Shown here: positions 1 through 64,000 of the stretch, one piece after another
Position numbering within the stretch: the stretch's first letter is position 1
How the letters are laid out: the number at the start of each line of letters is the position of its first letter
Source of the DNA: Dethiobacter sp.
Lineage (GTDB): Bacteria; Bacillota; Dethiobacteria; Dethiobacterales; Dethiobacteraceae
Direction of reading: 5' to 3'
Assembly: GCA_018333635.1 (NCBI GenBank)
Contig: JAGXTL010000015.1
Coordinates: 1 to 64,000 of the forward strand
Length of the DNA stretch: 64,000 bases
Made by a program: the position numbers and the translations under genes
The notes under the pieces: generated by a model
What the model was told of the DNA's origin: nothing
The model's input: only the letters and a program-made list of their open reading frames with translations
Databases searched by the model: none

Positions 1-19
1 ATTTCTACAGAGGTATGCA

Positions 20-61
20 ACCACCCCGCCCTTGCGGGCACCCCTCCACGGGAGGGGAATT
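20..61 (+). repeat. Family A double-hairpin repeat, copy A1
   Basis: The element reads ACCACCCC, then a small hairpin GCCC-ttgc-GGGC, then CCCCTCC..GGAGGGG, ending in AATT. Eight more copies occur in the window. This one ends in the AATTTTTG tail also seen at 44521 and 53028. If it belongs to an inverted pair, its partner lies left of the window. Confidence 0.85.
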
Positions 62-105
62 TTTGAAGAGAGAGGGGATTTGTTAGCAAAGGGAAATTGA
101 TTGTT

Positions 106-561
106 AATTCCCCTCCCTTGGAGGGGTAGTGCGAAGCGCCGGGGTGGTCATTCCAAAGCGGGACAGCTTTTTAGCATCTCCATTACACCATCTAGATTGT
201 TTAAGATGTCCTTCGCTTGGATGTGAATGACAATCAGACCCAGTCCGGACAGAAAAGAATCGCGCAGTGCGTCGTATTCAACTTTATCATTATGGGTGCT
301 GCCGTCAATTTCTAAAACAACGTTACGATTTGTGCAAAAAAAGTCCACAATAAAATCACCAATAACTTTCTGTCTGTCAAAATCAAAGCCCCTGAACTTA
401 CGGTTTTTCAATTGATTCCAGAGTAGAACCTCAGAGAGATTTCCAGCTTTACGCAGCTCTTGTGCCCTGTAACGCAGTTTGGGATTATAGGGCAAAGATA
501 AATAAGCTTTGGAATTACGACCACCCCGCCCTGACGGGCACCCCTCCAAAGGAGGGGAATT
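106..561. mobile_element. Candidate DUF559 cassette bounded by inverted family A repeats
   Basis: A 456-bp segment begins with AATTCCCCTCC (106) and ends with GGAGGGGAATT (561). Each end carries a full family A repeat: 106-148 is the GGCGC-type copy read toward the inside and 520-561 is the GCCC-type copy inverted. The GGTGGT/ACCACC ends face inward and the space between them is filled by a DUF559-family gene. The octamer ATTGATTG occurs at 96-103 and 559-566. This could be a footprint of insertion, but the right copy overlaps the repeat, so it is not a clean target-site duplication. That the segment is mobile is inference. Confidence 0.5.
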
Positions 562-585
562 GATTGAGGATTTATCATATTCCAC
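148..585 (-). CDS. DUF559-family endonuclease-like protein
   Basis: A 145-residue protein of the DUF559 family, which is related to Vsr-type and other PD-(D/E)XK nucleases. The core is visible: VIGDFIVDFFC (D77, D81), VVLEIDGSTH (E92, D94, H98) and a final helix of the DxxxxxLDGVMEML type. The start is GTG at 585 with GGAGGGG six bases upstream. Residues 9-22 (NSPPLEGCPSGRGG) are encoded by repeat copy A3, so the repeat is translated in frame. The stop codon at 148-150 touches repeat A2. No ATG lies between the repeat and the fold. A possible coupled 23-codon ORF (586-657, MQSNIQVIL..) ends directly before the GTG. The family's biological role is unknown. Association with repeats of this kind is something I recall from other genomes but cannot check here. 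Confidence 0.75.
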   Translation of the reverse strand: MEYDKSSINSPPLEGCPSGRGGRNSKAYLSLPYNPKLRYRAQELRKAGNLSEVLLWNQLKNRKFRGFDFDRQKVIGDFIVDFFCTNRNVVLEIDGSTHNDKVEYDALRDSFLSGLGLIVIHIQAKDILNNLDGVMEMLKSCPALE

Positions 586-840
586 TTACTGCCCCTCCAA
601 TTCCTCTTTCAATTTCCTCAACTCTCCGTTAAGTATAACTTGTATGTTGGACTGCATTTCACGGCAGACTTAGTTCTCTACTGCTTAAATTTATTCCAGA
701 TGCCAACTGCAAATCCTTTTTTTAACACGAAAAAACGACATAGCCGCTATAAACGACTATGCCGAAATTTTCAGAGATTATAAATCCCTATTTGACCGCC
801 CCAAACGAGGCTTTTTTTTGCTTTAATCTGAGTTGTCTGC
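586..840. other. Intergenic stretch between the DUF559 gene and groEL
   Basis: Apart from the 23-codon ORF on the minus strand (586-657) and the groEL terminator, no gene is recognisable. The A-tract-rich segment 780-830 has no clear hairpin. Confidence 0.5.
731..764 (-). terminator. Rho-independent terminator after groEL
   Basis: On the minus strand CGGCATAGTCG pairs with CGGCTATGTCG (11 bp with two G-T pairs) and is followed by TTTTTT. It lies about 77 bases after the groEL stop. Confidence 0.8.
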
Positions 841-2481
<1,641 letters not shown>

Positions 2482-2491
2482 TTAAGTACGG

Positions 2492-2779
2492 TTAGATCAA
2501 TTTAGCAAGAATGTCTTCCTGACGCATAATCAGGTATTCTTTGCCTTCCAGCTTAACTTCGGTGCCGGCATATTTGGAGAAAAGAATGCGATCGCCTACT
2601 TTTACATCCATTTCTACGCGGGTACCGTTTTCCAAAATACGGCCGTTTCCGGCTGCCATAACTTCGCCTTCTTGCGGCTTCTCTTTAGCCTTGTCAGGCA
2701 AAACAATGCCGCTGGCAGTTTGTTTTTCAGCCTCCAACACTTTAATCACAACACGGTCTGATAATGGTTTAATGTTCAT
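2492..2779 (-). CDS. groES: Co-chaperonin GroES (10 kDa)
   Basis: A 95-residue co-chaperonin that caps the GroEL ring. The start [13 protein letters not shown] and the mobile-loop region ([20 protein letters not shown]) match the family, and length is normal. It is the first gene of groES-groEL. An AAGGAGG ribosome-binding site lies just upstream, in the leader immediately downstream of the CIRCE operator. Confidence 0.98.
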
Positions 2780-2814
2780 GGATTGACCTCCTTTTTAAAA
2801 TTGATCTTTTCCTT

Positions 2815-2841
2815 TTAGCACTCACCTCTTGCGAGTGCTAA
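2815..2841 (-). promoter_or_regulatory. CIRCE operator (HrcA site)
   Basis: TTAGCACTC-N9-GAGTGCTAA is a perfect 9-9-9 CIRCE inverted repeat in the leader of groES. It is the known binding site of the heat-shock repressor HrcA. hrcA is not in this window. Confidence 0.97.
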
Positions 2842-2855
2842 TTGCCACATCAACA

Positions 2856-2884
2856 ACTATATACGAAAACAGAAAATGATGCAA
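2856..2884 (-). promoter_or_regulatory. groES-groEL promoter
   Basis: On the minus strand TTGCAT (2884-2879), a 17-bp spacer and TATAGT (2861-2856). Transcription would begin near 2849, directly in front of CIRCE. Confidence 0.7.
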
Positions 2885-3012
2885 CTATGATGCCGGGAAT
2901 TATTTTGCAAATAATTACATTTATCCTTAATTAACTCAATATATCGCTTTTTTCCTTCTTCTCTCTAATTTTTCCTTTTCAACAGAAAATAGTATGCTCC
3001 CCTGACAAGATC

Positions 3013-3528
3013 TTATGCATCATTATTACGCAAATTTGCACACTCGCCGCTCTGTCCGCAAAGCACATCAAGCGCATGAGGGATGGCAGGCAGGACTACG
3101 CCCAGGTTTTCCCGTACTGCCCGGGGACTGCCTGGTAAGTTTACAATTAAAGTTCCGTTCCTAATTCCGCAGACGGCGCGGGAAAGCATGGCATGCGGTG
3201 TTTTTTGCAAGCCGAAGGCTCTCATTGCTTCCGCCATACCGGGAACCTGTTTTTCTATCACAGCCAAAGTGGCATCAGGCGTGTTGTCTCGCGGACTTAA
3301 CCCTGTTCCGCCTGTAGTCAGCACCAGGTGAAGCTGAGGCTCATCAGTGTACGACAACAATTTGTCACGCAAGACAGTAAACTCATCCGGCACCACCTCA
3401 TAAATGGCCACCCTGCCACCGGCGGCTTCCACCATTTCTCTAATCACAAGTCCGCTTTCATCCTGGCGTTCACCTCTGGCGCCTTTATCACTGGCAGTTA
3501 AAATAGCTACTCGAAATGACTGCATCAT
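3013..3528 (-). CDS. mog: MogA/MoaB-type molybdopterin adenylyltransferase
   Basis: A 171-residue protein of the MoaB/Mog family, which adenylylates molybdopterin before metal insertion. The motif TTGGTGLSPRDNTPDAT and the segment IVNLPGSPRAVREN are diagnostic. Three in-frame starts (TTG 3531, ATG 3528, ATG 3525) follow the upstream stop. AAGGAGAG at 3541-3534 favours one of the two ATGs. It is the last gene of a molybdenum-cofactor unit with two moeA genes. MoaB and Mog cannot be told apart firmly from sequence. Confidence 0.88.
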   Translation of the reverse strand: MMQSFRVAILTASDKGARGERQDESGLVIREMVEAAGGRVAIYEVVPDEFTVLRDKLLSYTDEPQLHLVLTTGGTGLSPRDNTPDATLAVIEKQVPGMAEAMRAFGLQKTPHAMLSRAVCGIRNGTLIVNLPGSPRAVRENLGVVLPAIPHALDVLCGQSGECANLRNNDA

Positions 3529-3531
3529 CAA

Positions 3532-5445
3532 TCACTCTCCTTGCCAGACAATTTCGCCTGTTATTTCAGTGTGATAGCCTCCAAGTTCTTTTACTGCCTG
3601 CTTAAATTGTGCAGAGCGGATCAGCTCCAGCAGTTTTTGCATGTTGTAATCAGTATAAAATTTGACGGGTATAGCTAAATCATAGCGTTCTTTGGCGAGC
3701 GGGATAAAATCAAGCCCCAGTGCCTGCGCCGCTGCAAAAACGCCAAGAGCAACATCGGCTGAACCGGCTGAAACTGCCGCCGCTACCGCCAAGTGAGTAT
3801 ATTCTTCTCGGTGATAGCCGTTGATAGCTTCCGGAAGAATGCCGTCTTTTCTCATGAGAGCGTCTAATAGCATCCTCGTCCCGGCTCCGCGCTGACGATT
3901 AACAAAAGTTACATCACCTCTAGCCAAATCGGCAATCCGGCTGATTCCCCGCGGATTGCCTGGCCTGACCATTAAGCCCTGCTCCCGTTCCACAAGCGTT
4001 ACAAGTACCAGCGGAACATCAGGGAGAAACTGCTGCAAAAAAGGAATATTATACTGGCCCGTTTCTTCATGCAACAAATGGATGCCTGCCAAATGCGCCT
4101 CGCCGCGCCGCAAAGACATCATGCCTCCAGTGCTGCCTACATGGGCAGACGACAAGGAAAACCCCGGATGGTGCCGACTCAGCAGGTCGCCCAAGATATC
4201 CAATGTTAAATCATGACTGCCGCTGCAGACTATCGTTTGCTCGATATTTTGCAGCGGACGCAGAAGTTCCACAGCCACCGTCTCACCGGCCACAAGCCCT
4301 TCCTTTTGTTGAGGGATACGAACAAACCCATCGGCTTTCACCAAGGAGGTTACTACGCCGGCTCCTCTTGCCAGGGGGATAGCCACATACCGCTCCTCCA
4401 CACAACCTACTTTGACACGAATCCACTCCTCCGCAGACAATGGGGAAGTGACCTGTCGGGAAAGGGAGGCCTGGAGCAGGAGCCTTTTTGGTTCTTGCTG
4501 ACCCTGGAGAGCATAGAGCAGGGGTTTGAGAAAAAGCTCTAGCGAGACTACCGCCGAAACCGGATAGCCCGGCACGCCTATTACCGGCTTGCCTGCCACA
4601 ACGGCTAAGATAACCGGCTTGCCCGGGCGAACAGCCACCCCATGGATTAGCACTTCTCCAAGCTGCGCCAACACGTCGGCAGTATAATCCCAACGCCCAG
4701 CGGAAGAACCCGCATTAACCAGCACCACATCACTTAGCATAGACGCGTTGAACACAGCCTCTTTTAGCAGCTCAAAATCATCGCGCACAATCTCATGTTT
4801 AATAGCCTCACCCCCCCATTCTGCCACTAAGGCAGAGAAGATGACGGAATTATATTCGATGATCTGGCCTGGATTAGGTTTTGTGCCGGCAGCAATTAAC
4901 TCGCTCCCGGTGGGGATAATAGTCACTTTGGGCTTCTGCCGTACTGCTACGCCTGTTTGCCCTCCGGCCAGCAGTGCGCCCGCGTCCACAGCGCCCAGGC
5001 GGTGACCGGACGGCAGCAACATTTCCGTGGCCACAATATCTTCGCCAATAGGGCGGACATGCTGCCAGGGAGCGACCGCCGCCACAATTTCAATTACTTC
5101 ACCTTGCTCGAAAATGTCCTCCGCCATAATTACCGCGTCACAGCCGGCGGGGAGCGCATTGCCTGTATCCACCGGAAAAGCCTCTCTCCCCAGATGCAAC
5201 CGCCTTGGAAAAGACTCGCTCGCTCCCTCCGTATCCGCCGCCCGCACAGCCACTCCGTCCATTGCCGCAGCATGGAAATGGGGCGAAGACATTTTAGCAA
5301 AGACGGCTTTCGCCGTCACTCTCCCCACTGCTGCCGCAACCGGTAGCATCTCTTCTCCTGTCAGGCCCCACTGGCGCTCAAGGAAAAGCTTCCTAGCGTC
5401 AGCGACAGGCGTATTATGTAAATAGCGTCTCCGTTTTTCTAACAA
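3532..5445 (-). CDS. MoeA molybdotransferase fused to a substrate-binding-like domain
   Basis: A 637-residue two-part protein. Residues 1 to about 405 are a full MoeA (AAMDGVAVRAADT, MAEDIFEQGEVIEI, VNAGSSAGRWDYTADVL, GVPGYPVSAVV), the enzyme that inserts molybdate into adenylylated molybdopterin. Residues from about 410 to the end form a periplasmic-binding-protein-like domain (VCSGSHDLTLDILGDLL, RQRGAGTRMLLDALM, ALGVFAAAQALGLDFIPLA). It has no signal peptide, so it should act in the cytoplasm. This architecture is known from Clostridia, and a role in ligand sensing is only inference. The start is a TTG at 5445 with GAGGTG seven bases upstream. A second stand-alone moeA lies 18 bases upstream. 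Confidence 0.92.
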   Translation of the reverse strand: MLEKRRRYLHNTPVADARKLFLERQWGLTGEEMLPVAAAVGRVTAKAVFAKMSSPHFHAAAMDGVAVRAADTEGASESFPRRLHLGREAFPVDTGNALPAGCDAVIMAEDIFEQGEVIEIVAAVAPWQHVRPIGEDIVATEMLLPSGHRLGAVDAGALLAGGQTGVAVRQKPKVTIIPTGSELIAAGTKPNPGQIIEYNSVIFSALVAEWGGEAIKHEIVRDDFELLKEAVFNASMLSDVVLVNAGSSAGRWDYTADVLAQLGEVLIHGVAVRPGKPVILAVVAGKPVIGVPGYPVSAVVSLELFLKPLLYALQGQQEPKRLLLQASLSRQVTSPLSAEEWIRVKVGCVEERYVAIPLARGAGVVTSLVKADGFVRIPQQKEGLVAGETVAVELLRPLQNIEQTIVCSGSHDLTLDILGDLLSRHHPGFSLSSAHVGSTGGMMSLRRGEAHLAGIHLLHEETGQYNIPFLQQFLPDVPLVLVTLVEREQGLMVRPGNPRGISRIADLARGDVTFVNRQRGAGTRMLLDALMRKDGILPEAINGYHREEYTHLAVAAAVSAGSADVALGVFAAAQALGLDFIPLAKERYDLAIPVKFYTDYNMQKLLELIRSAQFKQAVKELGGYHTEITGEIVWQGE

Positions 5446-5463
5446 AGAAGTTCACCTCAGCAA

Positions 5464-6678
5464 TCAGATTAACAATACTTCCACCGACTCGCCGGCTTCC
5501 ACCCCTTCACGATTTTGCGGAATGCGGAGCAAAGCATTTCCCCGCACCACGGTAGAAATCAGGTTCGCCTGCCCCAAAATAGGACGCGCCCAAAGCTCGT
5601 CGCCTTCGGCATACAACCAGGCACGAATATAATCCTCCCGGCCGCTGGCAGACGACAGATTCCGTTCTACTTTAGCACGCAGCAGTGGCAGCAGTGTGAT
5701 TGCCCCCTGCATTTGCCTTAGCAAAGGACGCACAAAAAGTAAAAATCCAACCATGGCAGACGTAGGATTGCCCGATAAGCCAAAATAAGGCTTTCCGTTA
5801 ACCACACCAAAAATGAGCGGCTTCCCCGGACGCATCGAAACGCCATGGAAAAGCACCCCCGGTTTCCCCAGTTCATCAATGCATGCTGCCGTATAATCAC
5901 GCGCCCCGGCGGAACTGCCTCCGGAAAGGATAATACAATCATAAGCAGCAGTTCTCTGCAAAGCAGCCCTCAAAGCGTCTTTACTGTCCGGAATAATGCC
6001 GTGACGGTCTGCAACCGCCCCACAGCTTTCTACCCAGGAAGAAAGCATGAATGAATTAATGTCACGAATTTGACCAGCTTTTGGCACCGCATCCGGCATT
6101 ACCAGTTCGTCCCCGGTTGAAATAATAGCCACCCGCGGTCTCTTAGCCACTGTGACCAACGTCTGTCCAAGCGCTGCCAAGACGCCGATATCCTGAGGCC
6201 TGAGCACATGTCCCGGAAATAAGATACCCTCACCGGCGCGGAGATCTTCACCCCTGACAATGATATTCTCGCCTGGTGCCACAGCCCTGTTTAGCGCCAT
6301 GATATTGCCACCGAGCATTTCCGTATGCTCAACCATTACCACCGCATCACTCTCTGTCGGCAGCATCCCGCCGGTGGAAATGCGCAGTGCCTCTCCGGGT
6401 GCAAGCGCTGTTTCCGGCTCCCGGCCCATTAAAATTTCTCCTCTTACATCGAAAAGCGCCGGCATAGCTTCCGACGCCCCGTAAGTATCCTGTGCTATGA
6501 CTGCAAAACCGTCCATGGTTGAACGGGCAAACGACGGCAAATCTTCCTCTGCCGCTACAGGTTGAGCCAACGTGCGCCCCGTCGCGGCCGCAAGCAAAAC
6601 GGGCTCTTGCTCTGTCCTAGCTTGCACAGCAGCCAAAATTTTTTCTTTCGCCTCAGCCACACTTAGCACTGTCAGCAT
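5464..6678 (-). CDS. moeA: Molybdopterin molybdotransferase MoeA
   Basis: A 404-residue MoeA of normal length without extra domains. Motifs include STMDGFAVIAQDT, VEHTEML, ISTGDELV, LSGGSSAGARDYTAA, RPGKPL and GLSGNPTSAMVGF. It catalyses molybdate insertion to give active cofactor. The ribosome-binding site TAGGAGAA overlaps the stop of the upstream 57-residue ORF, suggesting coupling. Two MoeA paralogues side by side may serve molybdenum and tungsten enzymes separately, as proposed for other anaerobes. Nothing in the sequence decides that. Confidence 0.95.
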   Translation of the reverse strand: MLTVLSVAEAKEKILAAVQARTEQEPVLLAAATGRTLAQPVAAEEDLPSFARSTMDGFAVIAQDTYGASEAMPALFDVRGEILMGREPETALAPGEALRISTGGMLPTESDAVVMVEHTEMLGGNIMALNRAVAPGENIIVRGEDLRAGEGILFPGHVLRPQDIGVLAALGQTLVTVAKRPRVAIISTGDELVMPDAVPKAGQIRDINSFMLSSWVESCGAVADRHGIIPDSKDALRAALQRTAAYDCIILSGGSSAGARDYTAACIDELGKPGVLFHGVSMRPGKPLIFGVVNGKPYFGLSGNPTSAMVGFLLFVRPLLRQMQGAITLLPLLRAKVERNLSSASGREDYIRAWLYAEGDELWARPILGQANLISTVVRGNALLRIPQNREGVEAGESVEVLLI

Positions 6679-6687
6679 TTCGTTCTC

Positions 6688-6861
6688 CTAGAAGCAGCCT
6701 AGTTGGCAGCCTGTTATTTTTATCTTTTCTTCCTCACAGATCTGACCGATCTGCCAAAGCTTAACGCCGTGTGCCGCTGCCAGCCGGTATGCTTTCTCAC
6801 AATAAAGTTTGCCGTCTTGCAGATTTTCCCGAATAATAGCGGCCAAAACTTCCCTTTCCAT
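6688..6861 (-). CDS. Conserved-looking 57-residue protein preceding moeA
   Basis: The ORF starts at ATG 6861 with GAGGTGAG upstream and encodes MEREVLAAIIRENLQDG.. to ..KIKITGCQLGCF, with the stop inside the moeA ribosome-binding site. It is helical and mostly charged. Its middle (YRLAAAHGVKLWQIGQIC) resembles a small helix-turn-helix, and the tail ITGCQLGCF carries two cysteines. I recall similar small proteins ending in CQLGCF in other Clostridia but know no function. Position and coupling suggest a role with the molybdenum-cofactor genes, possibly regulatory. The 5' region has an inverted repeat (6877-6911). Confidence 0.65.
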   Translation of the reverse strand: MEREVLAAIIRENLQDGKLYCEKAYRLAAAHGVKLWQIGQICEEEKIKITGCQLGCF

Positions 6862-6876
6862 TTCGCACTCACCTCG

Positions 6877-6911
6877 CTGTTATCTTACCACAGGGCATGC
6901 TAAAATAACAG
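6877..6911 (-). promoter_or_regulatory. Inverted repeat upstream of the moe operon
   Basis: CTGTTAT at 6877-6883 and ATAACAG at 6905-6911 form a 7-bp inverted repeat with a 21-bp spacer, directly in front of the first gene of the molybdopterin unit. It may be an operator. It does not match any molybdate-regulator site that I can name with confidence. Confidence 0.3.
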
Positions 6912-6935
6912 TGCAATTCCTTTTTCAGGAACAAA

Positions 6936-6970
6936 ACAGGCAAAGCACGCCTCATTAAACGGCGTGCTTA
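6936..6970 (-). terminator. Hairpin after ileS
   Basis: AAGCACGCC pairs with GGCGTGCTT around a 9-base loop. The following TGCCTGTTTTG is only weakly T-rich, so termination may be inefficient. Confidence 0.5.
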
Positions 6971-6998
6971 AGCAATTTGTTAAATTATTAAGCCACAA

Positions 6999-9770
6999 TT
7001 AAGCCACAATTTGGCTGCAGCGCGGGCAGATTGTGGGATGCTCTCTGTTTTCGCCCACCCCGGGATGAATCAGCCAGCAACGCCCGCATTTTCCACCGCT
7101 TGCTAGGCTAACCTTGAGTGCAAGCCCTTTTTCAGTCTGCAGAACACCCAGCGCGTTTGCCGGCTCATACAGTTTGCAAGCAGAAACCAAGAACAGTTCC
7201 GGCAAGCGCTCCCTAAACGGCGCAAGCGCTTCGTATGCCGCTTCATCAGGGTAAAGTTCAAGGGCTGCGCCAAGCGATGCGCCAATTAACTTCTCTTTAC
7301 GCGCTTCCTCCAGCTGACCTGTCACAACTTCCCTGTACTCCAGCAGCTTCTGCCAGCGAGCAGCCAGCAGATTATCTTTGTACTGCTCGGATACTTTAGG
7401 CCAATCCGCCAACTGCACCGACTCCTCCCTCTTGCCCGGGAGATATTCCCACACTTCTTCTGCCGAAAAAGTGAGCACCGGCGCGATCAGCTTAACAAGA
7501 ACCAGCAGAATTTCGTGCATTGCCGTCTGTGCGGAGCGGCGGGCCAAAGAAGCAGGCGGCGAAGTATATAACCTGTCTTTCAAAACATCCAGATAAAAGT
7601 TAGACATTTCCAGCACGCAGAAATTGTGGATCGTATGGAATACCACGTGCAGGTCGAACTCAGCATAAGCCCGGCTGACTTTCTCCACTAACAGCTGCAG
7701 ACGATGCAGAGCATAACGATCAAGCTCATCCAGCTCGCTGTAAGGTGTTTTGTCTGTTTCCGGATTAAAATCATAACAGTTCCCTAAAAGATAACGGATG
7801 GTATTGCGAATTTTACGATAAACTTCCACCAGTTGTTTCAAAATATCATGGGAGACCCGCACATCGCTCTTGAAGTCCGAAGAAGAAACCCAGAGCCGCA
7901 AGATATCGGCTCCATACTGCTTAATAATCTGTTCGGGGGCAATAACATTACCCAAAGACTTGGACATTTTTTTGCCTTCACCATCGACCACCCACCCGTG
8001 GGTCAGTGTGGCTTTGTAGGGCGCGCGACCACGGGTAGCCACAGAGGTAAGCAGCGAAGACTGGAACCAGCCGCGATACTGGTCCGACCCTTCCAGATAC
8101 AGGTCGGCCGGAGACCTCAGCTCCGGGTGAGTTTCCAACACGGCAGCATGGGTGGAACCGGAATCAAACCAGACGTCCATAATATCAGTTTCCTTGCGAA
8201 ATTCAGCGTGACTGCAGCCGGGACATAATGTTCCCTGCGGCAGGATTTCTGACGCATCACGAATAAACCAAGCGTCTGAGCCCTCTTTGCCAAACAACTC
8301 TGCCACTGCCCGCACAGTGTCTTCATTGATAAGTTCCTGGTTGCAGGCGGTGCAGTAAAAGATGGGGATAGGCACACCCCAGACACGCTGGCGTGAAATG
8401 CACCAATCATGGCGATCCACAATCATATTGTTAATCCGTTCCTGCCCCCAGGCCGGGATCCACTGCACCTCTTTGATGGCAGCCAGCGCCGCTTGGCGAA
8501 ATCCTTCCACCGAGGCAAACCACTGTTCAGTAGCCCGAAAGAGTACCGGCTCTTTGCAGCGCCAGCAATGGGGATAAGGATGCTTAATAAAGGAAAGCTG
8601 CAACAGAGCGCCTGCGTCTTTTAACGCTTGCGTAACCTGTTTATTGCCTTCCTGATAATGCAGTCCCGCAAAAGGGCCGGCATCTCCGGTGAAGCAGCCG
8701 GCATGGTCCAAGGGAGCGAGAATATCCAACCCATACTTGAGGCCGACCTCGTAATCATCCTGACCATGACCCGGGGCTGTATGTACACAGCCGGTGCCGG
8801 CCTCAAGCGTCACATGCCTGCCTAGCACCACCGGCGACATCCGCTCATAAAGCGGGTGCCGGCAAAGAATCCCTTCTAAATCCGCTCCTTTGAATTTGCC
8901 TGACACCTTGTAGCCCGTAATCTGCAGAGTCTCAATCACGCTGCCGAGCAGCTCCTCCGCTAATATCAAGTCGCCGTGCTCGGGCGTACTTACGCGAAGA
9001 TAGCTATACTCAGGGTGAAGACAAATAGCCAGATTGGCAGGAATCGTCCAAGGGGTTGTTGTCCAAATCACAAAATAGACGTCTGCCGCCTGCTCCAGCT
9101 TTCCTTTAGCATCCGCCACTTGGAAACGGACGAAGATAGAGGGCGACCTGTGCTCATTATATTCGATTTCTGCTTCCGCCAACGCAGTTTCACACTGCGG
9201 ACACCAGTGAACCGGTTTTAAGCCTTTGTAGATATAGCCTTTTTGTGCCATTTCGCCAAAGACCATGATCTGTCTGGCCTCAAATTCCGGTTTTAACGTC
9301 ACATAAGGGTTGTCCCAGTCTCCCCGCACCCCAAGCCGCTTGAACTGCTCTCTCTGCACATCAAGAAAGCGCAGCGCAAAATCGCGGCAATGGCGGCGAA
9401 ACTCCACCGGAGTAACTTCGCTGCGCTTGATTTTGCCCGCCTTTACCACCTGATGCTCAATAGGCAGGCCGTGCGTGTCCCAGCCGGGAACATAGGGCGC
9501 ATCAAAACCAAGCATACTTCTGTGTTTAACAATAATATCTTTCAGAACTTTATTCATGGCCGTTCCCATGTGAATATCTCCGTTGGCATACGGCGGCCCG
9601 TCATGCAAAATGTATTTAGGCTGCCCTTGTCTCTTTTCCTGCACTTTTCGATAGATGTCTAGTGCTTGCCATTTCGCCAAAAGATCCGGCTCACGCTGAG
9701 GCAACCCGGCCCGCATCGGAAATTCTGTTTGCGGCAAATTTAGCGTCCCGGCATAATCTTTTTCCACCAT
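6999..9770 (-). CDS. ileS: Isoleucyl-tRNA synthetase
   Basis: A 923-residue class I synthetase that charges tRNA-Ile. The HIGH-type motif is HDGPPYANGDIHMG (residues 56-69) and the KMSKS loop is at 601-605. An editing domain follows the WTTTPWTIPANLAI segment. The C-terminus has a four-cysteine zinc site (CGRCW and CPRCS), as in the bacterial, mupirocin-sensitive type. The stop is followed by an 11-bp direct duplication of its own end (TTGTGGCTTAA). It follows divIVA, the usual Firmicute order, behind its own promoter at 9873-9902. Confidence 0.97.
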   Translation of the reverse strand: MVEKDYAGTLNLPQTEFPMRAGLPQREPDLLAKWQALDIYRKVQEKRQGQPKYILHDGPPYANGDIHMGTAMNKVLKDIIVKHRSMLGFDAPYVPGWDTHGLPIEHQVVKAGKIKRSEVTPVEFRRHCRDFALRFLDVQREQFKRLGVRGDWDNPYVTLKPEFEARQIMVFGEMAQKGYIYKGLKPVHWCPQCETALAEAEIEYNEHRSPSIFVRFQVADAKGKLEQAADVYFVIWTTTPWTIPANLAICLHPEYSYLRVSTPEHGDLILAEELLGSVIETLQITGYKVSGKFKGADLEGILCRHPLYERMSPVVLGRHVTLEAGTGCVHTAPGHGQDDYEVGLKYGLDILAPLDHAGCFTGDAGPFAGLHYQEGNKQVTQALKDAGALLQLSFIKHPYPHCWRCKEPVLFRATEQWFASVEGFRQAALAAIKEVQWIPAWGQERINNMIVDRHDWCISRQRVWGVPIPIFYCTACNQELINEDTVRAVAELFGKEGSDAWFIRDASEILPQGTLCPGCSHAEFRKETDIMDVWFDSGSTHAAVLETHPELRSPADLYLEGSDQYRGWFQSSLLTSVATRGRAPYKATLTHGWVVDGEGKKMSKSLGNVIAPEQIIKQYGADILRLWVSSSDFKSDVRVSHDILKQLVEVYRKIRNTIRYLLGNCYDFNPETDKTPYSELDELDRYALHRLQLLVEKVSRAYAEFDLHVVFHTIHNFCVLEMSNFYLDVLKDRLYTSPPASLARRSAQTAMHEILLVLVKLIAPVLTFSAEEVWEYLPGKREESVQLADWPKVSEQYKDNLLAARWQKLLEYREVVTGQLEEARKEKLIGASLGAALELYPDEAAYEALAPFRERLPELFLVSACKLYEPANALGVLQTEKGLALKVSLASGGKCGRCWLIHPGVGENREHPTICPRCSQIVA

Positions 9771-9803
9771 TTTGTCCCTCCGTCAATTGCATGGTGCATC
9801 TCT

Positions 9804-9836
9804 AAAAAAACACCCGTCCTATCGTGAGGACGAGCT
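9804..9836 (-). terminator. Terminator-like hairpin in the ileS leader
   Basis: On the minus strand CGTCCT-CACGAT-AGGACG, then GGTG and seven T. It lies about 30 bases after the predicted ileS transcription start and 34 bases before the ileS ATG, so it would attenuate ileS. It could also end read-through from divIVA. Confidence 0.6.
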
Positions 9837-9872
9837 TTTTGATCTGCGGCCGCTTCCTTAGATAACGGCTTC

Positions 9873-9902
9873 ATTATAAACAAAAAAGCCGCCTGATGTC
9901 AA
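9873..9902 (-). promoter_or_regulatory. ileS promoter
   Basis: TTGACA (9902-9897), an 18-bp spacer and TATAAT (9878-9873) on the minus strand. Both hexamers are perfect sigma-A consensus. Confidence 0.75.
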
Positions 9903-9906
9903 GTTT

Positions 9907-9935
9907 GGGACAAAAACCCTGTCCCCTTGTCCCAC
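9907..9935 (-). repeat. Family B GGGACA repeat at the divIVA stop
   Basis: Plus-strand GGGACAAAAACCCTGTCCCC then TTGTCCCAC. It is the reverse orientation of the copies at 44426 and 52953. The repeat begins inside the divIVA stop codon and ends 5 bp before the ileS -35 box. Confidence 0.75.
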
Positions 9936-10429
9936 TAAGCGCCGCGCTTTACTGCATCACGATCCTGCGCCAAATTAAGCGTATACCAATCCTCCATTTC
10001 CAGAGCAGCCAACTGTGCCTCCACCAAGGAACGGAAACGCATTTTGTAAATCTGCGCTTGCTTATATACCTCTTCATGCTCTGAAAGGATTTTACTCGCC
10101 TTATAACGAGCCTCATCCATTGTACGAGCCGCATCTTTTTCAGCCTCGCGCCGAATTAGTTCAGCTTCCCTTGAAGCGTTCCGCTTCACTTCCTCCGCTG
10201 CCTCCTGAGCAACGACGATAGCATTATGAAGCGTCTCCTCTAGCTTATGGTAATGACCTAGCTTGTCCTTTAGCTGCGAGAGCTGCTCTTTCGTAGTAAT
10301 ATTTTCTTTAATCAATGTCTCATAATCTTTAGATAATTGATCCAGAAATTCATCGACCTCCCTGGGAGAGTATCCTCTCATTTGGCGGCTGAATTCTTTA
10401 TTCTGAATATCAATCGGCGTTAACGGCAC
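9935..10429 (-). CDS. divIVA: DivIVA-domain cell-division protein
   Basis: A membrane-curvature-binding coiled-coil protein that marks poles and septa. The N-terminal DivIVA module (PLTPIDIQNKEFSRQMRGYS, EVDEFLDQL) is followed by a long coiled coil rich in E, A, K and R to about residue 130. I place the start at GTG 10429 (164 residues) because GGAGGTG lies 7 bases upstream and the protein then begins with the usual PLTP segment. A longer frame to 10459 lacks a ribosome-binding site. It sits between ylmH and ileS, as in Bacillus. Confidence 0.93.
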   Translation of the reverse strand: MPLTPIDIQNKEFSRQMRGYSPREVDEFLDQLSKDYETLIKENITTKEQLSQLKDKLGHYHKLEETLHNAIVVAQEAAEEVKRNASREAELIRREAEKDAARTMDEARYKASKILSEHEEVYKQAQIYKMRFRSLVEAQLAALEMEDWYTLNLAQDRDAVKRGA

Positions 10430-10498
10430 ACTATCCACCTCCGCATAATTTTCCAGCATTCCCAGTGTTTCGCCTAAGGCTGCCTAAAATCCTGCCCT

Positions 10499-11287
10499 TC
10501 ATGCCCTTTTTTTCAGCAAAAGCTGAATCCGCCCTTTTTTGCTTTCGCCAAGAACTTCCGCCACCTCCAACCGTCCACGCCCGGCCAAAGAGATCACATC
10601 CCCGGCTTTAACAGAGGCACTGGCGCTGGTTACCGACTGCCAATTCAGCTTAACTTGGTTGGCACGAATTGCCGGTGTCAGTTTACTGCGCGACATTGCA
10701 AATCCGGCGCTGGCTACAGCATCCAGGCGCAGGCTGGCTACAGTAGTTTTAATTTCCTTAAACAGAAGTGGTGGCGGAGCAAGTTGTTTCAGCGTTATTT
10801 CCCTGATAGCAATACTATATTTACCTACTTCCTGCCAGTTTGAAAGCAAAAAAGGCAAAATTTCAGGGTGAACGATAATTTGTGCTTTTCTTTGCTCCAA
10901 AACGAGGATATCGCCGATTTTTTCCCGACGAAGCCCAAGTCCTAAAATAGCACCAAGAAAATCGCGGTGGCCAAGCTGCTCCCCCCGCAAGCCCGCGTCA
11001 ACCTCCAAGGCAGCAAGAGCTACGTCCGCCGTACCCGCTTGGCGCTCAGCCGGATAAAGCAGCAGGCGGCAGCGTTCCGCCTCGGAATAACCGCCCCAGG
11101 TGACCGATTTAAACTCCGGAAATGAATACAAAACCCGGTCTGCCGTCCGTTGCTGGTGAGGGTCAAAAAAATCGCTGATTTGCCACTGTCCGTTCCTTTC
11201 CAGTTGCTCGATGCGATCCAGAATAATCCCCGCCGTAATTCGCTCAAGATCTTGCGCAAAGCGCTGCAATATTTTTTCTCGCTCCAT
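10499..11287 (-). CDS. ylmH: YlmH-type S4-domain RNA-binding protein
   Basis: A 262-residue protein with a C-terminal S4 RNA-binding domain (about residues 180-255: SRSKLTPAIRANQVKLNWQ, VKAGDVISLAGRGRLEV). The N-terminal part (FFDPHQQRTADRVL, VTWGGYSEAERCRLLLYP) matches YlmH. YlmH proteins have been linked to ribosome rescue and the division locus. It starts with CGGAGG in front of ATG. The usual ylmG gene between sepF and ylmH is missing: only 48 bases separate them. Confidence 0.92.
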   Translation of the reverse strand: MEREKILQRFAQDLERITAGIILDRIEQLERNGQWQISDFFDPHQQRTADRVLYSFPEFKSVTWGGYSEAERCRLLLYPAERQAGTADVALAALEVDAGLRGEQLGHRDFLGAILGLGLRREKIGDILVLEQRKAQIIVHPEILPFLLSNWQEVGKYSIAIREITLKQLAPPPLLFKEIKTTVASLRLDAVASAGFAMSRSKLTPAIRANQVKLNWQSVTSASASVKAGDVISLAGRGRLEVAEVLGESKKGRIQLLLKKRA

Positions 11288-11335
11288 AGTGCCTCCGTAG
11301 CTAAAAAATCAACAAAATAAATCTAATTTTCAATC

Positions 11336-11764
11336 CTAATCTTCTCCGATAGCTGACATCCCACGTCCGCTTAATTCTTTGCGGATTTCGGCGTTTACTT
11401 CCACTTGGGCAGGAGCAAAAACAAAAATCTGCTGACTCACCTTCTGCATATTACCATCCAGGGCAAAAGTGGCGCCGGCAATAAAATCAATGACCCGTTT
11501 AGCCTCGTTCTTATCTGTCTCTTCCAGATTCACAAGGACCGGTTTCCTGTTTTTAATATGCTCGACAATCTGTTGCGCTTCTTGGAACTCCACCGGCTTA
11601 ATAATCACAAGGCGCATATTCTTGGTACTATGTAAATTCAGTACCGCTCCTTTGCGGGCGGGAGGGCGAACAAATTCCGCCTCCTCAATAATTTCCTCTT
11701 CTTCAGTCACTTCCATCAAACCCAGAAACGACAGCACTTTTTCCCAGATTTTTGCCACCTTCAT
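11336..11764 (-). CDS. sepF: Cell division protein SepF
   Basis: A 142-residue FtsZ-interacting, membrane-associated protein. The N-terminal amphipathic helix (MKVAKIWEKVLSFLGL) is followed by an acidic linker and the SepF domain (MRLVIIKPVEFQEAQQIVEH, PVLVNLEETDKNEAKRVIDF, VFAPAQVEV). Its ATG overlaps the yggS stop by four bases, so translation is coupled. Confidence 0.95.
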   Translation of the reverse strand: MKVAKIWEKVLSFLGLMEVTEEEEIIEEAEFVRPPARKGAVLNLHSTKNMRLVIIKPVEFQEAQQIVEHIKNRKPVLVNLEETDKNEAKRVIDFIAGATFALDGNMQKVSQQIFVFAPAQVEVNAEIRKELSGRGMSAIGED

Positions 11765-12447
11765 TCCTCCTGACTATATTTTTCTCTGTCAAACAGCAAG
11801 CTGCCCACCCGGATCAGATTGGCGCCTTCTTCAATTGCCGCTTCAAAATCATTAGACATTCCCATAGATAATAGCTTCATTGCTCCGCCGGGCATTCGGC
11901 ATTTGCTGAACAAGCGGAACATTTCCCGGAAATAGGGGCGGGCTTCCTCCGGATCTGCCGTGTATGGCGGGATTGCCATCAGGCCTTCCACCCGCACTCG
12001 CGGCAAATCAGTCGCAGCCAAGAGAAAGTCGTCAAGCTCTACGGGAGAGATTCCCCCCTTTTGCCCTTCGCCAGCCAGATTGACTTGAATCAGCACACTA
12101 ACCTGCACGTTCTGCGCTTGCGCCTCTTGCTGCAATGCCTCTGCCAAGCGCCAGCGGTCCAGAGAATGAATCAGCTTAAACCGGCCCACGACATCCTTTA
12201 CCTTGTTAGTTTGCAGGCGTCCGATAAAATGCCACTCGACGGCTGGAAATACTTCTATTTTCGGCCGCGCCTCGTGTACGCGATTTTCTCCGAAATCTGT
12301 CAAACCCAGAGCTATCGCCTCAGCAATGATTCCAGTCGCGACCGTTTTCGTTACTGCCACCATGCCCACGCCGTCACGACGGCTGTGCTGCGCCGCGCGA
12401 GCCATGCGCATCCGGACATCATTTAGCCGTACCGCTAAACTGCTCAT
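11761..12447 (-). CDS. yggS: YggS/YlmE family PLP-binding protein
   Basis: A 228-residue single-domain PLP-binding barrel protein (PLPBP family) concerned with vitamin B6 homeostasis rather than a known catalysis. The PLP lysine is K34 in MVAVTKTV. Further motifs are DFGENRVHE, WHFIGRLQTNKVK, VLIQVNLAGEGQKGG and LSMGMSNDFEAAI. It overlaps both neighbours by four bases (ATGA-type junctions). Confidence 0.95.
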   Translation of the reverse strand: MSSLAVRLNDVRMRMARAAQHSRRDGVGMVAVTKTVATGIIAEAIALGLTDFGENRVHEARPKIEVFPAVEWHFIGRLQTNKVKDVVGRFKLIHSLDRWRLAEALQQEAQAQNVQVSVLIQVNLAGEGQKGGISPVELDDFLLAATDLPRVRVEGLMAIPPYTADPEEARPYFREMFRLFSKCRMPGGAMKLLSMGMSNDFEAAIEEGANLIRVGSLLFDREKYSQEE

Positions 12448-13403
12448 AGGCGCTGTCCTTCCCTGACTAGAGACGGATTTTTTATCACCGTTCTTCCGCT
12501 CCTTACACCCTCTATCACCACATTCTCCCCCACCTCGCCCAACACCTTGACAGGAAGATAGCTCACTACCGACTTTTCAAGAATGTAGACACCTCTTTCA
12601 GCTCCCCGCGAAACCAGCGCTGATGATGGCAGGACAAAACCAGTGATTCTGCTCACCACAATTTCCGCATCACTAAGCCGCTCGACAAAGGAGCCTTCCA
12701 CATCCTCACTTAGCGCAAACGCCAAACGGACAGTATCTTCATCTTCCTTCAACACCTCCCATGAAGCCGACACTTCTTCTTCCGGAGAGAAAGCGAACCG
12801 CAAGCGGTTTCTTTGCGGCGTCAGCAGTGCAAAATCATCTCTGGACAAGTCTACGACATAATACCAGCTAAAATTGTTTACCATCTTGAAAAAAATCGAA
12901 CCCTGCTTTACTTCAGCACCCTCCGGCACGGCCTGGATTTTTTTTGCCAGCTTACGAACTTCTGCCGCATCAATCCTCTCCAAGTCGCCGGGTTGCAGCG
13001 CGCCTTCAAGTCCGTCAAGCACAGGAATCATTACGCCTGACATTGGCGCAGCAACATTTTGCACACCGCCATCGCCGGTATAAATCTTGGCCACACTAGC
13101 TCCTGCCGCCAACCGCGCTCCGGCGACAGCTACCCAGCGGACAGTGCCGCTAACCGGCGCCGCCACCACACGTTCGTCCCGTACAATTACCCCGCTAACT
13201 GAAACAAGCTGCTCCAACACACTTTCCTCACTGACGACGGTTTTGAGCAGCAAACCGGCCAGTCTGCTTCCGGCAAGAAAATAGGCTGCCTGCAATGCAA
13301 ATATTGTCACCGCCAGCATTAAAATTCCACGGAGAAACTTTTCCCTCATGCCTTTTTTCTTCCCTCTGCCGGGAACTACGTGAAATCTTTTTTTTCTTTT
13401 CAT
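12444..13403 (-). CDS. HlyD-like membrane protein of the ylm region
   Basis: A 319-residue protein with a basic N-terminus (MKRKKRFHVV), one transmembrane segment (about residues 24-45) and an extracytoplasmic part that starts with a lipoyl/barrel-sandwich-like segment (VSGVIVRDERVVAAPVSGTV). Similar proteins are annotated HlyD-family adaptor in Clostridia and lie next to yggS and sepF. No transporter partner is present, so an export role is doubtful. The start at 13403 overlaps the pgeF stop by ATGA and has AGGAAGGCGG upstream. Confidence 0.75.
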   Translation of the reverse strand: MKRKKRFHVVPGRGKKKGMREKFLRGILMLAVTIFALQAAYFLAGSRLAGLLLKTVVSEESVLEQLVSVSGVIVRDERVVAAPVSGTVRWVAVAGARLAAGASVAKIYTGDGGVQNVAAPMSGVMIPVLDGLEGALQPGDLERIDAAEVRKLAKKIQAVPEGAEVKQGSIFFKMVNNFSWYYVVDLSRDDFALLTPQRNRLRFAFSPEEEVSASWEVLKEDEDTVRLAFALSEDVEGSFVERLSDAEIVVSRITGFVLPSSALVSRGAERGVYILEKSVVSYLPVKVLGEVGENVVIEGVRSGRTVIKNPSLVREGQRL

Positions 13404-14224
13404 GTTACCGCCTTCCTGCTTGGCGTCAAAGCAAGAATTCCGGCCATCCGCCCTGTTCTGCCGCCGGCTGAGCGGTAGGAAAAAAAATACTGCTGATGGC
13501 AGCTTGTACAATAGCGGCTGCTAATAATATTCTTTGCCCTAATACCGGCTTCCTGCAACAGCCGCAGATGATACCCCGGCAAGTCAAAATAGAGTCCGTC
13601 CTTGCCGGGCAAAAGCACATCCCGGCTCAGGTGGCCAGCCGCTTCACGTGCCACATTATCGCCGACTTGATAACAACATGGCCCGATTGAGGGCGATAGC
13701 GCCACACGGATGTTTTGGCGCCGGCAACCAAGTCGGCCCATAGCCTCCACCATGGCTGACGCCATGCCGGCCACTGCGCCTCGCCAGCCGGCATGTGCCA
13801 GCCCGATGCAACGCCTGTGCGGATCGAAGAAATAAAGAATGGTACAATCAGCCGCATATGCCAGCAAAACCACATTCGGTTCGAGACAGATTAGGCCGTC
13901 TGTATCCGGCAGCGCAGTTTCCGTAAACTCGCAGGCGGAAAGACCGTTTCCTGCCGTAACCAGCTCGATGTTAATGCCATGGGTCTGCTGCCCCGAAACC
14001 ACTTGATGGGCTTGATATCCCAAAGCTTTTGCCAGCACATCCCGGTTTTTTCTTACAGCCGCCGGTTCGTCCCCCACATGGGCACCAAGATTTAATGTAT
14101 CGTATGGTGCCGCGCTTACACCTCCATGGCGAAGGGTAAAGGCATGCAGGACTTCGCCGTCAGTCAGATTTTCAAAAGTCAGATAGTTGATATCTCCGGT
14201 TGTTCTAATTTCTTCCTTAGCCAT
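13400..14224 (-). CDS. pgeF: Peptidoglycan editing factor PgeF (YfiH/laccase-like)
   Basis: A 274-residue multicopper-polyphenol-oxidase-fold protein. Characterised members hydrolyse or edit peptidoglycan precursors, and some act in purine nucleoside turnover. Motifs are LRHGGVSAAPYDTLNLG, HGINIELV, DGLICLEPNVVLLAYAADC, GLAHAGWRGAVAGM and SPSIGPCCYQVG. The chosen ATG (14224) overlaps the end of nrdG by eight bases. A longer upstream reading into nrdG is not supported. Confidence 0.9.
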   Translation of the reverse strand: MAKEEIRTTGDINYLTFENLTDGEVLHAFTLRHGGVSAAPYDTLNLGAHVGDEPAAVRKNRDVLAKALGYQAHQVVSGQQTHGINIELVTAGNGLSACEFTETALPDTDGLICLEPNVVLLAYAADCTILYFFDPHRRCIGLAHAGWRGAVAGMASAMVEAMGRLGCRRQNIRVALSPSIGPCCYQVGDNVAREAAGHLSRDVLLPGKDGLYFDLPGYHLRLLQEAGIRAKNIISSRYCTSCHQQYFFSYRSAGGRTGRMAGILALTPSRKAVT

Positions 14225-14750
14225 ACATCTGCTCCTGCCCGCGAAAGTGCAACGGCGAGAGAACCGGTGCACCGGTCTGCATTGCAGCGGGCAAATCAAT
14301 AATCCGTTGGTTCCGCGAACCACGGTATGTGAGCGAAATATCACGCTCAGCCAAGAGAAACGGCCCGTCAATCAACAGGTCTCCCGCAGCAAGCAATGCT
14401 GCCGTGGCATTATCGGATAATGCCTTTTCCTTTAATTGTTCATAGGTATATCCGGAATAAATTAATAAATGGCATCCGGCTTTCTTTAGAATTTCCGCGA
14501 GTATAACTAACGGCTCTGCCTGGGCAAACGGTTCGCCACCGGAGAAGGTCACGCCCCGCACCCTACGGTCAGCAGCAATTTCTGCCGCCAGCTTAGTGAC
14601 AGCCAGCCAGCTTCCCCCTGCAGAATCCTGTGTCTGCGGATTGTGGCAACCGGGACAAAAATGCGGGCAGCCCTGAAGGAAAACTGCCGTTCTTATCCCC
14701 GGTCCGTCAACCACACTATAATGTTTGAGACCTGCAAGTTTTAGTTTCAT
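14217..14750 (-). CDS. nrdG: Anaerobic ribonucleotide reductase activating protein NrdG
   Basis: A 177-residue radical-SAM enzyme that installs the glycyl radical on NrdD. The iron-sulfur cysteines are C28, C32 and C35 (GCPHFCPGCHNP). VRGVTFSGGEPFAQAEPL is the SAM-binding segment. It lies 52 bases downstream of nrdD. Confidence 0.97.
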   Translation of the reverse strand: MKLKLAGLKHYSVVDGPGIRTAVFLQGCPHFCPGCHNPQTQDSAGGSWLAVTKLAAEIAADRRVRGVTFSGGEPFAQAEPLVILAEILKKAGCHLLIYSGYTYEQLKEKALSDNATAALLAAGDLLIDGPFLLAERDISLTYRGSRNQRIIDLPAAMQTGAPVLSPLHFRGQEQMYG

Positions 14751-14802
14751 GCCCGCCCTCCTTGCTCAGAGCTTATCATTGCCACGCAATAAGTATAGGT
14801 TT

Positions 14803-17800
14803 CTAACTGCAGTGCGTCTTTCTGTCGCGCAATTCCGCCTGCTTGGCGCTATTAAAACGATCATCTGTGGAAAGATAACCGGTAATCCGCCGAATCCGGC
14901 GCACCTCGCTGCCACCGCATCCGGGACAGCAGCTGGAGACAATCCCGCTATATCCGCAGCTGCGGCACTCATCGATGGGATAATTGATTCCGCCATAACC
15001 GATGTCGGAAACAGCCATTTGGGAAATAATTTCCTCAACCGCTTCTACGTTTTCCCCGGGCGGCGCATCCAACTCCACGTAAGAAATATGCCCGGCGTTA
15101 CAGTATTTATGATATTCTCCTTCTAAAGAAAGCTTATCAAAAAGAGACATACAGTAGTTCACAGGGATATGAAATGAGTTTGAATAATACTCTTTATCTG
15201 TTACTTTGGGAATCAAGCCGTAAAGATCACGATCCATTTTAACAAAGCGCCCGGAGAGACCCTCTGCCGGCGTAGCCACCAGCGTAAAGTTTAAGTCAAA
15301 TTCTTCGGAAAACTGCTCCAGCCGTTTACTCATATGGGAAATAATTTTTAAGCCTAACTCCTGAGCCTCCCGATCCTCCCCGTGATGCTTGCCGATTAAA
15401 GCCTGCAATGTCTCCGCCAGCCCGATAAAGCCGACTGCCAGCGTGCCATGCTTAATCACCTCTTTAATGGAGTCGTCCAACCCCAGCTTATCCGAATCCA
15501 TATACAATTTTTGGCCCATTAAAAACGGCAGATCTCGTACACGCAGATTACCCAGGATTTCAAAACGGTGCAACAGTTGACGGGCTCCCACACGCAGCAA
15601 ACGATCAAGTTCCACAAAAAACAGATTCACATCCCGTGCCTGCAGTGCAAGACGCGGCAAATTCAGAGAAACGGGAGCAATATTTCCCCGGCCGGCAGAC
15701 CGTTCTTCGCCATGGCGGTTGCCGATCACCCGCGTACGACAACCCATATATGCTACTTCTTCCCCGTATTTCAAATTAAAGGTTGTATCCATAAAACTAA
15801 AGGTTGGATTCAAGCGTTTAGCGGCCACTCTTTGTGCCAATTTGAACAAATCAAAGTTCGGGTCACTGGGCTCCATATTCACACCTTTTTTCGTCCTAAA
15901 GACCAGGTTGGGAAAGATAGGGCTCTCTCCGTTGCCCAAACCGCGGTCAAAGGCCCGCAGAATAGAACGGGTTATCGCTCTGCCCACCTCCGACGTGTCA
16001 GTCCCTACATTAAGTGAGGAAAAAGGGACCTGTGCGCCTGCGCGGGAGTTATGAACAAAGATACCTTCCGCTGTCAGAAAATTTTCGTTATCACTTACCG
16101 AAATATCGTAGACAAACTCCTCGTGCGGTGCTTCCTGAAGTTCGCTGACCTGCATCGGCCATAACCTAAGAACCCTGTTGAGCACTTCTAAAAGAGAAAC
16201 CATCTTGTCGTTTTGTGCCAGAATCATGCGTGCCCAAGCCATAACAAGGGCAGGACTCTGGCAACTGTTGTCAATCCTGCTGCCGCTCTCGTTACAGACT
16301 GTTTTAGGCAAAAAGAAACGCGACAGCATTTCTTCATAAGGATAAAACACGGGCAAATATTTGCTGAAACGGGGCAACTGCCGGCTGTTAAGCTTTTTAA
16401 GCAAATGATATTTTTCTGTTGACTGGATCTGCGGCAGCATATCCGCCAGACTGTCAAACCAGAATTGTTCGCGAGCTATTTGCCCGATGCTTTCTTTCTC
16501 ATGATCCTCCAGAATACGGCCGATCAAGTCTTTTGCTATACTTTCCAGATATTGCGGTTTAATTCTGTAGTTATACGCATTTCCACAGAACACACCATAT
16601 ACATCTTTAATCATCTGGCGTAAAAACTCGTAATCATATGGTGTTTGCTCGCCTTTGACACCGATCGCTTCAGACAGTTTGCCGCCTTTTCCTCCGCTTA
16701 GCGCCAGATTGCCAAGATAATATCCACCAGCAGATACCATATACCGCTGATGCGCTGTTGCAAAATTACTCTGTGGCAACATATCACGTAGAGATACCGG
16801 AACACCAAGCTTCATATACAGCAGCTGGATACCGTCCCGCAATTCTCTCGAAACGGTACCGGCAACAACCCTGTTAGCGCCAACCGTCCCGTCTCCGGAA
16901 AGGTATCCGTCCAAAAATGCTCTGACATACGCCTCACCGGCAAAAAACAACTCACCCGGCACACGCTTATTTACTGCCCCCCGCCCGCATTTATCAGCCA
17001 AAAAAGCTGCAAAGCGCTGTCCGACATTACAAGCCAGATCACGAGTTTTTCCCTTTGCCACACGAAGCCGTACGGAAAATCCCGGATGAATTTCTCTAAG
17101 CAGACTTAAAGCCTCTGTTTCCAGTTCACTGTTGAAAAGGGCAAGGTAGAGAGTTGAAGCATCCACTGAGCCTTCTGCCGCATATAGCCCCATCACTTTA
17201 GCCAATGCCGGCGTAAGCGCCAAGCTGTCCAGCTCATATTTGACTGACGCCGGGTATTTTGTCAGGTCAAAAACAATTTTGTCTTTCACTAACTGCAACT
17301 CCCTGGGAACCAGCGCACGGCGCAGACGGGAAGGAACCGCAGTTTCAATCTTTCCGCTGTCCCCGATTGTCATCACAGAATGATTATCTGTCACAGCAAC
17401 TTTCTGTCCGGACTTCAGCTTCACATGGAATATCTTATTAAAGTTCTTATGCCTGATACTGGCGGTAATATCCTTTATTTCCGTGGCACCTGTCCTGTAA
17501 TTCACGCTCAACGCCTGATAACGGCCTTCCTCAAACGTCCTGTGGAACTCTTCCATGGAGCGTGTTGAAAACTCGCCGACCTGTTTGTCCAAAATCCAGA
17601 TTCGCTCGTTACCACTCAGTGAATGCATCGTGTTAAGATTATATACCAAACCCTCCATTGCCTGGAAGACTTCTTCCTCAGACGGCACAGCCGCCATAGT
17701 CTTGACAACTTCCGCCATCGAACGGTCAAAATGGGGAAAGCTCTGGCCGCCGAACATATCATTCTGATTGCTCTGCAAAATAATGGCAGCCTGAGCAGCA

Positions 17801-18402
17801 GCAGACGCCACTCTCTTGGGCGGCCGGACAAAACCGTAACCGGTGTTAAACCCTTCAGTTAACAACTTTGTTAAGTCCACCTGCAAGCAGTTGAGCGTCT
17901 TGCCGTAATAATCAAGGTCATGAATATGAAGCGCCCCGCTCGTATGGGCATTGGCAAACTCTTCAGGCAAAAGGTTGGTCAGATAATATCTCTTACTGGC
18001 GGCGCTGGCAATTTGCAGCATTTTGGCGGAAGGTGAATTAGACACATTAGCGTTTTCCCGGTTTGTTTCCACTAAAATTTCCTTGACCGTATCCATTAAA
18101 TCCGATTTACCTTCACGAATGCGGCTCCGACGGTCACGATAAAGTATGTATGCTTTTGCCGTCCGGGCATGTCCATTTTCTATGAGAACTTTTTCCACAG
18201 TATCCTGAACATCTTCAACGGCGGGAATAATCCCATTATAGCCCAATTTCGTAAGTTCAACCACAACCTGCTTAGTCAGGCTCTCAGCGATTTTACGGTT
18301 TTCGCCACCCACAGCCCTGGCAGCCTTCAAAATGGCTTCTGTAATTTTTTCAGCATTAAATGGAACAACACGGCCGTCACGCTTCTTGATTTCCACAAAC
18401 AT
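14803..18402 (-). CDS. nrdD: Class III ribonucleoside-triphosphate reductase NrdD with in-frame intein
   Basis: The 1199-residue precursor is a 674-residue NrdD interrupted by a 525-residue intein (residues 261-785). NrdD makes deoxynucleotides under anoxia. An ATP-cone fills residues 1-95. The catalytic barrel includes HDLDYYGKTLNCLQVDL and, after splicing, NTMH joined to SRAGAQVPFSSLN. The zinc site uses C1146, C1149, C1159 and C1162. The glycyl radical is G1175 in RRITGYL. With the intein removed, length is normal for the family. The gene follows nrdR by 35 bases and precedes nrdG, so the three form one NrdR-controlled unit. Confidence 0.97.
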   Translation of the reverse strand: MFVEIKKRDGRVVPFNAEKITEAILKAARAVGGENRKIAESLTKQVVVELTKLGYNGIIPAVEDVQDTVEKVLIENGHARTAKAYILYRDRRSRIREGKSDLMDTVKEILVETNRENANVSNSPSAKMLQIASAASKRYYLTNLLPEEFANAHTSGALHIHDLDYYGKTLNCLQVDLTKLLTEGFNTGYGFVRPPKRVASAAAQAAIILQSNQNDMFGGQSFPHFDRSMAEVVKTMAAVPSEEEVFQAMEGLVYNLNTMHSLSGNERIWILDKQVGEFSTRSMEEFHRTFEEGRYQALSVNYRTGATEIKDITASIRHKNFNKIFHVKLKSGQKVAVTDNHSVMTIGDSGKIETAVPSRLRRALVPRELQLVKDKIVFDLTKYPASVKYELDSLALTPALAKVMGLYAAEGSVDASTLYLALFNSELETEALSLLREIHPGFSVRLRVAKGKTRDLACNVGQRFAAFLADKCGRGAVNKRVPGELFFAGEAYVRAFLDGYLSGDGTVGANRVVAGTVSRELRDGIQLLYMKLGVPVSLRDMLPQSNFATAHQRYMVSAGGYYLGNLALSGGKGGKLSEAIGVKGEQTPYDYEFLRQMIKDVYGVFCGNAYNYRIKPQYLESIAKDLIGRILEDHEKESIGQIAREQFWFDSLADMLPQIQSTEKYHLLKKLNSRQLPRFSKYLPVFYPYEEMLSRFFLPKTVCNESGSRIDNSCQSPALVMAWARMILAQNDKMVSLLEVLNRVLRLWPMQVSELQEAPHEEFVYDISVSDNENFLTAEGIFVHNSRAGAQVPFSSLNVGTDTSEVGRAITRSILRAFDRGLGNGESPIFPNLVFRTKKGVNMEPSDPNFDLFKLAQRVAAKRLNPTFSFMDTTFNLKYGEEVAYMGCRTRVIGNRHGEERSAGRGNIAPVSLNLPRLALQARDVNLFFVELDRLLRVGARQLLHRFEILGNLRVRDLPFLMGQKLYMDSDKLGLDDSIKEVIKHGTLAVGFIGLAETLQALIGKHHGEDREAQELGLKIISHMSKRLEQFSEEFDLNFTLVATPAEGLSGRFVKMDRDLYGLIPKVTDKEYYSNSFHIPVNYCMSLFDKLSLEGEYHKYCNAGHISYVELDAPPGENVEAVEEIISQMAVSDIGYGGINYPIDECRSCGYSGIVSSCCPGCGGSEVRRIRRITGYLSTDDRFNSAKQAELRDRKTHCS
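16048..17622 (-). mobile_element. NrdD intein with LAGLIDADG homing endonuclease
   Basis: The intein starts with Ser261 (block A SLSGNERIWIL) and ends with His784-Asn785. The +1 extein residue is Ser786. Block B has T338 and H341 (VTDNHSVM). Two LAGLIDADG-type motifs lie at residues 403-413 (VMGLYAAEGSV) and 496-507 (FLDGYLSGDGTV), and both keep an acidic residue. Block F is FVYDISVSDNENF. All splicing residues are present, so it should excise. It sits before a highly conserved NrdD segment, a typical intein target. Confidence 0.93.
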
Positions 18403-18437
18403 CCTCTTATGTCCCTCCGCTCTCGGTCACTATTTAC

Positions 18438-18896
18438 TTAGCTTTCTTTTTTTGGCATATTCTTTAGAGCTTCTCTAAAATCATTAATATCTTTAAACTT
18501 ATGGTAGACAGAAGCAAAACGCACATAAGCGACTTCATCTATCTCGCGAAGCTTAGCCAACACCCGTTGTCCGATTTCATCTGAGGCCACTTCGTGATGG
18601 AAACTGTTACGCAATTCACGCTCGACTTCATCGACCAGATCCTCAAACACACTGAGCGGAATCTTCCGGTTGCCTCCGGCATAAATCAGGCCGTTTAAAA
18701 TTTTGCCGCGCTCAAAAATTTGCCTGCTGCCATCCCGCTTTGCCACAATAATCGGAGACTCCTCCAACTTTTCATAGGTGGTAAAACGTTTTTCACAAGC
18801 TGTACACTCACGCCGGCGGCGGACGGCACCGCCCTCATCGGTAGACCGAGAATCAATCACCCGGCTCTCAACACACCCACAGAAAGGGCATCTCAT
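18438..18896 (-). CDS. nrdR: Transcriptional repressor NrdR
   Basis: A 152-residue repressor of ribonucleotide reductase genes that senses dATP/ATP. An N-terminal zinc ribbon (MRCPFCGCVESRVIDSR, CTACEKRFTTYE) precedes an ATP-cone (IVAKRDGSRQIFERGKILNGL). The start is ATG 18896 with AAAGGAGG upstream. The longer frame begins with a TTG that precedes that site. Confidence 0.96.
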   Translation of the reverse strand: MRCPFCGCVESRVIDSRSTDEGGAVRRRRECTACEKRFTTYEKLEESPIIVAKRDGSRQIFERGKILNGLIYAGGNRKIPLSVFEDLVDEVERELRNSFHHEVASDEIGQRVLAKLREIDEVAYVRFASVYHKFKDINDFREALKNMPKKES

Positions 18897-18920
18897 CTGG
18901 CTCTGGCCTCCTTTACCCAA

Positions 18921-18972
18921 GCACTATATCTAGTGCTGGTACAATTATACAACACCAGATGTTGTATGTCAA
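18921..18972 (-). promoter_or_regulatory. nrdR-nrdD-nrdG promoter with NrdR box
   Basis: On the minus strand TTGACA (18972-18967), a 17-bp spacer and TATAAT (18949-18944) form a perfect promoter. GCACTAGATATAGTGC (18936-18921) at the start site matches the NrdR-box pattern. A second inverted repeat, TACAACA-N5-TGTTGTA (18948-18966), fills the -35/-10 spacer and may be a second half of the operator. Confidence 0.8.
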
Positions 18973-18980
18973 AAGCAAAT

Positions 18981-19235
18981 TTAGCGGTTACGATACCCTG
19001 TCTCCTTGATTTCGACAAGGATAGTATCAACACCGATTTTTACAATATTCTCCCAGGGAATCAGATAATCGCGTCCGCTGCTAAAGAAGCTGAAAAAGCG
19101 GTTTGAACTTGGCACAATAATTGCGACAATTCGGCCATTGTCCAGGTCAAGATCTAAATCGCAAATCACCCCCAACCTTCTGCCATCAGCGATATTGACC
19201 ACATCCCGGTTCCTCATCTCCGAAATTTTTATCAT
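18981..19235 (-). CDS. YlmC/YmxH-family PRC-barrel protein
   Basis: An 84-residue PRC-barrel protein (MIKISEMRNRDVVNIADG, LGVICDLDLDLDNGRIVAIIV, YLIPWENIVKIGVDTILV). The family is conserved in spore-formers and tied to sporulation by expression only. Start at ATG 19235 with CAGGAG nine bases upstream. It lies between sigG and nrdR, where related genomes often have it. Confidence 0.85.
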   Translation of the reverse strand: MIKISEMRNRDVVNIADGRRLGVICDLDLDLDNGRIVAIIVPSSNRFFSFFSSGRDYLIPWENIVKIGVDTILVEIKETGYRNR

Positions 19236-19393
19236 CAAACACCACTCCTGTTTTTTGATTTCTATCAGTATATGATTGCCATCCGGCTTTAAACAGTCCA
19301 ATTAGCAACTGGCCCTTCACTTTGTTGAGCCATGCTTCTCGCCTATACCCTCACGCTAATTATACCTTCACTAAACCCTTGCAGATATTGTAT

Positions 19394-19566
19394 ACTTTCA
19401 CAGAATGCGGAAGCGAGCGTTAAGTGTCAGCAGCGTTTAGCGAACGGGAATTCGCAGCGTTAAGACATGCCAATGGTTCACATGCAGTAAGCCCAAAGGT
19501 TTTGGCATGTTAGCGAGAGTGACCGTTCGCAGCTGCGAGAACGTGCGAGCGGAGCAGCTGAGAAAG
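19394..19566 (+). repeat. Family E modular repeat, long form
   Basis: The outer parts (CTTTCACAGAATGC, GAAGCGAGCGTTA, AGCAGCG and GCAGCTGCGAGAACGTGCGA, then GCGGAGCAGCTG) recur on the minus strand at 52769-52861. The long form adds a central hairpin of about 90 bp: AACGG..GTTAAGACATGCCAA paired with TTGGCATGTTAGC..CCGTT. Confidence 0.7.
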
Positions 19567-19673
19567 ACTGCATTACCCGGAATACTTCGCTGTCTCATCC
19601 CGTGGTAAGTGTGTCTCTCGATCAGCCCCCCGGGAGAGGGTTAGTGGCAGGTTAACAATAAAAAATAAAGCGC

Positions 19674-19706
19674 AAAAAACCTGCCGACATTAACTGATCG
19701 ACAGGC
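19674..19706 (-). terminator. Terminator of the spoIIG-sigG region
   Basis: Minus strand GCCTGTCGA pairs with TCGGCAGG around an ATCAGTTAATG-like loop and is followed by TTTTTT. It lies 40 bases after the 65-residue ORF. Confidence 0.8.
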
Positions 19707-19746
19707 AAGCAAACAAGCAAGAGCCTCTTCTTTAACGATTTTTGCC

Positions 19747-19944
19747 TTACGGCATCATATCGGTAACCGGAGCGAAGCGCCTGTAAAAAAGCTGCCCGTC
19801 CACTTCCCGTATTTCAGAAACCCTAATCAAGTTGGACTGGTTAAACGCCTGAAGCGGTTCGGCGGAGGGAAACAGAAACACTGCCAGGAGGACAAAGAAC
19901 ATAAGTAGACTCAAACTTCTTTTGCCTATACTCTTTGTACGCAC
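19747..19944 (-). CDS. Small secreted or membrane protein downstream of sigG
   Basis: A 65-residue protein. The start is GTG 19944 with AAAGGAGG eight bases upstream, a very good site. The N-terminus is basic (MRTKSIGKR), then hydrophobic (SLSLLMFFVLLAVFLF), then PSAEPLQAFN, which reads as a signal peptide. The mature part is about 30 residues (IRVSEIREVDGQLFYRR). It starts 14 bases after sigG and shares its terminator, so it is probably made in sporulating cells. I do not recognise the family. Confidence 0.6.
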   Translation of the reverse strand: MRTKSIGKRSLSLLMFFVLLAVFLFPSAEPLQAFNQSNLIRVSEIREVDGQLFYRRFAPVTDMMP

Positions 19945-19958
19945 TTTCTCCACCTCCT

Positions 19959-20732
19959 TTACTGTACATGCTTACTCAAATGTCCGAGTGCTGCTTTTTC
20001 CAGGCGTGAAACTTGCGCTTGAGAAATCCCGATTTCATCAGCCACTTCCATCTGTGTCTTGCCGCGATAAAATCTTAATGTCAAGATTAATTTTTCCCGT
20101 TCATTTAACTTCTGCAGCGCTTCTTTAATTGCTAATATTTCCAGCCACTTTTCATCTTGGCTTTTATCATCCGCAATCTGATCCATCACAAAAATCGGAT
20201 CACCGCCATCTTGATAAATGGGCTCAAAGAGAGAAACCGGCTCTTGGATTGCATCTAACGCAAAAACAACATCTTCCCGCTTCAAATCTAACTCTTTGGC
20301 AATTTCATTGATATTTGGCTCTCTCCCGAAACGGTTCGCCAAAATATCCCTAATTTGCAAAACTTTGTAGGCTATATCCCGTAATGACCGTGAAACACGG
20401 ATTGGATTATTGTCCCTCAGGTAGCGCCGAATTTCACCGATAATCATCGGCACCGCATAAGTAGAAAACTTGACATTTTGACTTAAATCAAAATTATCTA
20501 TTGCCTTAATCAGGCCAATGCAGCCAACCTGAAACAAATCGTCCACATATTCGCCACGGTTGTTAAAGCGCTGAATCACGCTCAGCACGAGACGCAGATT
20601 TCCGTTGACCAGCTTCTCGCGGGCCGACTCATCACCTTGGCGAAAGAGAGTGAAAAGACGGCGCATTTCATCACTTTTTAGCACAGGTAATTTTGCTGTA
20701 TTGACACCGCATATTTCCACCTTATTAATCAA
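19959..20732 (-). CDS. sigG: Sporulation sigma factor G
   Basis: A 257-residue late forespore sigma factor. The N-terminus NKVEICGVNTAKLPVL is the sigma-G signature. Region 2 (VQRF-like VIQRFNNRGEYVDDLFQVGCIGL), region 3 and region 4 (LTLRFYRGKTQMEVADEIGISQ) are complete. It is downstream of sigE with a 117-base gap that holds a forespore-type promoter. Confidence 0.97.
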   Translation of the reverse strand: MINKVEICGVNTAKLPVLKSDEMRRLFTLFRQGDESAREKLVNGNLRLVLSVIQRFNNRGEYVDDLFQVGCIGLIKAIDNFDLSQNVKFSTYAVPMIIGEIRRYLRDNNPIRVSRSLRDIAYKVLQIRDILANRFGREPNINEIAKELDLKREDVVFALDAIQEPVSLFEPIYQDGGDPIFVMDQIADDKSQDEKWLEILAIKEALQKLNEREKLILTLRFYRGKTQMEVADEIGISQAQVSRLEKAALGHLSKHVQ

Positions 20733-20790
20733 ACTGTTCCCCTCCCAGTTTAAAATTGCCTGGAATAAAAATACCCGCCTTTATAAATGC

Positions 20791-20818
20791 AGTATTTCCT
20801 GAGAGGATCTTTTTATGC
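20791..20818 (-). promoter_or_regulatory. Possible sigma-F/G promoter for sigG
   Basis: On the minus strand GCATA (20818-20814), 14 bases, then GGAAATACT (20799-20791), close to the forespore pattern GYATA-N15-GGNNANANT. The spacing is one short of ideal. Confidence 0.4.
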
Positions 20819-20849
20819 AGTAGCGCAGTCCACGCAACTCATCTTCCCA

Positions 20850-21581
20850 CTACTCCATCTTCTTAATTTCTTTCTTTAAACGCTTAATTATGCGCTTTTC
20901 AAGCCGTGAAATATACGATTGAGAAATTCCCAGCAAGCCGGCCACTTCTTTTTGCGTCCTTTCCTGCTGACCTAGAAGGCCGAATCGCAATTCCATAATT
21001 CGCTTTTCACGTCTGTTTAATTTTTCAATGGCACTGTAGAGCAAGGTGCGTTCTACTTCTGCCTCTATGCCTTTCAAAACCAAATCATTTTCGGTACCCA
21101 ACACGTCGGAGAGCAGCAGCTCATTACCATCCCAGTCCACATTTAGCGGCTCATCAAACGAAACTTCGGATTTTATTTTATTATTCCGTCGCAGGAACAT
21201 TAAAATCTCATTTTCAATGCATTTTGAAGCATAAGTGGCGAGTTTAATGTTTTTGTATGGATCAAAAGTGTTCACAGCCTTAATCAAACCGATTGTCCCG
21301 ATGGAAACCAAATCATCCACATGGATACCGGTATTCTCAAACTTTCTGGCAATATAGACCACGAGGCGCAGGTTACGTTCGATCAGCACTGTTTTGACTG
21401 CAAAGTCACCGCTTTTTAGTTTTTCAACCAAAAATACTTCTTCATCTTGGGACAAGGGCGGCGGCAATATCTCCGAACTGCCAACATAATAGACTTCCGG
21501 GAGAAATTCCAACCCCAGACGCCGCATGAGACGCAGAACGAGCAGCCTCAGTTTCAACCGCCAGTGGACTAAGCATTTCAA
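20850..21581 (-). CDS. sigE: Sporulation sigma factor E precursor
   Basis: A 243-residue mother-cell sigma factor made as an inactive precursor. The first 30 or so residues ([21 protein letters not shown]) are the hydrophobic, basic pro-sequence removed by SpoIIGA. Regions 2 and 4 are complete ([40 protein letters not shown]). Its ATG overlaps the spoIIGA stop by four bases. Confidence 0.97.
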
Positions 21582-22474
21582 TGGCCTACACCTCCCATAA
21601 AATCCATAATTGCCGGATTAAGCAAGACTTCCGCCTCATTGTCCAAAGACAGCGCCTTAGCCGAAATAGCGAAAACGATACATCCACACTCCTTCCTCAC
21701 TCCCGTCCCCTCCAGAACCACCAGATCAGGTCGGAAAGTAACAAGCACGCCGGCGTTCTCCAAGGAGCGAAAAGGGGTCACGCCGTAGCGAACAGCTTCG
21801 GCACCGCTTAACTCTGCCAGCGCACTCACCGGGTCTGCCGCCCGCCGATAGGCTTGCCGCAAGACTGCCGGCAGCAGAACTTCCACAGCTTTGTAGCTTG
21901 CCACACACAGCGGCCGCCCTGAAAGCGGGTCACGCAAATGGTTTCCTGTGTCTAGCAATCCCGCGGCTTCAGCGCTTTTTTCCCCGCACTTAATGGTCAC
22001 ACGAAAGCGGAGGTTTTTACTTCTGCGCTGCCGCTCACTAAAATGCCAAACCCCCGCCAGAAGCAGTAATGATACCAAGACACCACCGAAGAGCAGCCCA
22101 GGACGCGGCGCTGTCAAATAGAACACGCCTCCCCGTACCATAGCCGGCGCGTCACCAAAAAAATATAGCGCAAAGACAGTTCCTGCCAGAAAGAAAGAGG
22201 ATAGAAAAAAGGCAACGCACAAACGAAAACCTTCCAGCAAACGTTTCGGCCTAAAAGTAAAAACAATAATCAGGATAGACGCCACGATTTTTCCCGCCCA
22301 AGTATAGGCGAAGTCGGCGGACGGCAAAAAAATAATCAGGCTATAGAGCGCCGCAAAAAATCCGCCGGCCATTAGCCGTCCGCCCTGCAGCCTGCGCCCG
22401 GTCAGCCGCGCCGCAAGATAGAGCAATACTGTATTCATCAGAAAATTTAATGCAAGCAAATCCTCCAGATACAT
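21578..22474 (-). CDS. spoIIGA: Sigma-E processing peptidase SpoIIGA
   Basis: A 298-residue membrane-embedded aspartic protease. Five hydrophobic segments occupy residues 1 to about 145. The cytoplasmic domain has the catalytic motif [13 protein letters not shown] with D175. It cleaves pro-sigma-E at the septum. The start is ATG 22474. A TTG 15 bases further up would include the likely ribosome-binding site. Confidence 0.95.
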
Positions 22475-22540
22475 CTTTTCACCGCCCAAAAGCTGGACAA
22501 ACCGTTAATGTATATGCAAATTCTCTTCCCTCTATGTCTG

Positions 22541-22587
22541 ATTATAAAGCAGCTTCCCATAATAATTTGTCATAAACTGGTGTCGAA
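22541..22587 (-). promoter_or_regulatory. spoIIG promoter with Spo0A boxes
   Basis: The -10 TATAAT lies at 22546-22541. Upstream, an exact TGTCGAA 0A box (22581-22587, plus strand) and a near-match TTTGTCATA (22566-22574) lie in the same direction. A TTGACA-like ATGACA about 21-22 bp from the -10 recalls the long-spacer spoIIG promoter of Bacillus. Confidence 0.65.
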
Positions 22588-22601
22588 CTCAAAAACATTA
22601 G

Positions 22602-22636
22602 CCCTCACCCTAACCCTCTCCCAGAGGGAGAGGGGA
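22602..22636 (+). repeat. Family C repeat (CCCTCACCCTAACCC)
   Basis: CCCTCACCCTAACCCTCTCC, then CAGAGGGAGAGGGGA. The CTCTCCC/GGGAGAG arms form a hairpin. Nearly identical copies lie at 47886, 52361, 60766 and 61035. Confidence 0.8.
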
Positions 22637-22663
22637 TAGTAAGTTATAGGGATGCACTGCCAA

Positions 22664-22706
22664 AAGAAAAAACAAAAGCCAGGGAGACATTGTCTGTCCC
22701 TAGCCT
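22664..22706 (-). terminator. Terminator after ftsZ
   Basis: Minus strand GCTAGGGA pairs with TCCCTGGC, with an inner GACA/TGTC pairing, followed by TTTTGTTTTTTC. Confidence 0.8.
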
Positions 22707-22826
22707 TTATCTTCTCACAATTTATCTGCCGGAGTTCAACTTAAAAATTGTCTTCTCCGCCAACTACGAAATAATTGGCGCATTGTCTGAAAAATTCGCC
22801 TTATGATAATTACGGCTGCAACCGAC

Positions 22827-23876
22827 TCAGCGCTTGCGGCGCAGGAATGCAGGAATATCAATATCATCGGAGGAAAAAGATCTCTGGGTTAACTCTTCAA
22901 TAATTTGTTTGCGTTCTGATGCGCGGTGGTCAAAGCCGGTGGCAATTACGGTGATGCGCACTTCATCATCCAGGCTTTCGTCGATAACGGCACCGAAGAT
23001 AATGTTAGCATCCGGGTCGGCTGCTTCAGCCACAATATCGGCTGCCTCATTAACTTCAAAAAGGCTTAAATTCACGCCTCCCGTAATGTTTAAGAGAACG
23101 CCGCGGGCGCCGTCAATTGAGGTTTCCAGCAATGGGCTGGCAATAGCTTTTTTTGCTGCTTCCACAGTTCTGTTGTCTCCGGTACCGACCCCGATCCCCA
23201 TGAGAGCAGCGCCTGTTTCTTTCATAATCGTTTTCACATCGGCAAAATCCAAGTTAATCAGGCCGGGAACGGCAATCAGATCAGAGATACCCTGCACCCC
23301 CTGGCGGAGAACATCGTCAGCTATGCGGAATGCTTCTAAGATTGGCGTCCGCTTATCGACTACTTGCAGCAACCTATCATTAGGAATGGTAATCAATGTA
23401 TCAACTTTTTCTTTGAGCAGGCCGATCCCTCTTTCCGCAGCTGCAGCCCGCCTCCGTCCCTCAAAAGTAAAGGGCTTAGTCACCACTCCGACTGTCAGCG
23501 CCCCTAGCTCCCGAGCCACTTCCGCGATGATTGGAGCAGCACCCGTTCCGGTGCCGCCGCCCATCCCAGCCGTAACAAACACCATGTCGGCACCCTTAAG
23601 CGCCTGCTTAATCTCTTCTCTGCTTTCCTCGGCAGCCTGTGCACCGATTTCTGGATTTGCCCCTGCTCCAAGCCCCTTTGTTAACTTCTCACCGATTTGC
23701 AATTTGCACTCTGAATTAGCTAAATATAACGCTTGCGCGTCCGTGTTTACCGAAATAAATTCCACGCCGCGCAGTCCGGCGGCGATCATGCGATTAACAG
23801 CATTGCTGCCGCCCCCGCCCACACCTATAACTTTTATCTGGGCAAATTGTTCCATTTCAAGATCAAATTCAATCAA
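22827..23876 (-). CDS. ftsZ: Cell division protein FtsZ
   Basis: A 349-residue tubulin-like GTPase that forms the division ring. The tubulin motif GGGTGTG is at residues 106-112. The C-terminal tail IPAFLRRK binds FtsA and SepF. The start is TTG at 23876 ([18 protein letters not shown]), which matches the usual N-terminus of the family. An ATG seven codons later has no ribosome-binding site. Confidence 0.98.
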
Positions 23877-23905
23877 CGCAAAGCATCCCCTTCCCCGCAG
23901 ACAAA

Positions 23906-25129
23906 TTAATCAAACATTTCAATGAACCAAGCTTTAACTCTCTGCAAAAAACCCGGCAAAGCCTTACGCCCTCCCCGCTGGTCTCGTGCCACAAACATAT
24001 GCGCATGCTGCACATAGTGGATGATTCCTACCGCTGTGGAATAAATCGGACTTTTCACCCCCACATAACCAGGCTGAGCGACACGGACAGGAGCCCTGAA
24101 CACCTCTTCACTCAGCTCCGCAATACCGCGCGTCAACGAGACTCCGCCTGTCAGCACAACTCCCGCCGGCAAGGGCTCTCGGTAACCCATCTTGTCCAGT
24201 TCCTTCGCTGCCATGTGCATAATTTCCACTAGGCGTGGCTCAATAATCATTCCCAGCTCCCGGATGGTCACTTTGCGCACATCTTTTCCGGACAGTTGAG
24301 GTAATTCCGTTGTGGCATTCTCCGGCACCAGGCCAGCCAGAGCTACTCCGTGTTCCAGTTTAAGCTTTTCCGCCATCTGGATTGTGGTGCGCAGGCCGAC
24401 TGCAATATCATTAGTTATGTAGTCACCCCCCACAGGGATTACAGCAATATTTTTGATATGCCCATTTTGAAAGACTGCCACTTCCGTGGTGCCTCCCCCA
24501 ATATCAATTAATACCGAACCCAGTTCCTTCTCATCGCGCGAAAGGGCAATCTCCGCGTTGGCCAAAGAACTGAGCACCATACCGTCAATCTCTAGCTCGG
24601 CCCGCTCCACACAGCGCACCAGATTACGAATGGATGTGACCATACCCGTAATAATCATAGCGTCTACTTCCAAACGTACGCCGACCATCCCCACCGGGTC
24701 ACGGATTCCGTCATAACCATCGACAATATATTCCCGCGGCAAGACATCAATAATTTCACGGTCCGGCGGAAGGGCTATTACCCGTGCAGCCTGTAAAACG
24801 CGTTCCACATCATCTTCACTGATTTCTTTATCTGCGCCTGAAACGGCTACCACGCCGCGGTTGTTAACAAGCCCTACCTGGGAGCCCACAATACCTAAAA
24901 AAACGGAAGGTATCGCCGTGCCTACCATTCGTTCGGCATCTTCCACAGCGCGCTTAATTGATGTCACAGTCTTATCCAAATCGACAATGACACCTTTTTT
25001 CAGTCCTTCCGACGGGCTTGTCCCAACACCGATTATATTGATGGAACCGTCACCATTTATCTCGCCGATAATGGCTCGGACATGTGAGGTTCCGATATCC
25101 ATTCCGCAGACCAGATTCCGTTTAACCAC
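23906..25129 (-). CDS. ftsA: Cell division protein FtsA
   Basis: A 407-residue actin-like ATPase that tethers FtsZ to the membrane. Motifs: [47 protein letters not shown]. The amphipathic C-terminal helix ([10 protein letters not shown]) is present. The start is GTG. It is separated from ftsQ by 253 bases that hold a 118-bp palindromic element. Confidence 0.97.
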
Positions 25130-25382
25130 AATAGCATCCCCTCGCCCCTCTTGTTCACTGTTTTCTTATTCCACAAGACTGTTCTTTTCCCTTTTTTTAG
25201 ATTAATTGTTTTTTGCGTGTAACTGCTCAAGCCATCGTATGACGCTAACTGCTTAGAAATCGTCAGATGCTAGGCGCGACGAGGACCGGAACGGAGGCGT
25301 ACCGGGCGTACGTCGGAGTGAGGGCCGCAGGAGCAACAACGCAGATGGCGGTTTCTAAGCAGTTTTATTTATCGGTGAGTAA
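25130..25382. other. ftsA-ftsQ intergenic region
   Basis: Apart from the 118-bp element at 25247-25364 I see no gene and no convincing promoter. The gap breaks an otherwise tightly packed division and cell-wall cluster. Confidence 0.6.
25247..25364. repeat. 118-bp imperfect palindromic element
   Basis: Begins AACTGCTTAGAAA and ends TTTCTAAGCAGTT. A central GGCGTAC/GTACGTC hairpin lies near 25310. The interior is unusually rich in CG dinucleotides and purine-rich blocks. I recall near-identical elements in other Firmicutes but cannot verify this here. It begins after the ftsA leader and ends 19 bases from the ftsQ stop. Confidence 0.65.
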
Positions 25383-26177
25383 TTACTTTTGTGTTTTTTC
25401 TTCTGCCAAAGTATTAAAAGCGGGAGCCTCCGGAACCCGCAAATCTATGTATCCCTCGCCCTGCCGCCCCTGCAGCTGACCCATAATCTGCACAAGCAAA
25501 GCCACTTTTTCGCTGTGTCCGCCCTCTCCCAACCAAACTGTGAATCCATCCATAGTAATCAGCACTAATTTATCAGGCGCGGCAAAATTCAGCTCGGAGA
25601 CATTTACTCCTGCCGCGCTCAGAGCATCAAGCGCCTGCACCACTTCCTGCAACTGAGGGCCGTTTAGCAGCATTTCACCTACCGACAGCTCCAGCGGGGC
25701 CAACCCTGTCAGCATGGGGATATTATAGTTATGTGGATTTTGCGTTGTGGCGAGCACCATGCCGTCACTGCCCATTTCTAATAAATATCCATTATATGGG
25801 ACGAGGACCAGCGCCCTCTTTTCCTTAATATCCACCCTTAACCTATTTGGTAGCTCGCGAGTCACCCGCGCGCTTTCTATTCTGGGAATCGTTTTGAGCT
25901 TTGCCGCCTGCTGCGCCTTATTCAATCGCCAAATATTATCTCCCTCAGCCACTGTAAGCGCCAGGCGTATTTCTTTTTCCGGAGTGTATGTGTTACCGTA
26001 AACGGCGATTGCGCTAATACTGAAAAAGTCGGAACCGATAAAGCTGAGGATTGTCCACAGAACAACAAAAAAAAGCAAAGCTGCCAATAAGCGCCGCTTA
26101 AACTGCCGCGCTTTTTCCGGCGGAAGCGAAGATTTCTTTCTGACTTGAACCGGCCTTGCCCAGTGCTTCTTGTCCAT
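25383..26177 (-). CDS. ftsQ: Cell division protein FtsQ/DivIB
   Basis: A 264-residue bitopic divisome protein. A basic cytoplasmic N-terminus precedes one membrane segment (LLAALLFFVVLWTILSFIG) and a POTRA domain (FSISAIAVYGNTYTPEKEIR, TIPRIESARVTRELPNRLRVDIKE). The beta domain follows (PDKLVLITMDGFTVWLG). It lies 46 bases after murA. Confidence 0.93.
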   Translation of the reverse strand: MDKKHWARPVQVRKKSSLPPEKARQFKRRLLAALLFFVVLWTILSFIGSDFFSISAIAVYGNTYTPEKEIRLALTVAEGDNIWRLNKAQQAAKLKTIPRIESARVTRELPNRLRVDIKEKRALVLVPYNGYLLEMGSDGMVLATTQNPHNYNIPMLTGLAPLELSVGEMLLNGPQLQEVVQALDALSAAGVNVSELNFAAPDKLVLITMDGFTVWLGEGGHSEKVALLVQIMGQLQGRQGEGYIDLRVPEAPAFNTLAEEKTQK

Positions 26178-26223
26178 CTAGTTCTTCCTCCAAACAATAA
26201 GCGGCAAGGTTGACGTCTGCAGA

Positions 26224-27498
26224 TTACAGCCCGCCAACCCTCCTAATGTCTGCTCCGATCTTATTTAGATCGCCCTCAAGATTTTCATAACCACGCTTGA
26301 TATGTTCCAGCCCTTCCACGATTGTTTCGCCCTCGGCCGATAGTCCTGCCACCACCAGGGCGGCGCCGGCCCGCAGATCAGAAGCGGCAACAGTCGCGCC
26401 TGTCAATTTTTTCACGCCATTAACAATGGCGGTGCGGTTATCGGTAGCGACAATAATACTGGCACCCATGCGATTCAACTCGCCCACATGCTTAAAGCGC
26501 GACTCAAAGACGCTTTCTACAATAATGCTGCTCCCTCTGGCCCGCGTCAAAAGCGCCATCATTTGCGCCTGCAAGTCGGTGGGAAAGCCTGGATAGGGCA
26601 GAGTCCGGACAAATTCAACCGCCTCGGGTCGAGCCGCCCCTAGTATCCGCAGACGATCATTTTCTTCCCTGATTTGCACACCTGCCTCCCGCAGCTTTGC
26701 TGTTACCGCCTCCAGATGAGCAGGAATCAGTTTTTCCAGAATAACATCTCCGCCGCTGGCTGCCACTGCCATCATCAGCGTGCCTGCCACAATTCTATCC
26801 GGAATGACGCTATATTCCACGCTGGCTAATTGCGAGACTCCTTCCACCCTGATTTGGTCAGTCCCCGCCCCCTTTACTCTGGCACCCATCTTGTTTAAGA
26901 AGTTTTGCAAATCAACAATTTCCGGTTCTTTTGCGGCATTGGCAATTGTCGTCAGACCATGAGCATAGACGGCTGCCAACATAATATTTTCCGTTGCACC
27001 CACGCTGGGATAGTCAAGATGAATATCTGCACCCGTCAGGCGCACGCTGCTGCCGTGCAGATAGCCCTGCTGCTGCTCGCGAAACTGAACGCCTAATGCG
27101 GTAAGACCCTTTAAGTGCAAACCGATGGGACGATGGCCGATAGCACAGCCGCCGGGACGAGAAATACAGACCTCGCCGAAACGGCCGAGCAGCGCTCCCA
27201 TAAGAAAAACGGTGGAACGCATTTCTCTCATCAGCTTTTCATCAATCAGGTAACTGTGCACATTACTCGTGGAGACAGCCATGTTACTGCCGCTCCAGGT
27301 GACACTCACCCCGAGACTGCGCAGAATTTCCACCATTTTAGCCACATCGCGAATCCGCGGCACATTAGTAAGAATTATTTCTTCACTTTTCTTATTTAAT
27401 AGAACGGCGGCAAGGATCGGCAGAATGGAGTTTTTTGCTCCACCTACTCTCACAACGCCCTCTAACCGTTTGCCACCGCGAATTATATATTTCTCCAT
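26224..27498 (-). CDS. murA: UDP-N-acetylglucosamine 1-carboxyvinyltransferase
   Basis: A 424-residue enzyme for the first committed step of peptidoglycan synthesis. The catalytic cysteine, the fosfomycin target, is C118 (RPGGCAIGHRP). AKNSILPILAA is the N-terminal active-site loop. ATG 27498 is preferred over GTG 27507 because GGAAGG lies seven bases in front of it. Confidence 0.97.
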   Translation of the reverse strand: MEKYIIRGGKRLEGVVRVGGAKNSILPILAAVLLNKKSEEIILTNVPRIRDVAKMVEILRSLGVSVTWSGSNMAVSTSNVHSYLIDEKLMREMRSTVFLMGALLGRFGEVCISRPGGCAIGHRPIGLHLKGLTALGVQFREQQQGYLHGSSVRLTGADIHLDYPSVGATENIMLAAVYAHGLTTIANAAKEPEIVDLQNFLNKMGARVKGAGTDQIRVEGVSQLASVEYSVIPDRIVAGTLMMAVAASGGDVILEKLIPAHLEAVTAKLREAGVQIREENDRLRILGAARPEAVEFVRTLPYPGFPTDLQAQMMALLTRARGSSIIVESVFESRFKHVGELNRMGASIIVATDNRTAIVNGVKKLTGATVAASDLRAGAALVVAGLSAEGETIVEGLEHIKRGYENLEGDLNKIGADIRRVGGL

Positions 27499-27515
27499 TT
27501 TTTTCACCTTCCTGC

Positions 27516-28412
27516 TTAATAACCAAGCAAGCGAATCTCCAGTTCCAGATTTACGCCAAACTGTTTTGCCACTTCTTCCCTGGCCATTTCCAGCAGAAAC
27601 CAGACATCGGCGGCGCTGGCATTACCGCAGTTAACAATAAAATTGGCGTGCAGCTCAGAGATCATAGCTCCACCAACTCGCCGCCCCTTTAAACCGGCGG
27701 CTTCAATCAGACGCCCGGCGGAATCATGCGGCGGGTTTTTAAAAATACTGCCGGCATTAGGTTGGAGCGGTTGGTGTTCCCGGCGGAAACGAAGGTGCTG
27801 ACCGCATTTTTTTAGCTCTACTTCCCTTTTCCCCTGCGAAAGTCGCAGTTTGACCCGGCAGACTACAGAACCGGATGTAATGTTGCTTTTGCGGTAAGAC
27901 AAGCCTAGATCCCCCGCAGCAAGACTATGTAGGCTCAGCTTTTCATCGAGAATCAGCGCTTCAGTCAGCACATCGCTGATGGCAGAACCATGTGCGCCCG
28001 CATTCATTACTAAAGCGCCGCCCACCGTACCGGGTATGCCGGCGGCAAAATCAAGTCCTGCCAAGCCGCGCTGGCTGCTTTCACTAGCCAGCCGGGCCAG
28101 CGGCACTGCCGCCCCTGACTCCACACAGCAGTCTCCGTAGACAAACTGCTTAAACTCACCGGCCAGCCGCACCACCGCACCGCGGTACCCCGCATCGCTG
28201 ACCAACAAATTTGTGCCGCTGCCAAGCAGATAAAGCGGTATCTCCTCCTGCCGCAGAGTTGACAGCACAGTCACCAATTCCGTCATTGTCAGCGGTTCTA
28301 CGAATAAATCTGCAGGTCCGCCGATTTTAAACGAGGTATGACGGGACAATACTTCGTCAGTTCGGACTATCCCGCTTACCTGAGCCGCAATTTTTTCCGC
28401 TGTCTTTCTCAT
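27516..28412 (-). CDS. murB: UDP-N-acetylenolpyruvoylglucosamine reductase
   Basis: A 298-residue FAD-dependent reductase acting after MurA. Motifs: HTSFKIGGPADLF, LLGSGTNLLVSDAGYRGAVV, GIPGTVGGALVMNAGAHG, PNAGSIFKNP. The start at 28412 has GGAGGC five bases upstream. An in-frame ATG at 28424 overlaps that site. Confidence 0.97.
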   Translation of the reverse strand: MRKTAEKIAAQVSGIVRTDEVLSRHTSFKIGGPADLFVEPLTMTELVTVLSTLRQEEIPLYLLGSGTNLLVSDAGYRGAVVRLAGEFKQFVYGDCCVESGAAVPLARLASESSQRGLAGLDFAAGIPGTVGGALVMNAGAHGSAISDVLTEALILDEKLSLHSLAAGDLGLSYRKSNITSGSVVCRVKLRLSQGKREVELKKCGQHLRFRREHQPLQPNAGSIFKNPPHDSAGRLIEAAGLKGRRVGGAMISELHANFIVNCGNASAADVWFLLEMAREEVAKQFGVNLELEIRLLGY

Positions 28413-28477
28413 CCATGCCTCCATGCGCCGTACCGGTAGCGTAATTTATAATATGCAAAGGCGGCTGTAGTGTGTTT

Positions 28478-29575
28478 TTATTCTTTCAACTTGCGTATTA
28501 TCTCGGCCATTCGTTCAGCGGCGTCCGGCACACCAAGCACCCGACTTGCCGCAGCCATCTCCTTTAAGCGTTTTTCATCGGCAAGCAGCTCTATCAACAG
28601 CTCAGCCAAAGTCTGACCGCTTAAATGGCTCTCTTTCAGCAAGACGGCTGCGCCCCTCTCCGCAAGAAACTCGGCATTATGTTCCTGGTGATTATTCGTT
28701 ACATTGGGAGACGGCACCAATACCGCCGGCACACCTAATGCGGTAATTTCTGCCAAAGTGGTGGCACCGGCTCGACAGATTAACAAGTCGGTTTTTCTCA
28801 GCAGTTCCGGCAAGTCAGGATGATATGGCAAAATATGCAGACGATTTGGGAAACGGATGGTCAGCGGAGCAAGTTTTGCTGCAAGCTCAGCGAAGTAACG
28901 CTTCCCCGTAATATAGACTGCCTGAGCGTCACCGGCAGCCAACACCTGCACCACTGCCTCAGAGAAAGCCTGGTTAAGCTTAGCCGCTCCGTGGCTGCCA
29001 CCCACACATAAAAATACAGGTCTCTGCGGCCGCAGGAGCACATCATTTGCCCCTTTTCCGCTGGCAGAAGCTGCCTCTGAGGCCCGCGGATTCCCGGTAA
29101 ACACCATCCGTGCCGTCCGCGGAAAATATTCTTCCGTGCCGGGAAAGCTCAGACAAACTCGTCCGGCAATACGGGAGAGCAAAATATTTGTCAGCCCGGG
29201 AATGGAATTTTGTTCATGTATAACTGTAGGTATCCGCAACAAAAAAGCTGCCAGCACTACCGGGCCGGCGACATAACCCCCTGTGCCCACCACCAGATCC
29301 GGCTTAAACAGCCTGATTAACCGCCCTGCGGCAAACACTGCCGCAGCTGCCAAAAACACTGCTCGTCCCGTTTGCAGAGAGAAGCGCCTCTTCATACCCA
29401 CCACCGGAATTGTTTCCAGCCTAAAGCCGGCTGCCGGAATCAGCTCCTTTTCCATGCCGTGCTCCGTCCCCACAAACAAGACTTCTGCCCGCTCTGTGTC
29501 GACCAGATGGCGCGCCAGAGCTAAAGCCGGATAAATATGGCCGCCGGTGCCGCCACCGGCAAACAATATACGCAC
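28478..29575 (-). CDS. murG: Undecaprenyl-PP-MurNAc-pentapeptide GlcNAc transferase
   Basis: A 365-residue GT28 glycosyltransferase that makes lipid II. GGTGGHIYPALALA is the N-terminal donor/acceptor motif and CRAGATTLAEITALGVPAVL is in the UDP-GlcNAc-binding half. It is peripheral on the inner membrane face. Confidence 0.97.
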   Translation of the reverse strand: MRILFAGGGTGGHIYPALALARHLVDTERAEVLFVGTEHGMEKELIPAAGFRLETIPVVGMKRRFSLQTGRAVFLAAAAVFAAGRLIRLFKPDLVVGTGGYVAGPVVLAAFLLRIPTVIHEQNSIPGLTNILLSRIAGRVCLSFPGTEEYFPRTARMVFTGNPRASEAASASGKGANDVLLRPQRPVFLCVGGSHGAAKLNQAFSEAVVQVLAAGDAQAVYITGKRYFAELAAKLAPLTIRFPNRLHILPYHPDLPELLRKTDLLICRAGATTLAEITALGVPAVLVPSPNVTNNHQEHNAEFLAERGAAVLLKESHLSGQTLAELLIELLADEKRLKEMAAASRVLGVPDAAERMAEIIRKLKE

Positions 29576-29590
29576 GGCAAATCAACCCCT

Positions 29591-30706
29591 TTACCTGGAG
29601 TATTTAGAAATATTCAGTAAAATACCGATACTGCTTAAAGTAAAGAACAGCGAAGAACCGCCTGCGCTGATTAACGGCAGATTTATGCCGGTAACCGGGA
29701 TAGAGCCTGTAACTACACCAATATTGATCAGCGCCTGCACGCCAATCATGGCCGTAATCCCCGTAGCAAGCAGGCTGCCGAAAGAGTCGGGAGCCATGAG
29801 CGCCACTTTAAACCCGCGCCACAACAAGAGCAAGTATAGCAGCAGCACGCTGCTCGTGCCGATAAAGCCCAATTCCTCGCCGATTACCGCAAAAATAAAA
29901 TCACTATGCGGTTCAGGCAGGAAAAAGAGTTTCTGCCGCCCCCGTCCAAGCCCCACTCCAAACAGACCGCCTGGACCTAAGGCATAAAGCGATTGAATAA
30001 TCTGGTATCCGGTATTAAGAGGATCAGCCCAGGGATCGAGAAACGACATCATGCGGCGCAAGCGGTAAGGCTCACTGACCATTAAATACAACGAAGCCGG
30101 CAGCGACAGGGCGGCAATTAAGCCTAATTGGTACAAAGGTATGCCCGCGGCAAAAATAATGATCATGATTGTGGCAGCCATGGCCAACGCCGTCCCCAAG
30201 TCAGGCTGCAGCAAAATCAAGATAAAAAACAAGCCCAGTACCGCCAGCACAGGGAAAGGCCCTTCCAGGAATTTGTTCATCCGAATATCTTTTCGTGACA
30301 GATAAGCGGCAGCAAACAATAATAGCGCCACTCTGGCAAGATCGGATGGCTGCCCCGTCAGGCCGCCGACACCAATCCAGCGTCGTGCCGCGTTGATTTC
30401 CACGCCGACTCCGGGAATAAAAACTGCCAGGAGCAGAAAAAGACTTGCCAAAAGCGCCACGTTTACCCAGCGCTTCAGTTTCCTGTAATCATAATTGCTA
30501 AAAAAGAACATTCCCGCCAAACCCAGCAAAGCCCAGATCGCCTGGCGGCGCAAATGGAAAAAAGAATCCCCCCGCCCTGCTTCCGCAATCCAGAGACTGG
30601 AGCTGAAGACCATGACGATACCGAAAGACACAAGGGTCAAGGTTGTGAATAGAATTATAAAATCAGCTTCTTTTGTTTTGATGTTCCGGCTGATCCTCCC
30701 GGCCAT
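29591..30706 (-). CDS. ftsW: FtsW/SpoVE-family lipid II polymerase
   Basis: A 371-residue SEDS-family glycosyltransferase with about ten membrane segments. Motifs: KRWVNVALLASLFLL, PSDLARVALLLFAAAYL, LLQPDLGTALAMAATIMII and AVIGEELGFIGTSSVLLLYL. It pairs with the SpoVD-type transpeptidase encoded upstream. FtsW and SpoVE cannot be separated on sequence alone. Confidence 0.93.
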   Translation of the reverse strand: MAGRISRNIKTKEADFIILFTTLTLVSFGIVMVFSSSLWIAEAGRGDSFFHLRRQAIWALLGLAGMFFFSNYDYRKLKRWVNVALLASLFLLLAVFIPGVGVEINAARRWIGVGGLTGQPSDLARVALLLFAAAYLSRKDIRMNKFLEGPFPVLAVLGLFFILILLQPDLGTALAMAATIMIIIFAAGIPLYQLGLIAALSLPASLYLMVSEPYRLRRMMSFLDPWADPLNTGYQIIQSLYALGPGGLFGVGLGRGRQKLFFLPEPHSDFIFAVIGEELGFIGTSSVLLLYLLLLWRGFKVALMAPDSFGSLLATGITAMIGVQALINIGVVTGSIPVTGINLPLISAGGSSLFFTLSSIGILLNISKYSR

Positions 30707-30709
30707 CTC

Positions 30710-32080
30710 TTATCCCCCCAGCTCCCTGACTGCCTTTTTAAACCGCTCTCCCCGTTCTTCAAAACTGCTAAACATATCCCAGGAAGCACAGGCGGGCGAC
30801 AAGAGCACAGCCTCACCCGGCTTTGCTTGCCGATAAGCGATGCCTACCGCCTCTTCCAAAGAAGCGGCTGAAGAATAAGCGGCAAAACCTGCCTCATCAA
30901 AGGCGGCAGTTAAGCGCTTTGCCACCTGCCCAATCACTACAACATGAGAAACATATTCCTTCACCGCTGCGGCAAATACAGCAAAATCAGCGCCTTTATC
31001 ATATCCGCCCGCAATAAGCACTTTCTTCCCCGGCAGTGCGCTTAAGGCCTTCATAGCGGCATCAGTATTTGTTCCTTTGGAATCATTGACGAAATGAACG
31101 CCGTTTACACACCCCAGATATTCTAAACGATGAGGAACGCCGGGGAAGCGACGCAAGACAGCCGCAATAACCTCCGCCCCGACCCCGCCAAGCCAAGCCA
31201 GCAACGAAGCTGCCAAAGCATTCTCTTGATTATGTGTCCCCGGTATACATATCTCCTCCTGATGGCAAAGAACTGCTTCCCGCTCGCCGTCCCGTAACAC
31301 CAGGAAACCGTCACGCAAAAACGCGCCGCGCGCCACTTCCTGTCGGCGACTAAAGAAATAAACCTGGGAAATAGTCTGCTCTCTTAAAGCAAAAGCCTCA
31401 GGGTCATCAGCATTTAAAACTAAGATATCCGCCGGTCCTTGATTAGCGAAAATTCTTGTTTTCGCTTCCCTGTAAGCCGCCATACTGCAGTGACGGTCAA
31501 GATGGTCAGGCGAAATATTTAAGATGGCTGCTAACTGCGGACGGAAAGCGTCGGTCCCTTCCAGTTGGAAGCTGCTCAATTCCGCCACCACAACCTCAGG
31601 CTGCTCTCCGGCTAAGACTACTGCCGAGAGCGGAAAGCCGATATTGCCGGCTACAGCCGTCTTTTTCCCGGCAGCTCTGTACATTTCCCCGGTCAATGCG
31701 GTAGTCGTTGTTTTTCCGTTGGTGCCGGTAATTGCAACAAGCAAACATGCCAGTTTCCGGTATGCCAGTTCCACTTCTGCGATCACCGCAATACCCAGCT
31801 CCCTGGCCCTGATAAGCGGCGGCAGGTTATCAGGTATCCCCGGACTTTTTACCACCAAGACCACATCTTCATTAACAATCTCTGCTGGATGACCTCCGCC
31901 GACAATACTTAACGCGTCATTAGGCAGCAACGTCTCCAGTTCCCGCCTTAACTCGGCAAACGGCCGGCAATCATTGACTGTCACCAAAGCGCCCTGCTGC
32001 AACAGCAGCTTGGCGCTGGCTGCGCCGCTTCTGGCGGCACCTATAACCACCGTCTGTTTTCCTTCCAGTTTCAGCAACAC
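30710..32080 (-). CDS. murD: UDP-N-acetylmuramoylalanine-D-glutamate ligase
   Basis: A 456-residue Mur ligase adding D-Glu. The P-loop is AITGTNGKTTTTAL, with NISPDHLDRHCSM and VHFVNDSKGTNTDAA downstream. The start is GTG with GAGAGGAAG upstream. Confidence 0.97.
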   Translation of the reverse strand: MLLKLEGKQTVVIGAARSGAASAKLLLQQGALVTVNDCRPFAELRRELETLLPNDALSIVGGGHPAEIVNEDVVLVVKSPGIPDNLPPLIRARELGIAVIAEVELAYRKLACLLVAITGTNGKTTTTALTGEMYRAAGKKTAVAGNIGFPLSAVVLAGEQPEVVVAELSSFQLEGTDAFRPQLAAILNISPDHLDRHCSMAAYREAKTRIFANQGPADILVLNADDPEAFALREQTISQVYFFSRRQEVARGAFLRDGFLVLRDGEREAVLCHQEEICIPGTHNQENALAASLLAWLGGVGAEVIAAVLRRFPGVPHRLEYLGCVNGVHFVNDSKGTNTDAAMKALSALPGKKVLIAGGYDKGADFAVFAAAVKEYVSHVVVIGQVAKRLTAAFDEAGFAAYSSAASLEEAVGIAYRQAKPGEAVLLSPACASWDMFSSFEERGERFKKAVRELGG

Positions 32081-32093
32081 TTATCTTCCTCTC

Positions 32094-33056
32094 CTACAAC
32101 GCTCCCAACTCCAACAAACCTACTACGGCAAACATAAAGCCTAACGCCCAAAAACCTGTGACGACCCGCCACTCACCATGTCCGCCCAGTTCATAATGAT
32201 GGTGGAGAGGGCTCATCCGGAAAACCCTTTTACCGGTCAACTTAAAAAAGATTACCTGAATAATCACAGATAGAGTTTCCAGCACAAACACTCCGCCGAT
32301 AATGACAAGATAAAGTTCTGATTTAGTCAGCACAGCCATGGAAGCCAACGCACCGCCTAGTGCCAGAGAACCGACATCCCCCATGAAAACACGCGCAGGA
32401 TGCAGATTATAAATCAAAAAAGCGAACACTCCGCCGATCATCGCTGCGCCAAATTGAGCAAGGGCAAGCGACTCCTGGGCCTCGGCCAAAATCGTGTAAG
32501 CTAGAAATGCCAAAATAGCAGTACCTGCTGCCAGCCCGTCAATGCCATCCGTCAAATTGACGGCATTAGTCGTGCCGAGGAAAAACAAGACAAGAAAGAA
32601 AAAATAACCCATTTCTCCCAGATCAACAGCGGCTGCAGTAAAAGGAATCTCCAGCGCCGTGCTCCCTCCCAGCCCACGCCAGGCAATGAAAAACAACACC
32701 ACCAGCAAAAGCTGGCCGAGCAGTTTGCTGCGCGCTTTAAGCCCCAATGACTGTTTGCGCACCACTTTCAGATAATCATCAAAAAAACCCACCATTCCGT
32801 TACCAAGTGTCATCAGCACAGCTAAGTAGAGCGGCATAGTTTGCGGTGCGAAAATCATTACGGGCGGCAAAAAAGATAACAGAAAAATTACGCCGCCCAT
32901 GGTGGGAGTCCCTGCTTTTTTAAAGTGTTTGCGCGGTCCATCCTCCCTGATCTGTTGTCCCAGATCTAATTGTCGAAAGAGACGAATAAACAGCGGGGCC
33001 AGAACAATCCCCGCCAAAAAAGCCCCTAAAGCTGTCTGTGTTAAAACTTGGTTCAT
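32094..33056 (-). CDS. mraY: Phospho-MurNAc-pentapeptide transferase
   Basis: A 320-residue polytopic enzyme that links UDP-MurNAc-pentapeptide to undecaprenyl phosphate (lipid I). Conserved cytoplasmic loops are seen: RKHFKKAGTPTMGGVIFL, NAVNLTDGIDGLAAG, VFMGDVGSLALGGAL and MSPLHHHYELGG. It overlaps the murF stop by four bases. Confidence 0.98.
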   Translation of the reverse strand: MNQVLTQTALGAFLAGIVLAPLFIRLFRQLDLGQQIREDGPRKHFKKAGTPTMGGVIFLLSFLPPVMIFAPQTMPLYLAVLMTLGNGMVGFFDDYLKVVRKQSLGLKARSKLLGQLLLVVLFFIAWRGLGGSTALEIPFTAAAVDLGEMGYFFFLVLFFLGTTNAVNLTDGIDGLAAGTAILAFLAYTILAEAQESLALAQFGAAMIGGVFAFLIYNLHPARVFMGDVGSLALGGALASMAVLTKSELYLVIIGGVFVLETLSVIIQVIFFKLTGKRVFRMSPLHHHYELGGHGEWRVVTGFWALGFMFAVVGLLELGAL

Positions 33057-34447
33057 CTTTCCCCCTCCAACAACTCCACCAAAACATCTTCCATTCGCAT
33101 GCCACGAGACCCCTTCAGCAACACCCAGTCCCCGGAACCGGCTAGTTGAACAATCAGATTTGCGGCAGCGCTGTGAGATTCGGGTCGAAACACCCGCCCG
33201 GCCGGATAGCCGGCGGCTATGGCAGCATCGGCAATCATTTGCGCGCGTCCGCCCAAGACAATTAAGGCATCCAAGGCGTGAGCAGCCACTATATTGCCAA
33301 TTTTTCTGTGTCCTTCCTCCTCCAGACAGCCTAGCTCCAACATGTCGCCCAGCACCGCGACTTTTTTTACGGCGTCTCCCGCCTGCTCCAGCAAAACGTC
33401 TATGGCTGCCGCCATCGATGTAGGGCTGGCGTTATAGGCATCATTTAGTATATTGATCCCCGCCGGGGTCACTACCTTCTCCAAGCGCATCTCACTTGAA
33501 GATACGTGAGCTAACCCGGCAGTAAATTCTTCATCTTTCAACCCCAGCAATCTGCCTACTGCTAACGCCGCCATTAAATTGCTGATATTATGACGTCCGG
33601 GAAGGGGAGAAAACAGTGTCAGCGGCGCATACCCGACCTGTTCAATCTTTGCACCCATCCTCCCGTTAACTATGCCTGAAGCAACGCAGCGCACGGTGGC
33701 AGCCGCGGAAAAACCAAACGTAATCACCTGAGCGCCGACTTGCTCTAAATATGGCGCAAGCAACGGTTCGTCAGCGTTTGCTACTACCGTCCCACTGAGC
33801 GGAACGTGGGGAAAAAGTTCACATTTTGCCTTGGCGATTCCCTGACGGCTGCCCACCGTTGCCAAATGTGCTTCACCTATATTGGTAATTACCGCAATGC
33901 TCGGCCGAGCAAGTCGTGCCAGCAGGTCAATTTCTCCAAATCCGCTCATGCCCATTTCCAGCACGGCCGCCTGGTGGCTAAAATCAAGCCGTGAGAGCAT
34001 CAGTGGCAACCCAAGATGATTGTTTAAATTTCCCTGCGTTTTTAATACATTCAATCTGACAGAGAGAGCTGCCGCTATCAGTTCTTTGGTAGTAGTTTTT
34101 CCCACTGAGCCTGTAACAGCTACCACCGGCAGCACAAACTTTTGCCGGTATACTGCTGCCAACTGCTGCAGTGCCAAAAGCGGGCTGGACACTGCGATGA
34201 CCGTCATCCCCTCCGGATAAGAAACAGTTCTTCCCAAAGATGAAAAACAGCCAATAGCACCCTTCTGAGCTGCTTGCGCGATAAATTCATGTCCATCCGC
34301 CCTGCTTCCGGCAAGCGGCACAAAAAAATCAGCCGCCAAAATAACCCGCGAATCAATACTTAGCCTGTTTACTCTTTTCTCTGGCAATACGGGGACAAGC
34401 AGCTTGCCGTCAACTGCCGCGCAAATCTCCCTTAGTGTCATCTCCAT
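33053..34447 (-). CDS. murF: UDP-MurNAc-tripeptide-D-Ala-D-Ala ligase
   Basis: A 464-residue Mur ligase adding D-Ala-D-Ala. The P-loop is AVTGSVGKTTTKELIA. Further: TQGNLNNHLGLPL, ITNIGEAHLATVGS, ILNDAYNASPTSMAAAIDVL. The ATG lies 38 bases inside the murE 3' end, with GGGGAG upstream. Confidence 0.97.
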   Translation of the reverse strand: MEMTLREICAAVDGKLLVPVLPEKRVNRLSIDSRVILAADFFVPLAGSRADGHEFIAQAAQKGAIGCFSSLGRTVSYPEGMTVIAVSSPLLALQQLAAVYRQKFVLPVVAVTGSVGKTTTKELIAAALSVRLNVLKTQGNLNNHLGLPLMLSRLDFSHQAAVLEMGMSGFGEIDLLARLARPSIAVITNIGEAHLATVGSRQGIAKAKCELFPHVPLSGTVVANADEPLLAPYLEQVGAQVITFGFSAAATVRCVASGIVNGRMGAKIEQVGYAPLTLFSPLPGRHNISNLMAALAVGRLLGLKDEEFTAGLAHVSSSEMRLEKVVTPAGINILNDAYNASPTSMAAAIDVLLEQAGDAVKKVAVLGDMLELGCLEEEGHRKIGNIVAAHALDALIVLGGRAQMIADAAIAAGYPAGRVFRPESHSAAANLIVQLAGSGDWVLLKGSRGMRMEDVLVELLEGER

Positions 34448-35936
34448 AGCTTTCTCCCCGCCTTTGAATCAGTTCCCTGGCAACCTGCCGATCGTCAAAG
34501 GAAATAGTTTTATCAGCAAATATCTGGGTTGTTTCATGTCCTTTGCCGGCAATCACCACAATATCGTCTGCCTGTGCAAGTTCCAGCGCCCGCGCGATGG
34601 CATTCTTCCTGTCGGGCTGAATTTCAAAACCGCCCGCGCCTATGGTTCGCTGCAGCCCCGGCAGTATTTCGGCGATAATTGCTTGCGGTTCTTCCGTCCG
34701 CGGATTGTCCGAGGTAACTACGCAATAGTCGCTGTATCTACCAGCCTCTTCACCCATCAACGGCCGCTTTGTGCGGTCACGATCACCGCCGCAGCCAAAG
34801 ACAGTCAACACCCTGGCAGGCGCAAATTCCCGCACAGCCCGCAAAACATTTGCCAAACCATCAGGCGTATGGGCGTAATCGACAATCACGGTATAATCCT
34901 GACCTGCATCAACCAACTCAAAGCGGCCGGGGATTCCGCTCACACCCTCCAATACGCTTATAATCTGTTCAAGAGGCAAGCCCTCCAGATAGCCTGCTGC
35001 TATCGCCGCCAAGGCATTGTAAACAGAAAACAGGCCGGTCATTTTCAGCCTAACTGATGCGGAACCTCCCGGCGTATCCACCGTGAAGCTGACGCCTTCC
35101 CGCAAGACCTGGACTGCGGACGCACGAATATGACAGCGGGGAGAGAGGCCGTAAAGCAGCACTTCCGCCGGGGTCTGGTCCGCAAAATGTGCCCAGTGCG
35201 CATCATCTCCGTTAACTACAGCCCGGCGTGAGCGACTTTCCTTCAACGGAAATGAGCCCAGCGAGGAAAAAAGCTTGATCTTGCTTCCTAAATAATGTTC
35301 GAAAGTCTGGTGAAAGTCTAGATGATCTTCTGTCACATTTGTCAAGACCACCGTATCAAAATCACAGCCAATCGTTCTTTGTAAAGCCAACGCATGAGAA
35401 GAAACCTCCATCGTGGCGTGGGTCACACCTGCTGAGCGCATCCTGCGCAACAGCGCTTGCAACTCATTTGCTTCCGGTGTAGTAGCCAAGGAAGGATATT
35501 CTACACCGCCAATATGATAGCGTACCGTGCCAATCAGACCGGTGACGGCCCCACTACTTGCCAGCAGCGCATCAATTAAATGTGTAACCGTTGTTTTTCC
35601 GTTTGTACCTGTCACACCGGTCAGCACCAATTCTCGCGAGGGATAGTCATAAAAATGAGCCGCGAGGAGTGCTAACGCCATTCTTATTTCCGGCACCCTG
35701 ACTAACGTGACGGACGTCTCCACTTCAGGCAGATCGGTAACTACCGCCACGGCACCCGCAGCTTCCGCCTCCGCCATATAACGCTTACCGTGCGAACGGG
35801 CACCGGGCAGGCAAAAAAACAAATCTCCCGGCTTGACTTGGCCGGAATGATAAGCAAGCCCGTTCACTGCTATCTCAACGGGCCCCCGTACCTCTTTATG
35901 AAGTAGAACCTTGACGAGTTCGGCAAGAGTTTTCAT
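34410..35936 (-). CDS. murE: UDP-MurNAc-Ala-D-Glu meso-diaminopimelate ligase
   Basis: A 508-residue Mur ligase. The P-loop is GVTGTNGKTTVTHLID. The specificity loop SDNPRTEEP has the DNPR motif of meso-diaminopimelate enzymes, so the wall is predicted to be the DAP type. The C-terminal 12 residues are encoded by bases shared with murF in another frame. Confidence 0.97.
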   Translation of the reverse strand: MKTLAELVKVLLHKEVRGPVEIAVNGLAYHSGQVKPGDLFFCLPGARSHGKRYMAEAEAAGAVAVVTDLPEVETSVTLVRVPEIRMALALLAAHFYDYPSRELVLTGVTGTNGKTTVTHLIDALLASSGAVTGLIGTVRYHIGGVEYPSLATTPEANELQALLRRMRSAGVTHATMEVSSHALALQRTIGCDFDTVVLTNVTEDHLDFHQTFEHYLGSKIKLFSSLGSFPLKESRSRRAVVNGDDAHWAHFADQTPAEVLLYGLSPRCHIRASAVQVLREGVSFTVDTPGGSASVRLKMTGLFSVYNALAAIAAGYLEGLPLEQIISVLEGVSGIPGRFELVDAGQDYTVIVDYAHTPDGLANVLRAVREFAPARVLTVFGCGGDRDRTKRPLMGEEAGRYSDYCVVTSDNPRTEEPQAIIAEILPGLQRTIGAGGFEIQPDRKNAIARALELAQADDIVVIAGKGHETTQIFADKTISFDDRQVARELIQRRGESYGDDTKGDLRGS

Positions 35937-36019
35937 GCTCCTAGTATTCCCCCCTCACTGCCGCAATCATGCCTCTGAAATCAATAGTTTTACAGCAACG
36001 CAAGGCGCCCCGGCGACGC

Positions 36020-38134
36020 CTATCTCTCCTCTTCCCTTTCGCCGGGAGTAACAAATTTTACATTAATGATGGTATCTTTCGGTACCAGTGATTGCGGCTC
36101 CGGATCCTGGCTCACTGCCATGCCGGACCCGCTACCGTTCATCCTTAAACCAAGCCAGCCCAATATTTCTCCAGCCTCACGCATCGTTTTCCCAGTCAGA
36201 GCAGGCACAAGCACTTCGCTTTGTGTCCCCGCTCCGCCAAGATGAATCAATATTTGCGTATGCAGCGGCACTTTTGCCCCTGCCTTAGGCGTCTGATTCA
36301 AGATTTCCCCGCCGCTGCCAATAAAACGTATCCGCAGTCCGGCTGTATCCAGAAGCGCGCTGGCCTCATCCACCGTCAAGCCTACTAAGTCAGGCACGTT
36401 CACCATTTTGGGCGGCACATTTTCCGTATTGCCTGCCGGCGGAATATCTAAATATGCCAAAATGCGCTCCATCATTTGCTTAAACATCGGCGCCGCCACA
36501 AGAGAGCCCCACTGCACCCCGACCTGCGGCGCATCGACAGCAATGTAAATCAATACTTGCGGATCTTCGGCAGGGGCAAAACCGATAAAAGAAAGAATAT
36601 ATTCCCCGGCAATATAACGGCCGTCAGCGCCTATCTTCTGTGCTGTCCCAGTCTTTCCTGCCAGCCGGTAGCCTTCTATAAAGGCGTTAATCCCGCTGCC
36701 CTCAGTAACGACCAGCTCCATAATCCTAGTTACTTCCCGGGCAGTTTCGCCGGAAACAACACGCCGCACCACTTGAGGTTCATTCTTGCGAACTATGGCT
36801 CCTTGGCTGTCTCGAATCTCCCTGACTACGTAAGGCCGCATCAGATAACCGCCATTAGCCATAGCCGCCACTGCCATCACCTGCTGCAGCGGCGTAACAG
36901 AAATACCCTGCCCGAAGGTTGTGGTCGCTGCCTCCACCGGCCCTAATTGTTCCGGTGTAAACAAAATGCCCACACCTTCACCGATGGCGTCAATGCCCGA
37001 ACGCTGACCGAAACCAAAAGCCTCTATATACTGTAAAAGCTTCGGCGCAGTAATCCGCTGGCCTAAGGTGATAAAACCGGGATTACAGGAACCTAAGACG
37101 ACTTCGGTAAAATCAATCGCTCCATGTCCGCCCCGGCTCCTGGTCCAGCAACCGATTATTCTGCCGGCCACCACCGTTGATCCCGCACAATAAAAGCCCT
37201 CATTAGCACGGAATTGGCCTTCTTCAATGGCAGCCGCCAGCGTTACCAGTTTAAAAGTGGACCCCGGCTCAAAAGTGTCGGTGATGGGCGAGAGCCGCCA
37301 ATTCTTCTCCGGGTAATCAGCAAAATTATTCGGATTAAAACTCGGGGTGCCGGCGATAGCTAAAACCTCGCCGCTTCGAGGATCTAAGGCAATCACATTG
37401 ATTCCCTTAGGCTGCAGTTCCAGCATCGTTCGTTCCATTTCCTGCTCGACAATAAACTGGATATTGCGATCAATAGTTAAAAAGAGATCGTTGCCATCGA
37501 GCGGCGGTGTATAATTCTGCACACCCTGCGGGATTTGGCGACCCAATCCGTCGCTTTCAAAAGTTATCAACCCGTCCCGGCCTCTTAGTTCCTGCTCATA
37601 CTTATATTCCAGCCCGCTTCTCCCGTCATCAAGCCCCATAAAACCAATCAGCTGGGAGGCCAGATTATTGTGCGGGTAGTAGCGCTTAGGTTCCAAAGTA
37701 AAACGGATACCGGCAAGCTCCAGCTTGCGTATTTCCAAAGCAGCTTCCTCGCTTATTTTGCGCCGCAGGTAAACGCCTCCTGTTCTTCTGCTCAACCGCT
37801 CAAGCAAAACGGCCTCATCAAGAGCCAGGATTGGAGCCAATAAACGCGCCGCTTCTTCTTTATCTGTGATTTGCGCCGGATAAGCCAGCACAGATACCGA
37901 GCTGGCACTACCCGCCAAAAGCCTCCCGCTTCGGTCGAAAATATCACCGCGTGGCGCAATCACCCGTTCTCTGCGCATGAGCTGATCCCAGGCCTTCGCC
38001 CGCAAATCTCCCGCAATCACGACCTGAATCCAAAACAAGCGCAACGTCAGCGCAAAAACCGCCAGAACGGCACAACCGAAAAGAAAGATTAGTCTTCTGC
38101 GCACAGTCGTGCTTGCTACTGTGTTTCGTTTCAA
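36020..38134 (-). CDS. spoVD: SpoVD/FtsI-type penicillin-binding protein with PASTA domains
   Basis: A 704-residue class B transpeptidase. One N-terminal membrane anchor (residues 13-40) precedes the dimerisation domain and the transpeptidase domain with S292 in GSTFK, SCN (349-351) and KTG (494-496). Two PASTA domains follow at about 576-635 and 642-700. PASTA tails are found on SpoVD and on clostridial division PBPs. As it is the only class B PBP in the cluster it may serve division too. The start is TTG with a GGAGGGTTA-type site. Confidence 0.95.
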   Translation of the reverse strand: MKRNTVASTTVRRRLIFLFGCAVLAVFALTLRLFWIQVVIAGDLRAKAWDQLMRRERVIAPRGDIFDRSGRLLAGSASSVSVLAYPAQITDKEEAARLLAPILALDEAVLLERLSRRTGGVYLRRKISEEAALEIRKLELAGIRFTLEPKRYYPHNNLASQLIGFMGLDDGRSGLEYKYEQELRGRDGLITFESDGLGRQIPQGVQNYTPPLDGNDLFLTIDRNIQFIVEQEMERTMLELQPKGINVIALDPRSGEVLAIAGTPSFNPNNFADYPEKNWRLSPITDTFEPGSTFKLVTLAAAIEEGQFRANEGFYCAGSTVVAGRIIGCWTRSRGGHGAIDFTEVVLGSCNPGFITLGQRITAPKLLQYIEAFGFGQRSGIDAIGEGVGILFTPEQLGPVEAATTTFGQGISVTPLQQVMAVAAMANGGYLMRPYVVREIRDSQGAIVRKNEPQVVRRVVSGETAREVTRIMELVVTEGSGINAFIEGYRLAGKTGTAQKIGADGRYIAGEYILSFIGFAPAEDPQVLIYIAVDAPQVGVQWGSLVAAPMFKQMMERILAYLDIPPAGNTENVPPKMVNVPDLVGLTVDEASALLDTAGLRIRFIGSGGEILNQTPKAGAKVPLHTQILIHLGGAGTQSEVLVPALTGKTMREAGEILGWLGLRMNGSGSGMAVSQDPEPQSLVPKDTIINVKFVTPGEREEER

Positions 38135-38187
38135 AAGCTAACCCTCCCGAATCATCACGCAGTTCTTTAAATTTGCACGCGTAACTG

Positions 38188-38565
38188 TTAATTTCCTGTG
38201 GCTACTGCCGTCAGAATAACCATCTGTTCCTGCCCGGGATACTTCAGCCCCATTTCAAGCGCCACCTTTTCCAAGCGCTCAGGCGACTGCAGAGACGCCA
38301 TTTCTAATTTTAAATGTTTACCTTCATCCTGTAAAGCGTGCAATTCCTCCATACTGCGACCGATGCGATGATTCATCTCGACTAGATATGTAAAATGCGC
38401 GACTAAGGCAAGTGCTGTCAGCGCAAAGGCCAGCATGAAACTAATCATTTTAACTTTCTGCTCCGCCAGCCGGAGAGAATGCTGCCGCCTCGCCGCCACT
38501 GCCCTCTGAACATTTTGCCTTCCAGGCGAAAATGATTGCGCTGCCCTCTTTTTTGCTACTAACAA
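38188..38565 (-). CDS. ftsL: FtsL-like cell division protein
   Basis: A 125-residue bitopic protein: basic N-terminus, one membrane segment (MISFMLAFALTALALVAHF) and a leucine-zipper-like extracytoplasmic helix (EELHALQDEGKHLKLEMASLQSPERLEKVALEMGL). It forms the FtsL-DivIB complex. TTG start with GAGGGTGA upstream. The family is poorly conserved, so position weighs heavily in this call. Confidence 0.85.
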   Translation of the reverse strand: MLVAKKRAAQSFSPGRQNVQRAVAARRQHSLRLAEQKVKMISFMLAFALTALALVAHFTYLVEMNHRIGRSMEELHALQDEGKHLKLEMASLQSPERLEKVALEMGLKYPGQEQMVILTAVATGN

Positions 38566-38567
38566 TT

Positions 38568-39572
38568 CTATTCACCCTCGCTCTCTTCTAGAACTTTCCT
38601 CGCCGCGCGCAGCTTTGCGCTGCGGGCGCGAGGATTTTTTAGCAACTCTTCCTCCGTGGCTTGCACAGGCTTCCCTGTCAAGATTGTTACCAATGCTTCC
38701 TTATTGCACACACATTGCGGCAAGCCGGGCGGACAGTGGCAATCTGTTGCGGCATACTGCAAGATTTTCTTGACGATTCTGTCTTCCAGGGAGTGAAAAG
38801 TAATCACTGCCAGGCGACCTCCATAACGCAGGCAGGATATGCCCTCATGGACGCCTTTCTCCAGCAGGGCCAGCTCGTCATTCACCGCGATGCGCAGCGC
38901 CTGAAATGTGCGGCGTGCCGGATGCGGACCGCGGCGCCTGGCCTTAGCCGGAATTGCCGCTTTAATTACTTCCACCAGTTCGCCTGTTGTTTCAATGGGG
39001 CCCTTGCTTTTGCGCCTTGCCACAATAAATGCGGCAATTCTGCTGGCCCAGAGCTCCTCGCCGAAATCACGCAGTATTCTCGTGAGTTCTCTTTCGTCCA
39101 GCCGATTAAGCAAATCGGCTGCCGTCAGAGCAGCCTCCTGATTCATGCGCATATCAAGCGGCGCGTTTGCGTGGAAGGAAAATCCCCGCTCATCCTCGTC
39201 GAGTTGGTTACTTGAAACACCGATATCCAGCAGGATTCCATCCACCATCTTCAGCTGCAGTGATTTTAAAATCTTGCTAATGTTAGCAAAATTATCATGA
39301 ACAAAAGTTACATTATTTCGCCAAGGCGCTAAGCTTTTTTTTGCAGCTGCCAGCGCGTTTTGATCTTGGTCAATGGCGATTAGGCGTCCGCTGTCGCCAA
39401 TCTTTTCTAAAATCGCCCGACTATGCCCTCCGCCACCCACAGTGCCATCCACAAAAACCTCACCCGGCTGCGGGTTCAAAAGCTCAAGCGTCTGCCTTAA
39501 CAGCACCGGCTCATGGGAAAACAGCAATTCACCCACATCCTTACATCGCGTTATTCCTTCTGGTATCGCCAT
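38568..39572 (-). CDS. rsmH: 16S rRNA (cytosine1402-N4)-methyltransferase RsmH
   Basis: A 334-residue SAM-dependent methyltransferase (formerly MraW) acting on 16S rRNA. HEPVLLRQTLELLNP opens the domain. VDGTVGGGGHSRAIL is the SAM-binding motif. GILLDIGVSSNQLDEDERGFSF and NDELALLEKGV follow. Homologues usually begin near HEPVLL, so the real start may be a GTG or TTG 12-15 codons inside. The ATG at 39572 abuts the mraZ stop. Confidence 0.95.
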   Translation of the reverse strand: MAIPEGITRCKDVGELLFSHEPVLLRQTLELLNPQPGEVFVDGTVGGGGHSRAILEKIGDSGRLIAIDQDQNALAAAKKSLAPWRNNVTFVHDNFANISKILKSLQLKMVDGILLDIGVSSNQLDEDERGFSFHANAPLDMRMNQEAALTAADLLNRLDERELTRILRDFGEELWASRIAAFIVARRKSKGPIETTGELVEVIKAAIPAKARRRGPHPARRTFQALRIAVNDELALLEKGVHEGISCLRYGGRLAVITFHSLEDRIVKKILQYAATDCHCPPGLPQCVCNKEALVTILTGKPVQATEEELLKNPRARSAKLRAARKVLEESEGE

Positions 39573-40004
39573 CTATAGCGCAAGGTCAATTATTTTTTCA
39601 GCAATATCTTCATAGGACAGCCCAGTCTGTTCACTGTACTCGTCCCACACTTCCTGGCTCCAGATTTCCACTCGGTTGGAGACACCGATAACCATCACAT
39701 CTTTAATCAGTTTTGCATGCTCCCGCAAATTATTGGGAATCAAAATCCGCCCTTGTTTGTCCAGTTCACAGTTCACCGCACCCGAAAAGAAGAAGCGCAT
39801 AAAAGCACGGGCATCAGCCCTGGTAAAAGGCAAAGCCTTTAATTTCTCTGTCAAAAGATGCCACTCTCGCAAGGGATAGACAAAAAGGCAGCTTTCCAGC
39901 CCACGGGTAACAATAAAGCTCTCCCCCAAATCCTCACGGAATTTGACAGGCATAATCAGGCGGCCTTTGCTGTCAACCGCGTGCTGATGCTCTCCCATGA
40001 ACAC
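39573..40004 (-). CDS. mraZ: Transcriptional regulator MraZ
   Basis: A 143-residue protein with two SpoVT/AbrB-like MraZ domains ([22 protein letters not shown] and [20 protein letters not shown]). MraZ is known to repress the dcw operon through TGGG repeats, which are present just upstream. The GTG start has GGGGTGAG in front. Confidence 0.96.
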
Positions 40005-40030
40005 AGAAACTCACCCCTTTCCGGGCAATC

Positions 40031-40055
40031 CCCCACTTTTCCCCACTTTGAACCA
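40031..40055 (-). promoter_or_regulatory. MraZ operator repeats
   Basis: Minus strand TGGTT, TGGGG and TGGGG recur with exact 10-bp spacing directly upstream of mraZ. This is the arrangement known for MraZ autoregulation. The third repeat is degenerate. Confidence 0.75.
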
Positions 40056-40176
40056 CATTTTGTTCAATTCAACACTATTTCTGAGATTCCTTCTTCATTT
40101 TTAAAGTTGCTGCTAAAAATTTCAAAAAATGCACATCTATCACTTGAAACCCTCTATTATTCCCTCTCGCCAAAAT

Positions 40177-40240
40177 TTAACATTCTCTTAACCTTAACTC
40201 CGTTTGTATTTAACAAAAGTTTGTTAAGCTTGTTTTATAA
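40177..40240 (+). promoter_or_regulatory. Pho-box-like repeats and promoter of pstSCAB
   Basis: TTAACA (40177-40182), TTAACC (40188-40193) and TTAACA (40210-40215) fall on one 11-bp lattice, the layout of Firmicute PhoP sites. TATAAA at 40235-40240 is the likely -10 with no good -35, as expected for an activated promoter. GAGGAGG at 40248-40254 is the pstS ribosome-binding site. Confidence 0.65.
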
Positions 40241-40265
40241 ATCTTCCGAGGAGGCAAAAAAGTAA

Positions 40266-41738
40266 ATGATGAAAAGAAAGAAATCTTTTTCGAGGGCTTT
40301 CACGCTTCTAATCTGTCTTGCTATCCTGGTCTCCCTCTTGCCGACTGCAGCCTTTGCGCAGACGAGAAGGCCCATCTCCATCGAGTTTGACGGGCGTGGC
40401 ATCACGGGTGACGTCTCACCCATCATCGTCGGAGGCCGCACACTTGTGCCGATGCGGGTTATTTTCGAAACACTGGGCGCCGATGTAAACTGGAACGAAA
40501 CAACCAGAACCGTTTCCGGCCGCAAAGCCGGCAGAGTTATCAACCTTGTCATCGGCAACAGAACGGCAACAATCGATGGGCGTTCTGTCGCTCTCGAGCA
40601 GCCGGCCCAAATAAATAACGGCCGCACGCTTGTACCGCTCCGCTTCGTCGGCGAAGCGCTTGGCGCCCAAGTAGAATGGGACAGCGCGAGAGCCATCGTG
40701 CGAATTTCCAGCACAGACGCATCACGCCGGCGCACCCCGGTTGCCGAGGCGCTACGCCTGACGACTGGCGGCGCCACTTTCCCCTTCCCCCTCTATACTC
40801 GCCTGGTAACCGAATATCGGCGCATCACCGAGCCGGCCGTAACTATTGATTACGCTTCAGTAGGCTCGGGCGCCGGCATCAGAGGCATCCTGGCCAGAAC
40901 GTTTGACTTTGCCGGTACCGATGCGCAACTGACAGATGAACAGATGGCCCAAGTAGCGCCAAACCAGATTCTGCACATCCCCACCGTGATGGGGGCAGTC
41001 GCCGTAACTTATAACGTCAGCGGTGTCGGCAACGGCTTACGCCTCACCCCCGACGTGCTTGCTGATATCTACCTTGGCGTCATTACCAGATGGAACGACG
41101 CTCGCATCACTGCCCTGAACCCCGGAGTACGACTGCCCGACCAGCGCATCACCGTAGTTCGCCGCTCCGATTCCAGCGGCACCACTTTCATCTTTACCGA
41201 CTACCTGTCAAGTATCAGCGAACGCTGGCAAAGAGAAGTGGGCAGAGCTACCGCCGTACGTTGGCCCGGCACAACTGTAGGCGCACACGGCAACGCGGGG
41301 GTAGCCGCTCAAGTGAGCCAGCTCCCCGGTGCCATCGGCTACGTGGAGCTCTCTACAGCCATTCAGAGCAGACTGAATATGGTGCAATTACGCAACAGAG
41401 CCGGTAATTTTGTGACCCCCACAGTGGATGGCACTTCCGCCGCCGCCGCCGGCCTAGTCCAACAAATGCCCAGAGATATGCGGATGTCGTTAGTCAACTC
41501 ACCCGGTGCCGAAGCCTACCCCATAGTTGGCCTGACCTGGATTTTAGTCTACCGCGACCAGGCAGACGCGGCCAAGGCGCGCGCCATCGTCGATTTTCTC
41601 CGCTGGGCTGTGGTTGAACGGAACTTAGAACCGTTTGCTGCCGACCTATACTATGCACCGCTGCCAGAAGGCGTTATTACCAGAGTGCGGGAGCAATTAG
41701 AGACGATTAACCACAACGGTCAACCCATCTTACGCTAG
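40266..41738 (+). CDS. pstS: PstS-like phosphate-binding protein with N-terminal copper-amine-oxidase-N domain
   Basis: A 490-residue exported protein. Residues 1-31 are a signal peptide ending TAAFAQ with no lipobox cysteine. Residues 35-150 are a Cu_amine_oxidN1-type domain with two repeats (RTLVPMRVIFETLGADVNW and RTLVPLRFVGEALGAQVEW). Residues 165-490 form a PstS-like phosphate-binding domain (GGATFPFPLYTRLVTEY, YASVGSGAGIRGI, VVRRSDSSGTTFIFTDYL). It supplies phosphate to PstCAB. Gram-positive PstS proteins are usually lipoproteins. Here the N-terminal domain may anchor the protein to the wall, which is inference. Confidence 0.93.
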   Translation: MMKRKKSFSRAFTLLICLAILVSLLPTAAFAQTRRPISIEFDGRGITGDVSPIIVGGRTLVPMRVIFETLGADVNWNETTRTVSGRKAGRVINLVIGNRTATIDGRSVALEQPAQINNGRTLVPLRFVGEALGAQVEWDSARAIVRISSTDASRRRTPVAEALRLTTGGATFPFPLYTRLVTEYRRITEPAVTIDYASVGSGAGIRGILARTFDFAGTDAQLTDEQMAQVAPNQILHIPTVMGAVAVTYNVSGVGNGLRLTPDVLADIYLGVITRWNDARITALNPGVRLPDQRITVVRRSDSSGTTFIFTDYLSSISERWQREVGRATAVRWPGTTVGAHGNAGVAAQVSQLPGAIGYVELSTAIQSRLNMVQLRNRAGNFVTPTVDGTSAAAAGLVQQMPRDMRMSLVNSPGAEAYPIVGLTWILVYRDQADAAKARAIVDFLRWAVVERNLEPFAADLYYAPLPEGVITRVREQLETINHNGQPILR

Positions 41739-41764
41739 TATTCTCACAAAGTGAAGCTACTATA

Positions 41765-41802
41765 GGCAGAGAGGCGCACTTGCGTGCGCCCCTCTGCCTT
41801 TC
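41765..41802 (+). promoter_or_regulatory. Strong intercistronic hairpin between pstS and pstC
   Basis: GGCAGAG-AGGCGCAC-ttgc-GTGCGCC-CCTCTGCC, a stem of about 15 bp followed by TTTCCT. The weak T-run suggests partial termination or mRNA protection, which would make pstS more abundant than pstCAB. Confidence 0.7.
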
Positions 41803-41831
41803 CTAAAAAAATCCACAGAGGAGATTTGCTG

Positions 41832-42824
41832 ATGGCAGCAACTAAACAAACTACCCGCCCGCAAAATGGAGAGGGCGTTTTCCCTTATCTTACGGCAGCA
41901 GCCGCTGCCCTTATTTTATTACTAACCGGCAGTATCCTGCTCGTTGTCCTGTGGGGAGCCTGGCCGGCTTGGCAGGCCTTTGGTCCTGCTTTTCTTGCCA
42001 CGTCCGTCTGGGACCCGGTACAAAATCTCTATGGCGCTATTCCGGCAGTTTTTGGCACTCTTGTTACATCTTTAATCGCCTTGGCTCTCGCCGGACCACT
42101 TGGCATCGGAACGGCGATTTTTTTAAGTGAGCTGGCACCGCCATGGCTCAAGAAACCGGCATCCTTTACAGTCGAGCTGCTGGCGGCCGTCCCCAGCGTC
42201 GTCTTTGGCCTTTGGGGCCTCTTTGTCTTGGCTCCTTGGTTTAGAGTGGGTCCGGGCCAATTTTTAGAGACCAATCTCGGTTTTCTGCCTCTTTTCCAGG
42301 GACCGTCCCTGGGGATTGGCGTCTTAACAGCCGGTTTGGTCTTAGCGATGATGATCCTGCCCACCATTACAGCTATTTCCAGAGAAGTGATCCGGGCGGT
42401 CCCGCAGGAACTGCGGGAAGCGATGTTTGCTTTGGGCTCCACCCGCTGGGAGATGATTGCCAAAGTAGTCCTGCCAACCGGCAAAGTCGGCATAACAGGC
42501 GCTCTCTTGCTTGGCCTTGGGCGCTCCTTTGGCGAAGCCATAGCAGTAACCATGGTCATCGGCAATGCCAACCTCATCCCCTCCTCCCTGCTCGCGCCGG
42601 CGCAAACCATCGCCTCCCTCATCGTCAATGAATTTCCGGAAGCTTTTGACTTGCAACTATCCGCCCTGCTCCTGCTTGGCTTGCTCCTTTTTATCATTAC
42701 TCTGGCCGTCAACATGATAGCTGTCTGGCTTGTCCAGCGGACGACTCAGGGGATACCAAGCTCTCAGGAAAAACGCCCTGTTAAAAGGCGGACCCTAAGG
42801 AGGTTTTTCAGTAATGGCCAGTAA
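41832..42824 (+). CDS. pstC: Phosphate ABC transporter permease PstC
   Basis: A 330-residue permease with about six membrane segments. The ABC-contact loop is VPQELREAMFALGSTRWEMI. The start is ATG 41832 with GAGGAG upstream. An apparent upstream extension from GTG 41784 runs through the hairpin and is not credible. Confidence 0.95.
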   Translation: MAATKQTTRPQNGEGVFPYLTAAAAALILLLTGSILLVVLWGAWPAWQAFGPAFLATSVWDPVQNLYGAIPAVFGTLVTSLIALALAGPLGIGTAIFLSELAPPWLKKPASFTVELLAAVPSVVFGLWGLFVLAPWFRVGPGQFLETNLGFLPLFQGPSLGIGVLTAGLVLAMMILPTITAISREVIRAVPQELREAMFALGSTRWEMIAKVVLPTGKVGITGALLLGLGRSFGEAIAVTMVIGNANLIPSSLLAPAQTIASLIVNEFPEAFDLQLSALLLLGLLLFIITLAVNMIAVWLVQRTTQGIPSSQEKRPVKRRTLRRFFSNGQ

Positions 42825-43656
42825 AAAATTGCGTAAAGCAACCGGCTATCTACTGGAATTTGCCTGTCTGCTTTCTGCTTTGCTAGTAATGCTGACACTC
42901 TGCTTAATTTTATACTACATCTTTCGCCGCGGCATCGCAGCCGTAAACATCCCTTTTCTAACCAGTCTGCCCACGCCGGTAGGTGAACCGGGCGGAGGTA
43001 TCGGCAATGCCTTAATTGGCAGTGCCATCATGGTAGGCATAGGCTCGTTGCTGGCCATACCTTTTGGCATCTTGGCCGCCATTTACCTCGACCAAAACCC
43101 GAAAAGCAAGCTTGCTGCGGCAACCCGCTTTGCCAACAGAGTATTAACCGGCATCCCCTCCCTGATCATCGGCCTCTTTGTCTTTACAGTACTGGTGCTG
43201 CGCACGGGAAACTATTCCGCCCTGGCGGGGGGCATTGCTCTGGCGGTGATGATGATCCCCATTATTACCCTTTCAGCCGAAGAAATGTTACGTCTGGTGC
43301 CAAACAGTTGGCGGGAAGCTTCGCTGGCACTTGGCGCCAGCAAAAAACAGACCGTCCTGATGCTCGTTCTGCCGGCCGCCACGGGTGGATTAGTTGTAGG
43401 AATCATGCTCGCTGTTGCACTGGCGGCAGGTCAAACGGCGCCGGTGCTGCTTACCGCACTCACCAGCCGCTTTTGGCTGGAAAATTTACAACAGCCGGCT
43501 GCCTCACTGCCGGTGCTGATTTACACTTACGCCTCCTCCCCCTTTCCCGACTGGCAGGAGCAGGCCTGGGGTGCTGCCTTGGTACTGGTGACAACTATTC
43601 TAGCTTTAAATGTTGCTGCTCAACTTTTTATTGCCGTCAGAAACAGGAGGCTTTAA
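42814..43656 (+). CDS. pstA: Phosphate ABC transporter permease PstA
   Basis: A 280-residue permease with about six membrane segments. The ABC-contact loop is VPNSWREASLALGASKKQTV. It overlaps pstC by 11 bases, with AAGGAGG inside the pstC end. Confidence 0.95.
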   Translation: MASKKLRKATGYLLEFACLLSALLVMLTLCLILYYIFRRGIAAVNIPFLTSLPTPVGEPGGGIGNALIGSAIMVGIGSLLAIPFGILAAIYLDQNPKSKLAAATRFANRVLTGIPSLIIGLFVFTVLVLRTGNYSALAGGIALAVMMIPIITLSAEEMLRLVPNSWREASLALGASKKQTVLMLVLPAATGGLVVGIMLAVALAAGQTAPVLLTALTSRFWLENLQQPAASLPVLIYTYASSPFPDWQEQAWGAALVLVTTILALNVAAQLFIAVRNRRL

Positions 43657-43657
43657 A

Positions 43658-44416
43658 ATGACGCAAAGTATCGCTGTGCAAGACTTATCAGTCTGGTTTG
43701 GCAGGCACCAGGTCCTCAAAAATGTCTCTCTTTACGCCAAACCTAAGGAAGTAACCGCCTTAATTGGTCCCTCGGGCTGCGGTAAAACCACCCTGCTCCG
43801 TTGCATCAACCGTTTGCATGATTTATACTCTAACGCGACAATTCACGGAAAAATCATGGTGGGCACAGAAAATATTCTTGGTGTCAATATTGACCCGGTA
43901 GAGCTTCGCCGGCGTGTGGGCATGATTTTCCAGAAGCCCAACCCCTTCCCCCACCTCTCTATTTTTGAGAACGTGGCTGCCGGTCTGCGCCTGCACGGTC
44001 TAGCCTGCGGCCGGGCGGCAGCAGAACGGGTGGAAGCCTGCCTGCGCAAAGCCGCGCTTTGGGAAGAAGTCAAAGACAGTCTTGACCGTCCCGGCATTAT
44101 GCTCTCCGGAGGCCAACAACAACGACTCTGCATTGCCCGCGCCTTAGCGATAGAACCGGCCGTATTTCTTATGGATGAACCTTGTGCCTCCTTGGATCCG
44201 GTCAGCACGATGCGTATCGAAGAACTGATTAAGGAACTTAGGGAAGATTATACCGTTATTATTGTCACCCACAACATGCAACAGGCCGCCCGCATCTCCC
44301 AACAGACAGCCTTTGTTTTAAACGGTGAACTGGTGGAAGCAGGCCCCACCGCTGAGATGTTTATTGCCGCTAAAGACGACCGCACGGAAGCTTACCTGAC
44401 CGGTCAAATGGGCTAA
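43658..44416 (+). CDS. pstB: Phosphate ABC transporter ATP-binding protein PstB
   Basis: A 252-residue ABC ATPase. Walker A is GPSGCGKTT (37-45), signature LSGGQQQRLCIARALA, Walker B AVFLMDEPCASLDP and the H-loop VTHNMQQA. ATG 43658 follows the pstA stop by one base with AGGAGG upstream. phoU, phoP and phoR are not present nearby. Confidence 0.96.
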   Translation: MTQSIAVQDLSVWFGRHQVLKNVSLYAKPKEVTALIGPSGCGKTTLLRCINRLHDLYSNATIHGKIMVGTENILGVNIDPVELRRRVGMIFQKPNPFPHLSIFENVAAGLRLHGLACGRAAAERVEACLRKAALWEEVKDSLDRPGIMLSGGQQQRLCIARALAIEPAVFLMDEPCASLDPVSTMRIEELIKELREDYTVIIVTHNMQQAARISQQTAFVLNGELVEAGPTAEMFIAAKDDRTEAYLTGQMG

Positions 44417-44425
44417 AAAAAAATA

Positions 44426-44454
44426 GGGACAGGGGGACAGGTGATTTGTCCCAC
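44426..44454 (+). repeat. Family B GGGACA repeat
   Basis: GGGACAGGGGGACAGGTGAT, then TTGTCCCAC. It is joined by CTCGTCCACGCG to family A copy A4. The same B-linker-A composite occurs at 52953-53043. Confidence 0.8.
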
Positions 44455-44465
44455 TCGTCCACGCG

Positions 44466-44524
44466 ACCACCCCGCCCTTGCGACCACCCCGCCCTTGCGG
44501 GCACCCCTCCAGGGGAGGGGAATT
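44466..44524 (+). repeat. Family A repeat, copy A4, with 17-bp internal duplication
   Basis: ACCACCCCGCCCTTGCG appears twice with a 17-bp period (44466 and 44483) before the rest of the element and its AATTTTTGTAGCAGA tail. With repeat B it fills the convergent gap between pstB and the thioredoxin gene. Confidence 0.85.
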
Positions 44525-44574
44525 TTTGTAGCAGAAAACTATATTGTTTCCAATGTAATGGGAGTGTCATTTCC

Positions 44575-45078
44575 CTAAAGCCATTCTTCAATCATGCGGC
44601 GCAGCGTTGCTTCAGCGGCAGGCCCCAAGCGAACATCACGAATCGTTCCGTTTTTGTCAAGAATTAACGTTTTAGGAATACCTGTGACTGCGTACATTCT
44701 GGCCACCGTCAAATCAGCATCTTTGAGCGCAGGAAAGGTATAGCCGTTATCAGTCAGATATTTCAACGCATCTTGCGGTCTGTCATTAACATTGATTGCC
44801 AGCATGGTAAATCCCCGGGTTTGTAAATCTTCGTAGATCCGCTGCAACGCGGGCATCTTTTCGCGACAGGGAGGACAGGCTGCAGACCAGAAATTAAGCA
44901 GGACAACCTTGCCACGCAAATCACTCAGACTAACCGGGTTCCCCTCAAAGTCATTAAGCGTAAATTCGGGGGCCGGCTGCCCAAGCAACGACCCCTCTTG
45001 GGAACGGAACTGCCGTAACGCCAAAATTGTCACTGCCAACACCATAATCATCATCAGCATCGGTGCATATTTTTTCAC
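44575..45078 (-). CDS. TlpA/ResA-like membrane-anchored thiol-disulfide oxidoreductase
   Basis: A 167-residue protein: one N-terminal membrane anchor (MLMMIMVLAVTILAL), then a thioredoxin fold with active site WSAACPPCR (C68, C71) and the cis-proline loop VTGIPKTLIL. It faces outward and reduces extracytoplasmic thiols, fed by the CcdA encoded 14 bases upstream. GTG start. No cytochrome c genes are visible nearby, so the client is unknown. Confidence 0.92.
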   Translation of the reverse strand: MKKYAPMLMMIMVLAVTILALRQFRSQEGSLLGQPAPEFTLNDFEGNPVSLSDLRGKVVLLNFWSAACPPCREKMPALQRIYEDLQTRGFTMLAINVNDRPQDALKYLTDNGYTFPALKDADLTVARMYAVTGIPKTLILDKNGTIRDVRLGPAAEATLRRMIEEWL

Positions 45079-45092
45079 TCCGTCATCCCCTC

Positions 45093-45779
45093 TCAGTAAA
45101 GAAGTATTGCCAGTCTAGCTGTAAGGCCAAAAAACACGAATACGCCAAATACCACCAAAACAAGGCCGAATGTTTTCTGCAAATAAGGCAAATAAACCGA
45201 GAACCGCTCAACCCAGCGCCCTACCTGTTCCACCAGCAAAGCCGCCAGCAGAAATGGCAACGCCATCCCCAAAGAGAAAGCAATTAACAGGCTGATGCCG
45301 CCGTCGGTGGCCGCAACATAAACTAAGATCGCGCCTAATATCGGCCCGATACAGGGGGTCCACCCTGCCGCAAACGCCACGCCCATCAGCATGGCTGTGC
45401 CTGGGCCAGCTCTGCCCGGCAGATAATTGATGCGCCGCTCCCGCTGAAGAAAAGCCGGCGACAAAATACCTGCCAAATGCAGGCCAAAAAGCATAAGCAA
45501 AACGCCCGCCGCCCGCTGCAACAGTACCTGCTGCGCAGCAAAAAAACCGGCGAACCAACTTGTCAGCAGGCCAAGCAAAATAAAAACGAAACTGAAGCCC
45601 ACAGTAAAATTAAGGCTGTTAATAAAGGCCTTATTTTTTTGCGGTCTGCCCGTTTCATCAGCCATCGAACCCGCTAAAAATCCTAGATATATCGGTAAAA
45701 GGGGCAGCAAACACGGCGAAAAAAAAGAAATAACCCCAGATAAAAAGGCTACCACAACAGTTATAGTCGACTGTTCCAT
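45093..45779 (-). CDS. ccdA: CcdA-type cytochrome c biogenesis/thiol transport protein
   Basis: A 228-residue, six-helix membrane protein that passes electrons from cytoplasmic thioredoxin to outward thiol proteins. The paired cysteines lie in FFSPCLLPLLPIYLGF and AAGWTPCIGPILGAIL. Of two adjacent ATGs (45782, 45779) the second has better spacing to GGAGGT. Promoter at 45814-45842. Confidence 0.94.
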   Translation of the reverse strand: MEQSTITVVVAFLSGVISFFSPCLLPLLPIYLGFLAGSMADETGRPQKNKAFINSLNFTVGFSFVFILLGLLTSWFAGFFAAQQVLLQRAAGVLLMLFGLHLAGILSPAFLQRERRINYLPGRAGPGTAMLMGVAFAAGWTPCIGPILGAILVYVAATDGGISLLIAFSLGMALPFLLAALLVEQVGRWVERFSVYLPYLQKTFGLVLVVFGVFVFFGLTARLAILLY

Positions 45780-45813
45780 CATATACCTCCCCAGGGTATT
45801 TCCTTGCTCTTCT

Positions 45814-45842
45814 ATTATCGCCGCATCTTTCCCTTTTGTCAA
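45814..45842 (-). promoter_or_regulatory. Promoter of ccdA and the thioredoxin-like gene
   Basis: TTGACA (45842-45837), 17-bp spacer, GATAAT (45819-45814) on the minus strand. Confidence 0.7.
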
Positions 45843-45878
45843 GGCAGTCCTGGTTTATTATTTACATTCACCTAATGT

Positions 45879-47228
45879 CTAAAAGCGTTCAGCCATTAAG
45901 CGCACAGCAATTGAGAAGTAAATGAGCAGACCTGTGGCATCCTTAATGCTTGTGACAAGCGGGCCGGAAGCATAGGCAGGGTCAACGCCCATGCGGCTAA
46001 AGACAAGCGGTATCAGCGTGCCGATGGTCGCAGCAAGAGTTACAGTAGAAAACATCGCGATACCAACTACCGCACCAAGAATAGGGTCAGCCTGCCACAT
46101 CCCGGCCGCGAGCGATACAGTTGTGCCGCAGATTAACCCCATGATTAAGGCCACCCTAATTTCCCGAAAAAAATAACCCCACATTTCGGATGTTTCAATT
46201 TCTCCTGTTGCCACCCCGCGCACAAACACTGTAGATGACTGAGTAGCCACATTTCCACCCATATCCATAATTACAGGAATAAAAAAGACTAAAGCAGCCA
46301 CCGCCATCAAAGCTTCTTCATATGCTTGAATCACACTGCCGACAAATAACCCGCCAACAAGCGTAATCAGCAGCCAAGGAAGCCTGCGCCTTAGGATACT
46401 TGAAACAGAGGCTCCTACCAGGTCCACGCTCTCCAGTTCCGCAACGCCGACACGCCGGTAAATATCCTCGGTAGCTTCTTCCTCCAGAACATCCAGGATA
46501 TCATCAACAGTTACAATCCCCAGTAAGCGCTGACCATCATCTACTACCGGCACAGCCAGCAAATCATACTTTGAAACAAGCCGCGCCACTTCCTCCTGGT
46601 CGAGATCCACGGCCACATGAACCACATTTTTTCTCATAATCTCGGATAGACGGGTGCCGTCCGGCGAAACAATCAGCTCCCGCAACGACAGCACACCAAT
46701 CAATCGCGCTGCTTCATCCACCACATAAACATAGTAGACAGTCTCCGCCTCAGGGGCAATTTCCCGTAAGCGGCGAATCGTTTCTTCCACAGTCATATTT
46801 TCAGGAAAGGAAATATATTCGGTAGCCATAATCCCGCCGGCACTATCTTTGCGGTATTTCAACAGGCCGCGAATCTCTTCCGCGTCTTCCTCAATCAAAG
46901 TAAGCAGTTCTTTAGCTTCTTCTTCAGGCAGTTCAGCCAAAAGGTCGGCAGCATCATCGGTAGACATCTCTTTTAAAATGGCGGACGCGCGCTTGCGGGA
47001 GAGCAGCTGGAAGAGGTCTACCTGCTCAATGTCTTCCATCTCCTGAATGACCATCGCCGCTTCTTCGTCACTTAAAAGTTCAAACAGATCAGCCTTTTGC
47101 TCGTCTGATAAATCTTCGACAATTTCGGCAAAATCACTCGGGTGCAAATTTTGAAAGAATTCCTGCAAATTGGTGTCCCGCTCTTTAATCATTATCAGGA
47201 TTTTCTGCAGCGATTTCTGCAGCGACAT
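45879..47228 (-). CDS. mgtE: Magnesium transporter MgtE
   Basis: A 449-residue magnesium channel. An N-terminal superhelical domain (LHPSDFAEIVEDLSDEQK) is followed by two CBS domains (about residues 140-255, including YVYVVDEAARLIGVLSLREL and LLAVPVVDDGQRLLGIVTVDD) and five membrane helices with the pore segment MGGNVATQSSTVFVRG. Start at ATG 47228 with GAGGTGAG. It lies 23 bases after csoR. Confidence 0.96.
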   Translation of the reverse strand: MSLQKSLQKILIMIKERDTNLQEFFQNLHPSDFAEIVEDLSDEQKADLFELLSDEEAAMVIQEMEDIEQVDLFQLLSRKRASAILKEMSTDDAADLLAELPEEEAKELLTLIEEDAEEIRGLLKYRKDSAGGIMATEYISFPENMTVEETIRRLREIAPEAETVYYVYVVDEAARLIGVLSLRELIVSPDGTRLSEIMRKNVVHVAVDLDQEEVARLVSKYDLLAVPVVDDGQRLLGIVTVDDILDVLEEEATEDIYRRVGVAELESVDLVGASVSSILRRRLPWLLITLVGGLFVGSVIQAYEEALMAVAALVFFIPVIMDMGGNVATQSSTVFVRGVATGEIETSEMWGYFFREIRVALIMGLICGTTVSLAAGMWQADPILGAVVGIAMFSTVTLAATIGTLIPLVFSRMGVDPAYASGPLVTSIKDATGLLIYFSIAVRLMAERF

Positions 47229-47251
47229 ACTGCTCACCTCATTCCCTCTGC

Positions 47252-47512
47252 TCAAACAATATACTTGCTCAGCATCTTCATAGCCTCATCAATAAAATCA
47301 GCATCCCGTTCCGCAATCGCTTTCTCAAGGCAATGACGGAAATGAGTCTGAAACACTAAGGAGCCGACACTGCCGACGGCTGCCTTCACTGCCGCAATCT
47401 GTACCAGCACATCGGCACAGGACTGTTCATCTTCAATCATCTTGCGGATTCCTTTAACCTGTCCCTCTATGCGGCTAAGACGATTAATCACATTTTGACG
47501 GTCTGCGTCCAT
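47252..47512 (-). CDS. csoR: CsoR-family copper-sensing repressor
   Basis: An 86-residue four-helix DUF156/CsoR protein. C32, H57 and C61 reproduce the spacing (25 and 4) of the Cu(I)-binding Cys-His-Cys triad of CsoR, so copper is the most likely signal. Start at ATG 47512 with AGGGGTG. A promoter lies at 47543-47571. No copper exporter or chaperone is in the window, and the next gene is mgtE. Confidence 0.88.
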   Translation of the reverse strand: MDADRQNVINRLSRIEGQVKGIRKMIEDEQSCADVLVQIAAVKAAVGSVGSLVFQTHFRHCLEKAIAERDADFIDEAMKMLSKYIV

Positions 47513-47542
47513 CTTTTCACCCCTTACGCCTTCTTCCTTAGA

Positions 47543-47571
47543 ATTATAACCTTTTACCAAGTTTAATACAA
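47543..47571 (-). promoter_or_regulatory. csoR promoter
   Basis: TTGTAT (47571-47566), 17 bp, TATAAT (47548-47543). The -35 box almost touches the T-run that terminates the 6S RNA. Confidence 0.65.
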
Positions 47572-47572
47572 T

Positions 47573-47787
47573 AAAAAAACCCCACAATGCCGTGAGGTAC
47601 CGTTAGTTTTGAACTGCTCTCTCCACAGGTGGGTGCCCTCCTGCCAGTTTTACATGTCCTCTGCAAAAGGAGGCGTATGCGCTGCAGGCAGAGACCAAGC
47701 TCCCGAGTTCAAAGTGTTAGCTCAAAACTGTATACGGCGGTTCACAAACACAGCAGGGTTATATCAACATTGTTTCTGCTTCACTGC
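47573..47787 (-). ncRNA. ssrS: Probable 6S RNA
   Basis: A non-coding stretch with its own promoter (TTGCGA, 17 bp, TATAAT with extended TGC; -10 near 47790-47795) and terminator (CCTCAC-ggcatt-GTGGGG then seven T). The predicted transcript of about 200 bases folds as one long irregular hairpin: AGTTTTGA near the 5' end pairs with TCAAAACT near the 3' end. The inner part has GCCTGCAG.. facing CTGGCAGGAGGGCACCCACC. Size, the GGGCACCCACCT segment and the rod shape fit 6S RNA, which binds the sigma-A polymerase. The assignment is by pattern, not alignment. Confidence 0.7.
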
Positions 47788-47885
47788 CATTATAGCAATT
47801 TTTTTCAACGCTCGCAAGTGTAATTTCCTGTCAGAGCATTGCTATAAATTTCCTCTCAACGCATTTTTCCCTCTTACTCTACAAA

Positions 47886-47921
47886 TCCCCTCTCCCTCTG
47901 GGAGAGGGTTAGGGTGAGGGC
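47886..47921 (-). repeat. Family C repeat
   Basis: Plus-strand TCCCCTCTCCCTCTGGGAGA, then GGGTTAGGGTGAGGGC: the inverse orientation of the copies at 22602 and 52361. Confidence 0.8.
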
Positions 47922-48058
47922 ATAGCCTTTTTCCACTATGATTGCACCGACTTCAAGCGGGTTATCTTCCACATACTGCGCCGCTCTGAGAACTGCTCGT
48001 TTTTAGCTTTCTGTCTATTTCAAAGATGCTGCTTATGAAAAATTAGCAGCACTGCAGA

Positions 48059-48087
48059 TTGTTTAGCACGTAATTAAGTGATATTAT
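48059..48087 (+). promoter_or_regulatory. Promoter of the nucleotidyltransferase gene
   Basis: TTGTTT (48059-48064), 17 bp, TATTAT (48082-48087), about 90 bases before the start codon. Confidence 0.5.
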
Positions 48088-48174
48088 CTAATTATCAGCT
48101 CGCGCGCGCTGCATAACAATCTTTGCTGAATTGTAAGCAGCGACCGGCAGAGAGAAACAATTGAGGTGTTTCGA

Positions 48175-49239
48175 TTGAAAGCGATGATTTTAGCCGCAGG
48201 ACTTGGGACAAGACTGCGTCCGTTAACAAACGTAGTATCTAAACCGATGGTACGCATGGCGGGACGACCATGCATAGAGCATGCGGTGCGTTTACTGAAA
48301 AAATATGGTGTTACCGAAATTATTGTAAATCTGCATTATATGCCGGAAATAATCCGGGAGCACTTTGTCGACGGATCTGCATTTGGAGTACAAATCAGCT
48401 ATTCGATTGAAAAGGAACTGATGGGTACGGCAGGAGGATTTAAGCGGGCAGAAGATTTTTTTGGTGACGCTCCTGCCCTGATTATCAGCGGCGATGCGTT
48501 AACAGACATCAATTTAGGAGAGTTTTTTCGCTTCCATCAAGAAAGTAAAGGGATAGCCACGCTGGCGTTAAAGAGAGTGGCTGATGCCACGCAGTACGGC
48601 GTTGTGGTCTGCGAAAAGGAACAAATCGTACAATTTCAGGAAAAACCAAAGCAGGAAGAAGCAATCAGCAATCTGGCAAATACCGGGATTTATCTGTTTG
48701 AGCCTGAGATTTTTCAATATATCCCGGAAGGAATATTTTATGATTTTGGTAAACAGCTATTTCCTGAGTTGTTGGCTAAGGGGAAGAAAATGTGCGGATA
48801 TGCAATGCGCGAATACTGGTGTGATGTTGGTGATTTGAATATCTACCGTGAGGCACATTATGATATGCTGACCGGCGTGGTAGAGGTAGAGCTGCCGGGG
48901 AAGCGCTTTGAAGGGGGCATTTGGCTTGGCGAACGTGTTTCTGTGCACCCGGACGCGGCATTGGTGGGACCCATACTGCTCGGCAACAATTGTACCGTCC
49001 AGGCAGGTGCAAAAATTTACGGACCGGCTATTCTCGGTGATAATGCCATTGTAGGCATGAATGCTGTAGTTAAAAGGAGTATCCTCTGGAATGATGTACT
49101 CATTGAGGATGAGGCGGAAATAGCCGATTCGATTGTAGCCGACGGAGGCATTATCCCCGGAGGAATTCTATTAAAGAATGAAGTATTGGAGAAAGAGATT
49201 CAACAATTCCTTACTTTTTCTGCGGTAAAGACAGCTTAA
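48175..49239 (+). CDS. Sugar-1-phosphate nucleotidyltransferase with left-handed beta-helix
   Basis: A 354-residue protein. The N-terminal nucleotidyltransferase domain has [38 protein letters not shown] and [11 protein letters not shown]. The C-terminus is a short hexapeptide-repeat helix ([27 protein letters not shown]). The family includes mannose-1-phosphate guanylyltransferases and glucose-1-phosphate thymidylyltransferases. Substrate cannot be set. The start is TTG 48175 with GAGGTG six bases upstream. Its last 29 bases overlap the convergent aspS end. Confidence 0.88.
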
Positions 49240-50986
49240 TATGCAGCTCCTCTAGTTGCGAGTCTGCCACAGAAGCCGGCGCCGCTGTCATTAAACAGCC
49301 GGCGCTTGCTGTTTTTGGAAAGGCGATCACATCGCGGATAGAATTCATGTCGGTCATCAGCATCACCAAGCGATCCAAACCAAAAGCAATTCCACCATGC
49401 GGCGGTGTGCCGTACTCAAAGGCGTCAAGCAAAAAGCCAAATTGCTCACGCGCACTCTCCTGCGAGAAACCTAACAGCTTAAATAGCCGCTCCTGCAGCC
49501 CCCGTTTATATATCCGCAAAGAGCCGCCGCCGATTTCCACTCCGTTTAAGATCAGATCATACGCCTTCGCCAGCACATTTTGCGGTTCGCTTTCCAGTTT
49601 TTCCAAGTCCTCGTCTCGCGGCGCCGTAAAAGGATGATGATTGGCAGTATAACGTTGTTCAGCCTCAGTAAAAGATAAAAGCGGAAAATCGACCACCCAA
49701 AGAAAATTACGCCGCAATTTATCAGGCAGGCCAAGCCGTTCAGCTAAATGCAGGCGCAACGCACCTAGTGACTGATAAGCCACCTCCCGCTTATCTGCCA
49801 CAAACAGCAGCAAATCTCCGGGCTCCCCGGACATCAGCGCCACAATTTGCTCCAAAGTTTCCGCGGCAAAAAACTTGGCAATCGGCGAACGGATGCTGCC
49901 GTCCGCTTCCACAAACATATATGCCAAACCTTTAGCCTCAAACTGCGCAACAAACGCCGTCAACTCATCGAGCTCGCGGCGACTGAAATGCCCGCATCCC
50001 TTAGCGTTAATTCCTTTTACCACACCGCCACCGGCAAGCACTTGCTTAAACACCTTAAAGTCTACACTGCTCACAATAGCAGAAAGATCGTTTAATTCCA
50101 GTCCGAAGCGTGTGTCAGGTTTATCGCTGCCGAAACGCTCCATCGCTTCCTGATAAGCCATGCGCGGAAAAGGCACCGCAATCTCCTCCCCCAACGCCTC
50201 CGCATAGACATGGGCAATCATCCCTTCCATCAACTCAAGCACCATCTCTTGATCACAAAAGGAGAGCTCTATATCTATCTGTGTAAACTCCGGCTGCCGA
50301 TCGGCACGCAGATCTTCGTCCCTAAAACAACGGGCAATCTGAAAATATCGCTCCATACCAGCCACCATTAAAAGCTGCTTAAAAAGTTGCGGCGATTGCG
50401 GCAAGGCAAAAAAGCTGCCCGGATTTTGCCGGCTTGGCACCAGATAATCCCTTGCTCCTTCCGGCGTACTTTTTGTCAGCATCGGTGTTTCCACTTCTAA
50501 AAAACCTTCCCTGTCCAGATAGTCTCGGACAAGTTTGCAAACACGGTGACGCAAAAACAAATTCTTCTGCATTTCAGGTCGGCGCAAATCCAAGTAGCGG
50601 TAACGCAGACGAATATTTTCATCAACATCCACCCCATCTTCAATATAGAAGGGCGGTGTTTTAGCTCTGTTTAGAATTATCAGTTCTTCCGCAAGCACTT
50701 CAATCTCTCCGGTCGACAATTTCCTGTTCACCGTCTCCGGAGAACGAGAGACAACTTTCCCTTTTACCGCAAGCACAAATTCGTTTCGAATCTCCTCTGC
50801 CTGCTTAAACATGTTTGAGTCATGTTCAAAGTTAAAAACCACCTGAATCAATCCGCTCCGGTCACGCAAATCTAAAAAAATCAGCTTACCATGGTCACGG
50901 CGGCGCTGCACCCAGCCATTTAAAGTTACCAGCTCGCCAATTTGCGCTTTCTTTACCTCACCGCAATAAACATCACGCAAATTCAT
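49211..50986 (-). CDS. aspS: Aspartyl-tRNA synthetase
   Basis: A 591-residue class IIb synthetase of bacterial type. An OB-fold anticodon domain ([20 protein letters not shown]) leads into the catalytic core ([53 protein letters not shown]) with an inserted GAD domain. Motif 3 is [16 protein letters not shown]. It overlaps the hisS stop by four bases. Whether it also charges tRNA-Asn cannot be told here. Confidence 0.97.
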
Positions 50987-52257
50987 CTCTTTGCCCCCTT
51001 AACCAGCCCTGCCAGCATGCTTGCCAATTCAGTCAATGCCACATCCTCCTGGCCTCCTGTTTGCATATCACGCAACACGGCTTGATCGCGCTTCATTTCT
51101 TCATCACCGAGTATCACGACGTATCTTGCTTGCTTTTTATCGGCAAACTTAAGTTGCGCTTTCAGACTGCGCCCCAAGTAATCTTTATCCGCAGCCACAC
51201 CCTGGCGCCGCAGAGCAATAACGACTCGCAGCGCCTCTGCCGCCGACACGTTTCCGGCGGTGACGACAAAAACATCAGTCAACTTACTCTCCGGCAGCGA
51301 GCTGCCCGCAGCCGCACGCGCCAGCAGAACGCGTTCAATACCAATGCCAAAACCAATCCCCGGCACATCCGGACCGCCGATGGTGGCAAGCAAATGGTCA
51401 TAACGCCCACCGCCGCCAAGCGAACTCTGCGCCCCCAAAACCGGAGAAACAATTTCGAAAGCTGTTTTGCTATAGTAATCAAGTCCGCGCACTAAGCGCG
51501 GATTAACAACATAAGGCTCTCCTAGAACATCCAGAGACTCCCGCACCGCGGCAAAGTGCTCCGCGCAGTCACCGCAGAGCTTGTCAAGCAAAAGCGATAC
51601 ATTCGCAGTCAATTCCTGACAAGACTCTTGCTTGCAATCCAAAATTCTTAACGGATTTTTATGAAAACGGCCGGCACAGTCCGGGCAAAACCGGTTTAAC
51701 TTCTCATGTAATTCCTCCTGCAAACAACTACGATACTCATCCCGGCAGTGAGGGCAGCCGACACTGTTAAGCTGCAGCGTAAATTCTTCCAGCCCCAGCG
51801 CACGAAAAACATAAAGCGAAAGCGTGATTACCTCCGCATCAAGAGACGGTTCCTTCGTGCCGAAAACTTCCACGCCAAACTGGTGGAACTGCCGGTAGCG
51901 GCCTGCCTGCGGCCTGTCATAACGAAACATAGGCCCTATGTAATAAACTTTCAGCGGCTGCGCCTCCCCGTAGAGCTTGTGCTCCAAAAAAGCCCTTGCC
52001 ACCGGCGCAGTCCCCTCAGGCCGCAATGTCAACGAGCGATCCCCTCGATCTGTAAAGGTGTACATTTCCTTTGCCACAATATCCGTCACTTCTCCCACAC
52101 TGCGCAAAAAAAGCTCTGTATGTTCAAACACCGGCGTACGGATCTCGGCATAGCCAAACAACCGGCAAAGCTCCCTGACTTTCTCCTCAAAGAACTGCCA
52201 TTGTTCCACTTCGCTTGGCAGAATATCCCGGGTTCCCCGGGGCGCTTTAGTTAACAC
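50983..52257 (-). CDS. hisS: Histidyl-tRNA synthetase
   Basis: A 424-residue class II synthetase. Motifs: [50 protein letters not shown], the histidine motifs [12 protein letters not shown], and [12 protein letters not shown]. The C-terminal anticodon domain is present. GTG 52257 (seven bases after GGGAGG) is a better start than ATG 52263, which is one base from that site. Confidence 0.96.
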
Positions 52258-52321
52258 AATCATGCCTCCCTTACAAAAAAACCCCGCCCCTATCCGGCCG
52301 GAGTATCGGTTTGCCATCTTC

Positions 52322-52350
52322 ATTCTAGCCAATCGGCACAAGCTTGTCAA
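52322..52350 (-). promoter_or_regulatory. hisS-aspS promoter
   Basis: TTGACA (52350-52345), 17 bp, TAGAAT (52327-52322) on the minus strand, leaving a short leader of about 60 bases. No T-box elements are seen. Confidence 0.75.
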
Positions 52351-52360
52351 CATTCCCCAT

Positions 52361-52396
52361 GCCCTCACCCTAACCCTCTCCCAGAGGGAGAGGGGA
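52361..52396 (+). repeat. Family C repeat
   Basis: Same sequence and orientation as the copy at 22602, placed 11 bp upstream of the hisS -35 box. Confidence 0.8.
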
Positions 52397-52406
52397 GATG
52401 ATGGCC

Positions 52407-52448
52407 ATTCCCCTCCCTTGGAGGGGTGGCGCGAAGCGCCGGGGTGGT
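52407..52448 (-). repeat. Family A repeat, copy A5 (solitary)
   Basis: ATTCCCCTCC..GGAGGGG-TGGCGCGAAGCGCC-GGGGTGGT, the GGCGC-arm type without an inverted partner nearby. Confidence 0.85.
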
Positions 52449-52579
52449 CCTCCCCATGCCCTCACCTGTTTTATAACAGGCGCCGTCTTTGCAGATAATC
52501 AACAACATGCCGGCAAAATAAATCTAAATCGTCAAGCCGCGTCTCCTCCAAGAGGACAAAATCAGCCTTTGTCACCATC

Positions 52580-52608
52580 ATTTTAGCAGGAAAAAACAGT
52601 TAAGTCAA
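52580..52608 (-). promoter_or_regulatory. Second minus-strand promoter upstream of hisS
   Basis: TTGACT (52608-52603), 17 bp, TAAAAT (52585-52580). Transcription from here would run through repeats A5 and C into hisS. Its purpose is unclear. Confidence 0.45.
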
Positions 52609-52673
52609 AGAATCCGCTATCACAGAGACCATAATTGACCTCATCGATGAGCAAAAGTTGAATAAAATTGCGC

Positions 52674-52718
52674 AGGCCGCAATCACTTTTTTTGTGAATT
52701 GCGGCCTTCTTTTTATTT
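52674..52718 (+). terminator. Terminator-like hairpin
   Basis: AGGCCGCAAT pairs with ATTGCGGCCT and is followed on the plus strand by TCTTTTTATTT. No plus-strand gene ends here, so it may be part of a repeat or remain from a lost gene. Confidence 0.5.
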
Positions 52719-52753
52719 GGAAATTATTTAAAACACGGAGCGTCTTTTTTAGG
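52716..52753 (+). repeat. Family D repeat
   Basis: TTTGGAAATTAT, then AACACGGAGCGTC, then TTTTTTAGG. A matching copy is at 60721-60759. Both directly follow a terminator-like hairpin. Confidence 0.7.
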
Positions 52754-52768
52754 TATTTCAGACTCACC

Positions 52769-52861
52769 CAGCTGCTCCGCTCGCACGTTATCGCAGCTGC
52801 TAGTCGCGGTTTACTGATCGCTGCTTTCACCTAACGCTCGCTTCAGCATTCTGTGAAAGTC
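52769..52861 (-). repeat. Family E repeat, short form
   Basis: Read on the minus strand it matches the first 43 bp and last 31 bp of the element at 19394-19566 but lacks its central 90-bp hairpin. Confidence 0.7.
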
Positions 52862-52893
52862 TGCAATTCACTGAAAGAAAAGATTCTGAGAAT

Positions 52894-53031
52894 AATTCCC
52901 CTCCGGTGGAGGGGTGGCGCAAAGCGCCGGGGTGGTTACCTCCTGCACCCCTACAGGGGGACAGGTGATTTGTCCCACTCGTCCACACGACCACCCCGCC
53001 CTTGCGGGCACCCCTCCAGGGGAGGGGAATT
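52894..53031. repeat. Inverted pair of family A repeats (A6-A7) enclosing repeat B
   Basis: A6 (52894-52936, GGCGC-arm type) and A7 (52990-53031, GCCC-arm type) face each other with GGTGGT/ACCACC inward, the same layout as the DUF559 cassette. The 53-bp space holds the GGGACA repeat (52953-52978) and CTCGTCCACACG. AATT forms both outer ends. Confidence 0.8.
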
Positions 53032-53056
53032 TTTGTAGCAGACGTCTCCCGACAAC

Positions 53057-53995
53057 TCAAGTAAGGTCCTGATAGAGAACGGTGCTTAAATAACGCTCCC
53101 CGGTGTCGGGAAGAACGACTACAATATTTTTCCCCCTGTTCTCAGGGCGCTTGCCGATTTCGGCGGCGGCAAAAGCGGCGGCACCGGAAGAAATGCCCAC
53201 CAGCAACCCTTCTCTTTTTGCCAAAAGACGTGCCGTCTCAATGGCCTCTTCATTTTTTACCAGGAAAACTTCATCAATTACGCTTTTATTAAGTATCTCC
53301 GGGATAAAACCTGCACCGATTCCCTGGATTTTATGAGGACCGGGACTGCCGCCGGAAAGCACCGGTGAATCTGCAGGTTCCACCGCAATAATCTTCACAT
53401 CAGGCTTCCTTTGCTTTAGCACTTCACCCACGCCGGTAATCGTCCCTCCGGTACCCACGCCGCCAACAAAAATATCTACTTCACCATCTGTATCTCGCCA
53501 GATTTCTTCCGCTGTCGTTACGCGGTGAATTTGCGGATTGGCTAGGTTTTTGAACTGCTGAGGAATAAAAGCGTTTGGCGTCTCCTCCGCCAGTTCTTCA
53601 GCCCTCCTGATCGCACCTTTCATCCCCTCCGCACCGGGAGTAAGGATCAACTCCGCGCCCAAAGCCTTTAAAAGATTTCTCCGCTCAATGCTCATCGTCT
53701 CCGGCATAGTAAGAATCAGGCGATAGCCTCTTGCCGCCGCCACAAACGCCAGAGCAATGCCGGTATTGCCGCTGGTCGGCTCAATAATCACAGAGTCTTT
53801 TGTCAGCAGACCTCTTTCTTCCGCATCTTTAATCATCGCGTAGCCAATTCGGTCTTTAACGCTGCCAAGAGGATTATAATACTCTAGCTTGGCAATAATC
53901 TTTGCTCCCACACGGCTGGCGGCATTAAAATTCTTTAACTCCAAAAGAGGCGTGTTACCGATTAAATCAGTCAGGTTTTCAGCAATTTTGGCCAT
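53057..53995 (-). CDS. cysK: Cysteine synthase (O-acetylserine sulfhydrylase)
   Basis: A 312-residue PLP enzyme that makes cysteine from O-acetylserine and sulfide. The PLP lysine is K47 ([11 protein letters not shown]). [11 protein letters not shown] binds the substrate carboxylate and [14 protein letters not shown] the PLP phosphate. It stands alone under its own promoter and operator (54070-54126). No cysE is in the window. Confidence 0.96.
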
Positions 53996-54069
53996 TTTTT
54001 TTCCTCCAATACAAATATTCTTGTCAATTCTCCTGCCGCCCCGGCTTACCTCCGGGTCGGCATCTTTAA

Positions 54070-54126
54070 TTCCTACTAATTCTATTAGTTTAGTAGTATT
54101 ATATCCTCCCTTTCCGCAGCTGTCAA
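54070..54126 (-). promoter_or_regulatory. cysK promoter with Rrf2/CymR-like operator
   Basis: TTGACA (54126-54121), 17 bp, TATAAT (54103-54098). Over the start site lies CTACTAA-N10-TTAGTAG (54073-54096). The plus-strand stretch TTCCTACTAATTCTATTAG (54070-54088) resembles TTCCTAATAATTACATAGG in front of the siroheme reductase gene. The regulator is not known. CymR-type Rrf2 proteins are the obvious candidates. Confidence 0.65.
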
Positions 54127-54171
54127 GAAGTTATCCATCAAATTTTTCACTAAACCACGCGTTTTCAGCGA

Positions 54172-55308
54172 CTAGAAAGCCAAAGCTTGCGCCAAATCGT
54201 TCTCTAGATCCGCATAGGACTCTAGCCCGACTGACAGCCGAAATAAGTTTTCTTCAATCCCCAGTATTTCCTGGTACTTTTTTGGCATTGACGCATGTGA
54301 CATCGTGGCTGGATGAGAGAGAATGCTTTCCACACCACCAAGCGAGACTGCCAAGAGAGGCAGCCTGACCCGCTCAAGAAAAGGCCTGGCTCCCAGAGGA
54401 TCTGCCAGCGTAAAGCTCAGCACACAACCCGGCCCGCTGCTTTGCACTGCATGCACTTCCCGTCCCGGGTGAGCCGATAACCCCGGAAAAGATACTGCCG
54501 CCACCTGGGGATGGACTAGAAGCCAAGCTGCCAGCTTTGCCGCTTTCTCCTGCTGTGCATCCATGCGCACTTTTAGCGTCCTGATTCCACGTTGAACAAG
54601 CCAGCAATCTTGCGGACCAAGTACGGCGCCGAAAGTATTTTGCACCATGCGCAGCCGTCTAGCCAACAGTTCATCTTTGACTACTGCCACGCCGGCAATA
54701 GTGTCACTATGCCCTCCCAGGAACTTGGTGGCTGAGTGGACTACTACATCTATCCCTAATTCCAAAGGGCGTTGCAGGTACGGCGTCATAAAGGTGTTAT
54801 CGACAATCGTAAACAAGCCGTATCTTTTTGCCAAGTTGGCACAGGCGGCCAGATCGGTGATGCGCAGGGTGGGGTTTGAGGGGGTTTCTAAAAAAAGGGC
54901 TTTTGTCTGCGGCGTTATGGCCGCCTCAATGGCGCCCAGGTCGGCAGTGTCCACAAAACTATGGGTAATGCCAAAGCGGTTAAAAAGTCCCGTCAGCGCC
55001 CGATATGTACCGCCGTAGACATCTCTTGAGACCACCAGATGTTCGCCCGCACAAAGCAGGCTCAACGCCGAGGAAATTGCCGCCATGCCGGAAGAAAAGG
55101 CAAAGCCGTACAGGCCTCCCTCCAGTACAGCCATCAGCCCCTCCAGCGCTTGACGCGTAGGGTTGCCGGAACGGCCGTACTCAAATGGCCCGAAATTATC
55201 AATAGAAGGCTGCTTAAAAGTGGAGGCGTGGTAAATAGGGATGCTGACAGCCCCGGTGTGTTCACAAAGATCATACCCGGAGTGAATCAATCTTGTTTCC
55301 CAGTCCAT
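54172..55308 (-). CDS. Trans-sulfuration PLP enzyme (cystathionine gamma-synthase/lyase family), copy 1
   Basis: A 378-residue Cys/Met-metabolism PLP enzyme. The PLP lysine is K195 (VHSATKFLGGHSD). YGRSGNPTRQALE and SLGGVESILSHPA are family motifs. The family includes cystathionine gamma-synthase, gamma-lyase, beta-lyase and homocysteine synthase, and sequence alone does not choose. It is the last gene of the unit that starts with the siroheme reductase and follows its paralogue by two bases. Confidence 0.92.
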   Translation of the reverse strand: MDWETRLIHSGYDLCEHTGAVSIPIYHASTFKQPSIDNFGPFEYGRSGNPTRQALEGLMAVLEGGLYGFAFSSGMAAISSALSLLCAGEHLVVSRDVYGGTYRALTGLFNRFGITHSFVDTADLGAIEAAITPQTKALFLETPSNPTLRITDLAACANLAKRYGLFTIVDNTFMTPYLQRPLELGIDVVVHSATKFLGGHSDTIAGVAVVKDELLARRLRMVQNTFGAVLGPQDCWLVQRGIRTLKVRMDAQQEKAAKLAAWLLVHPQVAAVSFPGLSAHPGREVHAVQSSGPGCVLSFTLADPLGARPFLERVRLPLLAVSLGGVESILSHPATMSHASMPKKYQEILGIEENLFRLSVGLESYADLENDLAQALAF

Positions 55309-55310
55309 CG

Positions 55311-56480
55311 CTATCCCTCCGTTTCCTCTGGATTTAGAGCCTGCGCCAAATCTGCGCGCAAATCTTCACGCTCTTCGATGCCCACCGAAAGGCGCAGCAT
55401 GCGCTGGTGGATTCCGAGACGTTGTCTGGTAGCCTCCGGCACATCGGCATGAGTTTGCAGATACGGATAAGTAATTAACGACTCTACCCCGCCTAATGAT
55501 TCGGCAAAGGTAATAATTTGCAGGCGGCCAATTAAGGCTCTGGCCAGCTCTTCGTTCTTAACCACAAAGGAGAGCACTGCTCCCGGCCCGTTTGTCTGCG
55601 GGTGCAATTCCTGCAGGCCAGGGTAGAGCACCTTCTCTACCTGCTGCTGATTTTGTAACCACCGTGCTAAGTAAGCGGCATTTTCCTGTTGCCTGTCCAT
55701 GCGAACCGCCAAAGTTTTTATGCCGCGCAAAAGCAGCCAAGCGTCATGGGGGGCGAGCACCGGGCCGGTGGCGTTTTGCATTACCGCCAGCTCATCAGCC
55801 AAGCGGCGATTTGCCGTAACAACCGCGCCTGCCAGCAGATCATTATGCCCTCCCAGATATTTTGTGGCGCTGTAAACTACCAAGTCGGCTCCCAGCAGCA
55901 ATGGCCGCTGCAAGTAAGAGGTCAATAACGTGTTGTCCACCACCGTCAGCAGACCATGTTTTTTGCCCAAGGCGGCAACTGCGGCAATATCTGTGGTAAT
56001 CAATGACGGGTTTGACGGCGTCTCCAGGAATACTGCGCGTGTCTGCGGCGTAATGGCTGCCTCGACAGTCGTCAAGTCTGCGGTATTGACGTAACTGACA
56101 GAGAGGTTAAACTTAGTAAAAATCCAATCCATCAACCTGTAAGTACCGCCATAAATATCTTCCCCAAAAATCAGATGGTCACCTGCTTTAAAAAGCATCA
56201 TTACTGCCGTAAGAGCTGCCATTCCGGAAGCAAAGGCATAGGCTCCCACCCCTTCGTCCAATGCTGCCAAAGCATCTTCCAATGCCTGTCGCGTCGGATT
56301 TCCAGTTCTGCTGTAGTCGTAACCGGTGGAAATACCGGGCGCCGGGTGGGCAAAGGTGGCAGACTGGTAGATAGGCACGCTCAGTGCCCCTGTGGCGGGG
56401 TCAAAGCGCACGCCACTTTGCACTAAGCGTGTACCGATTGCCTTGCCACGTCCGGCACCGCTTCCAAATCGCTTTTCCAT
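55311..56480 (-). CDS. Trans-sulfuration PLP enzyme (cystathionine gamma-synthase/lyase family), copy 2
   Basis: A 389-residue paralogue of the next gene with PLP lysine K207 (VYSATKYLGGHND), YSRTGNPTRQALEDAL and SLGGVESLITYP. The start is ATG 56480 with AAAGAGGT seven bases upstream. An upstream extension overlapping thiF is not supported. Two tandem paralogues would allow one enzyme for each direction between cysteine and homocysteine. Confidence 0.92.
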   Translation of the reverse strand: MEKRFGSGAGRGKAIGTRLVQSGVRFDPATGALSVPIYQSATFAHPAPGISTGYDYSRTGNPTRQALEDALAALDEGVGAYAFASGMAALTAVMMLFKAGDHLIFGEDIYGGTYRLMDWIFTKFNLSVSYVNTADLTTVEAAITPQTRAVFLETPSNPSLITTDIAAVAALGKKHGLLTVVDNTLLTSYLQRPLLLGADLVVYSATKYLGGHNDLLAGAVVTANRRLADELAVMQNATGPVLAPHDAWLLLRGIKTLAVRMDRQQENAAYLARWLQNQQQVEKVLYPGLQELHPQTNGPGAVLSFVVKNEELARALIGRLQIITFAESLGGVESLITYPYLQTHADVPEATRQRLGIHQRMLRLSVGIEEREDLRADLAQALNPEETEG

Positions 56481-56551
56481 AAATTGAACCTCTTTTCCCG
56501 GCAGATTTGTTTTCTCTACATATTTTCTCTTTATATATTTTTTCCTTCTCC

Positions 56552-57370
56552 TTACCAATCCTCCTGCTTCACATCACAAACCGGCTGGTTATAATTTTCA
56601 GCTCGCAAATCAGTGATGGCAGGATTATCGCCGCATACCGGGCAGCTAATCCTGCGCTTTACTTTAGCGGTCATAAACTCCAGTCCCAACGCATCTACCA
56701 TTAACAATCGACCGATTAACGGCTCGCCTACCTCCAAAATAAGCTTAATTGCTTCTGTTGCCTGAATCAGACCAATCAAACCGGGCAGCACCCCAAGAAC
56801 GCCTGCTTCCTGGCAGCTTAGCGACATTCCTGCCGGCGGCGGTTCATGGAAGATGCAGCGATAACACGGTCCTGCAGGCGGTTTGAACACGGCGGCTTGA
56901 CCATCAAAACGCAAGATACTGCCATAGACATAAGGTTTCTCATAAATAACCGCCGCATCGCTCAGCAAATAACGGGTGGCAAAATTGTCACAACAATCCA
57001 CCACTAAATCGTATCCCGGCAAAATACACGGCACATTATCCGCAGAAGCATTCTCCGGATAAACAGACATATTCACATCAGGATTGAGCTGAAAGATACT
57101 TTCTTTTGCCGACTCAACTTTCAACTTGCCTATATCCGGCGTAGCGTGAATCACCTGCCGCTGTAAATTGCTCAAATCCACGGTATCCGCGTCCATCATG
57201 CCAAGTGTCCCCACACCTGCTGCCGCCAGATAAAGTGCGCAAGCAGAGCCCAAACCGCCGGCACCAACCAGCAGTACCTTAGCATTCAACAGTTTCTCCT
57301 GTCCCTTGCCACCCACTTCAGGCAAAAGAATATGCCTGGAATAGCGTACTACCTGACTGTCAGTCAGCAT
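56552..57370 (-). CDS. ThiF/MoeB/HesA-family adenylyltransferase
   Basis: A 272-residue E1-like enzyme that adenylylates the C-terminus of ubiquitin-like sulfur carriers. The nucleotide loop is GAGGLGS (36-42). Zinc cysteines are in CYRC and CPVC. The conserved CQEAGVLG segment is present. No ThiS- or MoaD-like carrier is encoded nearby. Its neighbours are TusA and siroheme reductase genes, so a role in sulfur delivery for cysteine or methionine is plausible but unproven. Confidence 0.9.
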   Translation of the reverse strand: MLTDSQVVRYSRHILLPEVGGKGQEKLLNAKVLLVGAGGLGSACALYLAAAGVGTLGMMDADTVDLSNLQRQVIHATPDIGKLKVESAKESIFQLNPDVNMSVYPENASADNVPCILPGYDLVVDCCDNFATRYLLSDAAVIYEKPYVYGSILRFDGQAAVFKPPAGPCYRCIFHEPPPAGMSLSCQEAGVLGVLPGLIGLIQATEAIKLILEVGEPLIGRLLMVDALGLEFMTAKVKRRISCPVCGDNPAITDLRAENYNQPVCDVKQEDW

Positions 57371-57390
57371 CAGTTCAACCCCTCCTTTTC

Positions 57391-57642
57391 TCAGCTATCT
57401 TTTCCTGAAGCGCCTTCTTTCTCCACCAACAATCGATATGTCCCATTCGACTGTTTTTCTAGAGCAACAACCCGATGTCCTTCGGCGCGCAGACTCCTCG
57501 GCACATTTTTTACTGCTTCGCCGCCGCTAAGCAGAATTTCCAAAATATCTCCCGCTGCCAAACTCTCTAAGGCCAGCTTAATCTTTACAAAGGTTATGGG
57601 GCAGCTATCATTTGTGATATCAAGCGTCTTGCCTGACTGCAC
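57391..57642 (-). CDS. TusA-family sulfur carrier protein
   Basis: An 83-residue TusA/SirA-like protein. C14 in SCPITFVKIKLAL is the persulfide-carrying cysteine (CPxT-type motif). It relays sulfur as a persulfide. The GTG start lies inside the end of the upstream reductase (23-base overlap) with GGAGGTGATGG upstream. Confidence 0.93.
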   Translation of the reverse strand: MQSGKTLDITNDSCPITFVKIKLALESLAAGDILEILLSGGEAVKNVPRSLRAEGHRVVALEKQSNGTYRLLVEKEGASGKDS

Positions 57643-58480
57643 GCTCCATCACCTCCCGGTATTTTCGCCAACCGATCCGCTCAATTACTTTACCGAAACG
57701 CTCCTTACTTCTGCCATGTTCCCGGAAAAAACCCAGGCTTGCTTCAATGGCCGCAGGGATTTTAGCTAGCGGCAGAAAAGCAACTGCAACCTCTCCCAGT
57801 TTCGGGTCGCGGCCGATACGGCCGCCGGCCCAAACCCTCACGCCCGCTTCTCCCTGGCGCCAGGCTGCGGTGGGGCAAGCCGTCACACATTCTCCGCAGT
57901 TGATGCACTTTTCACGATCGAGCAAAGGATAACCGTCCTGCAGCAAAATGGCAGCCGCAGGACAAATATCGGCACACAAGCCGCAGCCGATACAGTCATT
58001 TTCCCGAAATACCGGCTTTATCACGCCGCCAAAGCCCAGATCGTTTTCCTGCGGCTTAGCACAGCTTCTGTTGCAGCCGGCAACCGAAATTTTAAATTTG
58101 CCGGGCACCTGCGCAGCAAAGAACTGCTCATCAATCTGCCGAGAAAGCTCTTTGGCATCAAGATGACCGTGCGGACACAAATAAGAACCTTGACAGGCCA
58201 TCACGCCGCGCACCGTGCCGCCGCAAACGCCGAGTCCTATCCCGCCGGCAAACAATTCTCCCCTTACCGCATCAATATGGTCAAAATGAATAAACGGAAT
58301 CTCTATCCCCTGGCGGGTGGTAAGATGGATATACCCTTTGCCGTATTTCTTGGCTACCTGATGAACAGTCTCCAGCTGCTCCAGCGTCAGATTCCCGCCG
58401 GCCACCCGCAAACGTACGGCGAAATAGTCCTTTTGTAACTGCTTTAGGAAGCCACCCTTCTTTAGTTCGGCGATATCCAT
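57620..58480 (-). CDS. Small siroheme sulfite/nitrite-reductase-like protein with two ferredoxin clusters
   Basis: A 286-residue protein. An N-terminal reductase half-domain (LTLEQLETVHQVAKKYGKG) leads to the siroheme-[4Fe4S] ligands C96, C102, C136 and C140 (CQGSYLC, CNRSC). Two [4Fe-4S] motifs follow (C163-C173, C192-C202). It is shorter than assimilatory reductases and similar to single-repeat anaerobic forms such as AsrC/Fsr-like proteins. The likely reaction is sulfite to sulfide for the enzymes encoded after it. First gene of the sulfur unit. Confidence 0.88.
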   Translation of the reverse strand: MDIAELKKGGFLKQLQKDYFAVRLRVAGGNLTLEQLETVHQVAKKYGKGYIHLTTRQGIEIPFIHFDHIDAVRGELFAGGIGLGVCGGTVRGVMACQGSYLCPHGHLDAKELSRQIDEQFFAAQVPGKFKISVAGCNRSCAKPQENDLGFGGVIKPVFRENDCIGCGLCADICPAAAILLQDGYPLLDREKCINCGECVTACPTAAWRQGEAGVRVWAGGRIGRDPKLGEVAVAFLPLAKIPAAIEASLGFFREHGRSKERFGKVIERIGWRKYREVMERAVRQDA

Positions 58481-58537
58481 GCCATTTCTTCCTCCCTCAA
58501 ATTATGCTGTCAAAACAAAAAACCTGAACGCTTTTAT

Positions 58538-58604
58538 TTCCTAATAATTACATAGGATTGCTATGCATTTATTCTATTATAAAAGTGCTCCTTGCACCTG
58601 TCAA
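58538..58604 (-). promoter_or_regulatory. Promoter and operator of the siroheme reductase-tusA-thiF unit
   Basis: TTGACA (58604-58599), 17 bp, TATAAT (58581-58576). Downstream, TTCCTAATAATTACATAGG (58538-58556) contains CCTA-N9-TAGG and matches the cysK operator at most positions. GTGC-aagga-GCAC lies in the -35/-10 spacer. Confidence 0.65.
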
Positions 58605-58747
58605 TGCTTTGCGGAGCTCCAGCCAACTTTCGCGTAATCTGGAAAATTGGGAAATATTTACCATGGCGAATCCTGTCGCTCCATGATAAAATAGGAGCGG
58701 AAGTGTTATTTTTCTCCATTAAATAATCTTGCAGAGGATGGTGCTTA

Positions 58748-60628
58748 GTGAAAAAGCTTCTCCCCGTTACATTAATGGTCTTTCTGCTCCTTACATTTAT
58801 GTTTGGGACAAGCCGTCCGGCAAGCGCTGTCACTCTTCGCACCGCTACCGTAAATGTTGCTGTCCTTAATGTGCGCAGCGGCCCCGGTACTGCTCACCAA
58901 CGGATTGCCACTCTCAACCGTGGCGCCGTTTTGCCTGTCCTCCTCGAACGGGCTGGCTGGGCGCAAATTTCCCTCCAAAGCGGGCAGACCGGCTGGATTA
59001 CAACTGAATTTGTTACATTACGCAGCCAACAACCAAGCTCGTGGGCACGCGTCAACGTGGCTTCACTAAACGTCCGTTCAGGCCCCGACACGACTTTTAA
59101 CCGCATTGCCGGCATTACACTGGGAACTGTGCTCCCCGTCATACATAGCCAGGGCAACTGGCATCAGTTAAGACTGTCCTCCGGACAAGCAGGTTGGGTT
59201 TTTTCCGCCCATGTTACTGTCAGCGCTGCAAATCCGACCAACATTGCACCTTCGCCTGCCGTGCCGCCCAGCCCCACACCTGCTCCTTCTCCCTCTCCTA
59301 CTCTAAACCAACGAAACGGCACAGTAAATCATTTTGCCCTCCCGCTCCGCAGCGGACCTGACGTAACATTTAACGCCGTTACCACCCTGCCCCCCCAAAC
59401 ACAAGTCACAATCTTGCAAACCCAAGGCAGATGGCACCAAGTTCGTCTGACGACCGGCCAAATCGGTTGGGTTTTTGCGCAATATATTCTAATCAACGAA
59501 GCCTCTCCTACACCCTTGCCCGCGCCAAGCCCTATACCGCAGCCGGCGCCGCTGCCAGCGCCCGTCCCCGCCCCTATTGCAAACACCCAAAACGGAACGG
59601 TAACTATGGCCGCACTCCCGCTCCGCAGCGGCCCTGACGTTTCTTTTCAAGCCATTACCACCCTTGGCCTAAACAGCCAACTGGCAATTTTGCGGACGCA
59701 AGGCAACTGGCATGAAGTCCGTTTGCCTGACGGTCAAGTCGGCTGGGTATTTGCACAACACATTTCAATCAATCAACCCGCACCGCTTCCCTCGCCAATC
59801 TCCAACCAGCCTGAAACAGGGCAGCCGGAAGATGGACAAACACCAACACAACGCTTAGCCAGAGTCACCGTCAACGCGCTGAACTTGCGGAGCAGCCCCA
59901 GCACTGAAGCTGAACGCATCGCACTCCTGCCGCTTGGCACATTAGCCGAAGTCGTGACTGAAAGCGGTGAATGGCTCCAGATCCGTCTTTCTTCCGGGCA
60001 GACCGGCTGGGTATTTGCTGAATTTGTCCTCGTGTTCAACCGCCAGACGTCACCTCCTGCCGCCGGTGTCGGCCAATCGCTTGCCGGTCAAGTTATCGTT
60101 ATCGACCCTGGCCATGGCGGCAGCCCAGGCGCTGTCGGACCAACAGGGCTAATGGAAAAAGAAGTGGTGCTGGACGTTTCTCTCCGTGTTGCCGAAATGC
60201 TGCGCCAAGCGGGTGCTACAGTAATCCTAACGCGTGATAATGACAGCATTGTTTCTCTCCCCCAGCGCGTTAACATTGCCGCAGCCGCAAATGCTCACAT
60301 CTTTGTCAGCATCCACACGAATGCTCACACAAACACTGCCGTCGGCGGAACAGAAACATACTTTTTTCAAAACAACGCTACTGCCACCGCATCGCGGCTG
60401 CTAGCAGAATATCTTCAGAAAGAACTGGTACAAGCATTAGGCCTGAGAGATATCGGTGTCAAGCACGGCAACTTTCACGTTATCCGTGAAACGACCATGC
60501 CTTCTGTCCTGCTGGAACTGGCCTTTATTTCAAACGCGCAGGAAGAAGCGCTGATGCGCACAAACGATTTCCGGCAAAACTCAGCCAATGCCATTTTCCG
60601 CGGCATAGCAGCATATTTCACCTTTTAA
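58748..60628 (+). CDS. Secreted N-acetylmuramoyl-L-alanine amidase with five SH3b domains
   Basis: A 626-residue wall hydrolase. A signal peptide (MKKLLPVTLMVFLLLTFMFG to ASA, residue 27) is followed by five bacterial SH3 domains (about 35-92, 100-158, 191-250, 282-342, 370-430) separated by Pro-Ser-Ala linkers, then an Amidase_3 domain (448-626) with zinc ligand H456 in IDPGHGG, E470/E472, HTNAH and LLELAFISN. SH3b repeats bind the wall, the amidase cleaves stem peptides. The GTG start has GAGGATGG upstream. It may act in spore or daughter-cell release; no direct evidence. Confidence 0.95.
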   Translation: MKKLLPVTLMVFLLLTFMFGTSRPASAVTLRTATVNVAVLNVRSGPGTAHQRIATLNRGAVLPVLLERAGWAQISLQSGQTGWITTEFVTLRSQQPSSWARVNVASLNVRSGPDTTFNRIAGITLGTVLPVIHSQGNWHQLRLSSGQAGWVFSAHVTVSAANPTNIAPSPAVPPSPTPAPSPSPTLNQRNGTVNHFALPLRSGPDVTFNAVTTLPPQTQVTILQTQGRWHQVRLTTGQIGWVFAQYILINEASPTPLPAPSPIPQPAPLPAPVPAPIANTQNGTVTMAALPLRSGPDVSFQAITTLGLNSQLAILRTQGNWHEVRLPDGQVGWVFAQHISINQPAPLPSPISNQPETGQPEDGQTPTQRLARVTVNALNLRSSPSTEAERIALLPLGTLAEVVTESGEWLQIRLSSGQTGWVFAEFVLVFNRQTSPPAAGVGQSLAGQVIVIDPGHGGSPGAVGPTGLMEKEVVLDVSLRVAEMLRQAGATVILTRDNDSIVSLPQRVNIAAAANAHIFVSIHTNAHTNTAVGGTETYFFQNNATATASRLLAEYLQKELVQALGLRDIGVKHGNFHVIRETTMPSVLLELAFISNAQEEALMRTNDFRQNSANAIFRGIAAYFTF

Positions 60629-60679
60629 CCTGCTCCTTCGTCGCTGCCTTAACTTGCCGCCAAATCTTAACTTTAGAAA

Positions 60680-60719
60680 AGACGCTCCGCGTTTTCTAAA
60701 AATGCGAAGCGTCTTTTTT
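60680..60719 (+). terminator. Terminator after the amidase gene
   Basis: AGACGCTCCGC pairs with GCGAAGCGTCT (one mismatch) and is followed by TTTTTT. Confidence 0.85.
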
Positions 60720-60720
60720 G

Positions 60721-60759
60721 TTGGGAAATTATATCTAAACACGGAGCGTCCTTTTTAGG
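60721..60759 (+). repeat. Family D repeat
   Basis: TTGGGAAATTAT, then AAACACGGAGCGTCC, then TTTTTAGG. It matches 52716-52753. Confidence 0.7.
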
Positions 60760-60765
60760 CACAAC

Positions 60766-60798
60766 TCCCCTCTCCAGAGAGAGGGTAAGGGTGAGGGT
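60766..60798 (-). repeat. Family C repeat, shortened
   Basis: TCCCCTCTCCAGAGAGAGGG, then TAAGGGTGAGGG. The central CTGGG of the other copies is missing. Confidence 0.75.
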
Positions 60799-60844
60799 AT
60801 GTGTAAAACACTTGGACAAGGGCTGCCGACAAGGGCGACAGAAC

Positions 60845-61033
60845 AATTCCCCTCCACTGGAGGGGTGCCCGTGAGGGCGGGGTGGTTACATGCCCCACAA
60901 AAGATTTGCAAAACAAAAAACCTCAAGAAGATTGAAATTTTAGCGGCAATAACCACCCCGGCGCTTTGCGCCACCCCTCCTTAGGAGAAAACCACCCCGG
61001 CGCTTTGCGCCACCCCTCCTTAGGAGGGGAATA
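60845..61033. repeat. Inverted pair of family A repeats (A8-A9) with 39-bp tandem duplication
   Basis: A8 (60845-60886) is the GCCC-arm type. A9 is the GGCGC-arm type and occurs as a truncated copy at 60952 and a full copy at 60991 (period 39 bp). GGTGGT/ACCACC ends face inward across a 65-bp spacer without a recognisable gene. Third locus with this inverted-pair layout. Confidence 0.8.
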
Positions 61034-61034
61034 A

Positions 61035-61073
61035 TCCCTCTGGGAGAGGGTAAGGGTGAGGGCAGGGTGAGGG
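61035..61073 (-). repeat. Family C repeat
   Basis: TCCCTCTGGGAGAGGGTAAG, then GGTGAGGGCAGGGTGAGGG. The last 9 bp (AGGGTGAGG) are duplicated. It abuts A9 directly. Confidence 0.75.
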
Positions 61074-61136
61074 ACTGAATAAGGCATCTTTTTCATACCA
61101 GGAAATTATATGGTTTCCCATTGCTTTCCTTTTGCT

Positions 61137-63293
61137 CTAGCCTTTAAGACGGTGGACGTGGTAAACATCTTTTACTCGGTTAATGCGGTTGATAATATTG
61201 TCTAAATGGGCGATGTCCGCAACCATCACAGTCATACTGATTAAAGACAATTTGTCTTTAGTGCTTCGCCCGTTCAAAGCGGTAATGTTTACTTTGCATT
61301 CGGCTACAGCGTTAACCACATCCATCAGAATTTGCGGTCGGTCCATGGCGCTTACTTCGATCTCCACCGGATAGCTTCCTTCAGCCCTTTCTTCCCAAGA
61401 AGCGTCAAGCATTTGCTGTTTTTCCGTACGCTCCTGGACATTTGGGCAGTCTTTGCGATGAACAGATACTCCGCGGCCACGGGTAACCACGCCTACAATC
61501 TGGTCGCCGGGAACAGGCGTACAACACTTGGCAAAGCGCAATAGCAAGTTGTCTATCCCGTCAATCCGCACACCTTTGCCGGCTTTGCCGGGTTTTTGCG
61601 GTTTGAACTCTTTTAGAGGTTCCGCTCCTGCTGCGCCGAACTTCTTGCGGTATTCCTCTTTTAAACGGCTTACCGCCTGAGCAGGCGTTATCCCACCCAA
61701 CCCAATCGCAACAAAGATTTCTTCCTCGCCGTGAACATTAAACTTTTTTCCCATCTCCAGCAAAAAGGGGTTTTTTAGATACTGGCTTGGCTCCAACTCA
61801 TGCCTGCGCAATTCTTTTTCCAGCAACTCTTTACCTTTGCCCAGATTCTCATCCCGACGCTCCTTCTTAAACCAAGCGCGGATTTTTGCTCTGGCTCCGG
61901 AGCTCTTTACCATATTTAACCAGTCACGGCTGGGGTGACTCTGCTTGGCTGTCATCACTTCGACAATATCGCCCGTTTTCAGTTCATAATCCAACGGAAC
62001 CAAGCGGCCGTTTATCCGGGCGCCGATACAGCGGTGGCCAATGTCTGTATGAATTTTATAGGCAAAATCCAAGGGAATGGAACCGGCCGGCAGATCAATT
62101 ACATCACCTTTTGGCGTAAAAACAAATACCTCATCGGTAAAAAGGTCAATTTTTACACTTTCCATAAATTCATGGGCATCTTTTGAATCTTGTTGCAGTT
62201 CCACAATTTGCCGCAGCCAGGAAAGCTTATCTTCAAACTCCAGGTCATGCCGGCCATCCTTCTTTTCTTTATAGCGCCAATGTGCTGCAATCCCGTATTC
62301 TGCCGTCCTGTGCATCTCCATAGTGCGAATCTGCACTTCCAGCAGTTCGTTCTTTCCCACCATAACCAAAGTATGGAGCGACTGGTACATATTAGCTTTA
62401 GGCATGGCAATATAATCTTTAAATTTACCGGGAATGGGCTTCCATAAAGTATGGACAATGCCCAAGGCACCGTAACAGTCTTTCAATGAATCGACAACAA
62501 TGCGGATAGCCGTCAAATCATAAATCTCGTGAAATTCCTTGCCCTGCTCTTTCATTTTCTGGGAAATACTGTAGAGATGCTTAGGCCTGCCGGAAATATG
62601 GGCTTCAAGGCCTACTTCATCCAGCTTCGGCTGAAGCATGGCCATAGTCTGCCCAATAAAAGCCTCCCGTTCCTGCCGTTTTTTGGCCAGTCGATCCACC
62701 AAAGCGTAATAACGATCCCGCTCCAAAAAACGAAAAGCCAAATCTTCCAGTTCCCATTTTATCTTATAGATCCCAAGGCGGTGAGCGAGCGGTGCGTAAA
62801 TCTCCAAGGTTTCCCTGGAAATAGCTTGCTGTTTGATCGACGTTAAGTATTTCAGCGTTCGCATATTATGCGTGCGGTCCGCCAGCTTGATTAAGAGCAC
62901 ACGAATATCTTTGGCCATGGCAATAAACATCTTACGCAGATTTTCTGCCTGGTGCTCCTCTTTAGACCTATACTCCAATTTAGAAAGTTTGGTGACGCCG
63001 TCCACAAGCATGGCGACCTCTCTGCCAAACTCTTGGCTTATCTGCTCCAGGGGAGCTTCCGTGTCTTCCACCACATCGTGCAAAAGTCCGGAAACGATCG
63101 TATCCAAATCCAACTCCAGCTCAGCCAGAATGGTGGCCACACCCAAAGGATGAGTAACATAGAGTTCGCCGGAAAAACGCTTTTGCCCCTGATGCGCTGA
63201 CACCGCAAAATGATACGCCTTTTCCAAGAGGCTCCAGTCAGGCTCCACGGGATAATATGATTTTATCAGCATTTTCAGCGCTTGCAGACTCAT
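61137..63293 (-). CDS. relA: Bifunctional (p)ppGpp synthetase/hydrolase Rel
   Basis: A 718-residue long RSH enzyme of the stringent response. The HD hydrolase domain has H72-D73 (LLHDVVEDTE). The synthetase domain includes IYDLTAIRIVVDSLKDCYGALG. A TGS domain (VFVFTPKGDVIDLPAGSIPLDFAY) and a C-terminal ACT domain (DRPQILMDVVNAVAECKVNI) follow. Both catalytic halves look intact, so it should make and degrade (p)ppGpp. The usual neighbours apt and dtd are absent between it and recJ. Confidence 0.97.
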   Translation of the reverse strand: MSLQALKMLIKSYYPVEPDWSLLEKAYHFAVSAHQGQKRFSGELYVTHPLGVATILAELELDLDTIVSGLLHDVVEDTEAPLEQISQEFGREVAMLVDGVTKLSKLEYRSKEEHQAENLRKMFIAMAKDIRVLLIKLADRTHNMRTLKYLTSIKQQAISRETLEIYAPLAHRLGIYKIKWELEDLAFRFLERDRYYALVDRLAKKRQEREAFIGQTMAMLQPKLDEVGLEAHISGRPKHLYSISQKMKEQGKEFHEIYDLTAIRIVVDSLKDCYGALGIVHTLWKPIPGKFKDYIAMPKANMYQSLHTLVMVGKNELLEVQIRTMEMHRTAEYGIAAHWRYKEKKDGRHDLEFEDKLSWLRQIVELQQDSKDAHEFMESVKIDLFTDEVFVFTPKGDVIDLPAGSIPLDFAYKIHTDIGHRCIGARINGRLVPLDYELKTGDIVEVMTAKQSHPSRDWLNMVKSSGARAKIRAWFKKERRDENLGKGKELLEKELRRHELEPSQYLKNPFLLEMGKKFNVHGEEEIFVAIGLGGITPAQAVSRLKEEYRKKFGAAGAEPLKEFKPQKPGKAGKGVRIDGIDNLLLRFAKCCTPVPGDQIVGVVTRGRGVSVHRKDCPNVQERTEKQQMLDASWEERAEGSYPVEIEVSAMDRPQILMDVVNAVAECKVNITALNGRSTKDKLSLISMTVMVADIAHLDNIINRINRVKDVYHVHRLKG

Positions 63294-63325
63294 AAATTCT
63301 TTCCCCCTTGGGAGAATAAAATCAC

Positions 63326-64000
63326 TTAAAGCACCTTCTGCTCCGGCGAACTACTGCGCAAAGCCCTCACCTGGAGCGATAGTTCAGTCTGATTCTGCCA
63401 AGTGTTCGCAGTCGGAACTACTAATGCATCCACCGTTTCTCCAGTTGAGATCTGCTTATCCCCGCCGCCAAAGCAAATGGCTCTAAAAATCAGGCTGCCC
63501 TTTCGCAAACGCAACTGCAAATGAGCTCCCTGCGCACCGACCCTTCGTGCCATATCTACAGCCATTCCCTTTATGAGAAAGAGGGGCTCGGGGTTGCCTT
63601 GACCGAACGGTTCCAGACAAGCCAATTCCTGCACCAGCGCCAGAGACAATTCGGCTGCTTCCGCCTCCGCTATGAACATAGTCTTGCCCTCTTTCACTCC
63701 CTGGCTCTCCACCGCCAGACAGAAGGCTGCCTGAAATTGCGCTAAGTTAGCCTTGTCTACAGAAAGGCCTGCCGCTTCCGGATGACCGCCAAAGCGAATG
63801 AGCTGTTTGGCACAAAGTTGCAAAGCCTCCATGAGATTGCAGCCCGGAACAGACCGGATAGAGCCGCGTCCTTCTTCGCCGTCGAGGGCAATCAGGACCG
63901 CAGGCTTGCCAAACTCCGCAGCCAGACGTCCCGCCACAATTCCGATCACACCGGGGTGCCAGTCCTGGTGCCACAACACCAGCGCCGGATCAATGCAGGC
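63326..64000 (-). CDS. recJ: Single-stranded-DNA exonuclease RecJ, C-terminal part
   Basis: The frame is open to the window edge, so the 5' end is missing. About 224 C-terminal residues remain: the end of the DHHA1 domain (WHPGVIGIVAGRLAAEFGKPAVLI, RFGGHPEAAGL) and the OB-fold region (LACLEPFGQGNPEPLF). RecJ degrades single strands 5' to 3' in repair. The DHH catalytic half would lie to the right. Confidence 0.9.
   Translation of the reverse strand, partial: ACIDPALVLWHQDWHPGVIGIVAGRLAAEFGKPAVLIALDGEEGRGSIRSVPGCNLMEALQLCAKQLIRFGGHPEAAGLSVDKANLAQFQAAFCLAVESQGVKEGKTMFIAEAEAAELSLALVQELACLEPFGQGNPEPLFLIKGMAVDMARRVGAQGAHLQLRLRKGSLIFRAICFGGGDKQISTGETVDALVVPTANTWQNQTELSLQVRALRSSSPEQKVL

Follow-up and report, generated by a model that had tools for sequence, protein, structure and literature searches.

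A DUF559 nuclease gene bounded by inverted double-hairpin repeats in Dethiobacter belongs to a probable family of mobile elements

The DUF559 unit and its repeats

Positions 106 to 561 of the window, the 64,000-nucleotide stretch of Dethiobacter sp. DNA analysed here, form a 456-bp segment that contains one DUF559 gene on the minus strand, bounded by two inverted double-hairpin repeats (Table 1). The outer arms of these repeats are 22 nt long and 95% complementary, and AATT lies at each outer border, as a preliminary description of this DNA had claimed when it placed a DUF559-like gene inside an inverted pair of family A repeats; we re-found both repeats and the open reading frame at the same positions. 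That the gene fills the space between the repeats was likewise confirmed: the stop codon (148–150) abuts the repeat at 106–147 (+), its last base being overlapped when the Q end is taken as 106–148, and residues 9–22 of the protein (NSPPLEGCPSGRGG) are translated from the repeat at 520–561. One pair in the second hairpin of this Q end has decayed, and the end was left unclassified by our script and assigned as Q by inspection. The element sits at the left end of the contig with only one flank visible, where the next genes are groEL and groES.

Table 1. Positions of the DUF559 unit and of hairpin repeats in the window (A, B: repeat families; G001, sister species; G002, a congener).
Feature	Position	Strand	Remarks
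Whole element	106..561	(-)	DUF559 gene with Q end on one side, P end on the other
DUF559 (PF04480) Vsr/EDxHD-type nuclease gene	148..585	(-)	145 aa; GTG start just beyond P end
P end, 5' side of gene	520..561	(-)	AATTCCCCTCC-TTT-GGAGGGG-TG-CCCG..GGGC-GGGGTGGT; codes residues 9–22
Q end, 3' side of gene	106..148	(+)	AATTCCCCTCC-CTT-GGAGGGG-TAGTGCGAAGCGCC-GGGGTGGT
Extra P-type unit beside element	20..61	(-)	Full unit at 21–56
P-type unit	44483..44523	(-)	Conserved in G001; truncated copy at ~44466–44482 absent from G001
Family B repeat (CCCTCACCCTAACCCTCTCCC hairpin)	52361..52396	(+)	In G001 and G002, repeats of this kind border a second DUF559 clade
Single Q-type unit	52406..52448	(+)	
Gene-less head-to-head Q-P pair, REPIN-like	52894..53030		Core 130 bp
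Gene-less head-to-head P-Q pair	60845..61031		Core 181 bp; truncated copy inside at ~60952
Seven full family A units outside the gene unit	21–56, 44484–44519, 52410–52447, 52898–52935, 52991–53026, 60849–60885, 60992–61028		

The DUF559 identity and Vsr-type core proposed earlier also held. In a Pfam search, the 145-residue protein matched DUF559 (PF04480) with an E value of 1.6e-28 and otherwise gave just a weak match to MTES_1575; neither an HUH motif nor the catalytic tyrosine of a Y1_Tnp domain was found by Pfam, and the predicted fold is Vsr-like. Residues R45, E52, W56, F82, E92, D94, G95, H98, and D105 were invariant in 30 diverse members of the family, and these include the conserved acidic and histidine residues of the Vsr-like core (E52, E92, D94, H98, and D105). 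Structure prediction (mean pLDDT 85; repeat-coded N-terminus disordered) gave a model that matched NGO0050 (3hrl) and the catalytic domain of I-Bth0305I (3r3p), and E. coli Vsr more weakly. A sequence profile also retrieved NGO0050 and I-Bth0305I, the latter with an E value of 7e-5. Among solved structures, these two proteins, the second of which is a homing endonuclease, are its nearest relatives. An earlier study assigned one DUF559 gene to the EDxHD homing family (PMC9403480).

Full family A units have the form AATTCCCCTCC-NNN-GGAGGGG-TG, then a second hairpin, then GGGGTGGT; the window and 38 stretches together yielded 67 of them once a spurious 68th regex hit had been set aside. Two variants of the second hairpin occur, P (GCCC..GGGC) and Q (GGYGC..GCRCC). 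Nine full units are present in the window, seven of them beyond the gene unit, together with truncated copies at ~44466 and ~60952; the earlier count of eight or more repeats elsewhere in the window thus holds when partial copies are included (seven full plus two truncated, or nine) and fails for full units only. The hairpin CCCCTCCNNNGGAGGGG has 80 exact matches in the 2.39-Mb genome compared with 0 occurrences of a reversed control pattern, and this difference, together with the pairing statistics that follow, indicates that family A hairpins are not chance sequences. Among close neighbour pairs, 18 of 27 were head-to-head with AATT outermost (binomial test versus 1/4, p = 6e-6), and every classifiable head-to-head pair (17 of 17) joined one P to one Q unit (p = 1.5e-5); tandem pairs were homotypic, either PP or QQ. 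Inverted palindrome pairs are over-represented, as for REPINs, and the window copies lie between the main open reading frames. Because the gene unit and the gene-less pairs have the same P and Q ends, the gene-less pairs look like short derivatives of one two-ended element.

The sequence of the second hairpin varies between genomes, and its stem is preserved. For 44 variants from across genomes, the mean stem was 4.48, compared with 3.69 when 3' halves were swapped between units of equal length (maximum 4.05 in 500 swaps). No clear target-site duplication was found around the units examined, which have AATT at both borders. A further outer sequence, TTTCCTGCTACAAAAATT, is common to many P ends (for example, to the right of 53026); the P end may extend past AATT, which leaves its precise outer limit uncertain. 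The share of units readable in all six frames (23 of 38, against 47% of shuffles) was not notable.

Pairing of DUF559 genes with hairpin repeats

The preliminary description had anticipated that DUF559 genes would be enriched for flanking repeats, and several comparisons agree. First, for relatives from ~10 phyla, the best inverted flank match beat all local controls at 28 of 37 loci, and an inverted-flank score of 16 was reached at 19 of these 37 loci compared with 0 of 1670 control positions. Second, in a Bacteroidia set that was picked and ranked by domain score, independent of flanks, scores of at least 14 were found for 55 of 87 DUF559 genes versus 18 of 2998 control positions, and scores of at least 16 for 41 of 87 versus 2 of 2998. 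The flanks consist of C-rich hairpins of several families. About one third of the Bacteroidia genes had no clear flanking inverted repeat, so the family may also have other members. Third, the expected N-terminus recurred, as many relatives have one resembling PPLEGC..GRGG, and the family A repeat was found in at least seven phyla. Metagenome assemblies supplied most of these loci, and the same pattern is seen in isolates, in single-contig genomes, and on a finished plasmid.

The type of repeat also matched the clade of nuclease. In a tree of 118 DUF559 domains (105 columns, with many weak forks), the window's clade received support of 100/100 and spans Bacillota, Melainabacteria, Chlorobiota, Bacteroidota, Cloacimonadota, Delongbacteria, and Nomurabacteria. 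A family A unit lay within 300 bp of the gene for 16 of 17 members of this clade, compared with 11 of 101 other DUF559 genes (p = 9e-12). In several other phyla, most of a genome's A hairpins are at the DUF559 unit (nearly all in G102 and G103, for example), which fits a joint arrival of repeat and gene. Genome-level correlations, which rest on few independent lineages, pointed the same way. Of 100 related genomes, the three that have an A-clade gene contain 80, 124, and 4 A hairpins; the others contain 0 or 1, except for 29 in one congener (G002, where no A-clade nuclease was detected in an assembly of 170 contigs that is 93% complete). For family B hairpins, each of the five highest counts (210, 155, 70, 43, and 26) came from a genome that has a strong DUF559 match; the p value for this association (3.5e-10) ignores phylogeny and, as the genomes are related, overstates their independence. 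The window genome has 155 family B hairpins, yet its sole DUF559 gene is of the A clade, and a B-flanked DUF559 gene is found in G001 and G002. More family B repeats lie in the window at ~60766–60797 and ~61035–61062.

Might another enzyme, such as a Y1/HUH transposase, move the repeats with DUF559 as cargo? Y1_Tnp genes are present (one weak match in the window genome and three in G001), and the gene-less pairs show that repeats can occur without the gene. However, an A or B hairpin was found in 0 of 7 Y1 loci examined, the related genome G003 lacks A repeats despite two strong Y1 genes, and G087 has A repeats with no Y1 gene found in its 66%-complete assembly. On the first two of these grounds, a Y1 transposase as the mover is not supported. 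Different repeat families across many phyla all pair with DUF559, moreover, and clade matches repeat type. We judge a passenger role for the nuclease to be quite improbable.

Differing locations and in-frame insertions

The location of the unit differs between sister species. Behind groEL, where the window genome carries the unit, the sister species G001 has a repeat but lacks a DUF559 gene, and both are missing from G002 and G003. The A-clade unit of G001 is located behind a spoIVB-like gene, where the window genome and G002 have a short intergenic stretch with no repeats, followed by a spo0A-like gene (both names come from sequence inspection). This comparison of orthologous loci, proposed as a check in the preliminary description, thus found the groEL-side unit missing from all three relatives and the site of the G001 unit empty in the window genome. 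Mobility of the unit is well supported by these sequence comparisons.

Other candidate empty sites were rejected. The interval 52801–53020 at the P-Q pair was compared with G001, which proved to have a deletion that leaves half a hairpin, and at 60766–61062 the insertion adjoins a family B repeat; neither yields a base-exact junction. In E. coli, the DUF559 gene ycjD lies between sapF and fabI with C-rich repeats downstream (L090, L100). A sapF-ycjD-fabI query was covered to at least 80% at one place in 3362 of 5426 genomes, and an efflux operon occupies the place in the ycjD-less strains that we inspected.

DUF559 copies at L027, L029, L033, L046, and L148 have internal stops or frame breaks and are probably decaying elements. 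In Neisseria gonorrhoeae (L091, ~2870–3560), a DUF559 gene lies between CCCTCTCCCTGTGGGA repeats that are direct, not inverted. In the single-contig genome G176 (L191–L199) there are 11 DUF559 matches, two of which form a near-identical tandem pair. Among the viral contigs searched, no relative was found; phage records gave two weaker matches.

In-frame insertion in conserved genes is a feature that the preliminary description did not foresee. Among ~155 Bacteroidia matches listed, ~53 are within reading frames of more than 300 aa, where embedded copies are in frame by definition. DUF559 with repeat-coded peptides on both sides occurs at two sites each in LeuRS, MetH, and RecG, and also inside RecJ and MutS; further hosts include acetyl-CoA synthetase, TsaB, HsdR, SpoIIE-type phosphatases, CoA-transferase, and others. 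Pfam confirmed in-frame insertion in 18 host proteins and listed no splicing domain in them, and the host open reading frames are continuous. Uninterrupted homologues were available for comparison: LeuRS matches came from 20 Bacteroidia genomes, nearly all of which gave no DUF559 hit, and in close LeuRS homologues residue 560 is joined to ~703 with none or few extra residues, in a junction loop that varies by a few residues. A finished Pseudanabaena galeata plasmid has, between brxC and pglZ, a pglX-like gene that contains a DUF559 domain along with an inverted repeat matching perfectly over 26 bp; the gene is uninterrupted in Aulosira laxa. Cyanobacterial plasmid DUF559 genes (L092, L093, L095, L096) adjoin methyltransferase-type genes (DUF1156, PglX). 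Rickettsia palindromic elements (RPEs) offer a parallel, as they too lie in frame within protein genes and are translated. RPEs are not known to carry a gene, whereas the element described here brings a nuclease domain along.

These insertions and the kinship with I-Bth0305I, in sequence and fold, bear on homing, in which DUF559 would cut uninterrupted alleles at fixed sites, recombination would copy the element in, and the hairpins would be accessory, for example as translation-neutral linkers. Insertion recurs at the same sites in leuS, metH, recJ, and hsdR, and some same-site elements are sisters in the tree (recJ and metH, for example). As free-standing homing endonucleases exist, the missing intron or intein alone does not exclude such a route. 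By contrast, sister nucleases also occupy different hosts (acs and leuS, 100/96; spoIIE-type and acs, 100/96) and different places (recG sites 1 and 2, 100/96; leuS and a free-standing gene, 100/98), intergenic copies exist, and homing leaves the 80 dispersed hairpins and the gene-less P-Q units with the same ends unexplained. One HsdR linker holds DUF559 elements of two unrelated clades (L187 versus L174 and L181). The element resembles I-Bth0305I in its nuclease domain and differs from it in having hairpin ends and gene-less dispersed copies, with no intron or intein found. As the overall explanation, we consider homing unlikely.

A nuclease that serves the host, either in Vsr-type repair or in a link with restriction, and around which repeats gather by chance, would account for the several DUF559 copies in or near methyltransferase genes. 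One study describes Caulobacter VsrA as a Vsr-like protein that contains DUF559 and works together with a cytosine methyltransferase, and adds that such linkage is not universal for Vsr-type nucleases (PMC12907096). Nevertheless, the repeats lie close against either side of the gene far more than at local controls, a repair gene is hard to reconcile with in-frame copies in leuS, metH, and recG, and the location differs between sister species, all of which make a host-serving role highly improbable.

A candidate mobile element family

We consider it probable that the unit belongs to a REPIN/RAYT-like family of mobile elements with an unrelated nuclease, in which 106–561 would be an autonomous copy and the gene-less P-Q pairs would be non-autonomous derivatives. 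RAYT genes are flanked by their own repeat, and REP sequences form inverted palindrome pairs in flavours that each have their own gene (PMC3116915). The element shares with that system a gene flanked by a repeat family dispersed through the genome, inverted pairs of short palindromes in intergenic DNA, and the pairing of each flavour with its own gene. The analogy with RAYTs drawn in the preliminary description is therefore sound in architecture (two-ended units, gene-less inverted pairs, and copy number that tracks the gene) and fails for the enzyme, which is of the PD-(D/E)XK/Vsr type, whereas RAYT is an HUH tyrosine enzyme. The double-hairpin ends of two distinct types and the insertions in frame in genes are also unlike REP/REPIN systems. 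An insertion sequence with its MITEs offers another parallel, with an autonomous copy and shorter derivatives that keep both terminal inverted repeats (here P and Q), but the element has no known transposase domain and no clear target duplication was seen.

From these sequence patterns we infer cleavage, a mechanism of insertion, and a causal role for the nuclease. The nuclease would recognise its own P/Q hairpin ends, probably when these are folded in single-stranded or cruciform DNA, and would nick or cut at the ends and/or at the target, acting in cis and on gene-less copies. The unit, whether released or copied, would then be joined to the break by host repair or recombination. Because the ends are readable in frame and the module is compact, insertions would survive in the surface loops of essential proteins, and homing through the cutting of empty alleles may contribute at re-used sites. 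The earlier proposal that the nuclease recognises, maintains, or moves the repeats thus stands for association and mobility, with cutting or moving by the nuclease itself as a putative step. More tentatively, and with somewhat less than even confidence, we suggest a new transposition system in which a small PD-(D/E)XK (EDxHD-type) nuclease mobilises hairpin-ended DNA and so gives rise both to the REP-like repeats without a RAYT that occur across many phyla and to unspliced in-frame insertions in essential genes.

In the open-access papers searched that mention DUF559, judged by passages or by title and abstract, no description of an arrangement of DUF559 with hairpin ends was found. CGTC-type REPs are widespread, often heterodimeric short palindromes reported without a dedicated transposase gene, and what spreads them has been stated outright as an open question (PMC3733652). 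Unlike those repeats, family A lacks the CGTC tag. DUF559, with its matching repeat types, is a concrete candidate enzyme family for the spread of REP-like repeats that lack a RAYT, and the element may account for the dispersal of a widespread class of bacterial repeats. A selfish module tolerated inside leuS, metH, recG, recJ, and mutS with no sign of splicing also bears on the origin of protein insertions. In annotation, repeat-coded peptides such as PPLEGCPSGRGG or NPSPKERG are to be read as element ends rather than as protein function. If it does act on hairpin ends, this compact nuclease would be a new tool to study.
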